This document shows positions 1-57,511 of a DNA stretch of 57,511 nucleotides, in pieces. The first letter of the stretch is position 1; every line of letters starts with the position of its first letter. The stretch covers positions 1 through 57,511 of the forward strand of contig CADBUP010000154.1 of the NCBI GenBank assembly GCA_902797885.1. Reading direction: 5' to 3'. Under the pieces are notes generated by a model. The model was not told the DNA's origin. It saw nothing but the letters and a program-made list of their open reading frames with translations, and did no database searches. The DNA comes from an uncultured Ruminococcus sp. (GTDB lineage Bacteria; Bacillota; Clostridia; Monoglobales; Monoglobaceae). The translations under genes and the position numbers were made by a program.

Positions 1-44
1 CAAAAAGCACTTTTCTTGCCATAAGTACAATGCTTACTTTTCAT
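1..44 (-). CDS. 5' end of an unidentified ORF, truncated by the window edge
   Basis: Fourteen codons are visible (MKSKHCTYGKKSAF). The ATG is preceded at 6 nt by a strong GGAGGG ribosome binding site. The basic N-terminus followed by what may be the beginning of a hydrophobic stretch would fit a signal peptide or a small membrane protein, but too little is visible to assign a family. An identical start is present at the other end of the window (57468-57511), so at least two genes share this N-terminus. Confidence 0.6.
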   Translation of the reverse strand, partial: MKSKHCTYGKKSAF

Positions 45-166
45 AAGCATCCCTCCTTTCATAGACTCGGTTAAAAATAACCTGTGAATATAAAAGAGGG
101 GCATAACCGCCGGTGTTTAACACCGCGAGTGAAATCCTGCCTTATTCCGCGCGGAATATCCGCATT
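45..166 (-). promoter_or_regulatory. Structured 5' leader, left copy (candidate cis-regulatory RNA)
   Basis: Reading on the minus strand: stem GCGGA/TCCGC (plus-strand bases 151-163), stem GGTGT/ACACC (112-124), a possible closing GGCA/TGCC pair, a GGTTA/TAACC hairpin (about 69-82), and a CCCCTC stretch just upstream of it that can pair with the GGAGGG ribosome binding site at 51-56. The right copy keeps the stems while loop bases change. It matches no riboswitch class that I can recognise by eye. Confidence 0.6.
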
Positions 167-170
167 CTCT

Positions 171-199
171 ATTTTATCATAAATTTTAACAATCTTCAA
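171..199 (-). promoter_or_regulatory. Sigma-A promoter of the left cassette
   Basis: On the minus strand a TTGAAG -35 box (194-199) is separated by 17 nt from a TAAAAT -10 box (171-176). The same spacing and position relative to the leader occur in the right copy. It drives transcription outward, off the left edge. Confidence 0.7.
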
Positions 200-230
200 C
201 AAAATATCAAATATGTAATTAACTTGTAAT

Positions 231-506
231 AAAGTTAATTAAAAACCAAAATAATTTTATTGATTAAAGTGCCCGGTGCCCATACAGTTGCCAAGCCCAA
301 CCGCAATGCAAAAATTATTTTAGCTTTTATAATGCTTAATCCCGAACAATTATGAACCGTTTCCTACGAAAATTCACATGGTTTTTGCATCTTTTTTCAC
401 AAGTTGGTTTACATAATTATGTTTATCATTGAAAACCCACATTTTTACGCCTTATAATAAGTGCAAATTTTGAAAAAGTATCGTGATATATTTCGTTAAT
501 TCACCC
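231..506. other. AT-rich non-coding stretch
   Basis: No ORF, RNA gene or convincing hairpin is visible here. It separates the outward-facing left cassette from the promoter of the first rightward gene. Confidence 0.5.
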
Positions 507-535
507 TTGCGATATGTGTCGTTTTATGGCATAAT
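507..535 (+). promoter_or_regulatory. Possible sigma-A promoter for the 595-840 gene
   Basis: TTGCGA, 17 nt, CATAAT. Both boxes deviate from consensus but spacing is ideal and position is suitable. Confidence 0.4.
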
Positions 536-594
536 AAAGATAGTCAAAGGACCGGTCTTTAATCATAAATACGAAAGGTGAATTTATAATAAAA

Positions 595-840
595 ATGGAG
601 TCAAAAACTGTATATGAAATCAAGACTGAGAACGGAAAAACTGCAAAGGTCGAACTGTGTATAACCCAAAGAGAGGGCCGTGAAAAGCCTTATGGAATAT
701 ATGCTGTAATATCCGACGGAATCACACGTGATGAGGCATACGCAAATGAACGATTTTTTACGCACGCCGAAGCCGAAGCTGCAGTCAGGATGCTCTGCCG
801 GGGCGAGGTAACGCCGTGCACTTTATGTGATATTATTTAA
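595..840 (+). CDS. Small DUF6514-like protein
   Basis: An 81-residue cytoplasmic protein of unknown function. The central YGIY motif, the acidic middle and the C-terminal stretch ending in VTPCTLCDII resemble the pattern of the clostridial DUF6514 family (YGI..., then a C-terminal P-h-L-x-D-h-I motif), which is an assignment from memory. No signal peptide or membrane segment is present. The best ribosome-binding sequence, AAAGGTG at 574-580, lies 14 nt before the ATG, which is long; in-frame ATA codons lie nearer to it. A strong terminator follows directly, so this is a single-gene transcript. Confidence 0.6.
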   Translation: MESKTVYEIKTENGKTAKVELCITQREGREKPYGIYAVISDGITRDEAYANERFFTHAEAEAAVRMLCRGEVTPCTLCDII

Positions 841-846
841 TTCGAG

Positions 847-879
847 CCGCCGCTTTTTGATAAGCGGCGGTATTTTTCT
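847..879 (+). terminator. Intrinsic terminator after the DUF6514-like gene
   Basis: A perfect 9-bp GC-rich stem (CCGCCGCTT / AAGCGGCGG, 847-855 with 862-870) and 6-nt loop are followed by a T-rich tract. Confidence 0.9.
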
Positions 880-970
880 ATAAAATTTTAAAAAAGTATG
901 GATTTTTACTATTAAATATGATACAATGACTAAGACTTAACTATTTTGGTTATCATAGGAGATATGAAAT

Positions 971-1414
971 ATGGCAGAGTTAACTGAGGTACAGCTTTAT
1001 ACAGACGGCGCATGCAGCGGAAATCCCGGTCCGGGCGGATACGGGGCGATTTTGCGATGCAAGGGCTATGAAAAGGAAATCTCAGGCGGCGAAGCCAACA
1101 CCACAAACAACCGTATGGAGCTTATGGCGGTTATTCGCGGCCTCGAAGCCTTAAATCGCAGGTGCCGCGTAACCATATACAGCGATTCTAAATACTTTGT
1201 CGATGCTGTTGAAAAAGGGTGGGCAAGGTCATGGAAGAGAAACGGCTGGCGCAATGCCTCAAAGCAACCGGCGAAAAACCCCGATTTATGGGAAAAGCTC
1301 CTCACACTTTTAGACAACCACGAGGTAAAACTCGTCTGGCTCAAGGGGCACGCAGGGCATCCGGAAAACGAACGCTGTGACCGTATGGCTGTTGCGGAAT
1401 CCAAAAAATTTTAA
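971..1414 (+). CDS. rnhA: Ribonuclease HI
   Basis: Cleaves the RNA strand of RNA-DNA hybrids such as R-loops and primer remnants in the cytoplasm. The 147-residue length is usual for bacterial type 1 RNase H without an N-terminal hybrid-binding domain. All metal-binding catalytic residues are in place: D12 in [15 protein letters not shown]50 in NNRMEL, D72 in YSDSKY and D137 in NERCDRMA, with the conserved H127. The basic handle region around residues 85-100 ([11 protein letters not shown]) is present. It is followed after 70 nt by nifS and probably shares a transcript. Confidence 0.97.
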
Positions 1415-1484
1415 AATATTTAAAAATCGATTACAGAACATCTGCTTCGATTGCTCCTGTAACAAGAGAAAGGTAGGAAACAAA

Positions 1485-2663
1485 ATGACAAAACGCATTT
1501 ATGTTGATAACGCCGCAACCACTAAGGTTGCACCCGAAGTGGTTGAGGCTATGCTTCCGTACTTCACCGAGAATTTCGGGAATCCGTCGAGTATCTATGC
1601 CGAAGGCAGAGAGGCAAAAAAGGCAATCGAAAGAGCGCGCGAACAGGTGGCCACAGCCATCGGTGCCGACCCGAAAGAAATTTATTTTACCGGCTCGGGA
1701 AGCGAGGCCGACAACTGGGCGCTTCGCTCAACCGCAAAAGCGCTTAGCTCAAAGGGAAACCACATCATAACCTCGGCGGTGGAACATCATGCAATTCTTC
1801 ACACCTGTCAGGACTTAGAAAAACAAGGATACGAGGTGACATACCTGCCCGTTGATAAATACGGCATGGTCTCACCCGAGGACGTAAAAGCGGCGATAAA
1901 GGACACGACAATTTTGATAAGCATAATGTTTGCCAACAACGAAATCGGTACTATTATGCCTATCGCCGAAATAGGTGAAATAGCTAAGAACGCCGGTATT
2001 GTGTTCCATACCGACGCGGTTCAGGCAGTCGGAAACGTCCATATAGATGTAAACGAAATGAATATTGATATGCTATCACTTACCGCACATAAATTTCACG
2101 GCCCTAAAGGCTCGGGCGCGTTGTTTGTACGAAACGGCGTTCGGCTTATATCGTTCATAACCGGCGGCGCCCAGGAGAGAATGCGCCGTGCGGGAACCGA
2201 GAACGTCCCGGGTATAGTAGGCCTCGGTAAGGCGATTGAGCTGGCAACCGCAAATATAGACCAAAAACAAAAAAAGCTGACCGCCCTGCGCGACGCTTAT
2301 ATTAAAAAGGTTCTTGAAACAATTCCGTATTCACACCTTAACGGCCATCCGACCAAAAGACTTCCGGGTAACGCAAACATCTCATTTGAATTTATTGAGG
2401 GCGAAGGTATGCTTCTGAGCCTTGATATGAAGGGGATTTCCGCTTCCAGCGGAAGCGCCTGCACTTCAGGCTCGCTTGACCCGTCTCATGTTCTTCTCGC
2501 CATTGGACTAAAACACGAAGAGGCTCATGGCTCGCTTCGCGTATCGTTCGGCGAAGATAACACGATGGAGGATGTAAACTATATCGCGGATTCGCTCAAG
2601 GAAATTGTCGAGCGTCTCAGAATGATGTCACCTCTTTATGAAGAGATGTTAAAGAATAAATAA
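1485..2663 (+). CDS. nifS: Cysteine desulfurase, NifS/IscS type
   Basis: A PLP enzyme that removes sulfur from L-cysteine to a persulfide for Fe-S clusters and tRNA thiolation. The 392-residue protein has the N-terminal YVDNAATTK motif, the histidine pair in AVEHHAIL, the PLP-binding lysine K203 in LTAHKFHGPKG, and catalytic C326 in the loop SSGSACTSGS. I start at 1485 because AGAAAGGTAGG lies at good spacing and MTKRIYVDNAATT is the normal family start; an in-frame ATG at 1377 lies inside rnhA and would add 36 unrelated residues. It is followed by the scaffold nifU and the thiolase mnmA, so it likely feeds both. No iscR-like regulator is adjacent. Confidence 0.96.
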   Translation: MTKRIYVDNAATTKVAPEVVEAMLPYFTENFGNPSSIYAEGREAKKAIERAREQVATAIGADPKEIYFTGSGSEADNWALRSTAKALSSKGNHIITSAVEHHAILHTCQDLEKQGYEVTYLPVDKYGMVSPEDVKAAIKDTTILISIMFANNEIGTIMPIAEIGEIAKNAGIVFHTDAVQAVGNVHIDVNEMNIDMLSLTAHKFHGPKGSGALFVRNGVRLISFITGGAQERMRRAGTENVPGIVGLGKAIELATANIDQKQKKLTALRDAYIKKVLETIPYSHLNGHPTKRLPGNANISFEFIEGEGMLLSLDMKGISASSGSACTSGSLDPSHVLLAIGLKHEEAHGSLRVSFGEDNTMEDVNYIADSLKEIVERLRMMSPLYEEMLKNK

Positions 2664-2700
2664 TACCCGTCAATAAAAGTCAACAGAAAGGAATTTTTAT

Positions 2701-3147
2701 ATGTATAGCGAAAAGGTAATGGATCACTTCACCAATCCGAGAAACGTCGGTGAAATTGAGGACGCAAACGCGGTAGGCCAGGTTGGAAACCCGAAATGCG
2801 GCGATATAATGAAGATTTATATGAAGATAAACGATGACACAAAGGTTATCGAGGATGTAAAGTTTAAGACCTTCGGCTGCGGAGCGGCGATTGCAACAAG
2901 CAGTATGGCAACCGAGCTTGTAAAGGGCAAGACGATTGACGAAGCGCTTGAGCTTACCAATCAGGCTGTCGCCGAGGCGCTTGACGGCCTTCCGCCAATA
3001 AAAATGCACTGTTCAAACCTTGCTGAAGAAGCGGTTCATGCCGCAATTATTAACTATTATGAGAATAAAGGCATCGACGCAAGCCACCTCAAGAGCTGCA
3101 CGGGTGACTGCTGCTGTTGTTCACACAGCGATGACCATAACGAATAA
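2701..3147 (+). CDS. nifU: Fe-S cluster scaffold, NifU/IscU N-terminal type
   Basis: Accepts sulfur from the adjacent NifS and assembles Fe-S clusters. The 148-residue protein carries the three scaffold cysteines C33 (GNPKCGD), C60 (TFGCGAA) and C104 (MHCSNL). The start MYSEKVMDHFTNPRNVG is typical. An extra tail after about residue 128 holds a cluster of five cysteines within seven residues (CTGDCCCC) followed by His and Asp, which is not part of the core fold. It lies 37 nt after nifS and 18 nt before mnmA, consistent with one operon. Confidence 0.94.
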   Translation: MYSEKVMDHFTNPRNVGEIEDANAVGQVGNPKCGDIMKIYMKINDDTKVIEDVKFKTFGCGAAIATSSMATELVKGKTIDEALELTNQAVAEALDGLPPIKMHCSNLAEEAVHAAIINYYENKGIDASHLKSCTGDCCCCSHSDDHNE

Positions 3148-3165
3148 GCGAAGGGAATGTCGAAA

Positions 3166-4242
3166 ATGGCAGAACGAGTTGTAATAGGAATGTCCGGCGG
3201 CGTCGACAGCAGCGTTGCTGCCGCCTTGCTTAAAGAGCGCGGATACGAGGTTATCGGTGTAACAATGAGGCTTTGGGACGGCGAAAACATAAACGGATGT
3301 GTGACAGAGAGCACCTGCTGCTCTCTGTCCGCCGTTGAGGACGCCAGACGCGTCTGCGACAAGCTGGATATTGAATACCACGTCCTTGACTTCCGCAAGG
3401 AATTTTCGGAAAAGGTTATCGACTATTTTACGGCCGAATACATACACGGAAGGACCCCGAACCCATGTATCGCGTGCAATAAATTTTTAAAATTTGACGC
3501 AATGGCAAAGAAAGCTATGATTCTTAACGCGAAATACGTTGCCACCGGGCATTATGCAAGGATTGAGAAAGACCCGGCAAGCGGCCGCTATCTGTTAAAA
3601 TGCGCTAAGTCGGACGCAAAGGACCAGACTTATGCCCTATATAACCTGACCCAGGAACAGCTATCTAAAACACTTATGCCTCTCGGCGATTTTCCGGACA
3701 AGCATGAGGTTCGGAAGTATGCCGAAAAGCTCAGCTTAGTAACGGCGAAAAAGCCTGACAGTCAGGAAATATGCTTTGTTCCGGACAACGATTATGCCGC
3801 GTTTATAAAACGCAGGCTCGGCTCTCTTCCGGAGGAGGGGAATTTTGTCGACCTTAAAGGAAATATTTTAGGTCGACACAAGGGAATTGTGAATTATACC
3901 ATCGGTCAGAGAAAAGGCCTCGGCATTGCCTTCGGAAAGCCGATGTTTGTAATCAGAATTGACGCGGCAAGGAACGAGATAGTCCTCGGCGAACAGGGAA
4001 CCGAGTTCTCGGACACTTTGTATGCCGAAAACGCAAACTTTATTCCGTTTGACACAATCGACAAGCCTATCCGTGCCGAAGCAAAAATCCGATACAGCGC
4101 AAGCCCCGCTCCCGGCACGGTTTCTATGGAAGACGGACGTATGAAAATTGTATTTGACAAGCCGCAAAGGGCGATTACGCCAGGGCAGGCAGTCGTTCTG
4201 TACGATGGCGATACTGTACTCGGCGGCGCAACAATAATTTAA
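3166..4242 (+). CDS. mnmA: tRNA-specific 2-thiouridylase MnmA
   Basis: Makes 2-thiouridine at the wobble position U34 of Lys, Glu and Gln tRNAs, using sulfur from a NifS-type desulfurase. The PP-loop SGGVDSSVAA for ATP is near the N-terminus, with catalytic cysteines C101 (NPCIACNK) and C203 (SQEICFVPD). At 358 residues it has the usual length. I choose ATG 3166, because the AAGGGA site at 3151-3156 directly abuts the ATG at 3157 but is 9-10 nt from 3166. The order nifS-nifU-mnmA makes the desulfurase a likely direct donor. Confidence 0.96.
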   Translation: MAERVVIGMSGGVDSSVAAALLKERGYEVIGVTMRLWDGENINGCVTESTCCSLSAVEDARRVCDKLDIEYHVLDFRKEFSEKVIDYFTAEYIHGRTPNPCIACNKFLKFDAMAKKAMILNAKYVATGHYARIEKDPASGRYLLKCAKSDAKDQTYALYNLTQEQLSKTLMPLGDFPDKHEVRKYAEKLSLVTAKKPDSQEICFVPDNDYAAFIKRRLGSLPEEGNFVDLKGNILGRHKGIVNYTIGQRKGLGIAFGKPMFVIRIDAARNEIVLGEQGTEFSDTLYAENANFIPFDTIDKPIRAEAKIRYSASPAPGTVSMEDGRMKIVFDKPQRAITPGQAVVLYDGDTVLGGATII

Positions 4243-4248
4243 CACGAG

Positions 4249-6630
4249 GTGTTTAAAATAGCTGATTTTATTAAAGCAAGACGAAAAATAATTGAAAACG
4301 AATATAAAAATTTGAACGAAAGACAGAAACAAGCGGTTTTTCACACAGAGGGACCGCTTCTTGTCCTCGCCGGAGCAGGCTCGGGCAAGACAACGGTTAT
4401 AATCAACAAGATAGGTCATCTCATCCGTTTCGGCTCGGCATATCTTAGTGATAGAATCCCCGAGGGAATCACCGAACAGGATGCCGAAATTATGGAGTGG
4501 TACGCCGACGGCGAACTCGATGAGCTTCCGCCGCATCTTGAAGCGGCGCTTTGCGAGGACCCCGCCGCTCCGTGGCAAATTTTAGCCATCACCTTCACCA
4601 ACAAGGCGGCGGGTGAGCTTAAAAGCAGGCTCGTCTCAAAGCTCGGTGACAAGGCAAACGATATAGCGGCGGGAACATTTCACTCGTCCTGTGTCAAGTT
4701 CCTGCGCCGCGATATAGACAAGCTCGGCTATGACCGAAGCTTTACCATATATGATTCCGCCGATCAGCAGACGGTGGTTAAAAACTGTTTAAAAGAGCTT
4801 GAAATCGATGATAAGAAATTTCCGCCGCGCGCCGTTCTCGCCGCAATAAGCAATGCAAAGGACGCGCTTATTTCGCCGGTTGAATTTCAAAGACAGTATA
4901 AGAGCGACTTCTATTACTCGAAAATTGCTGATATTTACAGCCTTTATCAGAGAAAGCTAAAAGAGAACAGCGCCCTTGACTTTGATGATTTAATCGTCAA
5001 GACGGTTGAGCTTTTTGAGGAATTCCCCGATGTTCTTGAATATTATCAAAACAAGTTTAGATACATATTAGTTGACGAGTATCAAGACACAAACCACGCC
5101 CAGTACAGGCTTGTCAGCCTTCTTGCGGCAAAACGCCGGAATCTCTGTGTTGTCGGCGACGATGACCAGAGTATATATAAGTTCAGAGGCGCGGATATCC
5201 GCAATATTCTTGACTTTGAGAAGGAATTTCCCGATTGTCAAACCATTAAGCTTGAAGAAAACTATCGTTCGACACAAAACATCCTCAACGCGGCCAACAG
5301 CGTAATATCAAACAATGACGGCAGAAAGGGGAAGGAGTTGTGGACATCAAACGGCTCGGGCGACAAGATTCAGGTATTCGCCGCAATGAACGAACATTCA
5401 GAAGCGCAATTTGTTGCTGAAAAGATTGCAGAGCTCAGCGGCTCATACTCCGACACGGTTATCCTGTACCGAATGAACGCAATGTCGCGTATAATAGAGG
5501 ATATGCTTCTCCGCTCCGCAATTCCGTATCGCGTTCTCGGCGGCCTGCGCTTCTATGACCGCAAGGAAATCAAGGATATTACATCCTACCTTCGGTTAAT
5601 CAATAACCACGGCGATAACGTTGCGCTTCAGAGAATTATAAACGAACCCAAGCGCGGAATCGGCGCAAGCACGGTCGAAAAAGCGGCTGCCGTTGCTGCG
5701 GCAAACGGCATAAGCATATTTGAAGTATGCCGAAGAGCCGATGATTTTTCTGACCTCATTCCGACAAAGGCGGCGGTAAATCTAAAGGCGTTTGCCGAGA
5801 TGATTACTAATCTCAAGAGCGAACTTGAGGGCGGTATGGGTCTTGAACTGTTCGTCCGCACGGTTATGGACAGGACGGGAATGATTTCGGCGCTCAGTGC
5901 GGAAAAAACGGTTGAAAACCAAACCCGTCTCGAGAACTTAAACGAATTTATTTCAATGGTTCAAGAGGCCGTTAAGGACGATGAAGCCCTCACTCTGAAT
6001 GACCTGCTTGAAAATATTTCGCTTGTTTCGGATATCGATAACTATGATGAGGCTCAGGATACTGTTACGCTTATGACCCTGCATAGCGCAAAGGGTCTTG
6101 AATTCCCGAATGTGTTTTTAATCGGCGCCGAAGAGGGAATTTTCCCGAGCACCCGCTCGTTCGGCGACAACGAAGAAATCGAAGAAGAACGCCGGCTCTG
6201 CTATGTGGGCATAACCCGCGCAAAGCAAAGGCTGTTTATAACCCGTGCGCGAAGCCGCACTCTCTTTGGCCGCACGTCCTATAATCCGCCGTCGAGATTT
6301 CTCGCTGAGATACCCGGTGAGCTGACCGACAGTTTTATGGAAAAGCCAAAGACTGTATCGCATAGCGCGCGTCCGTATTCACCGCCCAAGAGCGGTATGA
6401 AGAGTGCGCTTTTAGGTGATGCATCGGAGCATAACACAGCGCCGAAATCCGAAAACGCTTCTTCTCTCGGCTATGCTGTCGGTGACAGGGTTAAGCATCG
6501 CAAGTTCGGTGTGGGTACGGTTCTCGCGGCACAGAGCATGGGTAAGGATATGCTTCTTGTCATTAAATTTGCCGTCGGCGAGAAAAAGCTTCTCGCGGCA
6601 TATGCGCCGATCGAAAAAATCTCTGAATAA
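4249..6630 (+). CDS. pcrA: UvrD/PcrA-type DNA helicase
   Basis: A superfamily 1A 3'-5' helicase for repair and for clearing recombination intermediates or RNA polymerase. Motifs in order: LAGAGSGKTT (I), AITFTNKAA (Ia), LVDEYQDTN (II), VVGDDDQSIYKFRGA (III), LEENYRST (IV), MTLHSAKGLEFP (V) and VGITRAKQRL (VI), then a C-terminal Tudor-like segment GDRVKHRKFGVGTV. About 45 extra residues lie between motifs I and Ia, which I associate with clostridial PcrA. There is no ATG; GTG 4249 is inside the ribosome-binding sequence GAGGTG, and an in-frame ATA sits 6 nt after it at 4258. The true start is therefore uncertain by three codons. Confidence 0.95.
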   Translation: MFKIADFIKARRKIIENEYKNLNERQKQAVFHTEGPLLVLAGAGSGKTTVIINKIGHLIRFGSAYLSDRIPEGITEQDAEIMEWYADGELDELPPHLEAALCEDPAAPWQILAITFTNKAAGELKSRLVSKLGDKANDIAAGTFHSSCVKFLRRDIDKLGYDRSFTIYDSADQQTVVKNCLKELEIDDKKFPPRAVLAAISNAKDALISPVEFQRQYKSDFYYSKIADIYSLYQRKLKENSALDFDDLIVKTVELFEEFPDVLEYYQNKFRYILVDEYQDTNHAQYRLVSLLAAKRRNLCVVGDDDQSIYKFRGADIRNILDFEKEFPDCQTIKLEENYRSTQNILNAANSVISNNDGRKGKELWTSNGSGDKIQVFAAMNEHSEAQFVAEKIAELSGSYSDTVILYRMNAMSRIIEDMLLRSAIPYRVLGGLRFYDRKEIKDITSYLRLINNHGDNVALQRIINEPKRGIGASTVEKAAAVAAANGISIFEVCRRADDFSDLIPTKAAVNLKAFAEMITNLKSELEGGMGLELFVRTVMDRTGMISALSAEKTVENQTRLENLNEFISMVQEAVKDDEALTLNDLLENISLVSDIDNYDEAQDTVTLMTLHSAKGLEFPNVFLIGAEEGIFPSTRSFGDNEEIEEERRLCYVGITRAKQRLFITRARSRTLFGRTSYNPPSRFLAEIPGELTDSFMEKPKTVSHSARPYSPPKSGMKSALLGDASEHNTAPKSENASSLGYAVGDRVKHRKFGVGTVLAAQSMGKDMLLVIKFAVGEKKLLAAYAPIEKISE

Positions 6631-6673
6631 TCAAAAAATTTCTGAATACCTGAATAAAGGGGTGGCGTTTGTT

Positions 6674-7417
6674 ATGTATGCTGATTTTGCACAGATTTAT
6701 GACAGGCTTCAAGATATAGACTATAACTCCTTCGCGGAGTATTATGAAAAATTATTTAAACATTTTAATATTCGGCCGAAATATATTCTCGACATCGGCT
6801 GCGGCAGCGGAAGCATCACAATTCCGCTGGCGCGGCACGGCTATGTCGTGACCGGCATTGATATTTCCGAAGAGATGCTTGCTCTTGCCGCCGAAAAGGC
6901 GGAAAGCGAGAGCCTTGATATCCTGTTTTTGAATCAGGATATGACTGAACTCGAACTAATCAAGCCCGCCGACGCGGCAATATGCGCGCTTGACGGCGTG
7001 AACTATCTCACGAATGACGGGGATTTAAAGCGGCTTTTTTCCGGCATAGCGAAGTACCTGAATCCGGACGGAATCTTTATTTTTGACCTAAATTCAGAAT
7101 ATAAAATGAAGCACGTGCTTGACGAAAACACCTTTGTATATGACGAGAACGACGCGTTCTGCGTATGGTGCAGTTCATATGACAGCGACGACAAAATCTG
7201 TTCATTTTTTCTTGACTTTTTCATTAAGGCCGAAAGCGGACTATATAAAAGAAGCGAAGAATATCAGGAGGAACGCGCATATTCCTCCGCCGAAATTAAA
7301 ACGGCGGCAGAGGAAGCAGGGCTTGAACTCGCCGCTGTTTATGATGACAGAAGTTTCGATAACGCTCGGCCTGATTCAGAGCGAATCTTTTATGTGCTGA
7401 AAAAACCGAGTGCATAG
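6674..7417 (+). CDS. Class I SAM-dependent methyltransferase
   Basis: A 247-residue Rossmann-fold methyltransferase. The SAM-binding motif I is LDIGCGSGSITIPLA (about residues 37-51), followed by the acidic GIDIS strand end and the NQDM motif. The overall pattern (YADFAQIYDRLQD at the N-terminus) matches small methyltransferases of unknown substrate common in Clostridia; the substrate cannot be told from sequence. Start chosen at 6674 after AAAGGGGTGG. The open frame extends back into pcrA but only as out-of-frame overlap. It lies 43 nt after pcrA. Confidence 0.85.
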   Translation: MYADFAQIYDRLQDIDYNSFAEYYEKLFKHFNIRPKYILDIGCGSGSITIPLARHGYVVTGIDISEEMLALAAEKAESESLDILFLNQDMTELELIKPADAAICALDGVNYLTNDGDLKRLFSGIAKYLNPDGIFIFDLNSEYKMKHVLDENTFVYDENDAFCVWCSSYDSDDKICSFFLDFFIKAESGLYKRSEEYQEERAYSSAEIKTAAEEAGLELAAVYDDRSFDNARPDSERIFYVLKKPSA

Positions 7418-7486
7418 CCAAAAAATGCTAATCTGTCTTCAAGGGCATAATCTCGCCTAACCCCAAAAAAGAAAGGTCTTGATATT

Positions 7487-7900
7487 ATGTGGTTTATATT
7501 TGCGGTCTTATCCTCGATTTTTGCGGCGGCAACGTCTATCCTCGCGAAAATCGGAATAGAAAATGTCAATTCAAATCTAGCAACCGCCATACGCACGCTT
7601 GTCGTTGTAATTATGGCATGGGGAATTGTTTTCATCACCGGAACGCAAAACGGTATTACCGAAATTTCAAAAAAAAGCTGGATATTCCTTACGCTTTCCG
7701 GTCTCGCAACCGGCGCGTCATGGCTTTGTTATTACAAAGCTCTTCAAATCGGAAAAGCGTCTCTGGTCGCACCTGTTGACAAGTTCAGTATAGTTATAAC
7801 CCTTGTTCTTGCGGCAATCGTCTTACACGAAGAATTTACGGTTAAATCAATAATCGGAGCGGCTTTGATTACCGCCGGAACATTTGTGATGATATTATAA
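7487..7900 (+). CDS. Half-size EamA/DMT-family transporter
   Basis: A 137-residue membrane protein with four to five hydrophobic helices, equal to a single EamA repeat; most family members have two repeats (about 300 residues). Half-size forms are thought to dimerise. Recognisable features are the N-terminal FAVLSSIFAAATSILAKIG and the PVDKFSIV...LHEEF pattern near the C-terminus. The substrate is unknown. It has a good GAAAGG ribosome binding site and ends at a terminator shared with the convergent clpC. Confidence 0.85.
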   Translation: MWFIFAVLSSIFAAATSILAKIGIENVNSNLATAIRTLVVVIMAWGIVFITGTQNGITEISKKSWIFLTLSGLATGASWLCYYKALQIGKASLVAPVDKFSIVITLVLAAIVLHEEFTVKSIIGAALITAGTFVMIL

Positions 7901-7901
7901 A

Positions 7902-7936
7902 AGGCGCGTGTGCATTCTTAGCACACACGCCCTTTT
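7902..7936. terminator. Terminator between convergent genes
   Basis: A stem of about 11 bp with one mismatch (GGCGCGTGTGC against GCACACACGCC) is followed by a T-rich tract on the plus strand. On the minus strand the tract is weaker, so it mainly serves the plus-strand gene and may also end the clpC operon. Confidence 0.8.
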
Positions 7937-7941
7937 GTTTA

Positions 7942-10392
7942 TTATTCCGCGGCTTCGACGTCAAACTTATCGTCTTTAACGACAATTTTGACCTTATCCC
8001 CGGACTTAATTTTGCCCTCGAGCATACGCTCTGCAATCATATCCTCGACCCCTGACTGGATTACACGTCTGATAGGACGCGCTCCGTAAACCGGGTCAAA
8101 GCCTTCGGACGCAATCTTATCGATTGCCTCATCCGAAAATTCGGCTGTAATCTTGTTGTCAGCAAGTCTTCCGGTGAGCTGACCCAGCATCTTAACCGAA
8201 ATCTGTTTAATGTCATCGCTGTCGAGCTGATGGAATACGATAATCTCATCGATTCTGTTCAGGAACTCGGGTCTGAACGCCTGTCTTACCTCGCCCATAA
8301 CCTCAGATTTAATCTGTTCATAGTCGCGTTCCTCATCGGGATCGCCCGCCGAGAAGCCGAGACTCTTGTGTTCGGTAATCTTCCGTGCACCGAGGTTTGA
8401 GGTCATAATTATAACCGTGTTTCTGAAGTCAACGCGCCTTCCCTGTGAATCGGTAAGGATTCCGTCTTCAAGAATCTGAAGCAGGATGTTAAACACATCC
8501 GGGTGAGCCTTTTCAATCTCATCAAACAGGACAACCGAATACGGTTTTCTGCGAACCTTTTCGGTCAGCTGACCGCCTTCCTCATAGCCGACATATCCCG
8601 GAGGCGAACCCACAAGTCTTGACACCGTGTGCTTCTCCATATACTCGGACATATCGATTCTTATCATTGCGTCCTCGTCGCCGAACATTGCTTCGGCAAG
8701 AGCCTTTGAAAGCTCTGTCTTACCAACGCCGGTAGGACCGAGGAATATGAACGAACCAATCGGACGTTTCGGGTCTTTAAGACCGACTCTGCCGCGGCGG
8801 ATTGCCTTTGCGACCGCGCTGACAGCCTCGTTCTGACCGACAACACGCTTATGAAGAATTTCTTCAAGCTTAAGAAGTCTCTCGCTTTCGGTTTCTTCAA
8901 TCGACTTAACAGGGATACCCGTCCACATCGAAATGATTTCGGCAACCTCTTTCTCGGTTACGACCGCCTCGCTGGAACTGTGGTTCTTTTCCCAGTTCTC
9001 TTTTGTCGAGTTCAGTTCTTCAACAAGCTTCTTCTCCTCATCTCTGAGGGTTGCCGCCTTCTCATAATCCTGAACGGTGATAGCCGCCTCTTTCTCCTTG
9101 CGGATTCCGGCAATCTTATCTTCAAGAGCCTTTACATCAGGCGGAGCCGTCAGAGTTTTAATACGAATCTTTGAAGCGGCCTCATCAATAAGGTCAATCG
9201 CCTTATCGGGGAGGAATCTGTCAGAGATATAACGAACCGACATATTGACAGCGGCTTCTATCGCCGCATCGGTAATCTTTACTCTGTGATGTGCCTCGTA
9301 CTTGTCGCGGACTCCCTTCAAAATCTGAATACTTTCCTCAGGAGTAGGCTCATCAAGGGTAATCGGCTGGAATCTTCTCTCCAAAGCGGCATCCTTTTCG
9401 ATGTACTTTCTGTACTCTTCAAGAGTTGTCGCACCTATTACCTGAATCTCACCCCTTGCAAGGGCAGGCTTTAAGATGTTTGCCGCGTCAATCGCGCCCT
9501 CTGCCGCGCCTGCGCCGACTATTGTATGAAGCTCATCTATAAAGAGGATGATGTTTCCCGCCTTATGAATCTCGTCCATAGCGGTCTTTAATCTTTCTTC
9601 AAACTCGCCTCTGTACTTCGCGCCGGCAATCATTGATGACAGGTCAAGCGCAATAACCTTTTTATTCTTCAATATTTCGGGAACGGTGCCAGCGGCAATC
9701 TTCTGTGCCAGGCCTTCGGCAACCGCCGTCTTTCCGACACCCGGTTCACCGATTAGGCAAGGGTTATTTTTGGTTCTTCTGCTCAGGATCTGAACAACCC
9801 TTTCTATCGCCGTATCCCTTCCAATAACCGGATCGAGTTTATCCTCACGCGCCATTTGTGTGAGGTCGCGGCCGAACTTCATCAGCGTCGGAGTATTTGA
9901 CTTGCCCGCTTTCTTTCCGCCGCCTGACGGCCTGCCTGCTTCCTCGCCGTCTGCTCCGCCATCACTCAGAAGGCTCAGAATCTCGTTATAGAGCTTCTGG
10001 GGCGAAACACCCAGCTCAAGCAGAATCTTAACGCCGATGCTCTCTGATTCTCTCAATATAGCAATCAAAAGATGCTCCGTTCCGACATAATTGTGACCCA
10101 TGCTTCTCGCTTCGCGATAGCTGTTTTCTATAACCCTTTTTGTTCTCGGGGTCGCCTCGGGATTGATTCCGCTAATCGGCTCTCCTGTGCCGATCAGGGC
10201 GTCAATTTTTTCTATAACCTGTTCATCGGTTATATTGTTTGCCTCTAAAATCTTGCCCGCTACGCCGTCCTTCTCGCGAATAAGACCAACAAGCAGGTGC
10301 TCTGTTCCTACATAATTCTGTCCCATCTCTAATGCCGCTTCCGCTGCATAGTTAAGGGCTTCCTTTGCTTTTTCAGTAAGTCTGTCAAACAT
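7942..10392 (-). CDS. clpC: ATP-dependent Clp protease ATPase subunit ClpC
   Basis: A hexameric AAA+ unfoldase that feeds ClpP and, with McsB, degrades arginine-phosphorylated proteins. The 816-residue protein has an N-terminal double Clp_N repeat (each with a GTEHLLVG or GTEHLLIA motif), a first AAA domain with GEPGVGKT, a UVR-type coiled-coil middle segment ([15 protein letters not shown]), and a second AAA domain with GPTGVGKT. I start at 10392 ([13 protein letters not shown]), since AAAGGTTG is well placed and eight upstream in-frame residues are atypical. It is last in the ctsR operon and preceded by a GC-rich hairpin. Confidence 0.97.
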
Positions 10393-10406
10393 AATTATCA
10401 ACCTTT

Positions 10407-10442
10407 CCGCCCGCAACCTTCTTCATCAATATCCGCGGGCGG
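10407..10442 (-). promoter_or_regulatory. GC-rich hairpin in the mcsB-clpC gap
   Basis: On the minus strand CCGCCCGC (10435-10442) and GCGGGCGG (10407-10414) form a perfect 8-bp all-GC stem with a 20-nt loop. It ends directly before the clpC ribosome binding site AAAGGTTG. No T tract follows, so it is not a terminator; it could affect clpC translation or mRNA processing. Confidence 0.6.
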
Positions 10443-10475
10443 GATATTGTGTTATCAAATAAGCCAAACGGCTTT

Positions 10476-11495
10476 TTATTTATTATCGCCGCCGAGAAGA
10501 ATTTCACGCACTATTTCAGCACGCTTCAAATCTCTCTCCGCCGCGTCAGTTGTGTTATAGTTCTTGACGATGTTCGCCGGCAGAACCGAATATGTCGCCG
10601 TATTGATGCTCTTATAATCTATATTATTGATTATGCCCAACTCAACGGCAAATCTTACATCAGAGAGCCTGCTCATCGCCTCTGACGAGGTAAGTATAAC
10701 TGCGTTTGTTAATTCGCCGAAAGACCTCATCAGCTTATCCTGTATAGCGTATTTATCGGATTCGTAAATCCGTTTACGCATTTCTCTTTCTTTATCGATT
10801 ACCTCTGTGATAATCTGTTCAAATCTTTCAAGTATATTTTCTTCTGTCTCGCCGAGCGTTGTCTGATTTGAAATCTGATATATATTTCCTGTTGCCTTAG
10901 AACCCTCGCCGAAGATTCCCCTTACAGTCATGCCGAGCTGACCGAGCGAATCTATAATACTGTTTATGCTTCCGCTCATCGTCAGCGCGGGAAGATGAAC
11001 CATCACCGACGCTCTCATACCGGTGCCGATGTTGGTCGGGCAACATGTGAGATAACCGAACTTGCTGTCAAACGCAAAGTCCAGGCTTTTCTCGAAGTCA
11101 TCATCCACCTCATTGGCGGCTCTAAAGCACTTTTGCACATTAAAGCCCGGCTCCATGCATTGGATACGAAGGTGGTCTTCTTCGTTTACCAGCACGCTGA
11201 CTGAACTGTCATCGCTGAGGAAAACACCGCGTTTCACGCTGTCATCCATCATCTGAGGACTGATGAGATGGCACTCGGCGATTGCCTGCTTCTCATAATC
11301 CTTCATTGAATTTATATCAATATAGTTCAGCTTTATTCCGCCTTTTTTCGCCGCGGCCTTACAAAGCTCTATAACCTTGTTCTGCTGTTCGGCGTCCGCT
11401 CTCCGCGGAAACGGAATTCCTTTTATGTTTCTCGCAAGCCTTATGCGGCTTGACAAAACCACATCGCCTTCATTACCGCTTTCGGTATACCACAT
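10476..11495 (-). CDS. mcsB: Protein-arginine kinase McsB
   Basis: Phosphorylates arginines on damaged proteins and on CtsR, marking them for ClpCP. The 339-residue phosphagen-kinase-fold protein has SSRIRLARN (residues 15-23), which contributes to nucleotide binding, and the catalytic loop LTCCPTNIGTGMRAS. It follows mcsA by 2 nt and is in the standard order ctsR-mcsA-mcsB-clpC, so it is translated with its activator McsA. Confidence 0.96.
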   Translation of the reverse strand: MWYTESGNEGDVVLSSRIRLARNIKGIPFPRRADAEQQNKVIELCKAAAKKGGIKLNYIDINSMKDYEKQAIAECHLISPQMMDDSVKRGVFLSDDSSVSVLVNEEDHLRIQCMEPGFNVQKCFRAANEVDDDFEKSLDFAFDSKFGYLTCCPTNIGTGMRASVMVHLPALTMSGSINSIIDSLGQLGMTVRGIFGEGSKATGNIYQISNQTTLGETEENILERFEQIITEVIDKEREMRKRIYESDKYAIQDKLMRSFGELTNAVILTSSEAMSRLSDVRFAVELGIINNIDYKSINTATYSVLPANIVKNYNTTDAAERDLKRAEIVREILLGGDNK

Positions 11496-11497
11496 AA

Positions 11498-12016
11498 TTA
11501 TGCCTCCTTCGTGTTATTCTTCAAGTCTTTTATCTCATCTCTGAGCCTTGCCGCCGTTTCGAAATCCTGTTTTAAGACCGCCGCGTTAAGCTCTGACTCA
11601 AGCTTGGTAATTTTCTTATCAAGCATAACCTCACCGCCGCCTCTGACCGGAGCCTTACCGATATGCTCGGCCGTTCCGTGAATCTGTCTGAGCGGCCTTT
11701 CAAGCCTGTTTCGGAATGTGCCGTAGCAATCGCCGCAGCCTAACTTTCCTGTGCTTAAAAATTCGGAATATGGCATTCCGCAGGTCGGGCAAACACCGCT
11801 TTCAATGTCGCCGCCGATTGTCGGCTGTTTCTTCGGACTGCTGAACATTCCCGTCAGGAAATCGCCGATTCCGAAGTTCATACTTGATTCCATCTGTTTA
11901 TATTCGGGCGAATTCGCCGCGCACTCACTACAGAGGTGATGTTCTTCCTTATATCCGTTTACTATCTTGGTAAGATGTGTTGTTGCTTCTCTCTTGTTAC
12001 ATTTTTCACATTTCAT
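11498..12016 (-). CDS. mcsA: McsA, activator of the McsB kinase
   Basis: A zinc-binding protein that activates McsB and helps control CtsR. The 172 residues contain four CxxC pairs (CEKC, CSEC, CPTC, CGDC) and a C-terminal UVR motif (KQDFETAARLRDEI). It sits between ctsR and mcsB with very short spacing, as in other Firmicutes. Confidence 0.95.
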   Translation of the reverse strand: MKCEKCNKREATTHLTKIVNGYKEEHHLCSECAANSPEYKQMESSMNFGIGDFLTGMFSSPKKQPTIGGDIESGVCPTCGMPYSEFLSTGKLGCGDCYGTFRNRLERPLRQIHGTAEHIGKAPVRGGGEVMLDKKITKLESELNAAVLKQDFETAARLRDEIKDLKNNTKEA

Positions 12017-12033
12017 AATATCTTCACTCCTTT

Positions 12034-12480
12034 TTATGCAATCGCAACAAGAATGTTTTTAAGCATCCTTGCGCGAAGCGCGTCCTGCTGAGGCTGTCCT
12101 ATCGCTATTGACTTCTCTGTAATAGCCGCCAATATTATCCTTGCCTCTTTTTCGGTAATTAAATCATAATCATAACAATTTCTGACTATTGCCGCTGCAT
12201 CGGAATACGAAACGTAATCGCCGATAGCGTTGACAACGTGCATCATTTGATTTCCCGGCTTTGGCATAACCCGCTGAATCTTTATATAACCGCCGCCGCC
12301 TCGCCTGCTTTCGACAACGTAACCTCTCTCGGGTGAAAACCTTGTCGATATGACGTAATTAATCTGCGACGGGACACAGCCAAACCTGCTCGCCAGCTCA
12401 TTCCGCTTCAGTTCTATTGTTCCATCTTCTTCCGCCATCATCTCTTTTATAAAATCTTCAATCAGACTTGTAAGTTTCAT
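12034..12480 (-). CDS. ctsR: Class III heat-shock repressor CtsR
   Basis: Dimeric repressor of clp genes that releases DNA on heat or stress. The 148-residue protein has an N-terminal winged helix-turn-helix (RNELASRFGCVPSQINYVI) and the Gly-rich wing RGGGGY at residues 60-65, which enters the minor groove and is the known temperature sensor. I start at 12480 (MKLTSLIEDF) because AAGGTG is about 8 nt upstream; a TTG 30 nt further up is possible but lacks a site. It is first in the operon and its own operator overlaps the transcription start, so it is autoregulated. Confidence 0.95.
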   Translation of the reverse strand: MKLTSLIEDFIKEMMAEEDGTIELKRNELASRFGCVPSQINYVISTRFSPERGYVVESRRGGGGYIKIQRVMPKPGNQMMHVVNAIGDYVSYSDAAAIVRNCYDYDLITEKEARIILAAITEKSIAIGQPQQDALRARMLKNILVAIA

Positions 12481-12519
12481 CCGATGTTCACCTTCTTTTT
12501 TCTTGGTCAAGCTTCTGTA

Positions 12520-12542
12520 TTTGACTTTGACTTTCCTTGACC
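12520..12542 (-). promoter_or_regulatory. CtsR operator
   Basis: On the minus strand GGTCAAG, 3 nt, AGTCAAA matches the CtsR direct heptad repeat, followed immediately by an overlapping third half-site (AGTCAAA). It lies just downstream of the -10 box, covering the expected transcription start. Confidence 0.88.
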
Positions 12543-12551
12543 TTTAACTAC

Positions 12552-12579
12552 ATTATAGCACGTTTTTTTTATTTGTCAA
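12552..12579 (-). promoter_or_regulatory. Promoter of the ctsR-mcsA-mcsB-clpC operon
   Basis: Perfect consensus boxes, TTGACA (12574-12579) and TATAAT (12552-12557), with 16 nt between them. Such strength is expected for a promoter held down by a repressor. Confidence 0.93.
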
Positions 12580-12614
12580 GAGGTTTTTTCAAATTTTTTT
12601 AAATTTTTTTCAAA

Positions 12615-12655
12615 ATTTTTTATAAAATAAAGCGAAGCGGAAAATTCCGCTTCGC
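12615..12655 (-). terminator. Terminator of the glycosyltransferase gene
   Basis: GCGAAGCGGAA and TTCCGCTTCGC (12632-12655) form an 11-bp stem with a 2-nt loop, which would open to a 4-6 nt loop. On the minus strand a T-rich stretch follows. Confidence 0.85.
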
Positions 12656-12673
12656 CGTAATGTTAATCTGAAG

Positions 12674-13936
12674 TTATATCTGAGCCTTCTCGCCGCAGAT
12701 TTCCGTAAGAGACTTTGATACCGAGTGATTAATCGGCTTCCACTCGATCTTGCGGAAGAGCGCGACAATCGCAATCGGAACGTATGTCAGCATAAACAGC
12801 GGGAAAGTGAACAAGTAAAGCACTCTCTTCGGCTTACTGCAATGAATCTGATCCGCCTCGGTAATCGTGGTGATTAAGCCGAGCAGGAAGAACATTCCGT
12901 AGAAGTTAGCCACGGTCTTTACAAGTATCGAAACAAGCGTCATAAGATCATTGGAATGATTTATTATTCCGATCGGTATAGCAATAATGTTTATCGCGAT
13001 ACTGATAAGGGTAAGAAGCATCGCGGGCATTATCGTCATCAGCATATCAAAGCATGAAAAGCTTCCTTTAAAGATTCCTTTAATCAGCTTTCCTCCGTAG
13101 TTACGAAATACCTGATAAAAACCCTTTGCCCATCTGAGTCTCTGTGTATATGACTGGCTGAACTTAGTCGGCTGTTCATCATATAAAATTGCATCCGCAC
13201 AGTAGCCGATTTTCTCGCCGTGTATAATACTGTCTGTTGTGAACTCTATATCCTCGGTGAGAAGATGATGAATCCAGCCGTTATTTTCACGGATAACATC
13301 GGCGCTTACCAAAAATCCCGTACCCGAGATTGCACAGCTTGTACCGAGCTGCATTCTCGCGTTGTTGAGGTACCTAGCCTCGCGCAGGAACCAAAGCGAA
13401 TATCCCGCCGTAATCCAGTTTGTATCATAATTCTTTGAGTTACGATAGCTGGTGATGATACGATAGCCGTTGTCAAACACCTTATTCATCTCGGCTATAT
13501 AATTCGGGTCAAGAACATTATCGGCGTCAAATATTATGTAGCCTTCATAGTTCCTGTCGGCGTATTCTGACTCAATAATATTAAACATCCAGTCAAGCGC
13601 ATAGCCCTTGCCTACCTGCTCTTTATTAAAACGCTCATAAACTATCGCGCCGGCCGAACGAGCAATCTCAGCCGTATTATCCGTACAGTTATCGGCTATA
13701 ATAAATATATCCACAAGCTCCTGCGGATAGTTCTGATTTCGTATGCTTGAAATCAGGTTACCTATAACGCTGCTCTCATTTCTCGCCGAAACAACCACCG
13801 CAAACCGATGCTGTTTCTTGGCCGAAAACTTTTTCGGTTTCTTTAATAACCCTACAAATATATAGAAAAACTGGTATGCGTAGCATAGGGTAAAAATCAC
13901 AGAAATTACACAATTAAAAAATATAATTGCTTTCAT
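12674..13936 (-). CDS. Membrane-bound family 2 glycosyltransferase
   Basis: Likely a processive synthase of a surface polysaccharide, using a nucleotide sugar at the cytoplasmic face. The 420-residue protein has an N-terminal membrane helix (about 1-25), a GT-A domain with VSARNES, the DADN metal-binding motif, TED, and the QRLRW motif of processive enzymes, then about three C-terminal membrane helices. BcsA/IcaA/NodC relatives share this layout. No PilZ domain is visible. It stands alone, with a terminator after it, and the polymer is unknown. Confidence 0.85.
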   Translation of the reverse strand: MKAIIFFNCVISVIFTLCYAYQFFYIFVGLLKKPKKFSAKKQHRFAVVVSARNESSVIGNLISSIRNQNYPQELVDIFIIADNCTDNTAEIARSAGAIVYERFNKEQVGKGYALDWMFNIIESEYADRNYEGYIIFDADNVLDPNYIAEMNKVFDNGYRIITSYRNSKNYDTNWITAGYSLWFLREARYLNNARMQLGTSCAISGTGFLVSADVIRENNGWIHHLLTEDIEFTTDSIIHGEKIGYCADAILYDEQPTKFSQSYTQRLRWAKGFYQVFRNYGGKLIKGIFKGSFSCFDMLMTIMPAMLLTLISIAINIIAIPIGIINHSNDLMTLVSILVKTVANFYGMFFLLGLITTITEADQIHCSKPKRVLYLFTFPLFMLTYVPIAIVALFRKIEWKPINHSVSKSLTEICGEKAQI

Positions 13937-14322
13937 AACGAATCTCCTTTGACTCTGACATATGTATATTTCTTATTTTCAATCTTAACTGATTACCATA
14001 ACATTTATATACCGAATACATAAATAATATATAAATAAATTATAAACATTTTATAAATTAAATGCAAGTTTGTATAATCTACCGATAAAACAAGGGTTTC
14101 AGAGGTAATTTTGTGTATTATGATTGCCTTTAACCCTTGTCATAATCAACGTAAATACGCAACATATTTTGTAATGTTGCACAAAAGTTACGAACACCTT
14201 ACAAATCAATTATTTTTAAAATCGATTGATATATTTATATGCGCATAACCTATGTATAATGTAGATTTCCGAAAATAACGACAAAATTTTCAAAGAAATT
14301 CTTGAATTTAGTCATATTGCTG
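13937..14322. other. Divergent intergenic region with two hairpins
   Basis: Lies between the divergent glycosyltransferase and typA. CAAGGGTT (14091-14098) pairs with AACCCTTG (14132-14139), with further pairing inside; on the minus strand it is followed by TTTTAT, so it could be an attenuator in the glycosyltransferase leader. A second inverted repeat, GCAACAT/ATGTTGC, lies at about 14160-14180. The rest is AT-rich. No ORF or known RNA was recognised. Confidence 0.5.
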
Positions 14323-14351
14323 TTTACAAAATACGTAATTTGTGTTATACT
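14323..14351 (+). promoter_or_regulatory. Promoter of typA
   Basis: TTTACA (14323-14328), 17 nt, TATACT (14346-14351). Confidence 0.75.
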
Positions 14352-14387
14352 TCAAAGGTTTGATAATATAGATTGGGGTTATAATAG

Positions 14388-16211
14388 ATGAAAAGAGAAG
14401 ATTTAAGAAATATTGCAATCATCGCACACGTTGACCACGGAAAGACCACGCTGGTTGACGAGATGCTGAAACAAGGCGGCGTATACCGCGAAAACCAGGT
14501 CGTTGAAGAAAGAGTTATGGATAACAATGACCTCGAAAGAGAAAGAGGTATCACAATTCTTGCTAAAAATACCTCTGTATATTACAAAGACATCAAAATG
14601 AACATCATCGATACGCCCGGACATGCCGACTTCAGCGGCGAGGTAGAGCGTATTCTCAAAATGGTAAACGGCGTTATTCTGTTAATCGACGCCGCAGAGG
14701 GTCCCATGCCTCAGACGAGATTTGTTCTTCAGAAGGCTCTTGAGATGAAGCACCGCGTAATTATCGTTGTCAACAAGATTGACAGGCCGGACGCGCGCCT
14801 CGATGACATACCCGATGAAATTTTAGACTTGCTTATTGAGCTTGACGCAAACGAGGATCAGCTCGAAAGCCCGATTATCTTCTGTTCGGGAAGAGAGGGA
14901 ACAGCTTCGCTTTCGCCCTATCATCCGGGCAAGGATTTAACCGTGCTTTTTGAAACAATCAAGGATTATATTCCGGCGCCCGAGGGCGACGAAAAAGGCC
15001 CGCTTCAGATGCTTGTATCTTCAATAGATTATAACGACTATGTGGGAAGAATCGCAATAGGCAGGATAGAGCGCGGCGTTCTTAACAAGAACAGCGACAT
15101 TATGGTTTGTGACTATCACCAAAAGCACGAGCCGTATAAGTCAAAGGTGGTAAACCTCTATCAGATTGACGGTCTCGGAAAGACCCAGGTTGACAGCGCA
15201 ATGGTAGGCGACATCGTATGCTTCTCGGGCGTTACGGACATCACAATCGGCGACACCATTACCGCGGTTGACGCCCCCGAGCCTCTTCCGTTTGTAAAGA
15301 TAAGCGAGCCGACGATTGAGATGACCTTCTCGGTCAATGACAGTCCGTTCGCCGGAAGAGAGGGTAAGTTCGTTACCTCGCGTCAGCTTCGCGACCGTCT
15401 TATGAAGGAAATGCTCAAGGATGTTTCGCTTCGTGTCGAGGACGGCGAAACCACCGACAGCTTCCGCGTTGCCGGCAGGGGTGAAATGCATATCTCGATT
15501 CTGATTGAGACAATGCGCCGCGAGGGCTATGAGTTCTCGGTCAGCACACCGAAGGTTCTCTATAAAGAAATCGACGGGCAGCTTTGCGAACCGGTAGAGC
15601 GCCTGCTCATCGACGTTCCCGAGACCTCAATGGGCGCAGTAATGGAAAAAATGGGCGAACGCAAGGGCGAGCTTGTTCAAATGGAGCCGCAGGGCGAGCG
15701 TATGAAGCTTGAATATCTGATTCCGGCGCGAGGTCTTCTCGGTTACAGAAACGATTTTCTTACCGATACCAGAGGTGAGGGGATTATGAACTCGATATTC
15801 GACAGCTATCAGCCGTTCAAGGGCGAAATCACACGCCGCCACACGGGGTCGCTTGTTTCATTCGACACCGGCGAAGCGGTTGGCTATGGAATATTTAAGG
15901 TTCAAGACAGAGGAACAATGTTTATCACCCCGGGAACCCAGGTATACGAAGGAATGATTGTCGGCTGGTCACCTAAGGGCGAGGATATAAACGTAAATGT
16001 CTGCAAGAAGAAACAGCTCACCAACACCCGTGCTTCGGGAAGTGACGACGCGCTTCGTCTTATTCCCCCGCAGATACTGAGCCTTGAAGGCTGTCTGGAA
16101 TTCTTAGCTGACGATGAGCTTTTAGAGGTCACACCCGAAAGTCTTCGTCTCAGAAAAAGGATTCTTAATAACCAGCTTCGTGCAAAAGCTAACGCTCACA
16201 AGAAAAATTAA
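14388..16211 (+). CDS. typA: Ribosome-associated GTPase TypA/BipA
   Basis: A translational GTPase related to EF-G that aids ribosome assembly and stress or low-temperature growth. The 607-residue protein has G1 AHVDHGKTT (13-21), the switch motif RERGITI, G3 DTPGHADF and G4 NKID, then domain II, EF-G-like domains III and V, and the TypA-specific C-terminal domain. It has its own promoter and terminator and so is monocistronic. Confidence 0.97.
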
Positions 16212-16273
16212 AAAATTTCTGCTGCAATCCTATTGCAATTTTTAATAATTTATGGTTTAATATAGATAAGTAC

Positions 16274-16306
16274 AAGAGAGTCGTATCTGTACGGCTCTCT
16301 TTTCTT
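16274..16306 (+). terminator. Terminator of typA
   Basis: AGAGAGTCGT and ACGGCTCTCT form a 10-11 bp stem with one G-T pair around a 6-nt loop, followed by TTTTCTT. Confidence 0.88.
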
Positions 16307-16332
16307 AAAATAAACTAAATGAGGTGTTATCT

Positions 16333-17763
16333 ATGAAACGAATCTCGGCTGTTTTACTTACACTTATAATGATTCTCGGCTGTGTCTCGGTCAGCGCTTA
16401 TGACCCTGTTTGGGACGACTTTGCTGCGGCGTGCCGATATGAAGGCAACGCAAATATAAAAATGACCGTTAAGGTTGACGGCGAAGGCCAATACCTTGAA
16501 TCAAACGGTCTGTCATCCCTGCTCGGAAGCTCACTCGATTATGATATGAATGTTCTCTCAAACGCAGAGCAGACAAAGGCTCAGGCGGACGGCAAAATAA
16601 CTTTAAATTCCGCAGACGAAAAGACCGTTCCGTCATCATCATTTGATTTGTGGCTTGACCTCAATATGGATAACGAAGAAGATTTTAAATATATTCTTAT
16701 ATTAAAAGCTCTCGACAGCGGCATGGGGAATGCAGTCAGCGACAAGTATCTATACTTTGACTACAGTAAAGTCCCCGGCTATAAAGACCTGATGATGGAG
16801 CTTATACCAATCCTCAAGTCATACAGCGGAAAAACGCTTTCTGAGATGCTTCAGAAAACTTCTCAGTCTTCCCGCAACAAAATACTGTCCACTATGGATG
16901 GGGTTAAACCCGTTTATTCGAACGGTACCTATACCCTCACACTCTCTGAGACACAGCTTAAAAAGCTGGCTTCCGCCTATGTCGGAAAGCTGACAGAGCT
17001 TATGGATGAGGAATCGGTCAAAAATTTCGCAAGCGAAACGCTTATCGATTGGATGAACCGCGACGATGTTCACCTTTTTAACTCGGACAAAGCCATTGTG
17101 CTGAGCGTTAAAACAGACGGAAAGCTCTCAGAGTTCCGCTCTGAAATCAACTTCGATACAAATTTCTATGATATAGCGAAGATTTTAAACCCGAACGACC
17201 CGACGCTTTCCTTGCTTGACCGCGAACGCTTCGGCGCAAAGCTCAATATTACGCTTGATGGAAGCATATCTCCGCTCCCCGATGATTATAGCATAGACTA
17301 TCCCGAAATCACCGATAGCAACAGTATCGACGTCCTTGCGCTGAGCGCAAACACCGACTTTCCCGCAGCATCTATCGGAATCATTCCTGACAACGCGGCG
17401 GAGGATGTCAAAATAATGTACGAAAACACCCGCTGTGTTTTCGAGAACAAGCCGGTTGTCGTTAAGGACAGAACCTTCCTTCCGCTCCGCGAGATGGCAA
17501 ATATGTTCGGTATAGACAATGACAGTATTTCGTATGATGACGCGACCGAAGAGGTTCGCATAAACGGCGGCGGAGTTGAAATCGTTATGAATATCGGAAG
17601 CCGCGACACCTATATAAACGGCGAGAAGAAAGAACTTGACGTTCCGGCCTTCACGGTAAACGACAGAACGTATATCCCCGTCCGCTTTGTATCGGAGATG
17701 TTCGGAAAGAACGTGGATTATTCCGAAGACGAAAACGGTCTCACCGTATTTATTAATGATTAA
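16333..17763 (+). CDS. Secreted protein with C-terminal copper-amine-oxidase-like stalk domain
   Basis: A 476-residue exported protein. The signal peptide spans about residues 1-22 (hydrophobic core VLLTLIMILGCVSVSA). Residues 25-330 are unassigned. The last 115 residues form a copper amine oxidase N-terminal-like domain, made of two similar halves with VVVKDRTFLPLREMANMFG and FTVNDRTYIPVRFVSEMFG. This domain is common on clostridial surface proteins and does not imply oxidase activity. Start chosen at 16333, 6 nt after GAGGTG. The next gene is another exported protein. Confidence 0.85.
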   Translation: MKRISAVLLTLIMILGCVSVSAYDPVWDDFAAACRYEGNANIKMTVKVDGEGQYLESNGLSSLLGSSLDYDMNVLSNAEQTKAQADGKITLNSADEKTVPSSSFDLWLDLNMDNEEDFKYILILKALDSGMGNAVSDKYLYFDYSKVPGYKDLMMELIPILKSYSGKTLSEMLQKTSQSSRNKILSTMDGVKPVYSNGTYTLTLSETQLKKLASAYVGKLTELMDEESVKNFASETLIDWMNRDDVHLFNSDKAIVLSVKTDGKLSEFRSEINFDTNFYDIAKILNPNDPTLSLLDRERFGAKLNITLDGSISPLPDDYSIDYPEITDSNSIDVLALSANTDFPAASIGIIPDNAAEDVKIMYENTRCVFENKPVVVKDRTFLPLREMANMFGIDNDSISYDDATEEVRINGGGVEIVMNIGSRDTYINGEKKELDVPAFTVNDRTYIPVRFVSEMFGKNVDYSEDENGLTVFIND

Positions 17764-17773
17764 CCAAATACAA

Positions 17774-17809
17774 AACAAGGCTTTTGCAGCATCGCAAAAG
17801 CCTTGTTTT
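17774..17809 (+). terminator. Terminator after the stalk-domain gene
   Basis: CAAGGCTTTTGC and GCAAAAGCCTTG form a 12-14 bp stem followed by TTTTATT. It closely resembles the terminator at 19079-19112. Confidence 0.9.
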
Positions 17810-17864
17810 ATTGTTTCAAAACTTTTTCTTATATTAAATTTTGGTAACATTATATTAGAAAATA

Positions 17865-17893
17865 TTGCTTTTTGTATTAAATTATGTTATAAT
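17865..17893 (+). promoter_or_regulatory. Promoter of the SLH protein gene
   Basis: TTGCTT (17865-17870), 17 nt, TATAAT (17888-17893). Confidence 0.75.
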
Positions 17894-17981
17894 TAACAAA
17901 CAAAGACTGATTGTGAAAATCTTACCTTTTAGACTTTTACAATCGGCTAAAAATCCATTTATATTTAGAAGGAGAATCACT

Positions 17982-19028
17982 ATGAACAAGAATTTTAAAA
18001 GAACAGTGGCCGCTGTTTGCGGAATGCTTATGCTTTCGGGCACAGCTCTGGCAAGACCCGTTACCGACCCTGCTGAAAAGGAAAAATTCCATAATCCCGA
18101 GAATTATTCGTGGACGATGATAAAGGGCCGCGATATACATAAAAACGAAAGCACCGGGGATATTACCTTTAAATCGGATATGGATTTTGAAGGTGAAAAG
18201 CCCGAAAACGAGAATTTAACCTTCCTGATAGACGATGAAACGGGCGTTTCGGTCAAGGAATATTTCTCCCCCGATTTGGACTCGTTTATAAACGGAAGTC
18301 AGCCGTGGATAAAAATATACATCGACAACAACGTTCTTAAAGACTATGAAAACAAGAAAACCGATATTGTTCATATCGCGTATATAGACGAAACCTCGGC
18401 CTCTGTTTCGACCTATCCGTCACCCGAGTCACAGGCGGCAATAAACCGCTTGAAGGAGCTTGGCATTATGGTCGGTGACGAGAACGGAAACTTTGAGCCT
18501 ATGCGGCTTCTTACCCGCGCCGAGCTTGCAAAAATCGCGGTTAAGCTGGCCGCCGCCGATGACGGCGCTATCGCCGGGGAAGCGGAAGCGCCTTTCACCG
18601 ATGTTTCAAAAGAGGATTGGGCATATCCGTACATCTCGGCCGCGTATAAGGTTGGAATAATGGAGGGTAATGCCGACGGAACGTTCTCACCCGACAGCAT
18701 TGTTGCCACTAACGAAATTATAAAGGTTATGATGTGCCTGACCGGGTACGGAAAGTTTGCGGAACTAAACGGAGGGTATCCGGACGGATACTATAAGGCC
18801 GCCAAGCAGTACGGTCTTCTCGGCGACAACGGCGAAATATACACCACAATAACAAGAGAAGCAATGGCAAGGCTTGTGAACTCCGCGCTTGACCTTCCTT
18901 TTATGAAGCAATCGGATTCAGCCGGTTCAGCCGATTCAGCCGATTCGGAAGAGTTTGTGATTATGGACGGAAAGTCGGACGGTCACCCGCTCGAGACCCT
19001 TTCTATCAAAAATTTCGGCGGAAAATAA
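17982..19028 (+). CDS. Exported S-layer homology (SLH) domain protein
   Basis: A 348-residue protein with a signal peptide (about 1-24) and, from about residue 145, SLH repeats recognisable as LGIMVGDENGNFEP...TRAELAKIAVK, then FTDVSKEDWAYPYISAAYKVGIMEG, and a weaker third. SLH repeats bind cell-wall secondary polymers, anchoring the protein non-covalently. The N-terminal region (25-140) is unassigned. A Ser/Ala/Asp-rich segment lies near the C-terminus. Start at 17982 after AGAAGGAGA; the frame extends upstream without a site. It has its own promoter and terminator. Confidence 0.87.
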   Translation: MNKNFKRTVAAVCGMLMLSGTALARPVTDPAEKEKFHNPENYSWTMIKGRDIHKNESTGDITFKSDMDFEGEKPENENLTFLIDDETGVSVKEYFSPDLDSFINGSQPWIKIYIDNNVLKDYENKKTDIVHIAYIDETSASVSTYPSPESQAAINRLKELGIMVGDENGNFEPMRLLTRAELAKIAVKLAAADDGAIAGEAEAPFTDVSKEDWAYPYISAAYKVGIMEGNADGTFSPDSIVATNEIIKVMMCLTGYGKFAELNGGYPDGYYKAAKQYGLLGDNGEIYTTITREAMARLVNSALDLPFMKQSDSAGSADSADSEEFVIMDGKSDGHPLETLSIKNFGGK

Positions 19029-19078
19029 AACAACATTCTTCCGAAAACCGACTTTATCTATAGGAAATAATATTCAAC

Positions 19079-19112
19079 AAATAAGGTTTTTGCGCCGCAA
19101 AAGCCTTATTTT
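19079..19112 (+). terminator. Terminator after the SLH gene
   Basis: A stem of about 15 bp (AAATAAGGTTTTTGC with GCAAAAGCCTTATTT, one G-T pair) and a 3-nt loop, with the T tract built into the stem end. Confidence 0.88.
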
Positions 19113-19214
19113 GTTATAAAAATCTTAAATAATTTGTAAATTCTCTTGTAATAATAATATTTTTGTGTTATTATTATAATCATTGAAATAATATAATAAG
19201 GGATGATTTTACCT

Positions 19215-20234
19215 ATGAAAGAAAAATTGGCAAAGATAAAATCTATGGCGGAAGAAGCATTGGGTTCCGCCAAAACGCTTGATACCCTTGAAGAGCTTCG
19301 CGTTAAGTTCTTGGGCAAAAAGGGTGAGCTTACCGCCGTTATGAAGGGGATGGGTGCGCTTTCACCCGAAGAACGCCCGAAAATCGGTCAGCTCGCTAAC
19401 GAGGTACGGGATTTTATCGGTACCGCTCTTGATGAACAAAAAGAAAAGCTTCTTGCTGCTGCTGAGGAACAGAGGATAAAGGACGAGACCATCGATGTTA
19501 CAATTCCCGGAAACCGTCCGAAAAAAGGCGGGAAGCACCCGCTGACCTCCGTCCTTGACGACCTCAAGGATATATTTATCGGAATGGGCTTTTCTATCGT
19601 TGACGGCCCTGAGGTTGAGCTTGACTATTATAACTTTGAGGCGCTCAATATTCCGAAGGATCACCCGGCGAGAGACACACAGGATACCTTTTATATAAAT
19701 GACAACGTTGTTTTAAGAACCCAGACATCACCCGTTCAGGTCAGAACAATGGAAAAACAAAAGCCGCCTATCAGGATTATATCTCCGGGGCGTGTTTACA
19801 GAAGTGACGCGGTTGACGCAACACATTCGCCCGTCTTCCACCAGGTTGAGGGTTTGGTTATCGATAAAGGAATCACAATGGCGGATCTCAAGGGTACTCT
19901 TGAGCTTTTCGCAAAGAAGCTGTACGGCGAGAATACCCGTCTGCGCTTCCGTCCGCATCACTTTCCGTTCACCGAACCGAGCGCCGAGGTCGACATCTCG
20001 TGCTTTAACTGCGGCGGCGAAGGCTGTCGTATCTGCAAGGGCGAAGGCTGGATAGAAATTCTCGGCTGTGGTATGGTTCACCCTAAGGTTCTCAAAAACT
20101 GTGGTATTGACCCCGATGTTTATTCGGGATTCGCTTTCGGAATCGGTCTCGAGCGTGTAACCCAGTTCCGCTATGACGTTACCGATATGCGTTTGTACTA
20201 TGAGAACGACGTTCGTTTTCTCAGTCAGTTTTAA
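19215..20234 (+). CDS. pheS: Phenylalanyl-tRNA synthetase alpha subunit
   Basis: Catalytic subunit of the alpha2-beta2 class II synthetase. The 339-residue protein has an N-terminal coiled coil (about 1-85), motif 2 ([22 protein letters not shown]) and the C-terminal motif 3 segment [11 protein letters not shown]. An internal C-x2-C...C-x2-C set near residues 258-270 ([12 protein letters not shown]) is seen in many bacterial PheS proteins. I start at 19215, about 9 nt after AAGGGATG. There is no T-box leader upstream. pheT follows after 20 nt. Confidence 0.97.
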
Positions 20235-20254
20235 GGAATAGGAGGGTTAAACAA

Positions 20255-22618
20255 ATGAAATTACCATTATCTTGGCTTAAAGATTATATGAATATCGACG
20301 GCATCGAGCCTTCGGAGTATATGCACAAAATGACGATGTCCGGCTCAATCGTGGAGGGTATCGAAAACGCCGCCTCCGAATTTAAAAATGTCGTTGTCGG
20401 AAAGATACTCAAAATAGAAAAACACCCTGATGCGGACAAGCTTGTTGTGTGTCAGGTTGATGTCGGCGAGGACGCACCGATTCAGATTGTTACCGGCGCA
20501 AAGAACGTTTTTGAAGGTGCGGTTGTTCCTGTCGCAAAGCACAAAAGCACGCTTCCCGGCGGAGTTAAAATTACAAAGGGAAAGCTCCGCGGTGTTGAAA
20601 GCTTCGGTATGATGTGTTCTACCGATGAGCTCGGTATCTCGGAGGAGAGAGCGACCGGAATACTTATTCTTCCGGACGACACACCTGTCGGCGAGGATAT
20701 TGTTAAGGTTCTCGGTCTTGACGAGAATATTGCGGAATTTGAAATTACTTCAAACCGCCCCGACTGTATGAGCATTATCGGCCTTGCGCGCGAAACAGCG
20801 GCAACATTTAACCGCCCTTTTAAGGTTCACACACCCGTGGTTAAGGAAAATTCCGAAAACGCGGCGGACTATGCTTCGGTCGAGATTAAAAACACCGACC
20901 TGTGCAGCCGCTATGTGGGAAGGGTTGTAAAAAATGTTAAGATTGCACCCTCGCCGGAATGGATGCAGAGAAGGCTTAAGGCTTGCGGAATCCGCGCAAT
21001 CAATAACGTTGTTGATATAACAAACTATATTATGCTTGAATACGGTCAGCCTATGCACGCATATGATCTTGACCATGTTGAGGGCAGAAAAATAATTGTA
21101 AGAAATGCAGAAGATAACGAAAAGCTCGAAACCCTCGACGATCAGCCGAGAACGCTGAATTCGTCTATGATTGTCATTGCCGATGAAAAGCGCGCTATCG
21201 GCGTTGCCGGCGTTATGGGCGGAGCGAATTCCGAGGTCTGTGACGCAACGACCACGGTTCTGTTTGAGTCGGCGACATTTAATGCGGCGGCTGTCAGAAA
21301 GGGTGCGAAGGCTCTCGGTATGAGAACTGACGCCTCGGCGCTTTTTGAAAAAGGTCTTGACACCGAAAATTGTTTGAATGCAATCAACCGTGCCTGCGAG
21401 CTTATGAACGAGCTTGGCGCGGGTGAGGTTGTCGGAGGCGTAATAGACGAATATCCCAACAAAAAACGTGCAAAGGTTCTTCCGTTTGAGCCTGAAAAGA
21501 TGAATAAATTCCTGGGTATGGAAATCTCTGAAGCGGATATGATTGAAATGCTTGCGCGTCTTGAATTTCAGGTCGACGGCGGTCACATTCACATTCCGAC
21601 ATTCAGAGCCGATATTGAAGGCATGGCGGACATAGCCGAAGAAGTCGCGAGAATCTATGGCTATGAAAAGATTCCGACCACGCTTATGCGCGGTGAGATG
21701 GTTGCCGGAGGAAAGACGCCTCTTCAGAAGCTTGAAGATACCGTTCGTACCGAGCTTTCGGAATCGGGTCTTTATGAAATAATAACCTATTCGTTTATCG
21801 ACCCTAAGGAAAACGCTATGGTGCGAATTCCCGCAGACGACAGCAGGAATAATTTTGTACGCATAACCAACCCTCTCGGTGAAGAAAATAGCGTTATGAG
21901 AACCGATATGACTTCATCCGTTATGAAGATTCTCCGCACTAACTATACACGCAGGAATCCTCAGGCGGCCGTATTTGAAATAGGAACGGTTTTCACCCCG
22001 GTCGAGGGCGAACCTCTTCCCGATGAGACAAAAACGATTGCTGTCGGGATGTATGGCGAATATGATTTCTATGATGTTAAAGGCATCGTTGAGAACCTGC
22101 TCGATACAGTGGGCATACACGATTATGAGTTTACCGCTTGCAGGGATAACCCCACATTCCATGGCGGACGCTGTGCAAGCGTTTCGGCTAAGGGGAAGAA
22201 TCTCGGCATAATAGGTCAGATTCATCCGGCTGTATGCACAAACTTTAAGATTGACGCAGAGGTTTTCGCCGCGTTTATCGATTTTGAGGTTATTGCCGAA
22301 TTATTCGATATGAGCAAGCATTATAAGCCGCTTCCTAAGTTCCCGGCGGTAACCCGCGATATAGCCGTTACGGTCAACAAGGATGTCGAGGTCGGCGAAA
22401 TCGTCAAGATTATCAAGGCTCAAAAATCCGGAATAATCGAAGACTATAAGCTGTTCGATATATATGAGGGCATACAGGTAGGTCACGGAAAGAAGAGCGT
22501 TGCTTTCTCGATTACATTCAGAGGCTCCGACAAGACGCTGGCGGATGATGACGTAAACCCCGTTACCGACAAAATACTCAAAGAGCTTGAAGAAAAACTC
22601 GGCGCACAGCTTAGATAG
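20255..22618 (+). CDS. pheT: Phenylalanyl-tRNA synthetase beta subunit
   Basis: The 787-residue partner of PheS, needed for tRNA binding and editing of Tyr-tRNA. It has an N-terminal EMAP/OB-fold tRNA-binding domain (about 40-150, VGKILKIEKHPDADKL), the B3/B4 editing domain, B5, and a C-terminal ferredoxin-fold anticodon-binding domain (LPKFPAVTRDIAV). Length is normal. It is preceded by GGAGG at good spacing and is co-transcribed with pheS. Confidence 0.97.
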   Translation: MKLPLSWLKDYMNIDGIEPSEYMHKMTMSGSIVEGIENAASEFKNVVVGKILKIEKHPDADKLVVCQVDVGEDAPIQIVTGAKNVFEGAVVPVAKHKSTLPGGVKITKGKLRGVESFGMMCSTDELGISEERATGILILPDDTPVGEDIVKVLGLDENIAEFEITSNRPDCMSIIGLARETAATFNRPFKVHTPVVKENSENAADYASVEIKNTDLCSRYVGRVVKNVKIAPSPEWMQRRLKACGIRAINNVVDITNYIMLEYGQPMHAYDLDHVEGRKIIVRNAEDNEKLETLDDQPRTLNSSMIVIADEKRAIGVAGVMGGANSEVCDATTTVLFESATFNAAAVRKGAKALGMRTDASALFEKGLDTENCLNAINRACELMNELGAGEVVGGVIDEYPNKKRAKVLPFEPEKMNKFLGMEISEADMIEMLARLEFQVDGGHIHIPTFRADIEGMADIAEEVARIYGYEKIPTTLMRGEMVAGGKTPLQKLEDTVRTELSESGLYEIITYSFIDPKENAMVRIPADDSRNNFVRITNPLGEENSVMRTDMTSSVMKILRTNYTRRNPQAAVFEIGTVFTPVEGEPLPDETKTIAVGMYGEYDFYDVKGIVENLLDTVGIHDYEFTACRDNPTFHGGRCASVSAKGKNLGIIGQIHPAVCTNFKIDAEVFAAFIDFEVIAELFDMSKHYKPLPKFPAVTRDIAVTVNKDVEVGEIVKIIKAQKSGIIEDYKLFDIYEGIQVGHGKKSVAFSITFRGSDKTLADDDVNPVTDKILKELEEKLGAQLR

Positions 22619-22676
22619 CGGCGCTTTAGGCTTTATTTACAGATAAATCAAAAAGAAAGGCATTGGTGAAAAGCAT

Positions 22677-22970
22677 ATGGATTTTAATAAAAACAATGAT
22701 TTCGGGAACACGGTAAAGTTCGATGTAAAGGCCGAAAAACCGATGGAGCCTCGTGAAATTCTGATAAGGGTTCATAATGCCTTAAAAGAAAAGGGTTATA
22801 ACCCCATAAACCAGATTGTCGGATACATTCTGTCGGGCGATCCTTCTTATATCACATCTCACAACAGCGCGCGAAGCCTGATTCGCCGTCTTGAGAGAGA
22901 TGAAATCTTAGAAGAGCTGGTCACCTTCTATGTTGAGCATACCGCTAACCAAAACCTTGACCAAAAATAA
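22677..22970 (+). CDS. ireB: IreB-family regulatory phosphoprotein (UPF0297)
   Basis: A 97-residue cytoplasmic protein. In Enterococcus faecalis IreB is a substrate of the Ser/Thr kinase IreK and limits cephalosporin resistance. The family core is clear: [20 protein letters not shown]...[18 protein letters not shown]. The N-terminal GNTVKF contains the Thr that corresponds to a known IreK phosphorylation site region. The usual neighbours ruvX and alaS are not here; it follows pheT by 58 nt. Confidence 0.92.
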
Positions 22971-22983
22971 CATATTTTTGCGC

Positions 22984-23035
22984 AAAAGCGCCGCTTGGCT
23001 TGTCTTATCTCGGACAGTCGAACGGCGTTTTTTGG
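22984..23035 (+). terminator. Terminator after ireB
   Basis: GCGCCG and CGGCGT close a longer imperfect hairpin with an inner GTC/GAC stem, followed by TTTTTT. Confidence 0.75.
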
Positions 23036-23094
23036 CCTTTGCTGTTTTTTACCGTTTTGTTACCGGATTGTTATAATCGAACACAAACTATTGA

Positions 23095-23123
23095 TTGACA
23101 TTTTTTAAGATTTATGTTATCAT
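23095..23123 (+). promoter_or_regulatory. Near-consensus promoter upstream of a tiny ORF
   Basis: Perfect TTGACA (23095-23100), 17 nt, TATCAT (23118-23123). It is one of the strongest-looking promoters in the window. Confidence 0.8.
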
Positions 23124-23156
23124 ATAGGTATATTTATGCCGAGAGGAGAAAAGAAA

Positions 23157-23276
23157 ATGGATTCTGACGATAGTGACACAAACGGTAATAAGTTTAATAT
23201 ACCCTTTTCTTTGATGACGGCATATTTGCGCTGCACGTTCTGTTTGCAGAGCGAATGTGTCTTTTTGCGTATTTAG
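23157..23276 (+). CDS. Tiny Cys-containing protein or leader peptide, 39 residues
   Basis: A short ORF beginning MDSDDSDTNGNKF, with an acidic polar N-terminal half and a hydrophobic C-terminal half. It ends with three cysteines in C-x2-C-x4-C spacing (RCTFCLQSEC), followed by a hydrophobic tail VFLRI. It has a strong ribosome binding site (AGGAG, 8 nt spacing) and a promoter at 23095-23123. I do not recognise a family. It lies 52 nt before the CNNM transporter gene, so it may be a small protein or a leader peptide controlling that gene. Confidence 0.55.
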   Translation: MDSDDSDTNGNKFNIPFSLMTAYLRCTFCLQSECVFLRI

Positions 23277-23328
23277 CGGATATTTTTTCAAACGAAAAGA
23301 AATAATATAACGGAGATGGTATATTTTA

Positions 23329-24594
23329 ATGGAAAATTATATTTCTTACCTTGTGGCGATGTTTATACTTGTTGCTCTTTCAGCATACTTTTCCGCCACT
23401 GAGACAGCTTATTCGTCACTTAACAAAACACGATTACGTATGCTTGCCGAGAACGGAAACAAAAGGGCGGGCAGTGCGCTTGCTTTATCCGAAAACTACG
23501 ACAAGCTCATATCCACCGTTCTGGTCGGAAACAACATTGTCAATATTTCGCTCGCTTCACTCGGAACCGTCTTGTTCGTCAAGCTTTACGGCGACGCGGG
23601 CGCGACGTACTCTACCATTATTATCACGATATTGGTTTTGATTTTCGGCGAAATTTCGCCGAAGAGTATAGCCAAGGATTGTCCTGAACAATTTGCAATA
23701 TTTTCGGCGCCGTTTCTAAAGCTTTTAATCATTGTTCTTACACCGGTCAATATTTTGTTTTCGGCATGGAAGAGTCTTCTCGCAAAGCTGTTCCATCTGG
23801 ATTCCGAAACAAAAATGTCTCAGGAGGAGCTTCGTCTGTTGGTTGACGAAGTTCAGCAGGACGGCGCAATCGATGAGAATGAGGGCGAGCTTTTAAAGAA
23901 CGTTATTGAGTTCACCGGGATAGAAGCGGAGGATATCCTCACTCACCGCGTTGACCTCGAGGCCGTTTCGATTGAGGCAAGCAAAAGCGAAATTGCTGAA
24001 GTTTTTTCTACCTCAAAGTTTTCACGTATCCTGGTATACAGCGAGAACATCGACAACATTGTCGGCGCAATCCACATCAAGGATTTTTATACATCGAAGG
24101 GTATCACCGATAAACGCGTCGAGGATATAATAACTCCGGTTATTTTTGTCCTTCGCAATGAAAAAATTAACGAGATGCTTCAAAAGCTTCAGAAGAGCAA
24201 GTCGCACCTTGCTGTTGTTCTGGACGAATACGGCGGAACCTATGGTATTGTCACAATGGAAGATATTCTCGAAGAAATTGTCGGTGAAATTTGGGATGAA
24301 CACGATGAGGTCATCGAACCCGTCAGAAAGTGCGGAAAGGACACATATCTCGTCAGCGGACACATGGACTTTGATGACTTCTGTGAATACTTCTCGATTG
24401 ATGCCGAGTCCGACAGCACCTCGCTCAGCGGCTGGGTGATGGAAAAGCTTGAAAAAGTTCCGGAAAAAGGCGAAAGCTTTGATTATGAGAATATGACGAT
24501 AACTGTTGCTAAGGTTGACAATCATCGTATAGATGAGGTTAAGGTTGTTTGCCGCCCGGACGAAAAACAAGAAGAAAATAATGAAAAAGAATAA
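23329..24594 (+). CDS. CNNM/CorC-family transporter (DUF21, CBS pair, CorC_HlyC)
   Basis: A 421-residue membrane protein of the family once called hemolysin C, now linked to Mg2+ (or Co2+) export. An N-terminal DUF21 domain with three to four membrane helices (about 1-180) contains FSATETAYSSL; then come the CBS pair (about 195-325, with DEYGGTYGIVTMEDI) and a C-terminal CorC_HlyC domain. The likely promoter lies before the tiny ORF at 23157. The NSS symporter follows after 26 nt. Confidence 0.92.
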   Translation: MENYISYLVAMFILVALSAYFSATETAYSSLNKTRLRMLAENGNKRAGSALALSENYDKLISTVLVGNNIVNISLASLGTVLFVKLYGDAGATYSTIIITILVLIFGEISPKSIAKDCPEQFAIFSAPFLKLLIIVLTPVNILFSAWKSLLAKLFHLDSETKMSQEELRLLVDEVQQDGAIDENEGELLKNVIEFTGIEAEDILTHRVDLEAVSIEASKSEIAEVFSTSKFSRILVYSENIDNIVGAIHIKDFYTSKGITDKRVEDIITPVIFVLRNEKINEMLQKLQKSKSHLAVVLDEYGGTYGIVTMEDILEEIVGEIWDEHDEVIEPVRKCGKDTYLVSGHMDFDDFCEYFSIDAESDSTSLSGWVMEKLEKVPEKGESFDYENMTITVAKVDNHRIDEVKVVCRPDEKQEENNEKE

Positions 24595-24620
24595 CAAAAC
24601 GAGAGATTAAGGAGTTTAAA

Positions 24621-26006
24621 ATGGAGAGAGAAAAATTCGGCTCAAGACTGGGCTTTATACTTATATCGGCCGGCTGTGCAATCGGCCTCGGAAACGTCTA
24701 TCGTTTTCCGATTACCACCGGTGCATACGGCGGCGCCGTATTCGTACTGATTTATATTTTATTTTTGATACTTCTCGGTATTCCGGCTATGACGGCCGAG
24801 CTAACCGTCGGAAGAGCAAGCAAAAGAAGCATCGCGTCATCGTTTGAGGTTCTTGAAAAGCCCGGTCAGAAGTGGCATTTTATGAAATACCTCGGAATCG
24901 GCGGAAACTATCTTCTTATGATGTTTTATACGGTAATATCCGGCTGGATGCTGATTTACTTCTTTAAATATCTGTCGGGTTCGATTCTGACGATTCCGAA
25001 CGCAGAGCTTCCCGCCTACTTCGGTGCGACAGTCACAAATACGGGTCTTAACATCGTATCGACGCTCGGTGTAATTCTCATCTGCTTCGGGATATGCTCT
25101 CTTGGCCTTCAAAACGGTGTGGAACGTATCACAAAGGTTATGATGATTGCACTCTTTATACTTATGCTCGGCCTTGCGATATACTGTTGTACGCTTTCAA
25201 ACGCGGCCGAAGGATTAAAGTTTTATCTTGTTCCGTCGCTTGAGCACTTCAAGGAGGCGGGCGTATGGACGGTTATCTCATCGGCGATGGGCCAGGCTTT
25301 CTTTACCCTCTCGATAGGTATGGGTTCAATAGCTATCTTCGGAAGCTATATCGGCAACGACCACAAGCTTCTCGGCGAATCCATAACGATTGTTTCGCTC
25401 GATACCCTTGTCGCGATTATGTCGGGTCTCATCATCTTTCCCGCGTGCTTCACCTATAACAACGGTGTAACGGCGGACGCCGGAAACGTGGGCGCAAGCT
25501 TTCTCTTTACCACTCTGTCGAGTATCTTTAACACTATGCCCGGCGGAAGAATAATAGGAACGCTTTTCTTCTTATTTATGATTTTCGCGTCATTTTCAAC
25601 AGTTATAGGCGTTTTTGAGAATATTATGTCATTCTGGATTGAGCTTACTCCGCTTAATCGCCGCAAAATCGCTCTCATTAATATATGCCTGGTATTTGTT
25701 CTCGCCCTTCCCGCCGTACTCGGGAACAGCCTTTGGTCATTTATTCAGCTCGGCGGAAAGTCGCTTATGGACATAGAGGACTTTATTATAAGCAACAATG
25801 TTCTTCCCCTCGGTTCGTTCTTTTATGTAATCTTCTGTACCTACAACAAGCACGGCTGGGGCTGGAGCAATTTTATCAAAGAGGTTAATACGGGCGAAAA
25901 GGGAATTACCTTCCCTAAATGCCTGAGGATATATATTAAATATGTTCTTCCGCTCATAATTCTGATTGTATGGGCACAGGGATATATTTCAATGCTTATA
26001 AAATAA
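24621..26006 (+). CDS. Neurotransmitter:sodium symporter (NSS/SNF) family transporter
   Basis: A Na+-dependent amino acid symporter of the LeuT fold. The 461-residue protein has about 11 to 12 helices and the TM1 signature SAGCAIGLGNVYRFP with the unwound glycine segment that binds substrate and Na+. Bacterial members such as LeuT, MhsT and TnaT carry hydrophobic or aromatic amino acids; the substrate here is not determined. It follows the CNNM gene closely. Confidence 0.93.
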   Translation: MEREKFGSRLGFILISAGCAIGLGNVYRFPITTGAYGGAVFVLIYILFLILLGIPAMTAELTVGRASKRSIASSFEVLEKPGQKWHFMKYLGIGGNYLLMMFYTVISGWMLIYFFKYLSGSILTIPNAELPAYFGATVTNTGLNIVSTLGVILICFGICSLGLQNGVERITKVMMIALFILMLGLAIYCCTLSNAAEGLKFYLVPSLEHFKEAGVWTVISSAMGQAFFTLSIGMGSIAIFGSYIGNDHKLLGESITIVSLDTLVAIMSGLIIFPACFTYNNGVTADAGNVGASFLFTTLSSIFNTMPGGRIIGTLFFLFMIFASFSTVIGVFENIMSFWIELTPLNRRKIALINICLVFVLALPAVLGNSLWSFIQLGGKSLMDIEDFIISNNVLPLGSFFYVIFCTYNKHGWGWSNFIKEVNTGEKGITFPKCLRIYIKYVLPLIILIVWAQGYISMLIK

Positions 26007-26014
26007 CAATTCGC

Positions 26015-26087
26015 GTTGCGCCGGCAGACTGATTTTTTGATTCTCTGTTTTATCAATTTATCGGTCGGCCTGCGCAACATTTTAATT
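26015..26087 (+). terminator. Large hairpin before addB, likely terminator
   Basis: Bases 26015-26033 pair with 26060-26078 (19 positions with two mismatches and one G-T), starting GTTGCGC/GCGCAAC. A weak T-rich tract (ATTTTAATT) follows. It lies only 22 nt before the addB start, so it could also affect addB expression. Confidence 0.55.
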
Positions 26088-26100
26088 ACAGGAGGTATAT

Positions 26101-29100
26101 ATGCTGAACATAATCTACGGCTCCGACAGCGCCGACAAGGATATATACATAAAAAATAAAATCAGTTCAGCCGCCGGCACCGTATGGATTTTGGTGCCGG
26201 AACAGTTTTCGCTTTCGGCGGAAAAATCGGTCATCCGCGACTTTGGCATAACCGCACAGGCGAGAATAAAGGTCATAACCTTCTCGCGGCTGTGCAATCT
26301 CGTGCTTTCAAAGCTCGGTCCGCTCAGGCTGAAATATGTTGACGGAGCAGGCAGGCAGATAATTGCCGCAAGAACCATCCGCGCCCTCCGAAAAAAGATG
26401 CGATACTTGGGCGCGGCAATGCAAAGGCGCGGATTTTCCTCCGACTTGGTTGAGCTCATCTCGGAATTCAAGCGCTATGGCGTATCCTCCGAGCTTCTGA
26501 CCGCCGCGGCACAAGGCACGGATAACGATGAGCTTTCCTCAAAGCTTGAAGATATTTCGCTTATCCTTGACACCTTTAACGGATATATGAACGAACAGAC
26601 CGCCGACGCAGAGGATAATCTGACCTTAATCTGTCCTAAGCTCAGCAGTTGTGACTTTCTTCGGGGTCACTTGTTTATTCTGCATTTTCGTTCCTTCACC
26701 CCTGTTGAATATACCGCCATCGGCGAACTTATGAAGCTTATGGACGTCACCGCGGCAATGTCTTGTGACAGTATTGACCGCCCATCATCCTTATTTGAAC
26801 CGATTGCGGCGACCTGCCGCCAGCTTGTTGAGCTGGCGAATGACCTCGGCACAGAGGTATCCGAACCGATAAGCGTCTTAAGCTCTGATACGGAATCTGA
26901 CTTGGCGCATCTGAGATTGAATTATTTTTCGGGCCGCCCGAAGCCGTACGGCAAGCGCCCCGAAAACATACATATCTTCAAGCTGACCAACACCTATCGC
27001 GAGGCCGAGGCGGCCGCCGACCTGATTATTCGGCTCTGCCGCACGGAAAACCGACGTTTTTCCGACTTTCTCATTCTGGCACGCGACACAAACGCATACA
27101 ACCGAATTATGCCGGCAATCTTTTCAAGCCGCGGAATCGACATCTTCCTTGACACACGCAGGAGTATTCTTACAAAACCTCTGCCCTCAATGCTGTGCGC
27201 CGCACTTGAAATCGCCGCTTACGGCTATTCATATGACAGAGTTATGACAATCGCCCGTGCCGGAATCCTTGATGTTCCCGATTACTGTACAGACACCTTT
27301 GAGAACTATCTCCTTGCGGTCGCCCCGTCCTACGCGGATTGGAACAAGGATGTATGGGAATACTCGCCGGACGGCTATAATATTGACGAGATAAACTCAA
27401 CGCGTGCGGCGCTTTGCGCTCTTCCGCAATATCTTATAAAGAATCTGAGCGGAAGAAAAACCGCCGGTCAGATTTGTGATGTAATTTTAAAGGCTCTTGA
27501 AAAATTCAAGCTGTCCGATAGGATTAAGTCAATCTGTGAAGATTTCAGACAGGCGGATATGCCGTACCTTGCGGACGAATACAGACAGGTGTGGAATAGT
27601 GTAATCTCGGTTCTGGCTCAGATTTCGGCTCTCATGGACAATGAAAATATAACGTGGCAGGACTTTTATGATTTGTTTAAAAGCTCTTGCGGAGGGATAA
27701 CGGTCGGACTGACCCCACAGACGCAAGGCGGCGTTGTGTTCAGCCAGATAGACCGTTTCAGAAACGAAAACACGCCGATTGTCATTGTTCTCGGAATGAA
27801 TGACGGGGTTTTCCCGAGGGCGCATACCTCTGAGGGACTTATTTCCGACTCAGAGAGGTTACAGCTCAAAAACCTCGGTGTTCAGCTTGCACCGGTGCTT
27901 GACGCAAAGCTTTCCGAAGAACAGCTTCTTATCTATTCGACACTGACCGCCGCGTCGGAACAATTATACCTGTTTTATTCGTCGGCGGATAATGACGGAG
28001 GTATGCTTTCGCCGTCACCCATAATAAAAAGAATAACCGACCGCGTGTTTGACAAAATAGAAACCGAAGCCCCCGATTCGGGCGGCGACCCGCTTCTCGG
28101 AATTGAGGGGAGGCGTGCGGCATTTGACATACTGTGCTCTATGCTTGCGAAATCAAAGGGTAGCCTCGGCGCGCTCCCTTCTATAGGAAAGGTTTTATAC
28201 GAATATTTTTCGGAAGATAAGGAATACAAAAAAGAGCTTGACGACATAATCGAAAGATTGTCCTCTCCTATCCCCGAAAAGCTCACGCGGAAGAGCGTCC
28301 GCGCCATCTACGGCGACACTCTTATGCTTAGCGCAACCAGGCTTGAAAACTACAACTCCTGTGCCTTTGCGTATTTTATGCAGTACGGCTTGCTCGCTAA
28401 AGAGCGCGACAAGGCAGGCATAAAGTCACAGAGTATGGGCTCGATTCAGCACAACGCTCTATATCGGTACTTTTCGGATATAGCGAGGTCGGGCGGCGAC
28501 TATTTCGCGATTACCCGTGAGAACTGTTTCAGCCGCATATATGATATAGTGAAGGATATTGCACAGGAAAAGGAACAGCTTTTGTATCAAGGCTCATCCT
28601 ACTATAAATATATAGTCACCCGTATGCAGGGCATAACTGCCCGAACCGCGTGGGAAACGGTCAAGTTCTATCGTTCGAGTATGTTCCGTCCTCTCGGTAA
28701 TGAGCTGACAATCAAAACCGGCGGCGACCTTCCGGCTCTGTCGCTTAAAGATGATAACGGAAGCGAATTCGCGGTTCTGCGCGGTCAGATTGACCGTGCC
28801 GATTCAGCCGTAATAGACGGGAAAAATTATATAAGCATAATCGACTATAAATCATCAAAGACCGAGCTTGACGCGGAGCTTGCGAAAGCAGGGGTCAAAT
28901 TCCAGCCGCTTCTGTACTCGGATATAATCTGTAAGAGAATGAAAGCAAGCCCGGCGGCCATGCTTTATATGCAGATGACCGATCCGATTATAAACGCCGA
29001 TGACTTAAAAAGCGGCTCAGACGGCGAGGTTGAGAAGCTTATAAGCGATGAGGTTTCCTTCGGCGGCTGGCTGAACAGCGACTCGCTTGTTGTTGCCGGC

Positions 29101-29328
29101 TACAGCAAGGGCGGCGAGAACGGCGAAAAATATATTCCGAAGGGAACTTCATCACTCGTCTCGCCGAAGGAGCTTGAAGAGAGAATCAATGCCGCGAATG
29201 AGAAAATTCTTGCCTCGGCGCTTGAAATATATGACGGAAATATCAAGGCGGAGCCATACGTGAAGAAATTCAAATATGACGCGTGCGAATACTGTCCGTT
29301 CGGTGTTTCCTGCGGAAAAGCCGACTGA
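26101..29328 (+). CDS. addB: AddB subunit of the AddAB helicase-nuclease
   Basis: Part of the complex that processes DNA double-strand breaks for recombination. The 1075-residue protein has a helicase-like N-terminal half and a C-terminal nuclease domain with GQIDRAD and IIDYKSSK. All four Fe-S cysteines are present: C754 and C1061/C1064/C1070 (ACEYCPFGVSC). The position of Walker A, near the N-terminus, reads YGSDSADKDIYI: the lysine remains but the GK[ST] core is lost, so ATP binding by this subunit is doubtful. addA does not follow; rdgB does. Strong GGAGG site. Confidence 0.92.
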   Translation: MLNIIYGSDSADKDIYIKNKISSAAGTVWILVPEQFSLSAEKSVIRDFGITAQARIKVITFSRLCNLVLSKLGPLRLKYVDGAGRQIIAARTIRALRKKMRYLGAAMQRRGFSSDLVELISEFKRYGVSSELLTAAAQGTDNDELSSKLEDISLILDTFNGYMNEQTADAEDNLTLICPKLSSCDFLRGHLFILHFRSFTPVEYTAIGELMKLMDVTAAMSCDSIDRPSSLFEPIAATCRQLVELANDLGTEVSEPISVLSSDTESDLAHLRLNYFSGRPKPYGKRPENIHIFKLTNTYREAEAAADLIIRLCRTENRRFSDFLILARDTNAYNRIMPAIFSSRGIDIFLDTRRSILTKPLPSMLCAALEIAAYGYSYDRVMTIARAGILDVPDYCTDTFENYLLAVAPSYADWNKDVWEYSPDGYNIDEINSTRAALCALPQYLIKNLSGRKTAGQICDVILKALEKFKLSDRIKSICEDFRQADMPYLADEYRQVWNSVISVLAQISALMDNENITWQDFYDLFKSSCGGITVGLTPQTQGGVVFSQIDRFRNENTPIVIVLGMNDGVFPRAHTSEGLISDSERLQLKNLGVQLAPVLDAKLSEEQLLIYSTLTAASEQLYLFYSSADNDGGMLSPSPIIKRITDRVFDKIETEAPDSGGDPLLGIEGRRAAFDILCSMLAKSKGSLGALPSIGKVLYEYFSEDKEYKKELDDIIERLSSPIPEKLTRKSVRAIYGDTLMLSATRLENYNSCAFAYFMQYGLLAKERDKAGIKSQSMGSIQHNALYRYFSDIARSGGDYFAITRENCFSRIYDIVKDIAQEKEQLLYQGSSYYKYIVTRMQGITARTAWETVKFYRSSMFRPLGNELTIKTGGDLPALSLKDDNGSEFAVLRGQIDRADSAVIDGKNYISIIDYKSSKTELDAELAKAGVKFQPLLYSDIICKRMKASPAAMLYMQMTDPIINADDLKSGSDGEVEKLISDEVSFGGWLNSDSLVVAGYSKGGENGEKYIPKGTSSLVSPKELEERINAANEKILASALEIYDGNIKAEPYVKKFKYDACEYCPFGVSCGKAD

Positions 29329-29398
29329 CGCATATTTAACCATACAGAAATACAATAAAATAAATTGAAGAGCATTAAATTGAGAAAGGATTATAAAA

Positions 29399-29986
29399 AT
29401 GAACACATTTGTACTTGCAAGCAAAAACAAACATAAGGCTGACGAAATCAAAACAATTCTGGGCGGCGGCTTTGACGTCATCACCCAGACCGAAGCCGGC
29501 GCAGGCGATATATCCGTTGTTGAGGACGGAACGACCTTCGAGGAAAACGCCGTTAAAAAAGCCGAAACAATAATGCGTGCAACGGGAAAACCCACCATAG
29601 CGGACGACAGCGGACTCTGCGTCGACTTTCTCGGCGGTGCGCCGGGCGTATACACCGCGCGTTATGCCGGCGAACACGCCACAGACCAAGAAAATATAGA
29701 AAAGCTTATGACGGCATTGAACGGCGTGACATTTGACAAGCGCGGTGCAAGGTTCGTATGCGTTATTGCTTTTTCAAGGCCGGGCGAGAAAACCGTGACC
29801 TTCCGCGGCGAGTGTGACGGCTTTATCAGCCTAAAGCCTATGGGAAACGGCGGCTTCGGCTATGACCCGGTATTTTATGTAGAGCGTTATGACAAGACGA
29901 TGGCCGAGCTTGAACCGCACATCAAGAATGCGCTCAGCCACCGCTTTTCCGCATTGAAAAAGTTCAAGGAATATCTAACCGACTGA
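29399..29986 (+). CDS. rdgB: XTP/dITP diphosphatase (RdgB/HAM1)
   Basis: Hydrolyses non-canonical purine triphosphates such as dITP and XTP, keeping them out of DNA. The 195-residue protein shows the family landmarks: ASKNKHKADEI at the N-terminus, DDSGLCVDFLGGAPGVYTAR, GFGYDPVF and the C-terminal SHRFSALKKF. AAAGGA precedes the ATG. It follows addB by 70 nt, so two genome-maintenance genes may share a transcript. Confidence 0.96.
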   Translation: MNTFVLASKNKHKADEIKTILGGGFDVITQTEAGAGDISVVEDGTTFEENAVKKAETIMRATGKPTIADDSGLCVDFLGGAPGVYTARYAGEHATDQENIEKLMTALNGVTFDKRGARFVCVIAFSRPGEKTVTFRGECDGFISLKPMGNGGFGYDPVFYVERYDKTMAELEPHIKNALSHRFSALKKFKEYLTD

Positions 29987-30059
29987 TACTGCACAACCTC
30001 TTAACTGTAAACATTCTAACACAAAATATTTATAAAATGTTTATTTGTACTTAAAGAAC

Positions 30060-30087
30060 TTTCAATAACCCCGATTTATAATATAAT
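30060..30087 (+). promoter_or_regulatory. Possible promoter for the secreted protein/ABC/TCS cluster
   Basis: TTTCAA (30060-30065), 16 nt, TATAAT (30082-30087). A second TATAAT overlaps five bases upstream. Confidence 0.5.
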
Positions 30088-30092
30088 TACAG

Positions 30093-30136
30093 TCAGACAA
30101 TAAAGGTTTATTTTGCTGTCGGCAGCGGTTGTCTGA
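30093..30136 (+). promoter_or_regulatory. Two-stem 5' leader hairpin
   Basis: TCAGACAA (30093-30100) pairs perfectly with TTGTCTGA (30129-30136). Inside lies GCTG-TCGG-CAGC (30115-30126), a short stem with a tight loop. No T tract follows. It starts within a few bases of the predicted transcription start and may stabilise the mRNA or act as a regulatory leader. No known class recognised. Confidence 0.5.
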
Positions 30137-30163
30137 ACTCAATCAAAACAGGAGTGATTCTAT

Positions 30164-31132
30164 ATGAATAAAAAATCAAATAAACGTTTAAAAGCGGTAA
30201 TCAGTCTCGGCGTCGGCGTCATTCTTTTAACCGGCGCGGTTTTTGCAAACTATGACAGCGCAAGCGGCTATACCACCTGTAAGGACTCGCTTAAAAAGAT
30301 TTTATATGCGGATAACCTTTCGATTGATATTACCGCAAGGGCAACGGTTGACGGAAGCGACCTCTACAATTGGTATACAACCAATAAGTTCAACCTCGGC
30401 GGAAACCCGTCATACCGCTCGGAAACCACAACCGAGGATAACTCGGTAAACGGCGGTGAAAGCTATTGGCATCTCGCTCAGTATCAGGATAACTATGCTA
30501 TAGGAAAATTTCAGAACAGTGACTCGTTTATTCATGAAAGAGACCCCGAATATTACGGAAACGAAAAAAACCTCGGCGATCAAATATTCGGCACAGACGA
30601 CATCTCAACGAGTAAGTTTATCGGCTTTGCCGAATCGATAGGCGACGTTCTGGTCGGCGACCTGAAAAACAACCTCGTCCCCGTTTCCAATGAGGACGGA
30701 GTCAGGACATATTCGATGACGCTTTCAAGAGACCAGATGCCGTCATATGTGAACTCGGGAATTTCGCTGATGGCGTCGCTTATTCAAAAAAGCTACAACG
30801 AGAATCTCGACACCGAAGCGACCAACGAGATGGATAAACAGATGAGTAAGTTTATAGGCTCGGGTGAACCGTATATCAAGGACGCAAGCTTTCTTATGAC
30901 AATTGACAAGGACGGTAACCCGACAAAAATCAGGGGCAGCTTTAACTTCATCGGCTATGACACAAGCGGAGGCGAACACGTGATGAATCTTAACGCGGAC
31001 TTTGACCTCTATGACTACGGAAGCACCGAAATAGAACGGTTCTCTGACGAGGAAATAAAACAGATGAAAAAAGAGCAGCAGGAAAGATATCAAATGTATA
31101 TCGACGAGGACGACGCGGTTGATGCAGACTAA
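30164..31132 (+). CDS. Exported protein of unknown function
   Basis: A 322-residue protein with a signal peptide (about 1-28, ending TGAVFA). The rest is polar, acidic and probably beta-rich, with a highly charged C-terminus (MKKEQQERYQM...). No lipobox is seen at the cleavage site, so it is probably released or wall-associated. I do not recognise a family. It lies 19 nt before an ABC transporter and upstream of a two-component system, so it may be an extracellular partner of that module. Confidence 0.8.
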   Translation: MNKKSNKRLKAVISLGVGVILLTGAVFANYDSASGYTTCKDSLKKILYADNLSIDITARATVDGSDLYNWYTTNKFNLGGNPSYRSETTTEDNSVNGGESYWHLAQYQDNYAIGKFQNSDSFIHERDPEYYGNEKNLGDQIFGTDDISTSKFIGFAESIGDVLVGDLKNNLVPVSNEDGVRTYSMTLSRDQMPSYVNSGISLMASLIQKSYNENLDTEATNEMDKQMSKFIGSGEPYIKDASFLMTIDKDGNPTKIRGSFNFIGYDTSGGEHVMNLNADFDLYDYGSTEIERFSDEEIKQMKKEQQERYQMYIDEDDAVDAD

Positions 31133-31151
31133 TTTTAGCGGAGGGAAAGTT

Positions 31152-31883
31152 ATGCAGCCTGTACTTGAGATAACAAATTTTAAAAAGCTTTACCGAAACG
31201 GCAGAGGTGTAAAAGATCTCAGCCTAACGGTAAACAGGGGCGATATTGTCGGCTTGCTCGGCCCTAACGGGTCGGGCAAGACCACCACTATGAAAGCAAT
31301 CTGCGGAATGACCGCGCCCGATTCGGGAACGATTAAGATTTTCGGGAACGATGTGGCGGATAACATCGAAAAGGCTCTCGAAAACGCAGGTTTTTTAATA
31401 GAAGCACCGGCAATCTACGGTGCGGCGACAGCAGAACAAAACCTAAAAATGGCGGCGGGATACTATAACATAGGAAATGACCGCATAGACAAGGTTTTAG
31501 ACATAGTCAAGCTCTCACCCTTTAAGAACGACCGTGCGGACAGGTTTTCTATGGGAATGAAACAGCGTCTCGGCATTGCTCTCGCGCTTCTTTCAAACCC
31601 CGGATTCTTGGTTCTTGACGAACCCTTCAACGGTCTCGACATAGAGGGCGTTGTTCACATCCGCGAGCTTATTCTGAAATTATCGGAGGAATACGGAACA
31701 ACCTTTTTGATTTCGGGGCATATTGCACCCGAACTCGAAAAAATTTGTACTCACACCGCGGTTATTCACGAGGGTTATCTTTTGGCTTATGATACACTTG
31801 ACGGGGCGTTAAAGTTCCATCCGAGCCTTGAGGATTATTACCTCGCCCTGGTGCGCGAGGCAGAAGGGAGCATTGAATTATGA
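31152..31883 (+). CDS. ABC transporter ATP-binding protein
   Basis: The 243-residue nucleotide-binding subunit of an ABC exporter. It has Walker A GPNGSGKTT, the signature FSMGMKQRLG and Walker B FLVLDEPFNGLD. The variant signature SMGMKQRL is typical of the bacitracin/lantibiotic-resistance type (BcrA/MutF-like). I start at 31152 (MQPVLEITNF), after GGAGGG. The stop overlaps the permease ATG by 4 nt. Confidence 0.93.
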   Translation: MQPVLEITNFKKLYRNGRGVKDLSLTVNRGDIVGLLGPNGSGKTTTMKAICGMTAPDSGTIKIFGNDVADNIEKALENAGFLIEAPAIYGAATAEQNLKMAAGYYNIGNDRIDKVLDIVKLSPFKNDRADRFSMGMKQRLGIALALLSNPGFLVLDEPFNGLDIEGVVHIRELILKLSEEYGTTFLISGHIAPELEKICTHTAVIHEGYLLAYDTLDGALKFHPSLEDYYLALVREAEGSIEL

Positions 31884-32623
31884 GAAAATTTTTTGCGTGT
31901 CTGCGCTGTGAGACAAAAAAGCTGTCGCTCAGAAAGAAATACACCGTTTTTTCGATTATTATGGCCGCAATCTGCGTCTTGGGTACGCTTTTGTCCACTC
32001 TTTTGAGTAAGGTCACGGTCTCGGCACAGCTAAAATTCACCATAAATATGCCGATGACGATTCTTCCTATGATGACACAGTTTGTTATTCCGCTTATCGC
32101 AATAATGGCGGCATGTGACCTATTCGCCTCGGAATATCATAATCAAACAATAAAAGCTCAGCTTATGCGCCCGGTATCGCGATTTAAAATTTATCTGGCT
32201 AAGGTTATCGCGGTGTTCCTCATATGCGCGGCGATAATGCTTATAACTTTTGCAGCCGCGGCTGTCTGCTCGTTGTTTTCCGGCACGGCGGAGAATGTGC
32301 CTTACTCATTGGGCGCTTATCTTCTTGACCTTATTCCGGTTTTTATACTTATTCTTTTGGCCGCGGCGCTTAACCAGATAACCAAAGGCCCGACCTCGGC
32401 TATGTTTCTGTGTATTGTTGTATACATTCTCGCAAAGGCAATAGGAGTATTTGTTCCGGTTATGGACGGTCTTTTGTTTACAAGCTATATGCAATGGCAC
32501 AGGCTTTGGCTCGGCACAGCGGTGCATATTAAAGAGCTCAGCTCAAAGACGCTGTTGCTTTTGGGTTACGGCGTGACCCTATTCAGCGCGGGATACTGGC
32601 TCTTTCTCTCGCGTGAATATTAA
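31880..32623 (+). CDS. ABC-2 type permease
   Basis: A 247-residue protein with about six hydrophobic helices and the segment ASEYHNQTIKAQLMRPVSR typical of ABC-2 permeases after TM2. It overlaps the ATPase gene by 4 nt and surely forms the transporter with it. Related transporters export or expel bacitracin, lantibiotics or similar peptides; the actual substrate is not evident. Confidence 0.9.
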   Translation: MRKFFACLRCETKKLSLRKKYTVFSIIMAAICVLGTLLSTLLSKVTVSAQLKFTINMPMTILPMMTQFVIPLIAIMAACDLFASEYHNQTIKAQLMRPVSRFKIYLAKVIAVFLICAAIMLITFAAAAVCSLFSGTAENVPYSLGAYLLDLIPVFILILLAAALNQITKGPTSAMFLCIVVYILAKAIGVFVPVMDGLLFTSYMQWHRLWLGTAVHIKELSSKTLLLLGYGVTLFSAGYWLFLSREY

Positions 32624-32664
32624 AAATTCCGGACGAATCAGAGATACAGATTGGGGATATCCGT

Positions 32665-33795
32665 ATGTCGATTAAGAAAAAGCTTTTAATCTCAGCTTTA
32701 ATAATGACTGTTATTCCGGCAGTGCTGATAATCGTATTATCGGCACTGCTTGTCGGCGTGTTTTTGATTATTCACCCTGAGGTCAGTTTTTCTCCTGACA
32801 ACGGAATTTATCTTTCCGACCCGTATATAGTCAAGCTTATAGTTATATGGGGAATTATGTCGCTTGCCGTGGTTCTGGTTACCGCCGTATGCGTTCAGCT
32901 CTATGTCGGACGAAGTATTCTGATTCCTCTCGGAAAAATTTCAGACGCTCTTTGGCATTTAAAAAACGGAGATTTAAACTATGAATTTTCTTGCTCGGGC
33001 GACAGGGAGCTTCGGGAAATTTCTCTGTCGTTTGAAGAGCTCCGCCTGAGGCTTCAGCGAAGTGTGAGAAAGAATATAAAAAAGGACAATGACCGGCGTA
33101 TGCTTATCGTCAATATCTCACACGATATAAAAACTCCCATTACCTCTATAAAGGGTTATATCGAGGGAATCCGGGACGGTATTGCCGACACCCCCGAAAA
33201 ACAGCGTCATTATCTAAACACCATCTATGCCAAGGCCGAAGCCATCGAACAGATGGTTGAAAATCTCTCGATTTATTCCAAACTCGAGCTGGGGAAGATG
33301 CAATACAACCGCACAAAAACGGATGTCTTTGAATTTCTGAGGAACTGCGCCGACGAGTTCTGTATAGACCTTCAAAACGCGGATATGGATTTAGAAATTG
33401 ACATTCCCGACCTGCATATCACCGCGATGCTCGATAAGGAAAAGCTCCGCCGAGTCTTTTCCAATATCATAACAAATGCCATAAAGTACAAAAAATTCGG
33501 CCGAGGAAACTTAAAAATATTCGGTGAAATTGCTGAAAACGGCGTGGTTATGACGTTTTCAGATTCCGGCAAGGGAATTTCGGAGAGCGACCTTCCTTCG
33601 ATATTCGATGAATTCTATCGGGCGGACCCATCGCGGAATACCACGATTGAGGGTAACGGTCTCGGACTTTCGATATGCAAAAAAATCATTGCCGACCACG
33701 GAGGAAAGATATGGGCGAGAAGCAAACTCGGCACAGGAACGGAAATATCGGTTTTCCTGCCTAACGCCGTCTTAAGAAAGGGTGGACAAGAATGA
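32665..33795 (+). CDS. Sensor histidine kinase
   Basis: A 376-residue membrane kinase with two N-terminal membrane helices (about 10-35 and 58-80) and a short external loop. A HAMP linker, a HisKA domain with phosphoacceptor H153 in ISHDIKTP, and an HATPase domain follow (N-box NIITNAIKY, G1 DSGKGI, G2 GNGLGLSI). Short sensing loops like this are common in kinases that work with ABC transporters. The response regulator gene overlaps by 4 nt. Confidence 0.93.
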   Translation: MSIKKKLLISALIMTVIPAVLIIVLSALLVGVFLIIHPEVSFSPDNGIYLSDPYIVKLIVIWGIMSLAVVLVTAVCVQLYVGRSILIPLGKISDALWHLKNGDLNYEFSCSGDRELREISLSFEELRLRLQRSVRKNIKKDNDRRMLIVNISHDIKTPITSIKGYIEGIRDGIADTPEKQRHYLNTIYAKAEAIEQMVENLSIYSKLELGKMQYNRTKTDVFEFLRNCADEFCIDLQNADMDLEIDIPDLHITAMLDKEKLRRVFSNIITNAIKYKKFGRGNLKIFGEIAENGVVMTFSDSGKGISESDLPSIFDEFYRADPSRNTTIEGNGLGLSICKKIIADHGGKIWARSKLGTGTEISVFLPNAVLRKGGQE

Positions 33796-34481
33796 AAATT
33801 TTAATTATAGAGGACGATTTAAGCATAGCGGAGCTTGAAAACGACTATCTCACGATGAACGGGTTTGAATGTGACATAGCGATGGACGGAAACACCGGTC
33901 TCCAAATGGCACAGCGGGGCGACTATGCTCTTGTTATTGTGGATATAATGCTTCCCGGAAGGGACGGTTTTTCAATCTGTAAGGAGCTTCGCCGAAACAA
34001 GGATATTCCAATCATATTCCTGTCGGCCAAGGGTGACGAGGTTGACAAAATCCGCGGTCTCGGTCTCGGTGCAGACGACTATATGACAAAACCGTTTTCG
34101 CCATCCGAGTTAGTGGCAAGGGTCAAGACCCACATAAGCCGCTATGAGAAGCTTGTAGCGAAAAACCCCGAAAAAAAGGCGGACATCTTAACCATACGCG
34201 GTCTTAAAATTGACAAAAACGCGCGGCGCGTTTATGTTGACGGAACCGAGGTCGCTATGCCGGTTAAGGAATATGAACTCTTGCTGTTTCTTGCCGAAAA
34301 CCCAAATATTGTATTCAGCAAGGAACGTCTCTTTGACCGAATCTGGGGTATGGACGCAATGGGCGATGTTTCGACCGTAACGGTACATATTCAGAGGATA
34401 AGAGACAAAATTGACAAGGGCCGCTCGGGTAACAAATACATTGAAACCGTCTGGGGTGCGGGCTATAGATTCAGGATATAA
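33792..34481 (+). CDS. OmpR-family response regulator
   Basis: A 229-residue DNA-binding regulator. The receiver domain has the acidic pair in IIEDD, phosphoacceptor D51 in VIVDIMLPG, and the KPF lysine; a winged-helix DNA-binding domain follows (VKEYELLLFLAENP...TVTVHIQRIRDKI). It is paired with the overlapping kinase gene and probably controls the adjacent ABC genes. Confidence 0.95.
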   Translation: MKILIIEDDLSIAELENDYLTMNGFECDIAMDGNTGLQMAQRGDYALVIVDIMLPGRDGFSICKELRRNKDIPIIFLSAKGDEVDKIRGLGLGADDYMTKPFSPSELVARVKTHISRYEKLVAKNPEKKADILTIRGLKIDKNARRVYVDGTEVAMPVKEYELLLFLAENPNIVFSKERLFDRIWGMDAMGDVSTVTVHIQRIRDKIDKGRSGNKYIETVWGAGYRFRI

Positions 34482-34527
34482 CCTTAGCGCAGATGCTCCT
34501 CTGCACAGGCTGCAATCTAAATACTGC

Positions 34528-34556
34528 TTGCAAAAGTTCGCCGAATATGCTATACT
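34528..34556 (+). promoter_or_regulatory. Promoter of the ABC exporter gene
   Basis: TTGCAA (34528-34533), 17 nt, TATACT (34551-34556), with an extended TG element just before the -10. Confidence 0.75.
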
Positions 34557-34585
34557 GAATTGATATAATTTGAAACGGAGATACG

Positions 34586-36349
34586 ATGATGGAAAGAAAA
34601 ACGTATAGCATAAAAGAACTGATAGCGCGGATATTCCCGTACTTTAAACCGTATAAATCTACGCTCTTTTTCGACCTTTTCTGTGCAGCACTGACAACTG
34701 TATGCGAAATGGTTCTTCCTATGATAATCCGAAGAATAACAAATACGGCGATTGCCGATGTTGCTCAGCTGACCGTCAGTATGGTTTTAAACCTGGGACT
34801 TTTGTACTTTGTTCTCAGGGTAATTGACAGCTTTGCCAACTATTATATGGCTAACACCGGCCATGTAATGGGTGCAAAAATCGAAACCGATATGCGAAGA
34901 AACGCCTATGCACACCTTCAGAAACTTTCGGATTCATACTATAACAACACTAAAATCGGTCAGATAATGGGGCGAATCACAAACGACCTGTTTGACATAA
35001 CCGAGTTTTCGCACCATTGTCCCGAAGAGTTTTTTATTGCTTTTATAAAGATAACCGTTTCTTTTATCATTCTTGCAAGAATAAATCTTCCTCTTACCTT
35101 ACTTGTATTTATGTTTGTTCCTATTATGACGGTCGTGTGCCGTGCCATAAACAAACGGATGCGTAAGGCTTTTTCCGAGCAGCGTTATCAGATAGGCGAG
35201 CTTAACGCAAATATCGAGGACAGCCTGCTCGGTCAAAAAGTTGTCAAGGCTTTCGCAAACGAGGATATGGAAAACGCACGTTTTGACGTCGGTAACCGCG
35301 AATTCCTGCGGATAAAAAAATATTCCTATAAGATTATGGGGTTGTTTCAGACCTCGACGCGAGTCTTTGACGGACTGATGTATCTGACCGTGCTTGTCGG
35401 CGGCGGCCTGTTTCTGATAAACCGAAAGATTCAGCCCGGTGATATGGTTGCGTATGTAATGTTTGTTTCGACGCTTATCGCCACAATCCGAAGAATTATC
35501 GAATTCGCCGAACAATTCCAGCGCGGAATGACCGGAATAGAACGTTTTCTTCAGATTATGGACGCGGATATTGATATATTTGATGATCCCGACGCAACGG
35601 ACATAATCTCACCCAAAGGCGAGATTGAATTTAAAAATGTTACTTTTGAATACCCCGACGACCACAACGAAGTATTCTCGAACCTGAATCTTAAAATCCA
35701 CGCGGGCGAAAAGGTTGCAATCGTCGGCCCGTCGGGCGGCGGAAAAACCACGCTATGTAACCTTATTCCGCGATTCTATGACCCGACCGGCGGAACAATC
35801 ACGATCGACGGAAGGGATATAAAAAAGATTACTTTAAAAAGCCTCAGAAAGAACATCGGTATGGTTCAACAGGACGTATATCTGTTTTCGGGAACGATAT
35901 TTGAAAATATCCGCTACGGAAGGCCGGACGCAAGCCGCGATGAGGTAATAGAAGCCGCTAAAAGGGCAGGCGCGGACGAGTTTATACGCGAGCTTAAAAA
36001 CGGCTATGACACATATGTCGGCGAACGCGGAGTTAAGCTTTCGGGCGGTCAGAAACAGCGTATCAGCATAGCGAGAGTGTTTCTCAAGAACCCGGCTATT
36101 ATCATTCTTGATGAAGCAACCTCGGCTCTCGACAACGAGAGCGAATACGCGGTGGCAAAATCACTCAATCGGCTGGCAGAGGGAAGAACGACCCTTACTA
36201 TTGCTCACCGGCTTTCAAGCATAAGAAATTCCGACCGAATCTTAGTTCTGACCGATGAAGGAATCGTCGAGGAGGGCAGCCACGATGAGCTTATGAAGCT
36301 CGGCGGAATTTATCATCAGTTCTATACTATGGCTAACGAAATGAAATAA
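34586..36349 (+). CDS. ABC exporter with fused membrane and ATPase domains
   Basis: A 587-residue half-transporter (MsbA/LmrA/BmrA type). About six membrane helices fill residues 15-310; the ATPase domain has Walker A GPSGGGKTT, signature LSGGQKQR and Walker B IIILDEATSALD. It probably forms a homodimer, as no second half-transporter is adjacent. Start could be 34586 or 34589; GGAG is 5 or 8 nt away respectively. It has its own promoter. Confidence 0.93.
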   Translation: MMERKTYSIKELIARIFPYFKPYKSTLFFDLFCAALTTVCEMVLPMIIRRITNTAIADVAQLTVSMVLNLGLLYFVLRVIDSFANYYMANTGHVMGAKIETDMRRNAYAHLQKLSDSYYNNTKIGQIMGRITNDLFDITEFSHHCPEEFFIAFIKITVSFIILARINLPLTLLVFMFVPIMTVVCRAINKRMRKAFSEQRYQIGELNANIEDSLLGQKVVKAFANEDMENARFDVGNREFLRIKKYSYKIMGLFQTSTRVFDGLMYLTVLVGGGLFLINRKIQPGDMVAYVMFVSTLIATIRRIIEFAEQFQRGMTGIERFLQIMDADIDIFDDPDATDIISPKGEIEFKNVTFEYPDDHNEVFSNLNLKIHAGEKVAIVGPSGGGKTTLCNLIPRFYDPTGGTITIDGRDIKKITLKSLRKNIGMVQQDVYLFSGTIFENIRYGRPDASRDEVIEAAKRAGADEFIRELKNGYDTYVGERGVKLSGGQKQRISIARVFLKNPAIIILDEATSALDNESEYAVAKSLNRLAEGRTTLTIAHRLSSIRNSDRILVLTDEGIVEEGSHDELMKLGGIYHQFYTMANEMK

Positions 36350-36386
36350 AAATATACGGTCCGCAATCTGCGAACCGTATATTTTG
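36349..36386. terminator. Terminator between the ABC exporter and the convergent SASP gene
   Basis: AAATATACGGT and ACCGTATATTT form an 11-12 bp stem with an inner CGCA/TGCG stem; T residues follow on both strands. It probably works in both directions. Confidence 0.85.
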
Positions 36387-36557
36387 TTAGCCCTCCACCG
36401 AACGGTTTGCTATCTCTATGGCCTTTGTTACCATATTTCCGCAATCCCTGGAGGTTACTCCGCCGAAGCCTTCTTTCTTTACAATGTTGTATACGCCGAG
36501 TTCCTTTGCGACCTCCATTTTGAGGGCTTCTGACATTTTATTTTTATGACCGCTCAT
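36387..36557 (-). CDS. Small acid-soluble spore protein, alpha/beta type
   Basis: A 56-residue protein beginning MSGHKNKMSEALKMEVAKE. The segments LKMEVAKELGVYN and FGGVTSRDCGNMVTKAIEIA match the two conserved helices of alpha/beta SASPs, which coat and protect spore DNA and are cut by the GPR protease near the first helix. This short form with VKKEGFGG is the kind found in Clostridia. It has GAGGTG 4 nt before the ATG. It lies beside spoIIR and should be a late forespore (sigma-G) gene, though I cannot pick out a clear sigma-G promoter. Confidence 0.88.
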   Translation of the reverse strand: MSGHKNKMSEALKMEVAKELGVYNIVKKEGFGGVTSRDCGNMVTKAIEIANRSVEG

Positions 36558-36707
36558 ATTTCACCTCATGATTGATATGACATACATATCTTTCTTTTAG
36601 TAAACTGTGACGCCATCAGAATTGTAAACCGCCGCAAGCTCTTGCTTCGTCGATGTTACACCAATAGTATATGCCGCAAAAGTTAAAATACTCAGACAAT
36701 TTTTTAA

Positions 36708-37328
36708 TTATTTAAAATATCTTCCCAATAATTCAGCAAGCTTAAATTTAATTTTTACATCAGGTTCTTCACCCGATGTAATAAGCCTATATTCCTCGGG
36801 AGAAAGGCACGTTTTAAGCTTTTCCTTTGAAGAGTCGGTTATTACGGCGTTCCCGCCGTTTATACAAAGCGGCGGATACATAACGCACCACCAATTATGT
36901 CCCCTTGCCGCGCCGAGACGGATGTTTAACGCCGTATAAACACCGCCCGGAAGTGTAACTTCGCCGTAATTCTTGGTCGGAAATCGACATTCCTCAACCA
37001 CGGCGCTGACCGAATCGTTACAGCCGCGGCTTTTAAGCTCATCCGCGGCGGCGGCTTCTATGCGCGGTTTTAACTCCCTTGCCCTTGCGGCGGAGGCTTC
37101 AAGAGAGCCGCAATACGAAAACACCTCTGAAAAATCGGAAAGAATTCGGTCGCGGACGCATATTTTTAAGTTTTGTGAATATTCCGAATCGTCCGCTCCG
37201 ACTATATGAAGCCGAAGTAAGTTATCGGCGATGTCTTTCTTCATATTCTCGATATAACCAAGGTATAAAACCGTTCCCAGCATAAAAATCGATATAAAAA
37301 TAAAAACAATTCTATTAAATTTTTTCAT
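36708..37328 (-). CDS. spoIIR: Stage II sporulation protein R
   Basis: The forespore signal protein that activates the SpoIIGA protease, so that sigma-E is processed in the mother cell. The 206-residue protein has an N-terminal membrane/signal segment (about 7-27), LRLHIVGADDSEYSQNLK and the family signature GHNWWCVMYPPLC. It runs in the same direction as the SASP gene. Sigma-F control is expected from the family; the promoter boxes are not clear here. Confidence 0.95.
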   Translation of the reverse strand: MKKFNRIVFIFISIFMLGTVLYLGYIENMKKDIADNLLRLHIVGADDSEYSQNLKICVRDRILSDFSEVFSYCGSLEASAARARELKPRIEAAAADELKSRGCNDSVSAVVEECRFPTKNYGEVTLPGGVYTALNIRLGAARGHNWWCVMYPPLCINGGNAVITDSSKEKLKTCLSPEEYRLITSGEEPDVKIKFKLAELLGRYFK

Positions 37329-37500
37329 TAAGTATCACTCCAAAAACAAAAATAAATAAAATATCTGTAATTTAATATATTTTTAACACATATTTAGTAT
37401 TTATACATATTGATTTTTTTTTCATAAAGTTGTACAATATAATTTAATGGTAATATGGTGTATTGTGTGATTTTTTATTATAAGAAAGGCGGAGTTTAAA

Positions 37501-38565
37501 ATGAATAAGCTTGACATCTGCGTTATATTCGGAGGAGTATCGAGCGAGCATTCGGTATCGCTTGTTTCAGCGACAACAGTTATAAAGTCTCTCGATAAGA
37601 GCAAGTATAATATACATATGATAGGAATAACAAAAGAGGGTGAGTGGCGGCTCTTTACCGGTGAAGCCGATGAGGTTATAGATTTCGACAGGGACTGTAA
37701 TAAGTATGCTCATGCCATTATATCGCCCGACCGCTCCGACCGCGGAATTATTGTTTTAAGCAATGACGGAATTCAAAAGATAAAGATAGACGCCGCGATT
37801 CCCGCTATGCACGGAAGAAACGGTGAGGACGGAACCATACAGGGTCTTTTTGAACTTGCCGGGATCCCCTATGTCGGCCCCGGAGTAATAGGAAGTGCAA
37901 TCTGTATGGACAAATGTGTGGCAAAGATTATGTTTAAAGCCGCAGGGATTCCTCAGGCAAATTGGGTTGAAGTCCGCACGGACTCAAACGGAAACTATGA
38001 TGAATCAAAACTTGACGAGATAGAAGAAAAGCTCGGCTACCCATGTTTTGTCAAGCCGTCAAACGCCGGTTCTTCGGTCGGAATAAGCAAGGCGTCAAAC
38101 CGCGATGAGCTTAAAGCGGGTCTTGCCGCGGCCGCGCCGCATGACAGAAAAATTCTTGTTGAAGAGGCGGTTAATGCACGTGAAATCGAGAGCGCCGTTC
38201 TCGGTAACGAGAACCCCGTTTGCGCCGACATTATAGGCGAGATTGTTCCTGCGGCGGAATTCTATGACTACGACGCAAAGTATGCGGATGAAAATTCAAA
38301 GCTTCTTATGCCGGCGCCCATAAGTGCCGAAGCAACCGAGAGGATTCGAAATTATGCGCTTGCCGCTTACAAGATATGCGAATGCAAGGGTTTATCGCGC
38401 GTTGATTTCTTTATGGATAAGGAAACCGGCGAGATAAAGCTGAACGAGATAAATACTCTGCCGGGATTCACTTCAATCAGTATGTATCCGAAGCTCTGGG
38501 AAAAAAGCGGGGTTGAAATTTCGGCTCTGCTTGACAAGCTGATTGAATGTGCAATGGCGGATTAG
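37501..38565 (+). CDS. ddl: D-alanine-D-alanine ligase
   Basis: Makes the D-Ala-D-Ala end of the peptidoglycan stem peptide. The 354-residue ATP-grasp protein has GGVSSEHSVSL, HGRNGEDGTIQGLFELAGIP, the ATP-grasp loop VKPSNAGSSVG, and LNEINTLPGFTSISMYP. Good AGAAAGGCGG site. The stop lies just upstream of murI, which supplies D-glutamate to the same pathway. Confidence 0.96.
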   Translation: MNKLDICVIFGGVSSEHSVSLVSATTVIKSLDKSKYNIHMIGITKEGEWRLFTGEADEVIDFDRDCNKYAHAIISPDRSDRGIIVLSNDGIQKIKIDAAIPAMHGRNGEDGTIQGLFELAGIPYVGPGVIGSAICMDKCVAKIMFKAAGIPQANWVEVRTDSNGNYDESKLDEIEEKLGYPCFVKPSNAGSSVGISKASNRDELKAGLAAAAPHDRKILVEEAVNAREIESAVLGNENPVCADIIGEIVPAAEFYDYDAKYADENSKLLMPAPISAEATERIRNYALAAYKICECKGLSRVDFFMDKETGEIKLNEINTLPGFTSISMYPKLWEKSGVEISALLDKLIECAMAD

Positions 38566-38577
38566 TTGGAGGAAGAT

Positions 38578-39384
38578 ATGGATAACAGACCCATAGGTGT
38601 TTTTGATTCGGGATTGGGCGGACTGACCTGTGTAAAAAAGGTTATGGAGATTATGCCCGATGAAGATATAATCTATTTCGGCGATACGGGAAGGGTTCCT
38701 TACGGAACAAAAAGCCCCGAAACAATCGTCAAATATGTGAGACAAAATATCAACTTTCTTGAAAGCTTTGATATAAAATTTATCATAATTGCCTGCGGAA
38801 CGGCAAGCAGCGCGGCTCTTCCCAAAATTCAGGACGAGATAAGGACCGGAATCATCGGTGTTCTTGAACCGACCTGTGCCGCTGCTGTCAGAACAACCAA
38901 AAACGGAAAAATCGGCGTAATAGGAACACAAGGAACAATAAACAGCGGAAAGTACCTTCAGACAATAAACCGTATGAACCCCGATTTAGAGGTGTTCAGC
39001 CGTGCGTGTCCCATGTTTGTTCCGCTGGTCGAAAACGGATATTTAAGAGGAACGATTCCCCGGATGATTATTGAAGAATATTTAACGCCCATAAAAGAGA
39101 GAGGTGTCGACACATTAATACTCGGCTGTACTCACTATCCTCTTCTCAGAGAGGAAATTCAAAAATTTATGGGAGATAGGGTTAAGCTTATTGACTCCGG
39201 CGCTGAGGCCGCCGTTGAAGCCCGCGAAAGACTTGAGGCAAGCGGAATGCTCTGTGACAAAAAGGGAGGAACCGACAGATATTATGTCAGCGACACGGTA
39301 GACGGTTTCGCTGAACTGGGCAGCGTTTTTCTCGACAAGCACATTGAGGGAAGCGTTCATAAAATCGATATAGAAAAGTATTGA
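38578..39384 (+). CDS. murI: Glutamate racemase
   Basis: Provides D-glutamate for peptidoglycan. The 268-residue protein has FDSGLGGLT (D10, S11), catalytic C73 in ACGTASS and catalytic C184 in LGCTHYPLL. The residue after C73 is Gly rather than the usual Asn of ACNTA; I recall the CGT variant in other clostridial MurI proteins, so activity is expected. ATG 38578 lies 6 nt after GGAGG; a TTG 12 nt upstream overlaps that site. Confidence 0.94.
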   Translation: MDNRPIGVFDSGLGGLTCVKKVMEIMPDEDIIYFGDTGRVPYGTKSPETIVKYVRQNINFLESFDIKFIIIACGTASSAALPKIQDEIRTGIIGVLEPTCAAAVRTTKNGKIGVIGTQGTINSGKYLQTINRMNPDLEVFSRACPMFVPLVENGYLRGTIPRMIIEEYLTPIKERGVDTLILGCTHYPLLREEIQKFMGDRVKLIDSGAEAAVEARERLEASGMLCDKKGGTDRYYVSDTVDGFAELGSVFLDKHIEGSVHKIDIEKY

Positions 39385-39395
39385 GGTAGATAATT

Positions 39396-39881
39396 ATGGA
39401 TGATAATGTTTTAATTAAGATAAAAACGTATCAGGATATAAACGGTGACGGTGATGAACCTATTGAGCTTGAAACCTTCGGGAAGTTCGGCGAGGTCAAC
39501 GGAAAATATTATATAATATATAAAGAGAGCGAAATGACAGGGTTTGCCGATACGACCACCACAATAAAAATCTGGGACGGAAATGTAAGCGTAAAACGCA
39601 AGGGAAAGTTTAATATGAACCTTTGTTATACAAAAGGCGAACAGAACTTATGCCTGTATCCGACGCCTTACGGCGATGTCGCCGCTTCAGTCAAGACTCT
39701 TGACGTTGATTTTGATATAAACAACGGAAGCGGCTGGGTCAAGGTCGATTATACCTTAGACCCCGACAACGAGAATTTTTTCAAAAATTCACTTAACGTT
39801 AAACTCGAAAGCATAAAGCCGTCTGATAAAAACAACTCGCCGAAGCCGAAGAAAGCGCGCCGTTTTGGCACAATGGCATAA
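39396..39881 (+). CDS. DUF1934 family protein (YwiB-like)
   Basis: A 161-residue protein likely to form a small calycin-like beta barrel. Recognisable parts are KIKTYQDINGD, YYIIYKESEMTG and TTIKIWDG. In Bacillus subtilis the relative ywiB sits next to argS, as here (26 nt before argS), which supports the assignment. Its role is unknown. A basic C-terminal tail (PKPKKARRF) is present. Confidence 0.88.
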   Translation: MDDNVLIKIKTYQDINGDGDEPIELETFGKFGEVNGKYYIIYKESEMTGFADTTTTIKIWDGNVSVKRKGKFNMNLCYTKGEQNLCLYPTPYGDVAASVKTLDVDFDINNGSGWVKVDYTLDPDNENFFKNSLNVKLESIKPSDKNNSPKPKKARRFGTMA

Positions 39882-39907
39882 TAGATTTTAGAGAGGATGT
39901 TGTACCA

Positions 39908-41605
39908 ATGAATATTTTTGATGAAATGAAAACCAAAATAACGGATAAGGTGGTGTGCGCATTTAACGCGGCTGTTGAATCGGGAGAACTTTCGGGAGAA
40001 AATGTCGATATAACCGAAAAGGTTAAGCTTGAAGTCCCTAAAGACAAGTCGCACGGCGACTTTGCGTGTAATCTCGCTATGATGCTTGCAAAGCCTCTTC
40101 GCTGTGCTCCGCGAGCAATTGCCGAAGCGATTGTTTCTCATCTCGGCGAGGATGAGGACATAGCGAAGGCTGAGGTTGCCGGAGCGGGCTTTATCAACTT
40201 TTATCTCACTCCAAACTGGCTCTATCGCGTTATGGAGGATATAGAAAGCCGCGGCACCGACTATGGTAAAATCGACCTCGGAAAGGGAAAAAGGGTAATG
40301 GTCGAATTCGTAAGCGCCAACCCAACAGGCCCTATGCATATGGGAAACGCCCGCGGCGGCGCGCTCGGCGACTGCCTTGCTTCGGTTCTTGAATATGCGG
40401 GCTATGACGTAACCCGTGAATTCTATGTAAACGACGCGGGCAACCAGATTGAAAAATTCGCAAATTCACTTAACGCAAGATACATTCAAGAGTTAAAGGG
40501 TGAGGATGCGATTGAATTCCCGGAAGACGGCTATCACGGCGATGATATAAGAGAGCACGCAAAGGCTTTTATTAAACTTTACGGCGACAAACACTTAAAC
40601 GTCAGCGAGGATGAGCGGAAAGCCGCACTTGTTGACTACGCTCTTGAAAAGAACGTGACCGCACTTCGTGAGGACTTAGAGAAATACAGAATCGTATACG
40701 ATGTGTGGTTCAGAGAAAGCAAGCTTCACAAAGACGGCGAGGTTATGGCGGCGATTGACAGGCTCCGCGATAACGGCTTTACCTATGAAGAGGACGGCGC
40801 GCTTTGGCTTAACTGTGAAAAGATGGGACTTGAAAAGAACGAGGTCCTTATCAGAAAGAACGGAATCCCGACCTATTTCGCGGCGGATATTGCATATCAC
40901 ATCAACAAGCTTGAAACACGCGGCTATGACTTAGCGATAAACATATGGGGCGCTGACCATCACGGTCATGTTGCCAGAATGAAGAAAGCGCTTGAAGCAG
41001 TCGGTATTGATTCTTCAAGGCTCACCGTTGTTTTGATGCAGCTCGTTCGTCTTATGCAGGACGGAGAGGTTGTAAGAATGTCAAAGCGTACAGGAAAGGC
41101 AATAACCCTATCTGACCTGCTTGAGGATATAAGCGTTGACGCGGCAAGATTCTTCTTTAATATGAGAAGCGCCGGCAGTCACCTTGACTTTGACCTCACC
41201 CTTGCCGCACAGCAGAGCAATGACAATCCCGTATATTACGTTCAATACGCCTATGCAAGGATTTGCAGTATTTTAAGACTTCTCGGTGAGGATGGCGTTT
41301 CCGTTAAGGATTATTCCGAAATCAACCCGTCACTTTTAAAAGAAGAGTCAGAGCTTAATCTGCTCAAAAAACTCGGTGACCTTCCGGACGAGATCAGAAT
41401 GTCGGCGGAAAGCCTTGAACCGGCAAGAATCACCCGTTATATTATGGAACTCGCTACCGACTTCCACTCATTCTATAATTCCTGCCGCGTGAAAAATGAG
41501 GACGCTGAACTTATGGCGACGAGACTAAAACTGGTCGACAGCGTCAGAATTGTTATGAAGGGAATACTTAACATGCTTAAAATAACCGCTCCCGAAAGGA
41601 TGTAA
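39908..41605 (+). CDS. argS: Arginyl-tRNA synthetase
   Basis: Class I synthetase charging tRNA-Arg. The 565-residue protein has the N-terminal Add-1 domain, the HIGH equivalent HMGNARGG after SANPTGPM, a KMSK-type VVRMSKRTG and a C-terminal DALR anticodon-binding domain with PARITRYIMELATDFHSFYNSC. No T-box leader is visible; it probably relies on upstream promoters of the ddl-murI-DUF1934 run. Confidence 0.97.
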   Translation: MNIFDEMKTKITDKVVCAFNAAVESGELSGENVDITEKVKLEVPKDKSHGDFACNLAMMLAKPLRCAPRAIAEAIVSHLGEDEDIAKAEVAGAGFINFYLTPNWLYRVMEDIESRGTDYGKIDLGKGKRVMVEFVSANPTGPMHMGNARGGALGDCLASVLEYAGYDVTREFYVNDAGNQIEKFANSLNARYIQELKGEDAIEFPEDGYHGDDIREHAKAFIKLYGDKHLNVSEDERKAALVDYALEKNVTALREDLEKYRIVYDVWFRESKLHKDGEVMAAIDRLRDNGFTYEEDGALWLNCEKMGLEKNEVLIRKNGIPTYFAADIAYHINKLETRGYDLAINIWGADHHGHVARMKKALEAVGIDSSRLTVVLMQLVRLMQDGEVVRMSKRTGKAITLSDLLEDISVDAARFFFNMRSAGSHLDFDLTLAAQQSNDNPVYYVQYAYARICSILRLLGEDGVSVKDYSEINPSLLKEESELNLLKKLGDLPDEIRMSAESLEPARITRYIMELATDFHSFYNSCRVKNEDAELMATRLKLVDSVRIVMKGILNMLKITAPERM

Positions 41606-41629
41606 AACTTTGAAAGCGAGATGACGTAT

Positions 41630-42004
41630 ATGAAAAAGATTATTATAGTATTCGCCGCGGTTTTAATGCTGGTTTTCTCGGCTGTTCCCGCATATGCCGC
41701 CGAAAACGGAAATATAACAGGCGTTTATGCCCTTAAAGGAAAGCTCTTTTATTATGACACGCCGACAAACAAAATTGTTTTGACCGGGGTTAGCCCCGTT
41801 ATACAGAATGACGCAGCAAATTCAGCCGCAAAGGCTGCCGAATACACCGAGCTTAGGGTTATTACCGCCGGAATGTTTTTTAAAGATAAAAATCAGCTTT
41901 CTCCCGAGTGGTTCAACAATTATGCTGACCGCGAGGTATGGTTTATCGTATCAATAACGGCGGACGGAAGCATATCCGTTCCCTACTTGGTTCTTAACGT
42001 ATAA
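41630..42004 (+). CDS. Small exported protein of unknown function
   Basis: A 124-residue protein with a clear signal peptide (about 1-23, ending AVPAYA). The mature part of about 100 residues is mixed polar and probably beta-rich, with no recognised domain. I choose ATG 41630 since MKKIIIVF is a normal signal-peptide start; an in-frame ATG nine bases upstream is possible. It sits between argS and the S41 protease with short gaps, so it may act in the envelope together with the protease. Confidence 0.75.
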   Translation: MKKIIIVFAAVLMLVFSAVPAYAAENGNITGVYALKGKLFYYDTPTNKIVLTGVSPVIQNDAANSAAKAAEYTELRVITAGMFFKDKNQLSPEWFNNYADREVWFIVSITADGSISVPYLVLNV

Positions 42005-42029
42005 TTAAATTATGAATAGGAGAATAAAA

Positions 42030-43526
42030 ATGCAAAAGCATAATAGATTTTTTAAACGGATAACAAGTATATGCGTTGCCTTGATTATGATGCTTTCAGT
42101 ATCATATAGCGTTGTTTTTGCTGATGAGGACGCTTCACCGGCCGACGGTGCGAATAAATCCGCGCTCGTTGATCAGGTTGCTCAGTATTTAAGTATGTAC
42201 GCACGTTATGATACGGTAACGCAGCAGAATCTCTATAAGGACGCACTTCTAAAGGCGGTTGAACAAAACCCGGAGCTATATGAATCGGTTATGAAAACAA
42301 TGCTTGAATCAATCGATGAACATTCCGAATATTATACAGCCGAAGAAGCCGCGGCAATGAAAGAGAGAATTTCGGGAACTATTGTCGGAATCGGAATTAC
42401 CTTCCAAATGAATAGTGAAGGCGTTGATATTCAGAGCGTCATCGGAGGAACACCAGCCGAACAAGCGGGAATCCAAGTAGGCGATGTAATAGTAAGTGCC
42501 GACGGGATAGATTTTTCGGGTATGAACTCGGATACGGCGGCTTCCTATATAAAAGGCGCGGAAGGCACAACGGTTACCTTAGGAATAAAACGTTCAGGCA
42601 CCGGAGATATCGTTTATATGCAGCTTAAACGTGCGCCGATTATCGGAAACTCTGTTATAAGCAAGGTCTATGGCGAGGGTAAGGATAGAATGATGTACAT
42701 TCGTGTTTCGGGATTTGTTTCAAACACAGCAGAGTTATTTAAAAAAGAGCTTGACAGCGCTTCAAGTCAAGGTATCACCAGGATTACCATTGACCTTCGC
42801 AATAACGGCGGCGGGTTGTTTGATCAGGCAATCGAAATGGCTGATTACCTTTTACCTAAAGACACTATAATCACCACCGAGGATCATAAAATTAATCTGC
42901 TTAACGTAACATATAAGACAAAGAGTGACGACACACGGAAGTTTGACACGGTTGTGCTTATCAATAAAAACTCAGCGAGTGCATCTGAGGTTTTGAGTGC
43001 CGCTCTTTCCGAAAACGACCGAGCATATCTGATAGGTGAAAGGTCTTACGGTAAGGGAACTATTCAAACAATAGCCGACCTTCCTTACGGCGATTGTATA
43101 AAGTATACCATGGGTTTCTATCTCACTCCTAAAGGAAATAACATTAACGGTGTAGGAATCGAACCCGACTATACAATTGAAAATCCTCTTACTCCATTCG
43201 AAATAGACAAATACGAAAAATTCAGTTATACCCGTGTTTATAATATCGGTGATAATGGCGAAGAAGTTAAAACCGCCAAAGAGCTGCTTAAAATCTGTGG
43301 ACTGTATAACGGTGAAATCAACGATGAATACGATGATGCCACAGCCGACGCAATTTATAATTTCCAAAGCAGAACCGGTCTTTATCCTTACGGAACATTC
43401 GACCTCACCACTCAGCATGAGCTTTATGAGAGAATGAAAGCAACCAAGATTGAACACGATGACCAGTTAAAAGCCGCACTCGAACACTTTGGTATAGACA
43501 CAACCGAAATCGAATCAGAAGAATAA
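42030..43526 (+). CDS. C-terminal processing protease (S41, PDZ, peptidoglycan-binding domain)
   Basis: A 498-residue exported Ser/Lys protease like CtpA/CtpB. The signal peptide or membrane anchor spans about 1-31. A PDZ domain follows (about 105-195, GIGITFQMNSEGVDI), then the S41 domain with NSASASEVLSAAL (nucleophile region) and lysine in GERSYGKGTIQ, and a C-terminal PG_binding_1-like domain (about 405-475). CtpB relatives act in spore sigma-factor signalling; a housekeeping envelope role is also possible. ATG 42030 is 7 nt from AGGAG. Confidence 0.93.
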   Translation: MQKHNRFFKRITSICVALIMMLSVSYSVVFADEDASPADGANKSALVDQVAQYLSMYARYDTVTQQNLYKDALLKAVEQNPELYESVMKTMLESIDEHSEYYTAEEAAAMKERISGTIVGIGITFQMNSEGVDIQSVIGGTPAEQAGIQVGDVIVSADGIDFSGMNSDTAASYIKGAEGTTVTLGIKRSGTGDIVYMQLKRAPIIGNSVISKVYGEGKDRMMYIRVSGFVSNTAELFKKELDSASSQGITRITIDLRNNGGGLFDQAIEMADYLLPKDTIITTEDHKINLLNVTYKTKSDDTRKFDTVVLINKNSASASEVLSAALSENDRAYLIGERSYGKGTIQTIADLPYGDCIKYTMGFYLTPKGNNINGVGIEPDYTIENPLTPFEIDKYEKFSYTRVYNIGDNGEEVKTAKELLKICGLYNGEINDEYDDATADAIYNFQSRTGLYPYGTFDLTTQHELYERMKATKIEHDDQLKAALEHFGIDTTEIESEE

Positions 43527-43538
43527 AAACGATTTAAA

Positions 43539-43582
43539 TTCAGGATTGAGACGTGTATACACATCTCAATCCTGAACTTTAA
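43539..43582 (+). terminator. Terminator after the S41 protease gene
   Basis: TTCAGGATTGAGA and TCTCAATCCTGAA form a 13-bp perfect stem with further inner pairing (GTG/CAC). The following tract (CTTTAATAA) is weak in T. Confidence 0.75.
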
Positions 43583-43629
43583 TAAACCTGTGACTGGTTA
43601 AAATATTTTTAAAAATTTTCAATTTTTTG

Positions 43630-43658
43630 TTGACATATTCCGAAAAATGTGTTATTAT
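43630..43658 (+). promoter_or_regulatory. Promoter of the tRNA pair
   Basis: TTGACA (43630-43635), 17 nt, TATTAT (43653-43658). Confidence 0.85.
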
Positions 43659-43678
43659 ATATAAGCTGTATTTATTGT

Positions 43679-43755
43679 GGTCCGGTAGTTCAGTTGGTTA
43701 GAATGCCAGCCTGTCACGCTGGAGGTCGTGGGTTCGAACCCCATCCGGATCGCCA
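43679..43755 (+). tRNA. tRNA-Asp (GTC)
   Basis: The cloverleaf folds with acceptor GGTCCGG/CCGGATC (one G-T), anticodon stem CCAGC/GCTGG around the loop CTGTCAC (anticodon GTC), T arm GTGGG-TTCGAAC-CCCAT, discriminator G and an encoded CCA. It is followed after 3 nt by tRNA-Thr. Confidence 0.97.
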
Positions 43756-43758
43756 TTT

Positions 43759-43834
<76 letters not shown>

Positions 43835-43835
43835 C

Positions 43836-43863
43836 AAAAAGCCCGTTTTCACGGGCTTTTTTG
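43836..43863 (+). terminator. Terminator of the tRNA operon
   Basis: AAAAAGCCCGT and ACGGGCTTTTT form a stem around a 4-nt loop, with the T tract continuing to 43862. Bases up to about 44050 hold nothing else recognisable. Confidence 0.92.
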
Positions 43864-44056
43864 TATGTTAAAAGCTTTTGTGTTTTGATTTATAACCTAC
43901 TTTTTTACCCGCTTTTAAATAAATAACAAAGTTATATAAATAATAAATTTCGGGGTTTTTCAAGCTAATAATTTTATATATTTCGGTTTAATCCATGCTT
44001 TTTTACTTCCGAGCTTTCGTAAACATAAATATTTTATTAAATTTACATTACGGCTA

Positions 44057-44085
44057 TTGATTTTATGACCGAAATTTGATATATT
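44057..44085 (+). promoter_or_regulatory. Promoter of the DUF368 gene
   Basis: TTGATT (44057-44062), 17 nt, TATATT (44080-44085). Confidence 0.65.
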
Positions 44086-44118
44086 GTTTATTGGACAAAA
44101 ATAAAAAGGATGTATCTG

Positions 44119-44940
44119 ATGAATAAAATTGATTTAAAAGCCGATTTAGGCTTTTTAAAGTTGTTTTTACTCGGTATTATTATCGGTATTGCTTCAATAA
44201 CTCCGGGTTTGAGCGGCGGCGTTATCGCTGTCTCGCTCGGTCTTTATACCGTTGCGATAGACGCAATAGTTAATATCCGCAAGCAGTTTAAAAAAAGCTT
44301 TGCTTTTCTTTTTCCGCTCTGCCTCGGCGCGGGGATAGGGATAATTTCTTTCGGAATAGTTATGAAACCGCTCCTCGAACACTATGAAGTTGCCGTTATC
44401 TATCTTTTTATGGGGCTTGTACTGGGAAGCCTTCCTTCATTTTTTAAAGAAGCTGCTTCAGGCGGATTTCGTATAATCTATATCGTTCCTATGCTTATTG
44501 CATTCTGTGTCGGTATGCTTCTCTCGGGAACAATAAATTCAGCTAAACCCGAAGGCGAGATGTCTATGCTGACGCTTTTAATAAGCGGCGGAATCTTTTC
44601 GGTCGGAATGATTATTCCGGGTATCAGCTCATCATTCTTATTGCTTCAAATGGGTGTTTATGATAAGCTTATAACAGCATTTTTAGGATTTAATATAGGT
44701 GTAATCTTTTGGGTTGGAATCGGCTTTGTAATCGTATCTCTTCTCACTATAAAGCTTGTCCATATGGCTCTTAACAAGTTCCACGGTCAGACATACTTCG
44801 CCGCATTCGGATTTTTGGTATCGTCAATGATATGCGTTTTTCCCGGGTTTCAGACAGGAACCGCGCTTATAATTAACCTCCTGCTCTTTGCCGCGGGAAC
44901 CGCGTTCGCTTATATTCTTATGAAAAAAACTGTAAAATAA
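44119..44940 (+). CDS. DUF368 (PopT-type) membrane protein
   Basis: A 273-residue protein with about eight hydrophobic helices and two related re-entrant motifs, ITPGLSGGVIA and IIPGISSSFLLL, which mark the inverted-repeat DUF368 fold. DUF368 members are proposed to return undecaprenyl phosphate across the membrane for cell-wall synthesis, next to the DedA/UptA type. ATG 44119 is 9 nt after AAAAGG, whereas the in-frame ATG at 44110 abuts it. Monocistronic with its own promoter and terminator. Confidence 0.9.
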   Translation: MNKIDLKADLGFLKLFLLGIIIGIASITPGLSGGVIAVSLGLYTVAIDAIVNIRKQFKKSFAFLFPLCLGAGIGIISFGIVMKPLLEHYEVAVIYLFMGLVLGSLPSFFKEAASGGFRIIYIVPMLIAFCVGMLLSGTINSAKPEGEMSMLTLLISGGIFSVGMIIPGISSSFLLLQMGVYDKLITAFLGFNIGVIFWVGIGFVIVSLLTIKLVHMALNKFHGQTYFAAFGFLVSSMICVFPGFQTGTALIINLLLFAAGTAFAYILMKKTVK

Positions 44941-44976
44941 GGTCACACCAGATTTCAAGCCGGTGTGACCTTTTTT
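44941..44976 (+). terminator. Terminator of the DUF368 gene
   Basis: GGTCACACC (44941-44949) and GGTGTGACC (44962-44970) form a perfect 9-bp stem, followed by TTTTTT. It sits between convergent genes and touches the stop of the MGMT-like gene. Confidence 0.92.
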
Positions 44977-45293
44977 CATTCGCCGTTCCAGCTGAATTTA
45001 TCAATATCCACAATTCCCTCGTCCGATACATCGATTCTATCAGCGCGAAGCATAAGAACCTGCATATTCTCGCCGCCGAAGGCAAACGCTTTAGATACTC
45101 TTCCCTCACGGTTCACAACACGGTAACAAGGAATACTGTCGGGGTCGGGGTTTACATGAAGCGCATATCCGACAACCCGTGCCCAGCGCGGGTTTCCCGC
45201 ATACAGCGCAATCTGACCGTATGTCGCCACCTTTCCTCTGGGAATTCTTTTAACCTGTTCATAAATTCTTTCAAAAACAGTTTTTTCTCTCAT
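44976..45293 (-). CDS. MGMT-family protein (alkyltransferase-like) with PCYR active site
   Basis: A 105-residue protein made only of the C-terminal domain of O6-alkylguanine DNA alkyltransferase: the DNA-binding helix VATYGQIALYAGNPRWARVVGYAL and the active-site segment IPCYRVVNREG. The acceptor cysteine C56 is present, but the next residue is Tyr (Y57) instead of the catalytic-network His of PCHR. Repair by alkyl transfer may be weakened; a lesion-recognition role like ATL proteins is possible. ATG 45293 follows GGAG at 6 nt; an upstream ATG at 45305 has poorer spacing. It follows the kinase gene by 61 nt. Confidence 0.88.
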   Translation of the reverse strand: MREKTVFERIYEQVKRIPRGKVATYGQIALYAGNPRWARVVGYALHVNPDPDSIPCYRVVNREGRVSKAFAFGGENMQVLMLRADRIDVSDEGIVDIDKFSWNGE

Positions 45294-45354
45294 AAAAAAC
45301 TCCATTCCGCCGAGGTGATAACAGAAAATATTTTTTCGTTATACACTCCGCTGA

Positions 45355-47145
45355 CTATTTACCGTTGTTAACTGGCAATGTAATCGTCACTCTTGTATAC
45401 TTAGTGTACTCACTTTCTATTTTAATATTACCGCCATAGCTCTCGATTATCTCCTTCGCAATCGAAAGTCCGAGACCCGTGCCGCCCTTATCACGGCTTC
45501 GAGCCTCTTCTTCAACCCTATAGAATCTCTCAAAAAGGTGGCCGAGCTTGCTCTCAGGAATTCCCCAGCCCGTATCTTCAACCTTAATATATATGTCGTT
45601 TCTGAGCCTTCCGGCAAATATCTGAATCTTATCCCCTCTTGACGTATACTTAATTGAGTTCGATATAATATTCTTAACAGCGCGTTCTATATCGCTTCTG
45701 CTTCCTTTAAATTCGGGAATATCAGTCATTCTTGTGTATTTTAAGTCAAGCTCTTTCTTCTCGGCCTGAAGCTTAAACGTTTGGACAAGGGAATTAATCA
45801 TATCATCAATCGAAAAATTTTCCTCTTTTCGCGGCATTGTTTTCATCTCATACCTGCTTATATCAAGAAGATTCTGAACAAGTTCCGTCATCTTTCCCGC
45901 TTCCTGATAAACGATTTTCAGAAGGTTTGCCGTCATAGCCTTATCGTCAAGGTAACTGTTTAAAACCGTCTCTGTGTAAGAGCTTATAACCGTTATCGGC
46001 GTTTTAAGCTCGTGTGACACGTCAGCAACAAACTTTCTCATCGCCGACATAACATTAAATTGTTCCGTTACATCCTCAAACACACATACCACACCGGCAT
46101 ATCTTTCCGAATCCATTTTAAATGGAACAAACCATACTTTTATACGCCCCGAATCCCTTGTTATCTCTTTCTGTACCGTTCCGGACTTTTCAAAATAAGA
46201 AAATTCAGCCATTCTTACGTCAATTCCGCACTTTTTAAAAAATTCATCGAATTTAACCGACTTTTCGTCTTTTATTTTTAAAATTCTCTTAGCAGCCGAG
46301 TTAATCTGTATTACATTCTGGTTATTGTCAAACGTGATGATTCCGTTATTGATATGCTCTATTATAACTTCGACGCGGTGCTTGTCTGAGTTCATCCGCT
46401 GAATACTTTCTGTCATAACATATCCCATATGATTAACGGAATTCACAAGCTCGGGAAAGTCATTATCCTTATTATCACCAAATACCTCATAAAGTTCGCC
46501 CTTTTTAAAACCCTCTGCTCTGTTGGTGATTTTTTCTATCGACTTATTTATTCTTCTCGATATAAAAAGTGTTATCAGAAATGCCGCAATCAAGCAGGGT
46601 ATAAAAAGCAAAAATACAAATTTAAGCTTATAAAAAACGCTTGCGCGCAGGTCGGACATATTATCCTTTATATAAAGGATATAATTCCCATCCCCAAACC
46701 TTATTGGATAAGCAACATCCATAACTCCGCCGAACAACCTGTATTTATTTCCTGTCATCCCCGATTCCGCCAGCGATATATTCTCGCTTTTTTCAAGAGT
46801 TTCTCCTATTATTGATGTAGGTATAACAATGCTTAAATCATCACTTTTTAAAAGATAGATACGACGATTTTGGTTTATCGAAAGCTGTCCTTTATAATTA
46901 CTTAAAATATTTTCAACAGCCTCATAATCAGCATTTGTATCACCGCTCGCTTCATTCTGTGAGATAATTATATAATTTGCCGCTGATACAAAATCACTTT
47001 CGGTTACTGATTTCATATTATCGTCAAGACGCTTATAATAAAACATTGCCTCCCCTGCGGATAAAACAGATACTGTAATAATGAGTAATATAAAAACGGT
47101 TATAAGACTAACCGTAAAGAATTTTATGAATAACTTTTTATTCAC
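45355..47145 (-). CDS. Sensor histidine kinase with HAMP and PAS domains (WalK/PhoR-like)
   Basis: A 596-residue membrane kinase. Helices at about 7-30 and 172-195 enclose an external sensor domain of about 140 residues. Then come HAMP, a PAS domain (about 255-365, GIITFDNNQNVIQINSAAKRIL), HisKA with phosphoacceptor H378 in VSHELKTP, and HATPase (N-box NIISNSIKY, GTGLGLSIAKEI). The architecture matches WalK and PhoR. No response regulator is next to it; the MGMT-like gene follows. Confidence 0.92.
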   Translation of the reverse strand: MNKKLFIKFFTVSLITVFILLIITVSVLSAGEAMFYYKRLDDNMKSVTESDFVSAANYIIISQNEASGDTNADYEAVENILSNYKGQLSINQNRRIYLLKSDDLSIVIPTSIIGETLEKSENISLAESGMTGNKYRLFGGVMDVAYPIRFGDGNYILYIKDNMSDLRASVFYKLKFVFLLFIPCLIAAFLITLFISRRINKSIEKITNRAEGFKKGELYEVFGDNKDNDFPELVNSVNHMGYVMTESIQRMNSDKHRVEVIIEHINNGIITFDNNQNVIQINSAAKRILKIKDEKSVKFDEFFKKCGIDVRMAEFSYFEKSGTVQKEITRDSGRIKVWFVPFKMDSERYAGVVCVFEDVTEQFNVMSAMRKFVADVSHELKTPITVISSYTETVLNSYLDDKAMTANLLKIVYQEAGKMTELVQNLLDISRYEMKTMPRKEENFSIDDMINSLVQTFKLQAEKKELDLKYTRMTDIPEFKGSRSDIERAVKNIISNSIKYTSRGDKIQIFAGRLRNDIYIKVEDTGWGIPESKLGHLFERFYRVEEEARSRDKGGTGLGLSIAKEIIESYGGNIKIESEYTKYTRVTITLPVNNGK

Positions 47146-47180
47146 CGGTGCACCCTCTTAAAATTTTAATAAACAAAGCT

Positions 47181-47209
47181 ATTATACCATAATAGGAATT
47201 AAGAGTAAA
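47181..47209 (-). promoter_or_regulatory. Promoter of the sensor kinase gene
   Basis: On the minus strand TTTACT (47204-47209), 17 nt, TATAAT (47181-47186), with TGG before the -10. Confidence 0.75.
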
Positions 47210-47470
47210 GTAATTTTTAATATTGATTTTTATATTTATATAATATATATTATTGTTGATGCTGTAGCTGTAGGGGGTGTGTATTCTGTTGAAAGATTAC
47301 ATTTGTGTTACAAAAACGTAACTTTTGCATTTCGTTTAACTGTTAATTACTGTTGGTGTTTATAACAGGTTTCCACAGTTTAAATTGCATCCTTGTTTTA
47401 TCAACAAAGGACGCACATTTTATAAACAGGGAAAGTGTGAATAAAATGTGAAGAAATTCAGTAAAAAATG
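47210..47470. other. AT-rich intergenic region with DnaA-box-like sequence
   Basis: No gene is visible. A TTATTCACA on the minus strand (47436-47444) matches the TTATNCACA consensus, with a near match just after it (47447-47455) and TTTCCACA further up. Whether these are bound by DnaA cannot be told from this. Confidence 0.4.
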
Positions 47471-47499
47471 TTGACATATTAAGAAAAATGTGATATATT
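47471..47499 (+). promoter_or_regulatory. Promoter of the glycine riboswitch/alsT transcript
   Basis: TTGACA (47471-47476), 17 nt, TATATT (47494-47499). Confidence 0.85.
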
Positions 47500-47544
47500 A
47501 AAAAAGTTGAATAAAATAACGACCCGCAGAGGCTTTTTGGATAG

Positions 47545-47645
47545 AAACAGAAAGTGTAGGGGACTTCGGAGAAGCTCATTGAATTGAGTGCCGAAGGGGC
47601 AAGGTGAAAACCGAAACTCTCAGGCAAAAGGACGAAGACATCGAT
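47545..47645 (+). promoter_or_regulatory. Glycine riboswitch (single aptamer)
   Basis: The glycine aptamer core is clear: GGGGACTTCGGAGA, GTGCCGAAGGGGCAAGG, and AAACTCTCAGGCAAAAGGAC. Only one aptamer is visible, and the 40 bases before it lack a second core. An intrinsic terminator follows at 47665 before alsT, consistent with transcription control. In transporters of this kind glycine is expected to switch expression off, but the direction is inferred. Confidence 0.92.
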
Positions 47646-47664
47646 TTTGGTATTTCTTTCTTTG

Positions 47665-47696
47665 GAGTTGTCGTTCGGGTCGACAGCTTTTTTTAT
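47665..47696 (+). terminator. Riboswitch-linked terminator
   Basis: GTTGTCG and CGACAGC (with one G-T) form a stem around a TTCGGGT-like loop, followed by seven T. It lies between the glycine aptamer and the alsT start and should be the expression platform. Confidence 0.85.
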
Positions 47697-47826
47697 TTTA
47701 TAAAATTTTAAGCGTAAAGCAAGGTCTAACGAAATTCGGTCATATTTATTGAGTCAAAAATGCAACGAAGTTAATATGACACGGCGTATATGTGGATTAT
47801 GCGAAACGCTTACAGGAGGGAAATGT

Positions 47827-49248
47827 ATGGAAACATTCAACAACATTCTGGCGGTGATTGACGACTGGGTATGGGGTATTCCGCTGATAGTCCTTATCTT
47901 GGCGGTCGGCTTTCTTATGACAGTAAGAACAAGATTTGTTCAGGTAAGACACTTAGGCAAGGCGCTTAAGTATATGATTCAAAATGAAGAAGACGGAGAG
48001 GGCGATGTTACAAGCTTTGGTGCATTGTGTACGGCTCTTTCCGCAACAATCGGTACAGGTAATATAGTCGGTGTTGCTACCGCTATCGCTGCCGGTGGTC
48101 CGGGTGCACTTTTCTGGATGGAATTTGCGGCTTTTCTCGGAATGGCTACCAAATACGCCGAAGGCCTGCTCGCTGTTAAATACAGAGAGATAGGCTCGGA
48201 CGGGAAGGTTCTCGGCGGTCCTTTCTACTACATAGAAAAGGGAATGGGTGAAAACTGGAAGTGGCTTGCGAAAATTTTCGCGGTATTTGGAATGCTCGTT
48301 GGTATTATGGGTATAGGAACAATGACCCAGATTAACGGTATCACAAGCGCGGTTACTAATTTCTTTGACCCGGACAAGGCTATGGTTGCATTCAAAATGG
48401 GTGGTATGGAGTATACCTGGCCGACCGTTATAGCCGGAGTGGTTGTTACATTCTTTGTTGCGTTGGTTGTAATCGGCGGAATCAAGAGAATAGCTAAGGT
48501 TTCAGAAATTATTGTTCCGTTTATGGCTGTTCTTTATGTTGTATGTGCCGTTATCCTTATTGTCTGCAATATAACAAAGGTTCCCGGCGCTATCGTTTTG
48601 GTGGTTAAAAGTGCGTTCTGCCCGAAGGCGGTATTCGGCGGTGCGGTAGGTATCACGGTTAAGGCGGCTATGCAGAAGGGTATAGCGAGAGGTATTTTCT
48701 CGAATGAGTCGGGTATCGGTTCGGCTCCTATCGCCGCTGCTGCTGCAAGGACAAAAGAGCCCGTCAGACAGGGGCTTGTATGTATGACAGGTACTTTCTT
48801 TGATACAATTATCATCTGCACAATGACTGGTTTATCGATTGTTCTGACCGGTGCATATCAGCCGGCGATGGACAAGTCCTTGGTTGGTGTGGCTATCACG
48901 ACCGAAGCTTTTTCGAGGGGTTTGCCTTTCTCGAATAATTTGTGTGCCTTTCTCCTTATGATTTCGTTGGTATTCTTTGCGTTTACCACAATCCTCGGAT
49001 GGGACTATTATTCGGAAAAGTGTCTCCAGTACCTCGTAGGAAACAAAAAGGCGATTCTGTTGACATTCAGAATATTATACATCGCCGCTGTATTCATCGG
49101 TCCGTATCTTCAGGTTTCGTTTGTATGGACGCTTGCTGATATAGTAAACGCTCTTATGGCATTCCCGAACCTTGTTGCGCTGTTCGCGCTCAGCGGCGTC
49201 GTGGCAAGTGAAACAAAGGCTTATATAGCGAAAATCGAAAGCAAATAA
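47827..49248 (+). CDS. alsT: Sodium:alanine/glycine symporter (AGCS family)
   Basis: A Na+-coupled importer of alanine and glycine. The 473-residue protein has about 10 to 11 helices and the AGCS signature SATIGTGNIVGVATAIA...GGPGALFWM. ATG 47827 is 7 nt after AGGAGG; the frame extends upstream but that part is inside the regulatory leader. A glycine riboswitch upstream supports glycine as a substrate or signal. Confidence 0.95.
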   Translation: METFNNILAVIDDWVWGIPLIVLILAVGFLMTVRTRFVQVRHLGKALKYMIQNEEDGEGDVTSFGALCTALSATIGTGNIVGVATAIAAGGPGALFWMEFAAFLGMATKYAEGLLAVKYREIGSDGKVLGGPFYYIEKGMGENWKWLAKIFAVFGMLVGIMGIGTMTQINGITSAVTNFFDPDKAMVAFKMGGMEYTWPTVIAGVVVTFFVALVVIGGIKRIAKVSEIIVPFMAVLYVVCAVILIVCNITKVPGAIVLVVKSAFCPKAVFGGAVGITVKAAMQKGIARGIFSNESGIGSAPIAAAAARTKEPVRQGLVCMTGTFFDTIIICTMTGLSIVLTGAYQPAMDKSLVGVAITTEAFSRGLPFSNNLCAFLLMISLVFFAFTTILGWDYYSEKCLQYLVGNKKAILLTFRILYIAAVFIGPYLQVSFVWTLADIVNALMAFPNLVALFALSGVVASETKAYIAKIESK

Positions 49249-49258
49249 AATAAAAAAT

Positions 49259-49290
49259 TGACCGCGGAGCAATTCTGCGGTCATTTTTTT
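49259..49290 (+). terminator. Terminator of alsT
   Basis: TGACCGC (49259-49265) and GCGGTCA (49277-49283) form a stem, followed by seven T. Confidence 0.9.
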
Positions 49291-49361
49291 ATACTTAAAT
49301 ATATTATTGTAAACCATTTTATGCGTTATACGCACCTATCTATGCCCATAAAAACGTTACC

Positions 49362-49475
49362 TGTGGAAAACCTCTGAATTTTTGTCGATTTTAAGGTTTT
49401 ACACATATCGGACCTGTGGGAAATGTGGATAAGTCTGTTAATAACTATAAAATCGGCGTTTTTTCAAGTGGAAAA
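49362..49475. other. Cluster of DnaA-box-like sequences in AT-rich intergenic DNA
   Basis: TGTGGATAA (49424-49432) is an exact DnaA box on the minus strand. Nearby one- or two-mismatch forms are TGTGGAAAA (49362-49370), TGTGGGAAA (49415-49423) and AGTGGAAAA (about 49467-49475). The next 140 bases are very AT-rich. No dnaA, dnaN, rpmH or gyr genes are near, so a functional origin is not claimed. Confidence 0.4.
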
Positions 49476-49613
49476 CTGTAATGTAAATGTTACATTGGCT
49501 TAACATTAAAGTTATTTTATAACGAAAAAGGTTTACATAATTGATGAAAATTTTTCTTGACTTTTTTGATTTTAAGGTTCTAAAACAATTTTGGATTAAT
49601 AAAATATTTCGGA

Positions 49614-49651
49614 TAAAAAAACACCTGCTTTAAAAAATAAAAGCAGGTGCT
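49614..49651 (-). terminator. Terminator of the mtaB-yhhQ-nadE operon
   Basis: On the minus strand CACCTGC and GCAGGTG form a 7-bp GC-rich core, extended by A-T pairs, and are followed by seven T. Confidence 0.9.
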
Positions 49652-49655
49652 ATTA

Positions 49656-51542
49656 TTATTTATTATAGTTTATTGCATCTGACGGCATACGCCAGTCGCC
49701 GCGCGGCGACAGAGTGACAGTTCCTACTTTAATTCCGTCAGGAAGGCATGAGCGTTTAAATTGGCTGTTAAAGAATCTTCGCATAAATATATCAAGCCAT
49801 TTTTTTATTGTTGACTCATCATATACATTTTTGAAGGCGAGGCGCGCCATACGATAGATTTTATCCTTTGAAAAGCCCCAGCGAATCATATTGTATAAAT
49901 AAAAGTCATGAAGCTCATAAGGACCGACAATTTCTTCTGTCTGCTGAGCAATTTTCCCGTTTTTATTGGGAGGGAGAAGCTCGGGGCTGACAGGGGTGTC
50001 AAGCACGTCATAAAGTGTCTCTTTGAGTGTGGCATCAGATGAATCCGCAACATATTTCACAAGATAACGGACAAGAGTTTTGGGTATCGAACAGTTTACA
50101 CCGTACATAGACATATGGTCGCCGTTATACGTTGCGAAACCAAGAGCAAGCTCGGATAAATCGCCTGTGCCTATCACTATTCCGCCGGTCTTATTGGCGA
50201 TATCCATAAGAACCTGGGTTCTCTCCCTTGCCTGGGCATTCTCATAAGTTACATCGTGACAGTTAATGTCTGCGCCGATATCTGATAGGTGAAGAGATAC
50301 AGCTTCTTTTATATTAATCTCGCGGAGAGTAGCTCCGATAGATTTTATCATATTGATTGCGTTGGTATAGGTTCGGTTTGTCGTTCCGAAGCACGGCATC
50401 GTAACCGCAACGATTCCGCTCGGCGGAAGGCCGAGTGATTCAAAGGCCTTAGCGGTAACAAGAAGAGCGAGGGTCGAATCAAGTCCGCCGGATATGCCGA
50501 TTGTTACGGTATTGATTCCGATGTGTTTAAGTCTCTTTTTTAGGCCGTGATATTGAATGGCGAATATTTCTTCACATCTTTCGGTCAGCTTTGTTTCGTC
50601 GGACGGAACAAACGGCTTCATATCAAAGGAACGCGTTAGCTTTGTTTCGGTTGGTTCTGTTTTAAAATAAATGTGCCGGTATCCGGCATCATTACCGTTT
50701 TTAAAGGTTGTTACTCTTCTGCGTTCCTGAAGTATTTTTTCGGTATCAATATCGGCGTAGATTATTTTGTTTGAGAAAAGAGGAGCTTCGGAAAGCTTTG
50801 TACCAAGCTCAAAAATGAGGTTATTACCTGAGAATGTCATATCCGTTGTGGATTCACCTTCGCCGGCATCGGCATATATATAGGCGCACACCGCCTTTGA
50901 AGAGTGAACCTCTATCATCTTCCTCCGCCAGTCGCTCTTTCCTATAACCTCGTCGCTTGCTGACTGATTGATTATGATGACGGCTCCGTTTTTGGTATGC
51001 TCACAGCTCGGCGGAGCCGCTGTCCATAAGTCCTCGCATATCTCGGCGGCAACGGAAAAGCCGTTCATATTTTCAGCGCTGAAAATCAGTTTTGTTCCCA
51101 TCGGAATAAGCCTTCCGCCGAACAATATTTCGGTATTTCCATCTATTGTATTGAAATGCCGCGCTTCATAGAATTCGCTGTAATTCGGAAGGTTACTCTT
51201 CGGCACAAAGCCGAGAATTTCGCCGTCCTTGATAAACGCCGCACAGTTATAGAGCTTTCCGTTATTTGAAACGGGGAGCCCTACAACTGATAGAACATCA
51301 AGGTCTTTGGTTGCTTCGGCGAGCCGCAGGAGCTCCTGCTCTGCGAGCCTGATAAGCGAAGCCTGAAGAAATAAGTCTCCGCAGGTATAAGATGTCAAGC
51401 CCAATTCGGGCAGGGCTATCAGCTTTGCGCCGTTTTCGGCGGCTTCTTTTATACATTTGATTGATTCTTCGGTATTAAACTTAACATCGGCAACCCTCAG
51501 CTCAGGAGTAGCCGCAGCGGCTTTTATAAATCCGTCTTTCAT
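49656..51542 (-). CDS. nadE: Glutamine-dependent NAD+ synthetase
   Basis: Converts deamido-NAD+ to NAD+ using glutamine. The 628-residue protein has an N-terminal nitrilase-type glutaminase domain with the Glu-Lys-Cys triad (LPELGLTSYTCGD, PKSNLPNY, AEICEDLW), and a C-terminal synthetase domain with the PP-loop GISGGLDSTLALL. Its length is the usual one for the two-domain form. It is last in a three-gene operon behind mtaB and the queuosine-precursor transporter. Confidence 0.96.
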   Translation of the reverse strand: MKDGFIKAAAATPELRVADVKFNTEESIKCIKEAAENGAKLIALPELGLTSYTCGDLFLQASLIRLAEQELLRLAEATKDLDVLSVVGLPVSNNGKLYNCAAFIKDGEILGFVPKSNLPNYSEFYEARHFNTIDGNTEILFGGRLIPMGTKLIFSAENMNGFSVAAEICEDLWTAAPPSCEHTKNGAVIIINQSASDEVIGKSDWRRKMIEVHSSKAVCAYIYADAGEGESTTDMTFSGNNLIFELGTKLSEAPLFSNKIIYADIDTEKILQERRRVTTFKNGNDAGYRHIYFKTEPTETKLTRSFDMKPFVPSDETKLTERCEEIFAIQYHGLKKRLKHIGINTVTIGISGGLDSTLALLVTAKAFESLGLPPSGIVAVTMPCFGTTNRTYTNAINMIKSIGATLREINIKEAVSLHLSDIGADINCHDVTYENAQARERTQVLMDIANKTGGIVIGTGDLSELALGFATYNGDHMSMYGVNCSIPKTLVRYLVKYVADSSDATLKETLYDVLDTPVSPELLPPNKNGKIAQQTEEIVGPYELHDFYLYNMIRWGFSKDKIYRMARLAFKNVYDESTIKKWLDIFMRRFFNSQFKRSCLPDGIKVGTVTLSPRGDWRMPSDAINYNK

Positions 51543-51560
51543 TTTCGGTACCTCACTATA

Positions 51561-52253
51561 TCATTTATTGTTTTTATTCTCATAATCATTATAGTATTTT
51601 TTAAGCCAATGTACAGCTGCATAAGCAAGGGGAGTTCCGCTCAGAGCTTCTATCCCGAGCTTTGCAACATACTGTATGGTTATCATTGTGAAGATGTCCC
51701 ATGCGGGAACTGTTCCGCCAAACGCGAAAATTACAAAAAAGACAGTATCAAAGATGTATCCAATCATAGAACTTCCTATAGTCCTCATCCACATATGTTT
51801 TCCGCGCGTCCACTTCTTTATTTTTTCCATAAAGTAGGCATTGCTTAACTCTCCGAAGAGAAACGCAAAGAGCGAGGAAATTACTATACGCGGAACATAT
51901 CCGAAGACAGTCGCGTATGCGGCGTTTGTCTCGGCCATATATTCCGGGGCGGGAAGTATCAAGCCCAATGCGGTACAAAGTACAAAAAGTACATTGCACG
52001 CAAACGTCAGATATATGACCTTCCGTGCGGTCTTAAACCCCCAAATCTCGGTAAGAACATCGCCGAGCATATAGGCGAGGGGAAAAGTGACTGTTCCTGC
52101 GTCGAAAAGGGATATTCCCTTAACTGAAATAACCTTGATTGCCATTACGTTCGATACGAGATAAAGCGTTACCATAAACGCCGTTACCACCGTTAATGGA
52201 TTCATTCTGTCCCTGCGGTTTTTTGTAGGGTTCTCCGCTACCTTTTGATTCAT
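51561..52253 (-). CDS. yhhQ: Queuosine precursor transporter (YhhQ/QPTR, DUF165)
   Basis: A 230-residue membrane protein with about six to seven helices. The family marks include NVMAIKVISVKGISLFDAGT, the TFPLAYMLGDVLTEIWG segment and the conserved ELSNAYFMEKIKKW. Members import preQ0 or preQ1 for tRNA queuosine. No preQ1 riboswitch lies in the 28-nt gap upstream. It lies in an operon with mtaB, another tRNA-modification gene. AAAGGAATG precedes the ATG. Confidence 0.9.
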   Translation of the reverse strand: MNQKVAENPTKNRRDRMNPLTVVTAFMVTLYLVSNVMAIKVISVKGISLFDAGTVTFPLAYMLGDVLTEIWGFKTARKVIYLTFACNVLFVLCTALGLILPAPEYMAETNAAYATVFGYVPRIVISSLFAFLFGELSNAYFMEKIKKWTRGKHMWMRTIGSSMIGYIFDTVFFVIFAFGGTVPAWDIFTMITIQYVAKLGIEALSGTPLAYAAVHWLKKYYNDYENKNNK

Positions 52254-52281
52254 AAAATCATTCCTTTTTATATTAAATTTT

Positions 52282-53583
52282 TTAATTTTTTTCTGCTTTT
52301 ATATATTCGTTTTCCCGGTCATAGCCGACAAGCCTGACGGAAAGTTTTTTTCCTCTTAAATCATCGCCTGATGGGTATCTGACCTCGATATAATTCTTTG
52401 TCATTCCGCTCCATAAACCGTTTCGCTTCTGTTCAAACAAGACTTCGGCGTCCCTCCCTAAAAAGCTTTCGCAAAAATTCTTTTTCATCTCTGCGGCGGA
52501 ATTTAACATTATGTGCGTTCGCCTTGACTTTTCGCATTCATCGACCCTGTCGGGAAGGAACGCCGCCGCCGTTCCCTCGCGGACCGAATAAGGAAAGATG
52601 TGCATTTGAGAAAAGCCGATCTCCTCACAGAACCTTTTTGATTCTTCAAAATCCGCGTCTGTCTCACCGGGGAAACCGACAATTAAATCGGTTGTGATTG
52701 CCGCGTCGGAAAAAGCGTCTCTGAGATTTATTACGGCTCTTTTGAAATCGGCCGCGGTATAGTGCCTTCGCATTGCTCTGAGCGTCTTGTCACAGCCGCT
52801 TTGAAGAGAAAGGTGAAACTGAGGGCATAAACCGCTGATTTTTTTCGCGCGTTTTGTGAATTCCTCGGTAATCATCACCGGCTCAAGAGAGCCGAGGCGA
52901 ATTCGTATTCCTCCCGACACGCGGCCGACCGTCTCTAAAACGTCAATCAATTTATCGCCGTTATCTAAATCCTTGCCATAAGAGCCGATATGTATACCGG
53001 TTAAAATAATTTCAGAGTAGCCGCTCTCCGCTATCGCGCGTGCCTCGGCCTCTATTTTATCCATTGCGCGGGAGCGCACGGGACCTCTTGCGTAAGGAAT
53101 TTTACAGTATGAGCAGAAGTTATTACAGCCGTCCTCAATTTTGATTTCGGCGCGAATTCTGTGCTGAGTTCGGACTATGCCGAGCTCTTCAAACTCAGAG
53201 TCATGAAGAATGTCGCCCACGCTGTAGGTTTTCTTTCCGTCAAGAGCCGCTTCACAGAGGTTTACGATTTCGGCTCTTCCTTTTGTTCCGATAAGAACAT
53301 CTATATTTTCTTCGTTTTGAAGCCTGTCCGCCTCGGTCTGAGCAAGGCAACCGGTTACCGCTAAAACCCCCGATGGGTTCTCTCTTCTCGCCCTTCGAAT
53401 CAGTTTGAGGCTTTTCGATGCGCCCGTTCCGGTAACGGTGCAGGTATTTATAACGCAAATATCCGCTTTTCCCTTATCGATTATAGTATATCCGCGTTCC
53501 GTAAAAAGCTGTTTCATTGCTTCGCTTTCGTAAATATTTGTCTTGCATCCGAGGGTTATAAACTTAACAGTTATAATTCTCAC
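52282..53583 (-). CDS. mtaB: tRNA t6A37 methylthiotransferase MtaB
   Basis: A radical SAM enzyme that turns t6A into ms2t6A at position 37 of tRNAs reading ANN codons. The 433-residue protein has the N-terminal UPF0004 domain with three cluster cysteines (TLGCKTN, NTCTVT, TGCLAQ), the radical SAM motif CNNFCSYC and a C-terminal TRAM-like domain. The frame has no ATG. GTG 53583 overlaps the ribosome-binding sequence GGCGGTG; an in-frame ATA (53572-53574) lies 6 nt beyond it and would give the family-typical start (M)TVKFITLGCK. The start is therefore uncertain by three codons. Confidence 0.94.
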   Translation of the reverse strand: MRIITVKFITLGCKTNIYESEAMKQLFTERGYTIIDKGKADICVINTCTVTGTGASKSLKLIRRARRENPSGVLAVTGCLAQTEADRLQNEENIDVLIGTKGRAEIVNLCEAALDGKKTYSVGDILHDSEFEELGIVRTQHRIRAEIKIEDGCNNFCSYCKIPYARGPVRSRAMDKIEAEARAIAESGYSEIILTGIHIGSYGKDLDNGDKLIDVLETVGRVSGGIRIRLGSLEPVMITEEFTKRAKKISGLCPQFHLSLQSGCDKTLRAMRRHYTAADFKRAVINLRDAFSDAAITTDLIVGFPGETDADFEESKRFCEEIGFSQMHIFPYSVREGTAAAFLPDRVDECEKSRRTHIMLNSAAEMKKNFCESFLGRDAEVLFEQKRNGLWSGMTKNYIEVRYPSGDDLRGKKLSVRLVGYDRENEYIKAEKN

Positions 53584-53660
53584 CGCCTGTTTTTATAAAT
53601 TATAGAAGTATTGTATAAATTCCCACAGGGAAAATTATATAATAATTATATATTTTTTGA

Positions 53661-53689
53661 TTGACTAATGCAAGAAAATATTATATAAT
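53661..53689 (+). promoter_or_regulatory. Promoter of the HPr-like gene
   Basis: TTGACT (53661-53666), 17 nt, TATAAT (53684-53689). Confidence 0.85.
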
Positions 53690-53731
53690 TTAATAGACGG
53701 ATTGTCAAATTTTTTTAGGAGGTTAGTTGGA

Positions 53732-53965
53732 ATGAAAGAGTTTACAGTTTTATTAAGTTCTATCAATGACGTAAAAAACTTTGTTAATGTGGTTACAAAG
53801 TATGACTATGAAATCGATCTTACTTCAGGTCGCTATGTGGTTGACGCTAAGTCAATTATGGGCATTTTCAGCCTTGACCTGACAAAGCCTATTAAGGTTG
53901 AAGCTCACGGTGAAGATTGCACCGAGCTTTTGACGGATCTTGCTCCGTTTATTCAGAAACAGTAA
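53732..53965 (+). CDS. HPr-like protein lacking the catalytic histidine
   Basis: A 77-residue HPr-fold protein. The HPr kinase site is kept as S41 in AKSIMGIFSL (equivalent to Ser46 of HPr). The phosphorelay site is not: where HPr has GIHARPA, this protein has SSINDVK, with no histidine near. It cannot carry PTS phosphate via His15 and resembles Crh, the regulatory HPr paralogue of Bacillus, in this respect. A role in carbon regulation is possible. AGGAGG is upstream. tadA and ppdK follow. Confidence 0.85.
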   Translation: MKEFTVLLSSINDVKNFVNVVTKYDYEIDLTSGRYVVDAKSIMGIFSLDLTKPIKVEAHGEDCTELLTDLAPFIQKQ

Positions 53966-54057
53966 TTTTCGGCACTGCGATCCCTGCATATTCTGTATGT
54001 GGGGATTTGTCGTGTGTGGAAAGTCGAATACATACACATAAAATCGGAGACCGTTAT

Positions 54058-54528
54058 ATGAAAAATGAATTTATGACAGCCGCGTTATACGAAGCCGAAA
54101 AGGCTGCGGAATGCGGCGAGGTTCCTGTAGGAGCGGTTGTGGTCAAGAACGGTGAGGTTATTGCCGCGGCTCATAACACCTGTGAGGTGCAATGTAACTC
54201 TCTGCGTCATGCTGAGGTTATTGTTATAGACAGGGCGATGAGCTATCTTAAAACTCCGCGGCTTGACGGCTGTGATTTATATGTTACATTAGAGCCTTGT
54301 GCAATGTGCTGCGGCGCAATTTCTCACGCTCGGCTGTCGAGGTTATACTTCGGCGCCTACGATAAAGAGAGAGGATGTGTCGTTTCAAATCTGCACTGTT
54401 TTGACGCGCCTTCGCCGCTGTTTAATATCGAATATTACTGTGGTATTATGGAGGATGAATGTTCGGCTTTGCTGTCAGACTTTTTTAAAAGGCTTAGGTC
54501 TGATAAATTTTCTACTTTTAGCAAATAA
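54058..54528 (+). CDS. tadA: tRNA adenosine(34) deaminase TadA
   Basis: Deaminates A34 to inosine in tRNA-Arg(ACG). The 156-residue zinc enzyme has H51 and E53 in RHAEV and C81/C84 in EPCAMC, which bind zinc and the catalytic water. The ribosome binding site is a moderate GGAG (54046-54049). It lies 92 nt after the HPr-like gene and 34 nt before ppdK, so a common transcript is possible. Confidence 0.95.
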   Translation: MKNEFMTAALYEAEKAAECGEVPVGAVVVKNGEVIAAAHNTCEVQCNSLRHAEVIVIDRAMSYLKTPRLDGCDLYVTLEPCAMCCGAISHARLSRLYFGAYDKERGCVVSNLHCFDAPSPLFNIEYYCGIMEDECSALLSDFFKRLRSDKFSTFSK

Positions 54529-54562
54529 TAAAAATACTTATATATTTTTGGAGGTACAATTA

Positions 54563-57187
54563 ATGTCAAAGAAGTATGTATACCTTTTTAGTGAAGGTGA
54601 CGCAACAATGAGAGAGCTTCTCGGCGGTAAAGGTGCAAACCTTGCTGAGATGACTAATATGGGTCTCCCCGTTCCTCAGGGATTCACCGTTTCAACCGAG
54701 GCTTGTACTCAGTATTATGAAGACGGCAGAAAGATTAACGATGAGATTCAGGCTCAGATTATGGAATACATCGAAAAGATGGAAGAAATCTGCGGAAAGA
54801 AGTTCGGCGATAAAGAGAATCCTCTTCTCGTTTCCGTTCGTTCGGGTGCAAGAGCTTCTATGCCCGGTATGATGGATACTATCTTAAACCTCGGCCTTAA
54901 TGAGGAAGTTGTTGAAGCTATCGCAAAGAAGTCAAACAACCCCCGTTGGGCTTGGGATTGCTACAGAAGATTTATCCAGATGTACTCCGACGTTGTTATG
55001 GAAGTAGGAAAGAAGTATTTTGAACAGCTCATCGACCAGATGAAGACTAAGAAGGGTGTAACCCAGGATGTTGAGCTTGATGCCGATGACCTCAAAGAAC
55101 TTGCAGGTCAGTTCAAAGCTGAATACAAAGAAAAAATCGGTGAAGACTTCCCGACCGACCCGAAGGAACAGCTCATGGGCGCTATTAAGGCGGTATTCCG
55201 TTCATGGGATAACCCCAGAGCAAACGTATATCGCCGTGATAACGATATTCCTTATTCATGGGGTACAGCCGTTAACGTTCAGATGATGGCTTTCGGTAAT
55301 ATGGGTGATGACTGTGGTACAGGTGTTGCTTTCACAAGAGACCCTGCTACCGGTGAGAAGAAGCTTATGGGTGAGTTCCTGACAAACGCACAGGGTGAAG
55401 ACGTTGTTGCCGGCGTTCGTACACCTATGCCTATCGCTCAGATGGCTGAGAAATTCCCTGAAGCTTTTGCACAGTTTGAAAATGTTTGCAAAACTCTTGA
55501 AGATCACTACAGAGATATGCAGGATATGGAATTTACCGTTGAGAACAAGAAGCTCTTTATGCTTCAGACCAGAAACGGTAAGAGAACAGCACAGGCTGCT
55601 CTTAAAATTGCCTGCGACCTCGTTGACGAGGGTATGATTGACGAGAAGAAGGCTGTTGCTATGATCGACCCGAGAAACCTTGACACTCTGCTTCACCCTC
55701 AGTTTGACGCAAAGGCATTGAAAGCTGCTACTCCTATGGCTAAAGCTCTCGGTGCATCGCCCGGTGCTGCTTGCGGTCAGATTGTATTTACGGCTGAGGA
55801 CGCAAAGGCTTGGAACGAGGCAGGAAAGAAAGTTGTTCTTGTCAGACTCGAAACCTCTCCTGAGGATATTGAAGGTATGAAGGCTTCACAGGGTATCCTG
55901 ACAGTTCGCGGCGGTATGACATCTCACGCGGCGGTTGTTGCTCGTGGTATGGGTACCTGCTGTGTATCGGGCTGCGGCGACATCGCTATGGATGAAGAAA
56001 ATAAGAAATTTACACTCGCAGGAAAGACATTTGTTGAGGGTGACGAAATTTCACTTGACGGTTCAACAGGTAATATCTATGACGGTATTATCCCGACAGT
56101 TGACGCATCAATCGGCGGCGACTTCGGAAGAATTATGAGTTGGGCTGATAAATACAGAAAGCTTGAAGTTAGAACAAACGCTGATACTCCTGCTGACGCT
56201 AAGAAAGCAAGAGAACTCGGTGCAGAAGGTATCGGTCTTTGCCGTACAGAGCATATGTTCTTTGAGGGCGACAGAATTGCTGCTTTCCGTGAAATGATTT
56301 GCTCTGATACAGTTGAAGAAAGAGAAGAAGCTCTCGATAAGATTCTGCCGATGCAGCAGGGCGACTTTGAGAAGCTTTATGAAGCTCTCGAGGGTAATCC
56401 TGTAACCATCAGATTCCTTGACCCGCCTCTCCACGAATTCGTTCCTACTGAGGAAGCGGATATTGAAGCTTTGGCTAAGGCAAAGGGTAAGACTGTTGAA
56501 GATATCAAAAATATTATAGATTCTCTTCACGAGTTTAACCCGATGATGGGTCACCGTGGCTGCCGTCTTGCGGTAACTTATCCTGAAATCGCAAAGATGC
56601 AGACAAAGGCTGTTATCCGTGCGGCTATCAATGTTAAAAAGGCACATCCGGATTGGACTGTAGAGCCTGAAATTATGATTCCGCTTATCGGTGATGACAA
56701 AGAGCTTAAGTATGTTAAGGACTTTGTTGTGGCTACTGCTGATGAAGAAATCGCAAACGCAGGTATCGAACTTAAGTATGAGGTTGGTACAATGATTGAG
56801 ATTCCGAGAGCGGCTCTTACAGCAGACGCTATCGCTAAGTATGCTGAGTTCTTCTGCTTCGGTACAAACGACTTGACACAGCTCACATACGGCTTCTCAA
56901 GAGATGATGCAGGTAAGTTCCTCGACGCATATTATGACGCAAAAATCTTCGAGAATGACCCGTTTGCAAAGCTCGACCAGGCAGGCGTAGGTAAGCTTAT
57001 GGAAATGGCAATCAAGCTCGGCAAGAGCGTCCGCCCTGACCTCCACTGCGGTATCTGCGGTGAGCACGGCGGTGACCCGACAAGTGTTGAGTTCTGCCAC
57101 AAGATTGGTCTTGACTATGTATCCTGCTCGCCTTATCGTGTTCCGATTGCAAGACTTGCAGCGGCTCAGGCAGCAATTAATGACTAA
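54563..57187 (+). CDS. ppdK: Pyruvate, phosphate dikinase
   Basis: Interconverts pyruvate, ATP and phosphate with PEP, AMP and PPi; in anaerobes it often works in glycolysis or gluconeogenesis. The 874-residue length is typical. The N-terminal ATP-grasp part starts FSEGDATMRELLGGKGANL; the swivelling domain has catalytic H455 in GGMTSHAAVVARGMG; the C-terminal PEP/pyruvate barrel has C832 in CGICGEHGGDP. ATG 54563 follows GGAGG. The many TCT, GCT and GTT codons differ from the more GC-ending neighbours, which suggests high expression. Confidence 0.97.
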   Translation: MSKKYVYLFSEGDATMRELLGGKGANLAEMTNMGLPVPQGFTVSTEACTQYYEDGRKINDEIQAQIMEYIEKMEEICGKKFGDKENPLLVSVRSGARASMPGMMDTILNLGLNEEVVEAIAKKSNNPRWAWDCYRRFIQMYSDVVMEVGKKYFEQLIDQMKTKKGVTQDVELDADDLKELAGQFKAEYKEKIGEDFPTDPKEQLMGAIKAVFRSWDNPRANVYRRDNDIPYSWGTAVNVQMMAFGNMGDDCGTGVAFTRDPATGEKKLMGEFLTNAQGEDVVAGVRTPMPIAQMAEKFPEAFAQFENVCKTLEDHYRDMQDMEFTVENKKLFMLQTRNGKRTAQAALKIACDLVDEGMIDEKKAVAMIDPRNLDTLLHPQFDAKALKAATPMAKALGASPGAACGQIVFTAEDAKAWNEAGKKVVLVRLETSPEDIEGMKASQGILTVRGGMTSHAAVVARGMGTCCVSGCGDIAMDEENKKFTLAGKTFVEGDEISLDGSTGNIYDGIIPTVDASIGGDFGRIMSWADKYRKLEVRTNADTPADAKKARELGAEGIGLCRTEHMFFEGDRIAAFREMICSDTVEEREEALDKILPMQQGDFEKLYEALEGNPVTIRFLDPPLHEFVPTEEADIEALAKAKGKTVEDIKNIIDSLHEFNPMMGHRGCRLAVTYPEIAKMQTKAVIRAAINVKKAHPDWTVEPEIMIPLIGDDKELKYVKDFVVATADEEIANAGIELKYEVGTMIEIPRAALTADAIAKYAEFFCFGTNDLTQLTYGFSRDDAGKFLDAYYDAKIFENDPFAKLDQAGVGKLMEMAIKLGKSVRPDLHCGICGEHGGDPTSVEFCHKIGLDYVSCSPYRVPIARLAAAQAAIND

Positions 57188-57206
57188 TTAATTATTAGAT
57201 TATAAT

Positions 57207-57246
57207 AAAAACGCTGTTCCGTTTTATTCGGAATAGCGTTTTTTTT
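57207..57246 (+). terminator. Terminator of ppdK
   Basis: AACGCTGTTCCG and CGGAATAGCGTT form a 12-bp stem (one G-T), 7-nt loop, and a tract of eight T. Confidence 0.93.
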
Positions 57247-57310
57247 GGATTTGTAAAAAATTATTTTATATTTCTATTTATTACAAGTTAATTACATATT
57301 TAATATTTTA

Positions 57311-57339
57311 TTGAAATTAGGAAAATTTTATGATAAAAT
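57311..57339 (+). promoter_or_regulatory. Sigma-A promoter of the right cassette
   Basis: TTGAAA (57311-57316), 17 nt, TAAAAT (57334-57339), with TG three bases before the -10. Positions match those in the left copy. Confidence 0.75.
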
Positions 57340-57345
57340 AGAGCT

Positions 57346-57467
57346 TGCGGAGGAATCCGCGCGGAATAAGGCAGGATTTCATTTGCGGTGTTCAGCACCG
57401 GCGGTTATGCCCTCTTTTATATTCTCACAGGTTATTTTTAACCGAGTCTATGAAAGGAGGGATGCTT
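57346..57467 (+). promoter_or_regulatory. Structured 5' leader, right copy (candidate cis-regulatory RNA)
   Basis: Stem GCGGA-GGAA-TCCGC (57347-57360), stem GGTGT-TCA-GCACC (57387-57399) possibly closed by GGCA/TGCC, hairpin GGTTA-TTTT-TAACC (57430-57443), and CCCTC (57410-57414) complementary to GAGGG (57457-57461) of the ribosome binding site. The closing T-G pair of the second stem is T-A in the left copy, which keeps pairing. No known riboswitch class recognised. Confidence 0.6.
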
Positions 57468-57511
57468 ATGAAAAGTAAGCATTGTACTTATGGCAAGAAA
57501 AGTGCTTTTTG
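57468..57511 (+). CDS. 5' end of an unidentified ORF, truncated by the window edge
   Basis: The same fourteen codons as at the left end (MKSKHCTYGKKSAF), preceded 6 nt upstream by GGAGGG. Nothing after the first 44 bases is visible, so the product cannot be named. The two genes share at least their N-terminus and regulatory leader. Confidence 0.6.
   Translation, partial: MKSKHCTYGKKSAF

Follow-up and report, generated by a model that had tools for sequence, protein, structure and literature searches.

The window, by which we mean the whole stretch of DNA that was analysed (the 57,511-nt contig CADBUP010000154.1), carries at its right end (57320-57511, plus strand) and at its left end (1-187, minus strand) two copies of one element that are 93% identical and that are both truncated by the contig ends. 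In the right-end copy, where all features lie on the plus strand, a probable -10 element TATGAT of a putative toxin mRNA promoter (57329-57334), read from the sequence and with no clear -35, is followed by a first leader hairpin GCGGA-GGAA-TCCGC (57347-57360), by a leader motif AAGGCAGGA...CGGTTATGCC that includes CGGTGT/GCACCG and recurs in 96 of 110 loci (57368-57411) and by an anti-Shine-Dalgarno strand CCCTCTTT (57410-57417). Next come a hairpin GGTTATTTTTAACC forming the tip of a Shine-Dalgarno hairpin (57430-57443), the Shine-Dalgarno sequence AAAGGAGGG itself (57453-57461), whose sequestration is supported by sequence, covariation, a duplex test and folding, and a further hairpin ATGCTTA-TGAAAAG-TAAGCAT (57462-57482) between it and a peptide start. 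The window end cuts both an upstream ORF (MKSKHCTYG..., 57468-57511) and the peptide gene that it overlaps, of which the first codons ATGGCAAGAAAAGTGCTTTTTG (MARKVLF..., 57490-57511) were assigned from homologues and from identity with another contig, C176. The second copy, on the minus strand, shows the first hairpin as GCGGA-TAT-TCCGC (151-163), the leader motif (100-143, located by motif search), the GGTTA/TAACC hairpin (69-82), the Shine-Dalgarno sequence (51-59) and the first codons of the peptide gene (1-22), cut by the window start. Elsewhere in the window there are two tRNA genes (43679-43831) and a glycine riboswitch aptamer (RF00504, 47556-47645), the latter lying ahead of an ORF of 499 codons (47749-49248).

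The break of the contig inside both copies is most likely the result of the element being repeated. A complete third copy, 94% identical, is present on contig C29 of the same genome (locus L005). The right half of one more copy is found on contig C176 (L006); it is identical to the right end of the window over the 80 nt aligned and continues beyond it as MARKVLFALLFIAAYAIIFAQKVM. In total the leader motif has five copies in this genome, every one within a module of the kind described below. Because the window copies are truncated, the peptide gene and its antisense partner were invisible to the sequence-only reading that first singled out the leader.

Layout of the complete module

The complete copy on C29 has, after the leader, an ORF of 24 codons, MARKVLFALLFIAAYAIIFAEKVM, and then an inverted repeat, with a promoter TTGACA-N17-TATACT on the opposite strand directed back at the ORF and predicted to produce an RNA that begins with AGAAAAGGCAAGACCTCAAAACGGTTATGCC. 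In order to collect relatives we anchored a search on the 5' motif of this predicted antisense RNA, which would start at CAGAAAAGGCAAG. With at most 3 mismatches allowed, a limit that would miss more diverged relatives, and with an anchor that would miss loci having lost only the antitoxin, the search returned 112 distinct loci, and in 98 of them leader motif, Shine-Dalgarno sequence and hydrophobic ORF follow one another in this order; the genome of the window was found by other patterns since its antisense motif has one extra A. Relatives have the same arrangement with different hydrophobic peptides of 22-24 aa. Among the 98 full loci the short ORF, for which a hydrophobicity cut-off was part of the search criteria, encodes 22 aa in 47 and 24 aa in 34 (81/98).

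The peptides fall into three classes: class A, M[GLR]KYILRIIFLxIVFLIALTxKVR (24 aa); class B, MEYVYIMIYIITLIVLIITIKK and MDNEYIISFMIILLLLVISIKK (22 aa); and class C, the class of the window, MAKKLLVAIFVVIILMILFPIKVR-like (24 aa) and preceded by the ATGCTTA-TGAAAAG-TAAGCAT hairpin. N/S ratios by class were 0.10, 0.15, 0.47 and 0.48, from which we conclude that the peptides are under purifying selection. Searches of Pfam, NCBIfam and PADLOC with the peptides returned no match, a length of 22-24 aa leaving profile searches little power. The hydrophobic peptide is probably membrane-active.

Both putative promoters recur across the loci. In 89 of 91 loci a TATAAT-like element precedes the leader motif, by a loose test in A+T-rich DNA. 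On the antisense side, out of 96 loci, 95 have a -10 element, 68 have TTGACA with at most one mismatch and 64 have a spacing of 17 bp. The arms of the inverted repeat pair better within loci than mismatched arms do (-13.4 vs -8.8 kcal/mol, 0/5000), and the stem is bordered by runs of A at one side and runs of U at the other, which would enable it to terminate transcription in both directions; the stop codon of the toxin gene falls within this stem or next to it. The antisense RNA is predicted to consist of two hairpins, motif and terminator, and to pair end to end with the 3' end of the mRNA. A duplex between its 5' domain and the leader, of the direct repeat (DR) type, was not clearly above shuffles (mean z -1.2), and YUNR sequences in the terminator loops showed a weak excess (19/73 vs 11.4 expected for the antisense RNA, 14 vs 11.3 for the mRNA).

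Unusually, the toxin mRNA and the antisense RNA would both begin with the same hairpin element, AAGGYAAGA...CGGTTATGCC, a shared motif also given as GGCAAGACC/GGTTATGCC. In the leader this motif has a near-invariant outer stem (GGYAaGAY/GGUUaUGCC) enclosing a variable hairpin. Matches to the exact pattern in 40 genomes were confined to modules and the control pattern had none; a role as a regulon site elsewhere was considered and rejected, as no copies lie outside modules in these genomes. In one group of genera, with six loci (L037, L039-L041, L051 and L057, from G027, G031, G033, G006 and G019), the antisense motif has GGCAAAGCC in place of GGCAAGACC. The leader of L039 has GGTACAGCC, which looks as though both motif copies in this locus had changed together.

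Leader fold and the hidden Shine-Dalgarno sequence

The sequence-only reading had described a GCGGA/TCCGC hairpin with the loop GGAA in one copy and TAT in the other, a T-G pair closing GGTGT/GCACC that becomes T-A in the second copy, and a CCCTC-type strand able to pair with the ribosome binding site around a GGTTA/TAACC hairpin, all of which are present in the two copies as described. By eye it had not been able to match the leader to TPP, FMN, SAM, glycine, c-di-GMP, ZTP, THF, fluoride or guanidine aptamers; an Rfam covariance scan gave no match above the gathering score. For the module RNAs nothing significant was found in Rfam at gathering or relaxed thresholds, and a below-threshold search with L005 produced weak matches only, far under the gathering scores.

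Both window leaders fold better than dinucleotide shuffles (z -4.2 and -3.4), with the qualification that the minimum-energy fold of the window sequence alone misses some helices that the alignment supports. The covariation that the same reading had proposed looking for in more copies was found in class C as well as in class A/B leaders. In an alignment of class C leaders (n=14, both window copies included) 26 pairs were defined with 98.0% of cells paired; 17 cells were changed on both sides vs 3.8 in shuffles, a value that none of 500 shuffles reached, and 8 pairs were changed on both sides vs 2.2. All five measures of covariation gave 0/500 and the signal was destroyed when the partners were slid. 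Most of the compensatory changes in this class fall in the GGTTA/TAACC hairpin (helix 4), where 3 of 4 pairs have changes on both sides, and in the ATGCTTA/TAAGCAT hairpin after the Shine-Dalgarno sequence (helix 5, class C only), which is 100% paired and has 4 such pairs. Class A and B leaders have 44 compensatory cells vs 15.8 (covariation 0/500), and the first leader hairpin, which covaries as helix 1 in the class C and class A/B alignments, shows changes on both sides in 6 of 6 pairs in the latter.

As the register of the Shine-Dalgarno pairing shifts across classes, we paired each anti-Shine-Dalgarno strand either with the ribosome binding site of its own locus or with those of other loci, and found the matched duplexes to be more stable over all classes (-13.2 vs -11.6 kcal/mol, 0/5000). 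Within class B alone the pairing was no better than mismatched (711/5000), because the sequences hardly vary. A similar duplex test of helix P1 is biased, its arms having been picked from each sequence's own fold, and the covariation alignments are the better test. The motif outer stem, P2, showed no covariation in the duplex test (4908/5000) and is therefore treated as a sequence element. Pairing between the leader and the 3' UTR within the mRNA was also considered; it is strong (-13.1 kcal/mol) and matched no better than mismatched (3789/5000), and was rejected. The comparative evidence supports a leader fold that hides the ribosome binding site, that is under selection and that belongs to no Rfam family.

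In class C a long stretch separates the Shine-Dalgarno sequence from the peptide start, and the ORF that begins at the ideal spacing is out of frame, a point against the toxin mRNA reading given below. This upstream ORF (MKSKH...) is present in all class C loci listed, and with respect to it the toxin gene is in every case in frame +1. It is open in 11 of 11 loci tested. Protein-level selection on it was looked for and none was seen beyond the class A level: variation by codon position is the same as in class A, where this ORF is absent. Two routes to the toxin start can be proposed: the ATGCTTA/TAAGCAT hairpin may bring the peptide start to within about 7-10 nt of the Shine-Dalgarno sequence, or the upstream ORF may be translated and the toxin made by coupling, as in hok/mok.

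Distribution, sister copies and decay

Across GTDB genomes the antisense 5' motif was found in 87 contig stretches, mostly from gut Clostridia, namely MAGs of Ruminococcus and Oscillospiraceae recovered from ruminants, rabbit and other sources. The module motif is present in 17 of the 38 genomes of the window's family and class-wide in 33 of 391 genomes and 22 of 222 genera, with several copies per genome; a phylum-wide sample had none (0/249 genomes) and a reversed control pattern had zero matches in the genome searches. Tandem copies hold a fixed internal order. Five viral contigs carry the motif, and blastn against plasmid and phage records found no match. On two viral contigs, L165 (about 13393-13680) and L167 (about 1101-1350), the module borders on the gene for the tape measure protein in an operon for a phage tail.

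Copies within a genome are not equally alike along their length. Within multi-copy genomes leader identity was 0.851 vs 0.794 expected (0/2000) and the peptides were more alike than between genomes (6/2000), whereas the overlap of the sense and antisense RNAs, the terminator, showed no excess likeness (0.716 vs 0.702); the difference between overlap and leader was itself significant (6/2000). Two adjacent copies in L147 agree fully in leader and peptide but are only 80% alike in the terminator, and the same overlap recurs with different toxin classes in different genomes. The overlap is the sole part of the module that does not follow the kinship of copies, a divergence that is consistent with an antisense RNA that would act on its own mRNA only.

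A number of loci have lost parts of the module. In L094, L111, L116 and L157 the leader and toxin start are gone and the antitoxin promoter and terminator are kept, and in L010, L081 and L123 no recognisable toxin remains. All seven retain the antitoxin promoter, motif and terminator intact and may be solitary antitoxins or decayed modules; one such locus, L111, with a truncated toxin, is in the isolate Lachnospiraceae bacterium MD329. This direction of decay, in which the toxin goes and the antitoxin stays, would be expected if the peptide is harmful and the antisense RNA is not, with the reservation that the search was anchored on the antisense motif.

A candidate family of type I toxin-antitoxin modules

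Taken together, the leader is very probably the 5' leader of a toxin mRNA, in modules that would make up a new type I toxin-antitoxin family. Each module encodes a small hydrophobic peptide, below the limit of 60 aa applied to type I toxins, and by sequence an antisense RNA gene complementary to the toxin mRNA. We infer that one promoter would give an mRNA of roughly 200-250 nt, in which the leader hides the Shine-Dalgarno sequence of the 22-24 aa peptide, and that the convergent promoter would give an antisense RNA of ~80-90 nt made of a 5' hairpin and the terminator hairpin. Since both RNAs would end at one bidirectional terminator, their 3' ends would be complementary. The hidden Shine-Dalgarno sequence would block translation until the antisense RNA binds, and, if par of pAD1 (PMC7472228) and bsrG/SR4 (PMC6562991) are a guide, pairing may start at the terminator loops, which are complementary, silencing the mRNA and/or exposing it to double-strand cleavage. 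Should antitoxin synthesis stop, the mRNA would outlive the antisense RNA and the peptide would be made.

Several known systems share parts of this design. The par locus of pAD1 (Fst; RNA I/RNA II of Enterococcus faecalis) likewise has convergent promoters with a bidirectional terminator as complementary region, a 5' stem-loop over the Shine-Dalgarno sequence with an extra hairpin near the mRNA 5' end, and both chromosomal and mobile copies (PMC7472228). In contrast to Fst the peptides here are without the PXXXG motif and the conserved tryptophan, and the Fst profile PF13955 matched in 0 of 38 family genomes. The DRa and DRb repeats of par are clearly complementary to one another, whereas here the same motif, with mutually complementary halves, is on both RNAs. 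As the toxin is not Fst and a duplex of the DRa/DRb kind was not clearly above shuffles, we have not filed the module as a member of the Fst family. In bsrG/SR4, txpA/RatA and bsrE/SR5 of Bacillus subtilis there are also 3'-end pairing and a sequestered ribosome binding site (PMC6562991), but their toxins are longer than the present peptides, which have no match to Hol_Tox (PF16935), a profile found in one of the 38 family genomes, which is without a module motif match.

The Clostridioides difficile pairs CD2517.1-RCd8, CD2907.1-RCd9 and CD0956.2-RCd10 have convergent, overlapping toxin mRNA and antisense RNA, many of them in prophages, and toxins of 34-59 aa with lysine-rich tails; the part of this Clostridia review covered here contains no 22-24 aa family of this kind (PMC6563280). 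The class C upstream ORF, which starts at the Shine-Dalgarno sequence, is out of frame with the toxin gene that it overlaps, as mok is with hok. Unlike in hok/mok/sok, the antisense RNA covers the 3' end and not the 5' region, and the upstream ORF shows no sign of protein-level selection. We did not find a description of the family in the open-access literature searched, and the peptide module of the window is part of a family not previously catalogued.

The same architecture could instead serve a non-toxic small membrane protein, a regulator or signal, under a cis-antisense RNA, and small single-helix membrane proteins with roles other than toxicity are indeed known. We consider this improbable, as the multicopy, tandem and phage-borne spread, the divergence of the overlap between copies and the retention of the antisense RNA after loss of the peptide start all fit addiction modules better. 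The sequence-only reading had proposed a selected RNA fold controlling translation and by implication an aptamer. The fold and the hidden ribosome binding site were borne out by covariation, but the implied aptamer was not: the leader serves a 22-24 aa peptide that faces an antisense RNA, its core stem is also on that antisense RNA, and the motif is found only in modules (40 genomes). A metabolite-sensing riboswitch would account for a leader that is structured and conserved, that hides its Shine-Dalgarno sequence and that has an invariant stem motif, and is nevertheless highly unlikely given that the target is always a peptide of this type and never a metabolic gene, that the invariant part is common to the antisense RNA and that Rfam gave no match. 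A MITE-like non-autonomous mobile repeat, with AAGGCAAGA...TCTTGCCTT as transposase sites and the RNA features incidental, would explain the multiple copies, the inverted motifs at both ends and the contig ends that break inside, and is just as implausible when both promoters lie outside the motifs and are yet conserved, the peptide is under purifying selection, the RNA helices covary and the internal order is fixed in tandem copies.

If the type I toxin-antitoxin reading is true, a widespread module family would be added to gut Clostridia, one missed by annotation because its peptides are just 22-24 aa and its RNAs are in no library. With many near-identical copies in one genome, such modules provide a natural setting for testing how an antisense RNA distinguishes its target from sister copies. 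That the 5' motif is identical in the sense and antisense RNAs poses a new, testable question on the co-control of both RNAs. As the motif halves are mutually complementary, the toxin mRNA and the antisense RNA could exchange strands; tentatively, and with the odds somewhat against it, they may do so through this common element, or one dedicated factor may recognise both, setting their stability. Either would couple toxin and antitoxin in a manner that, to our knowledge, has been described for no type I system.
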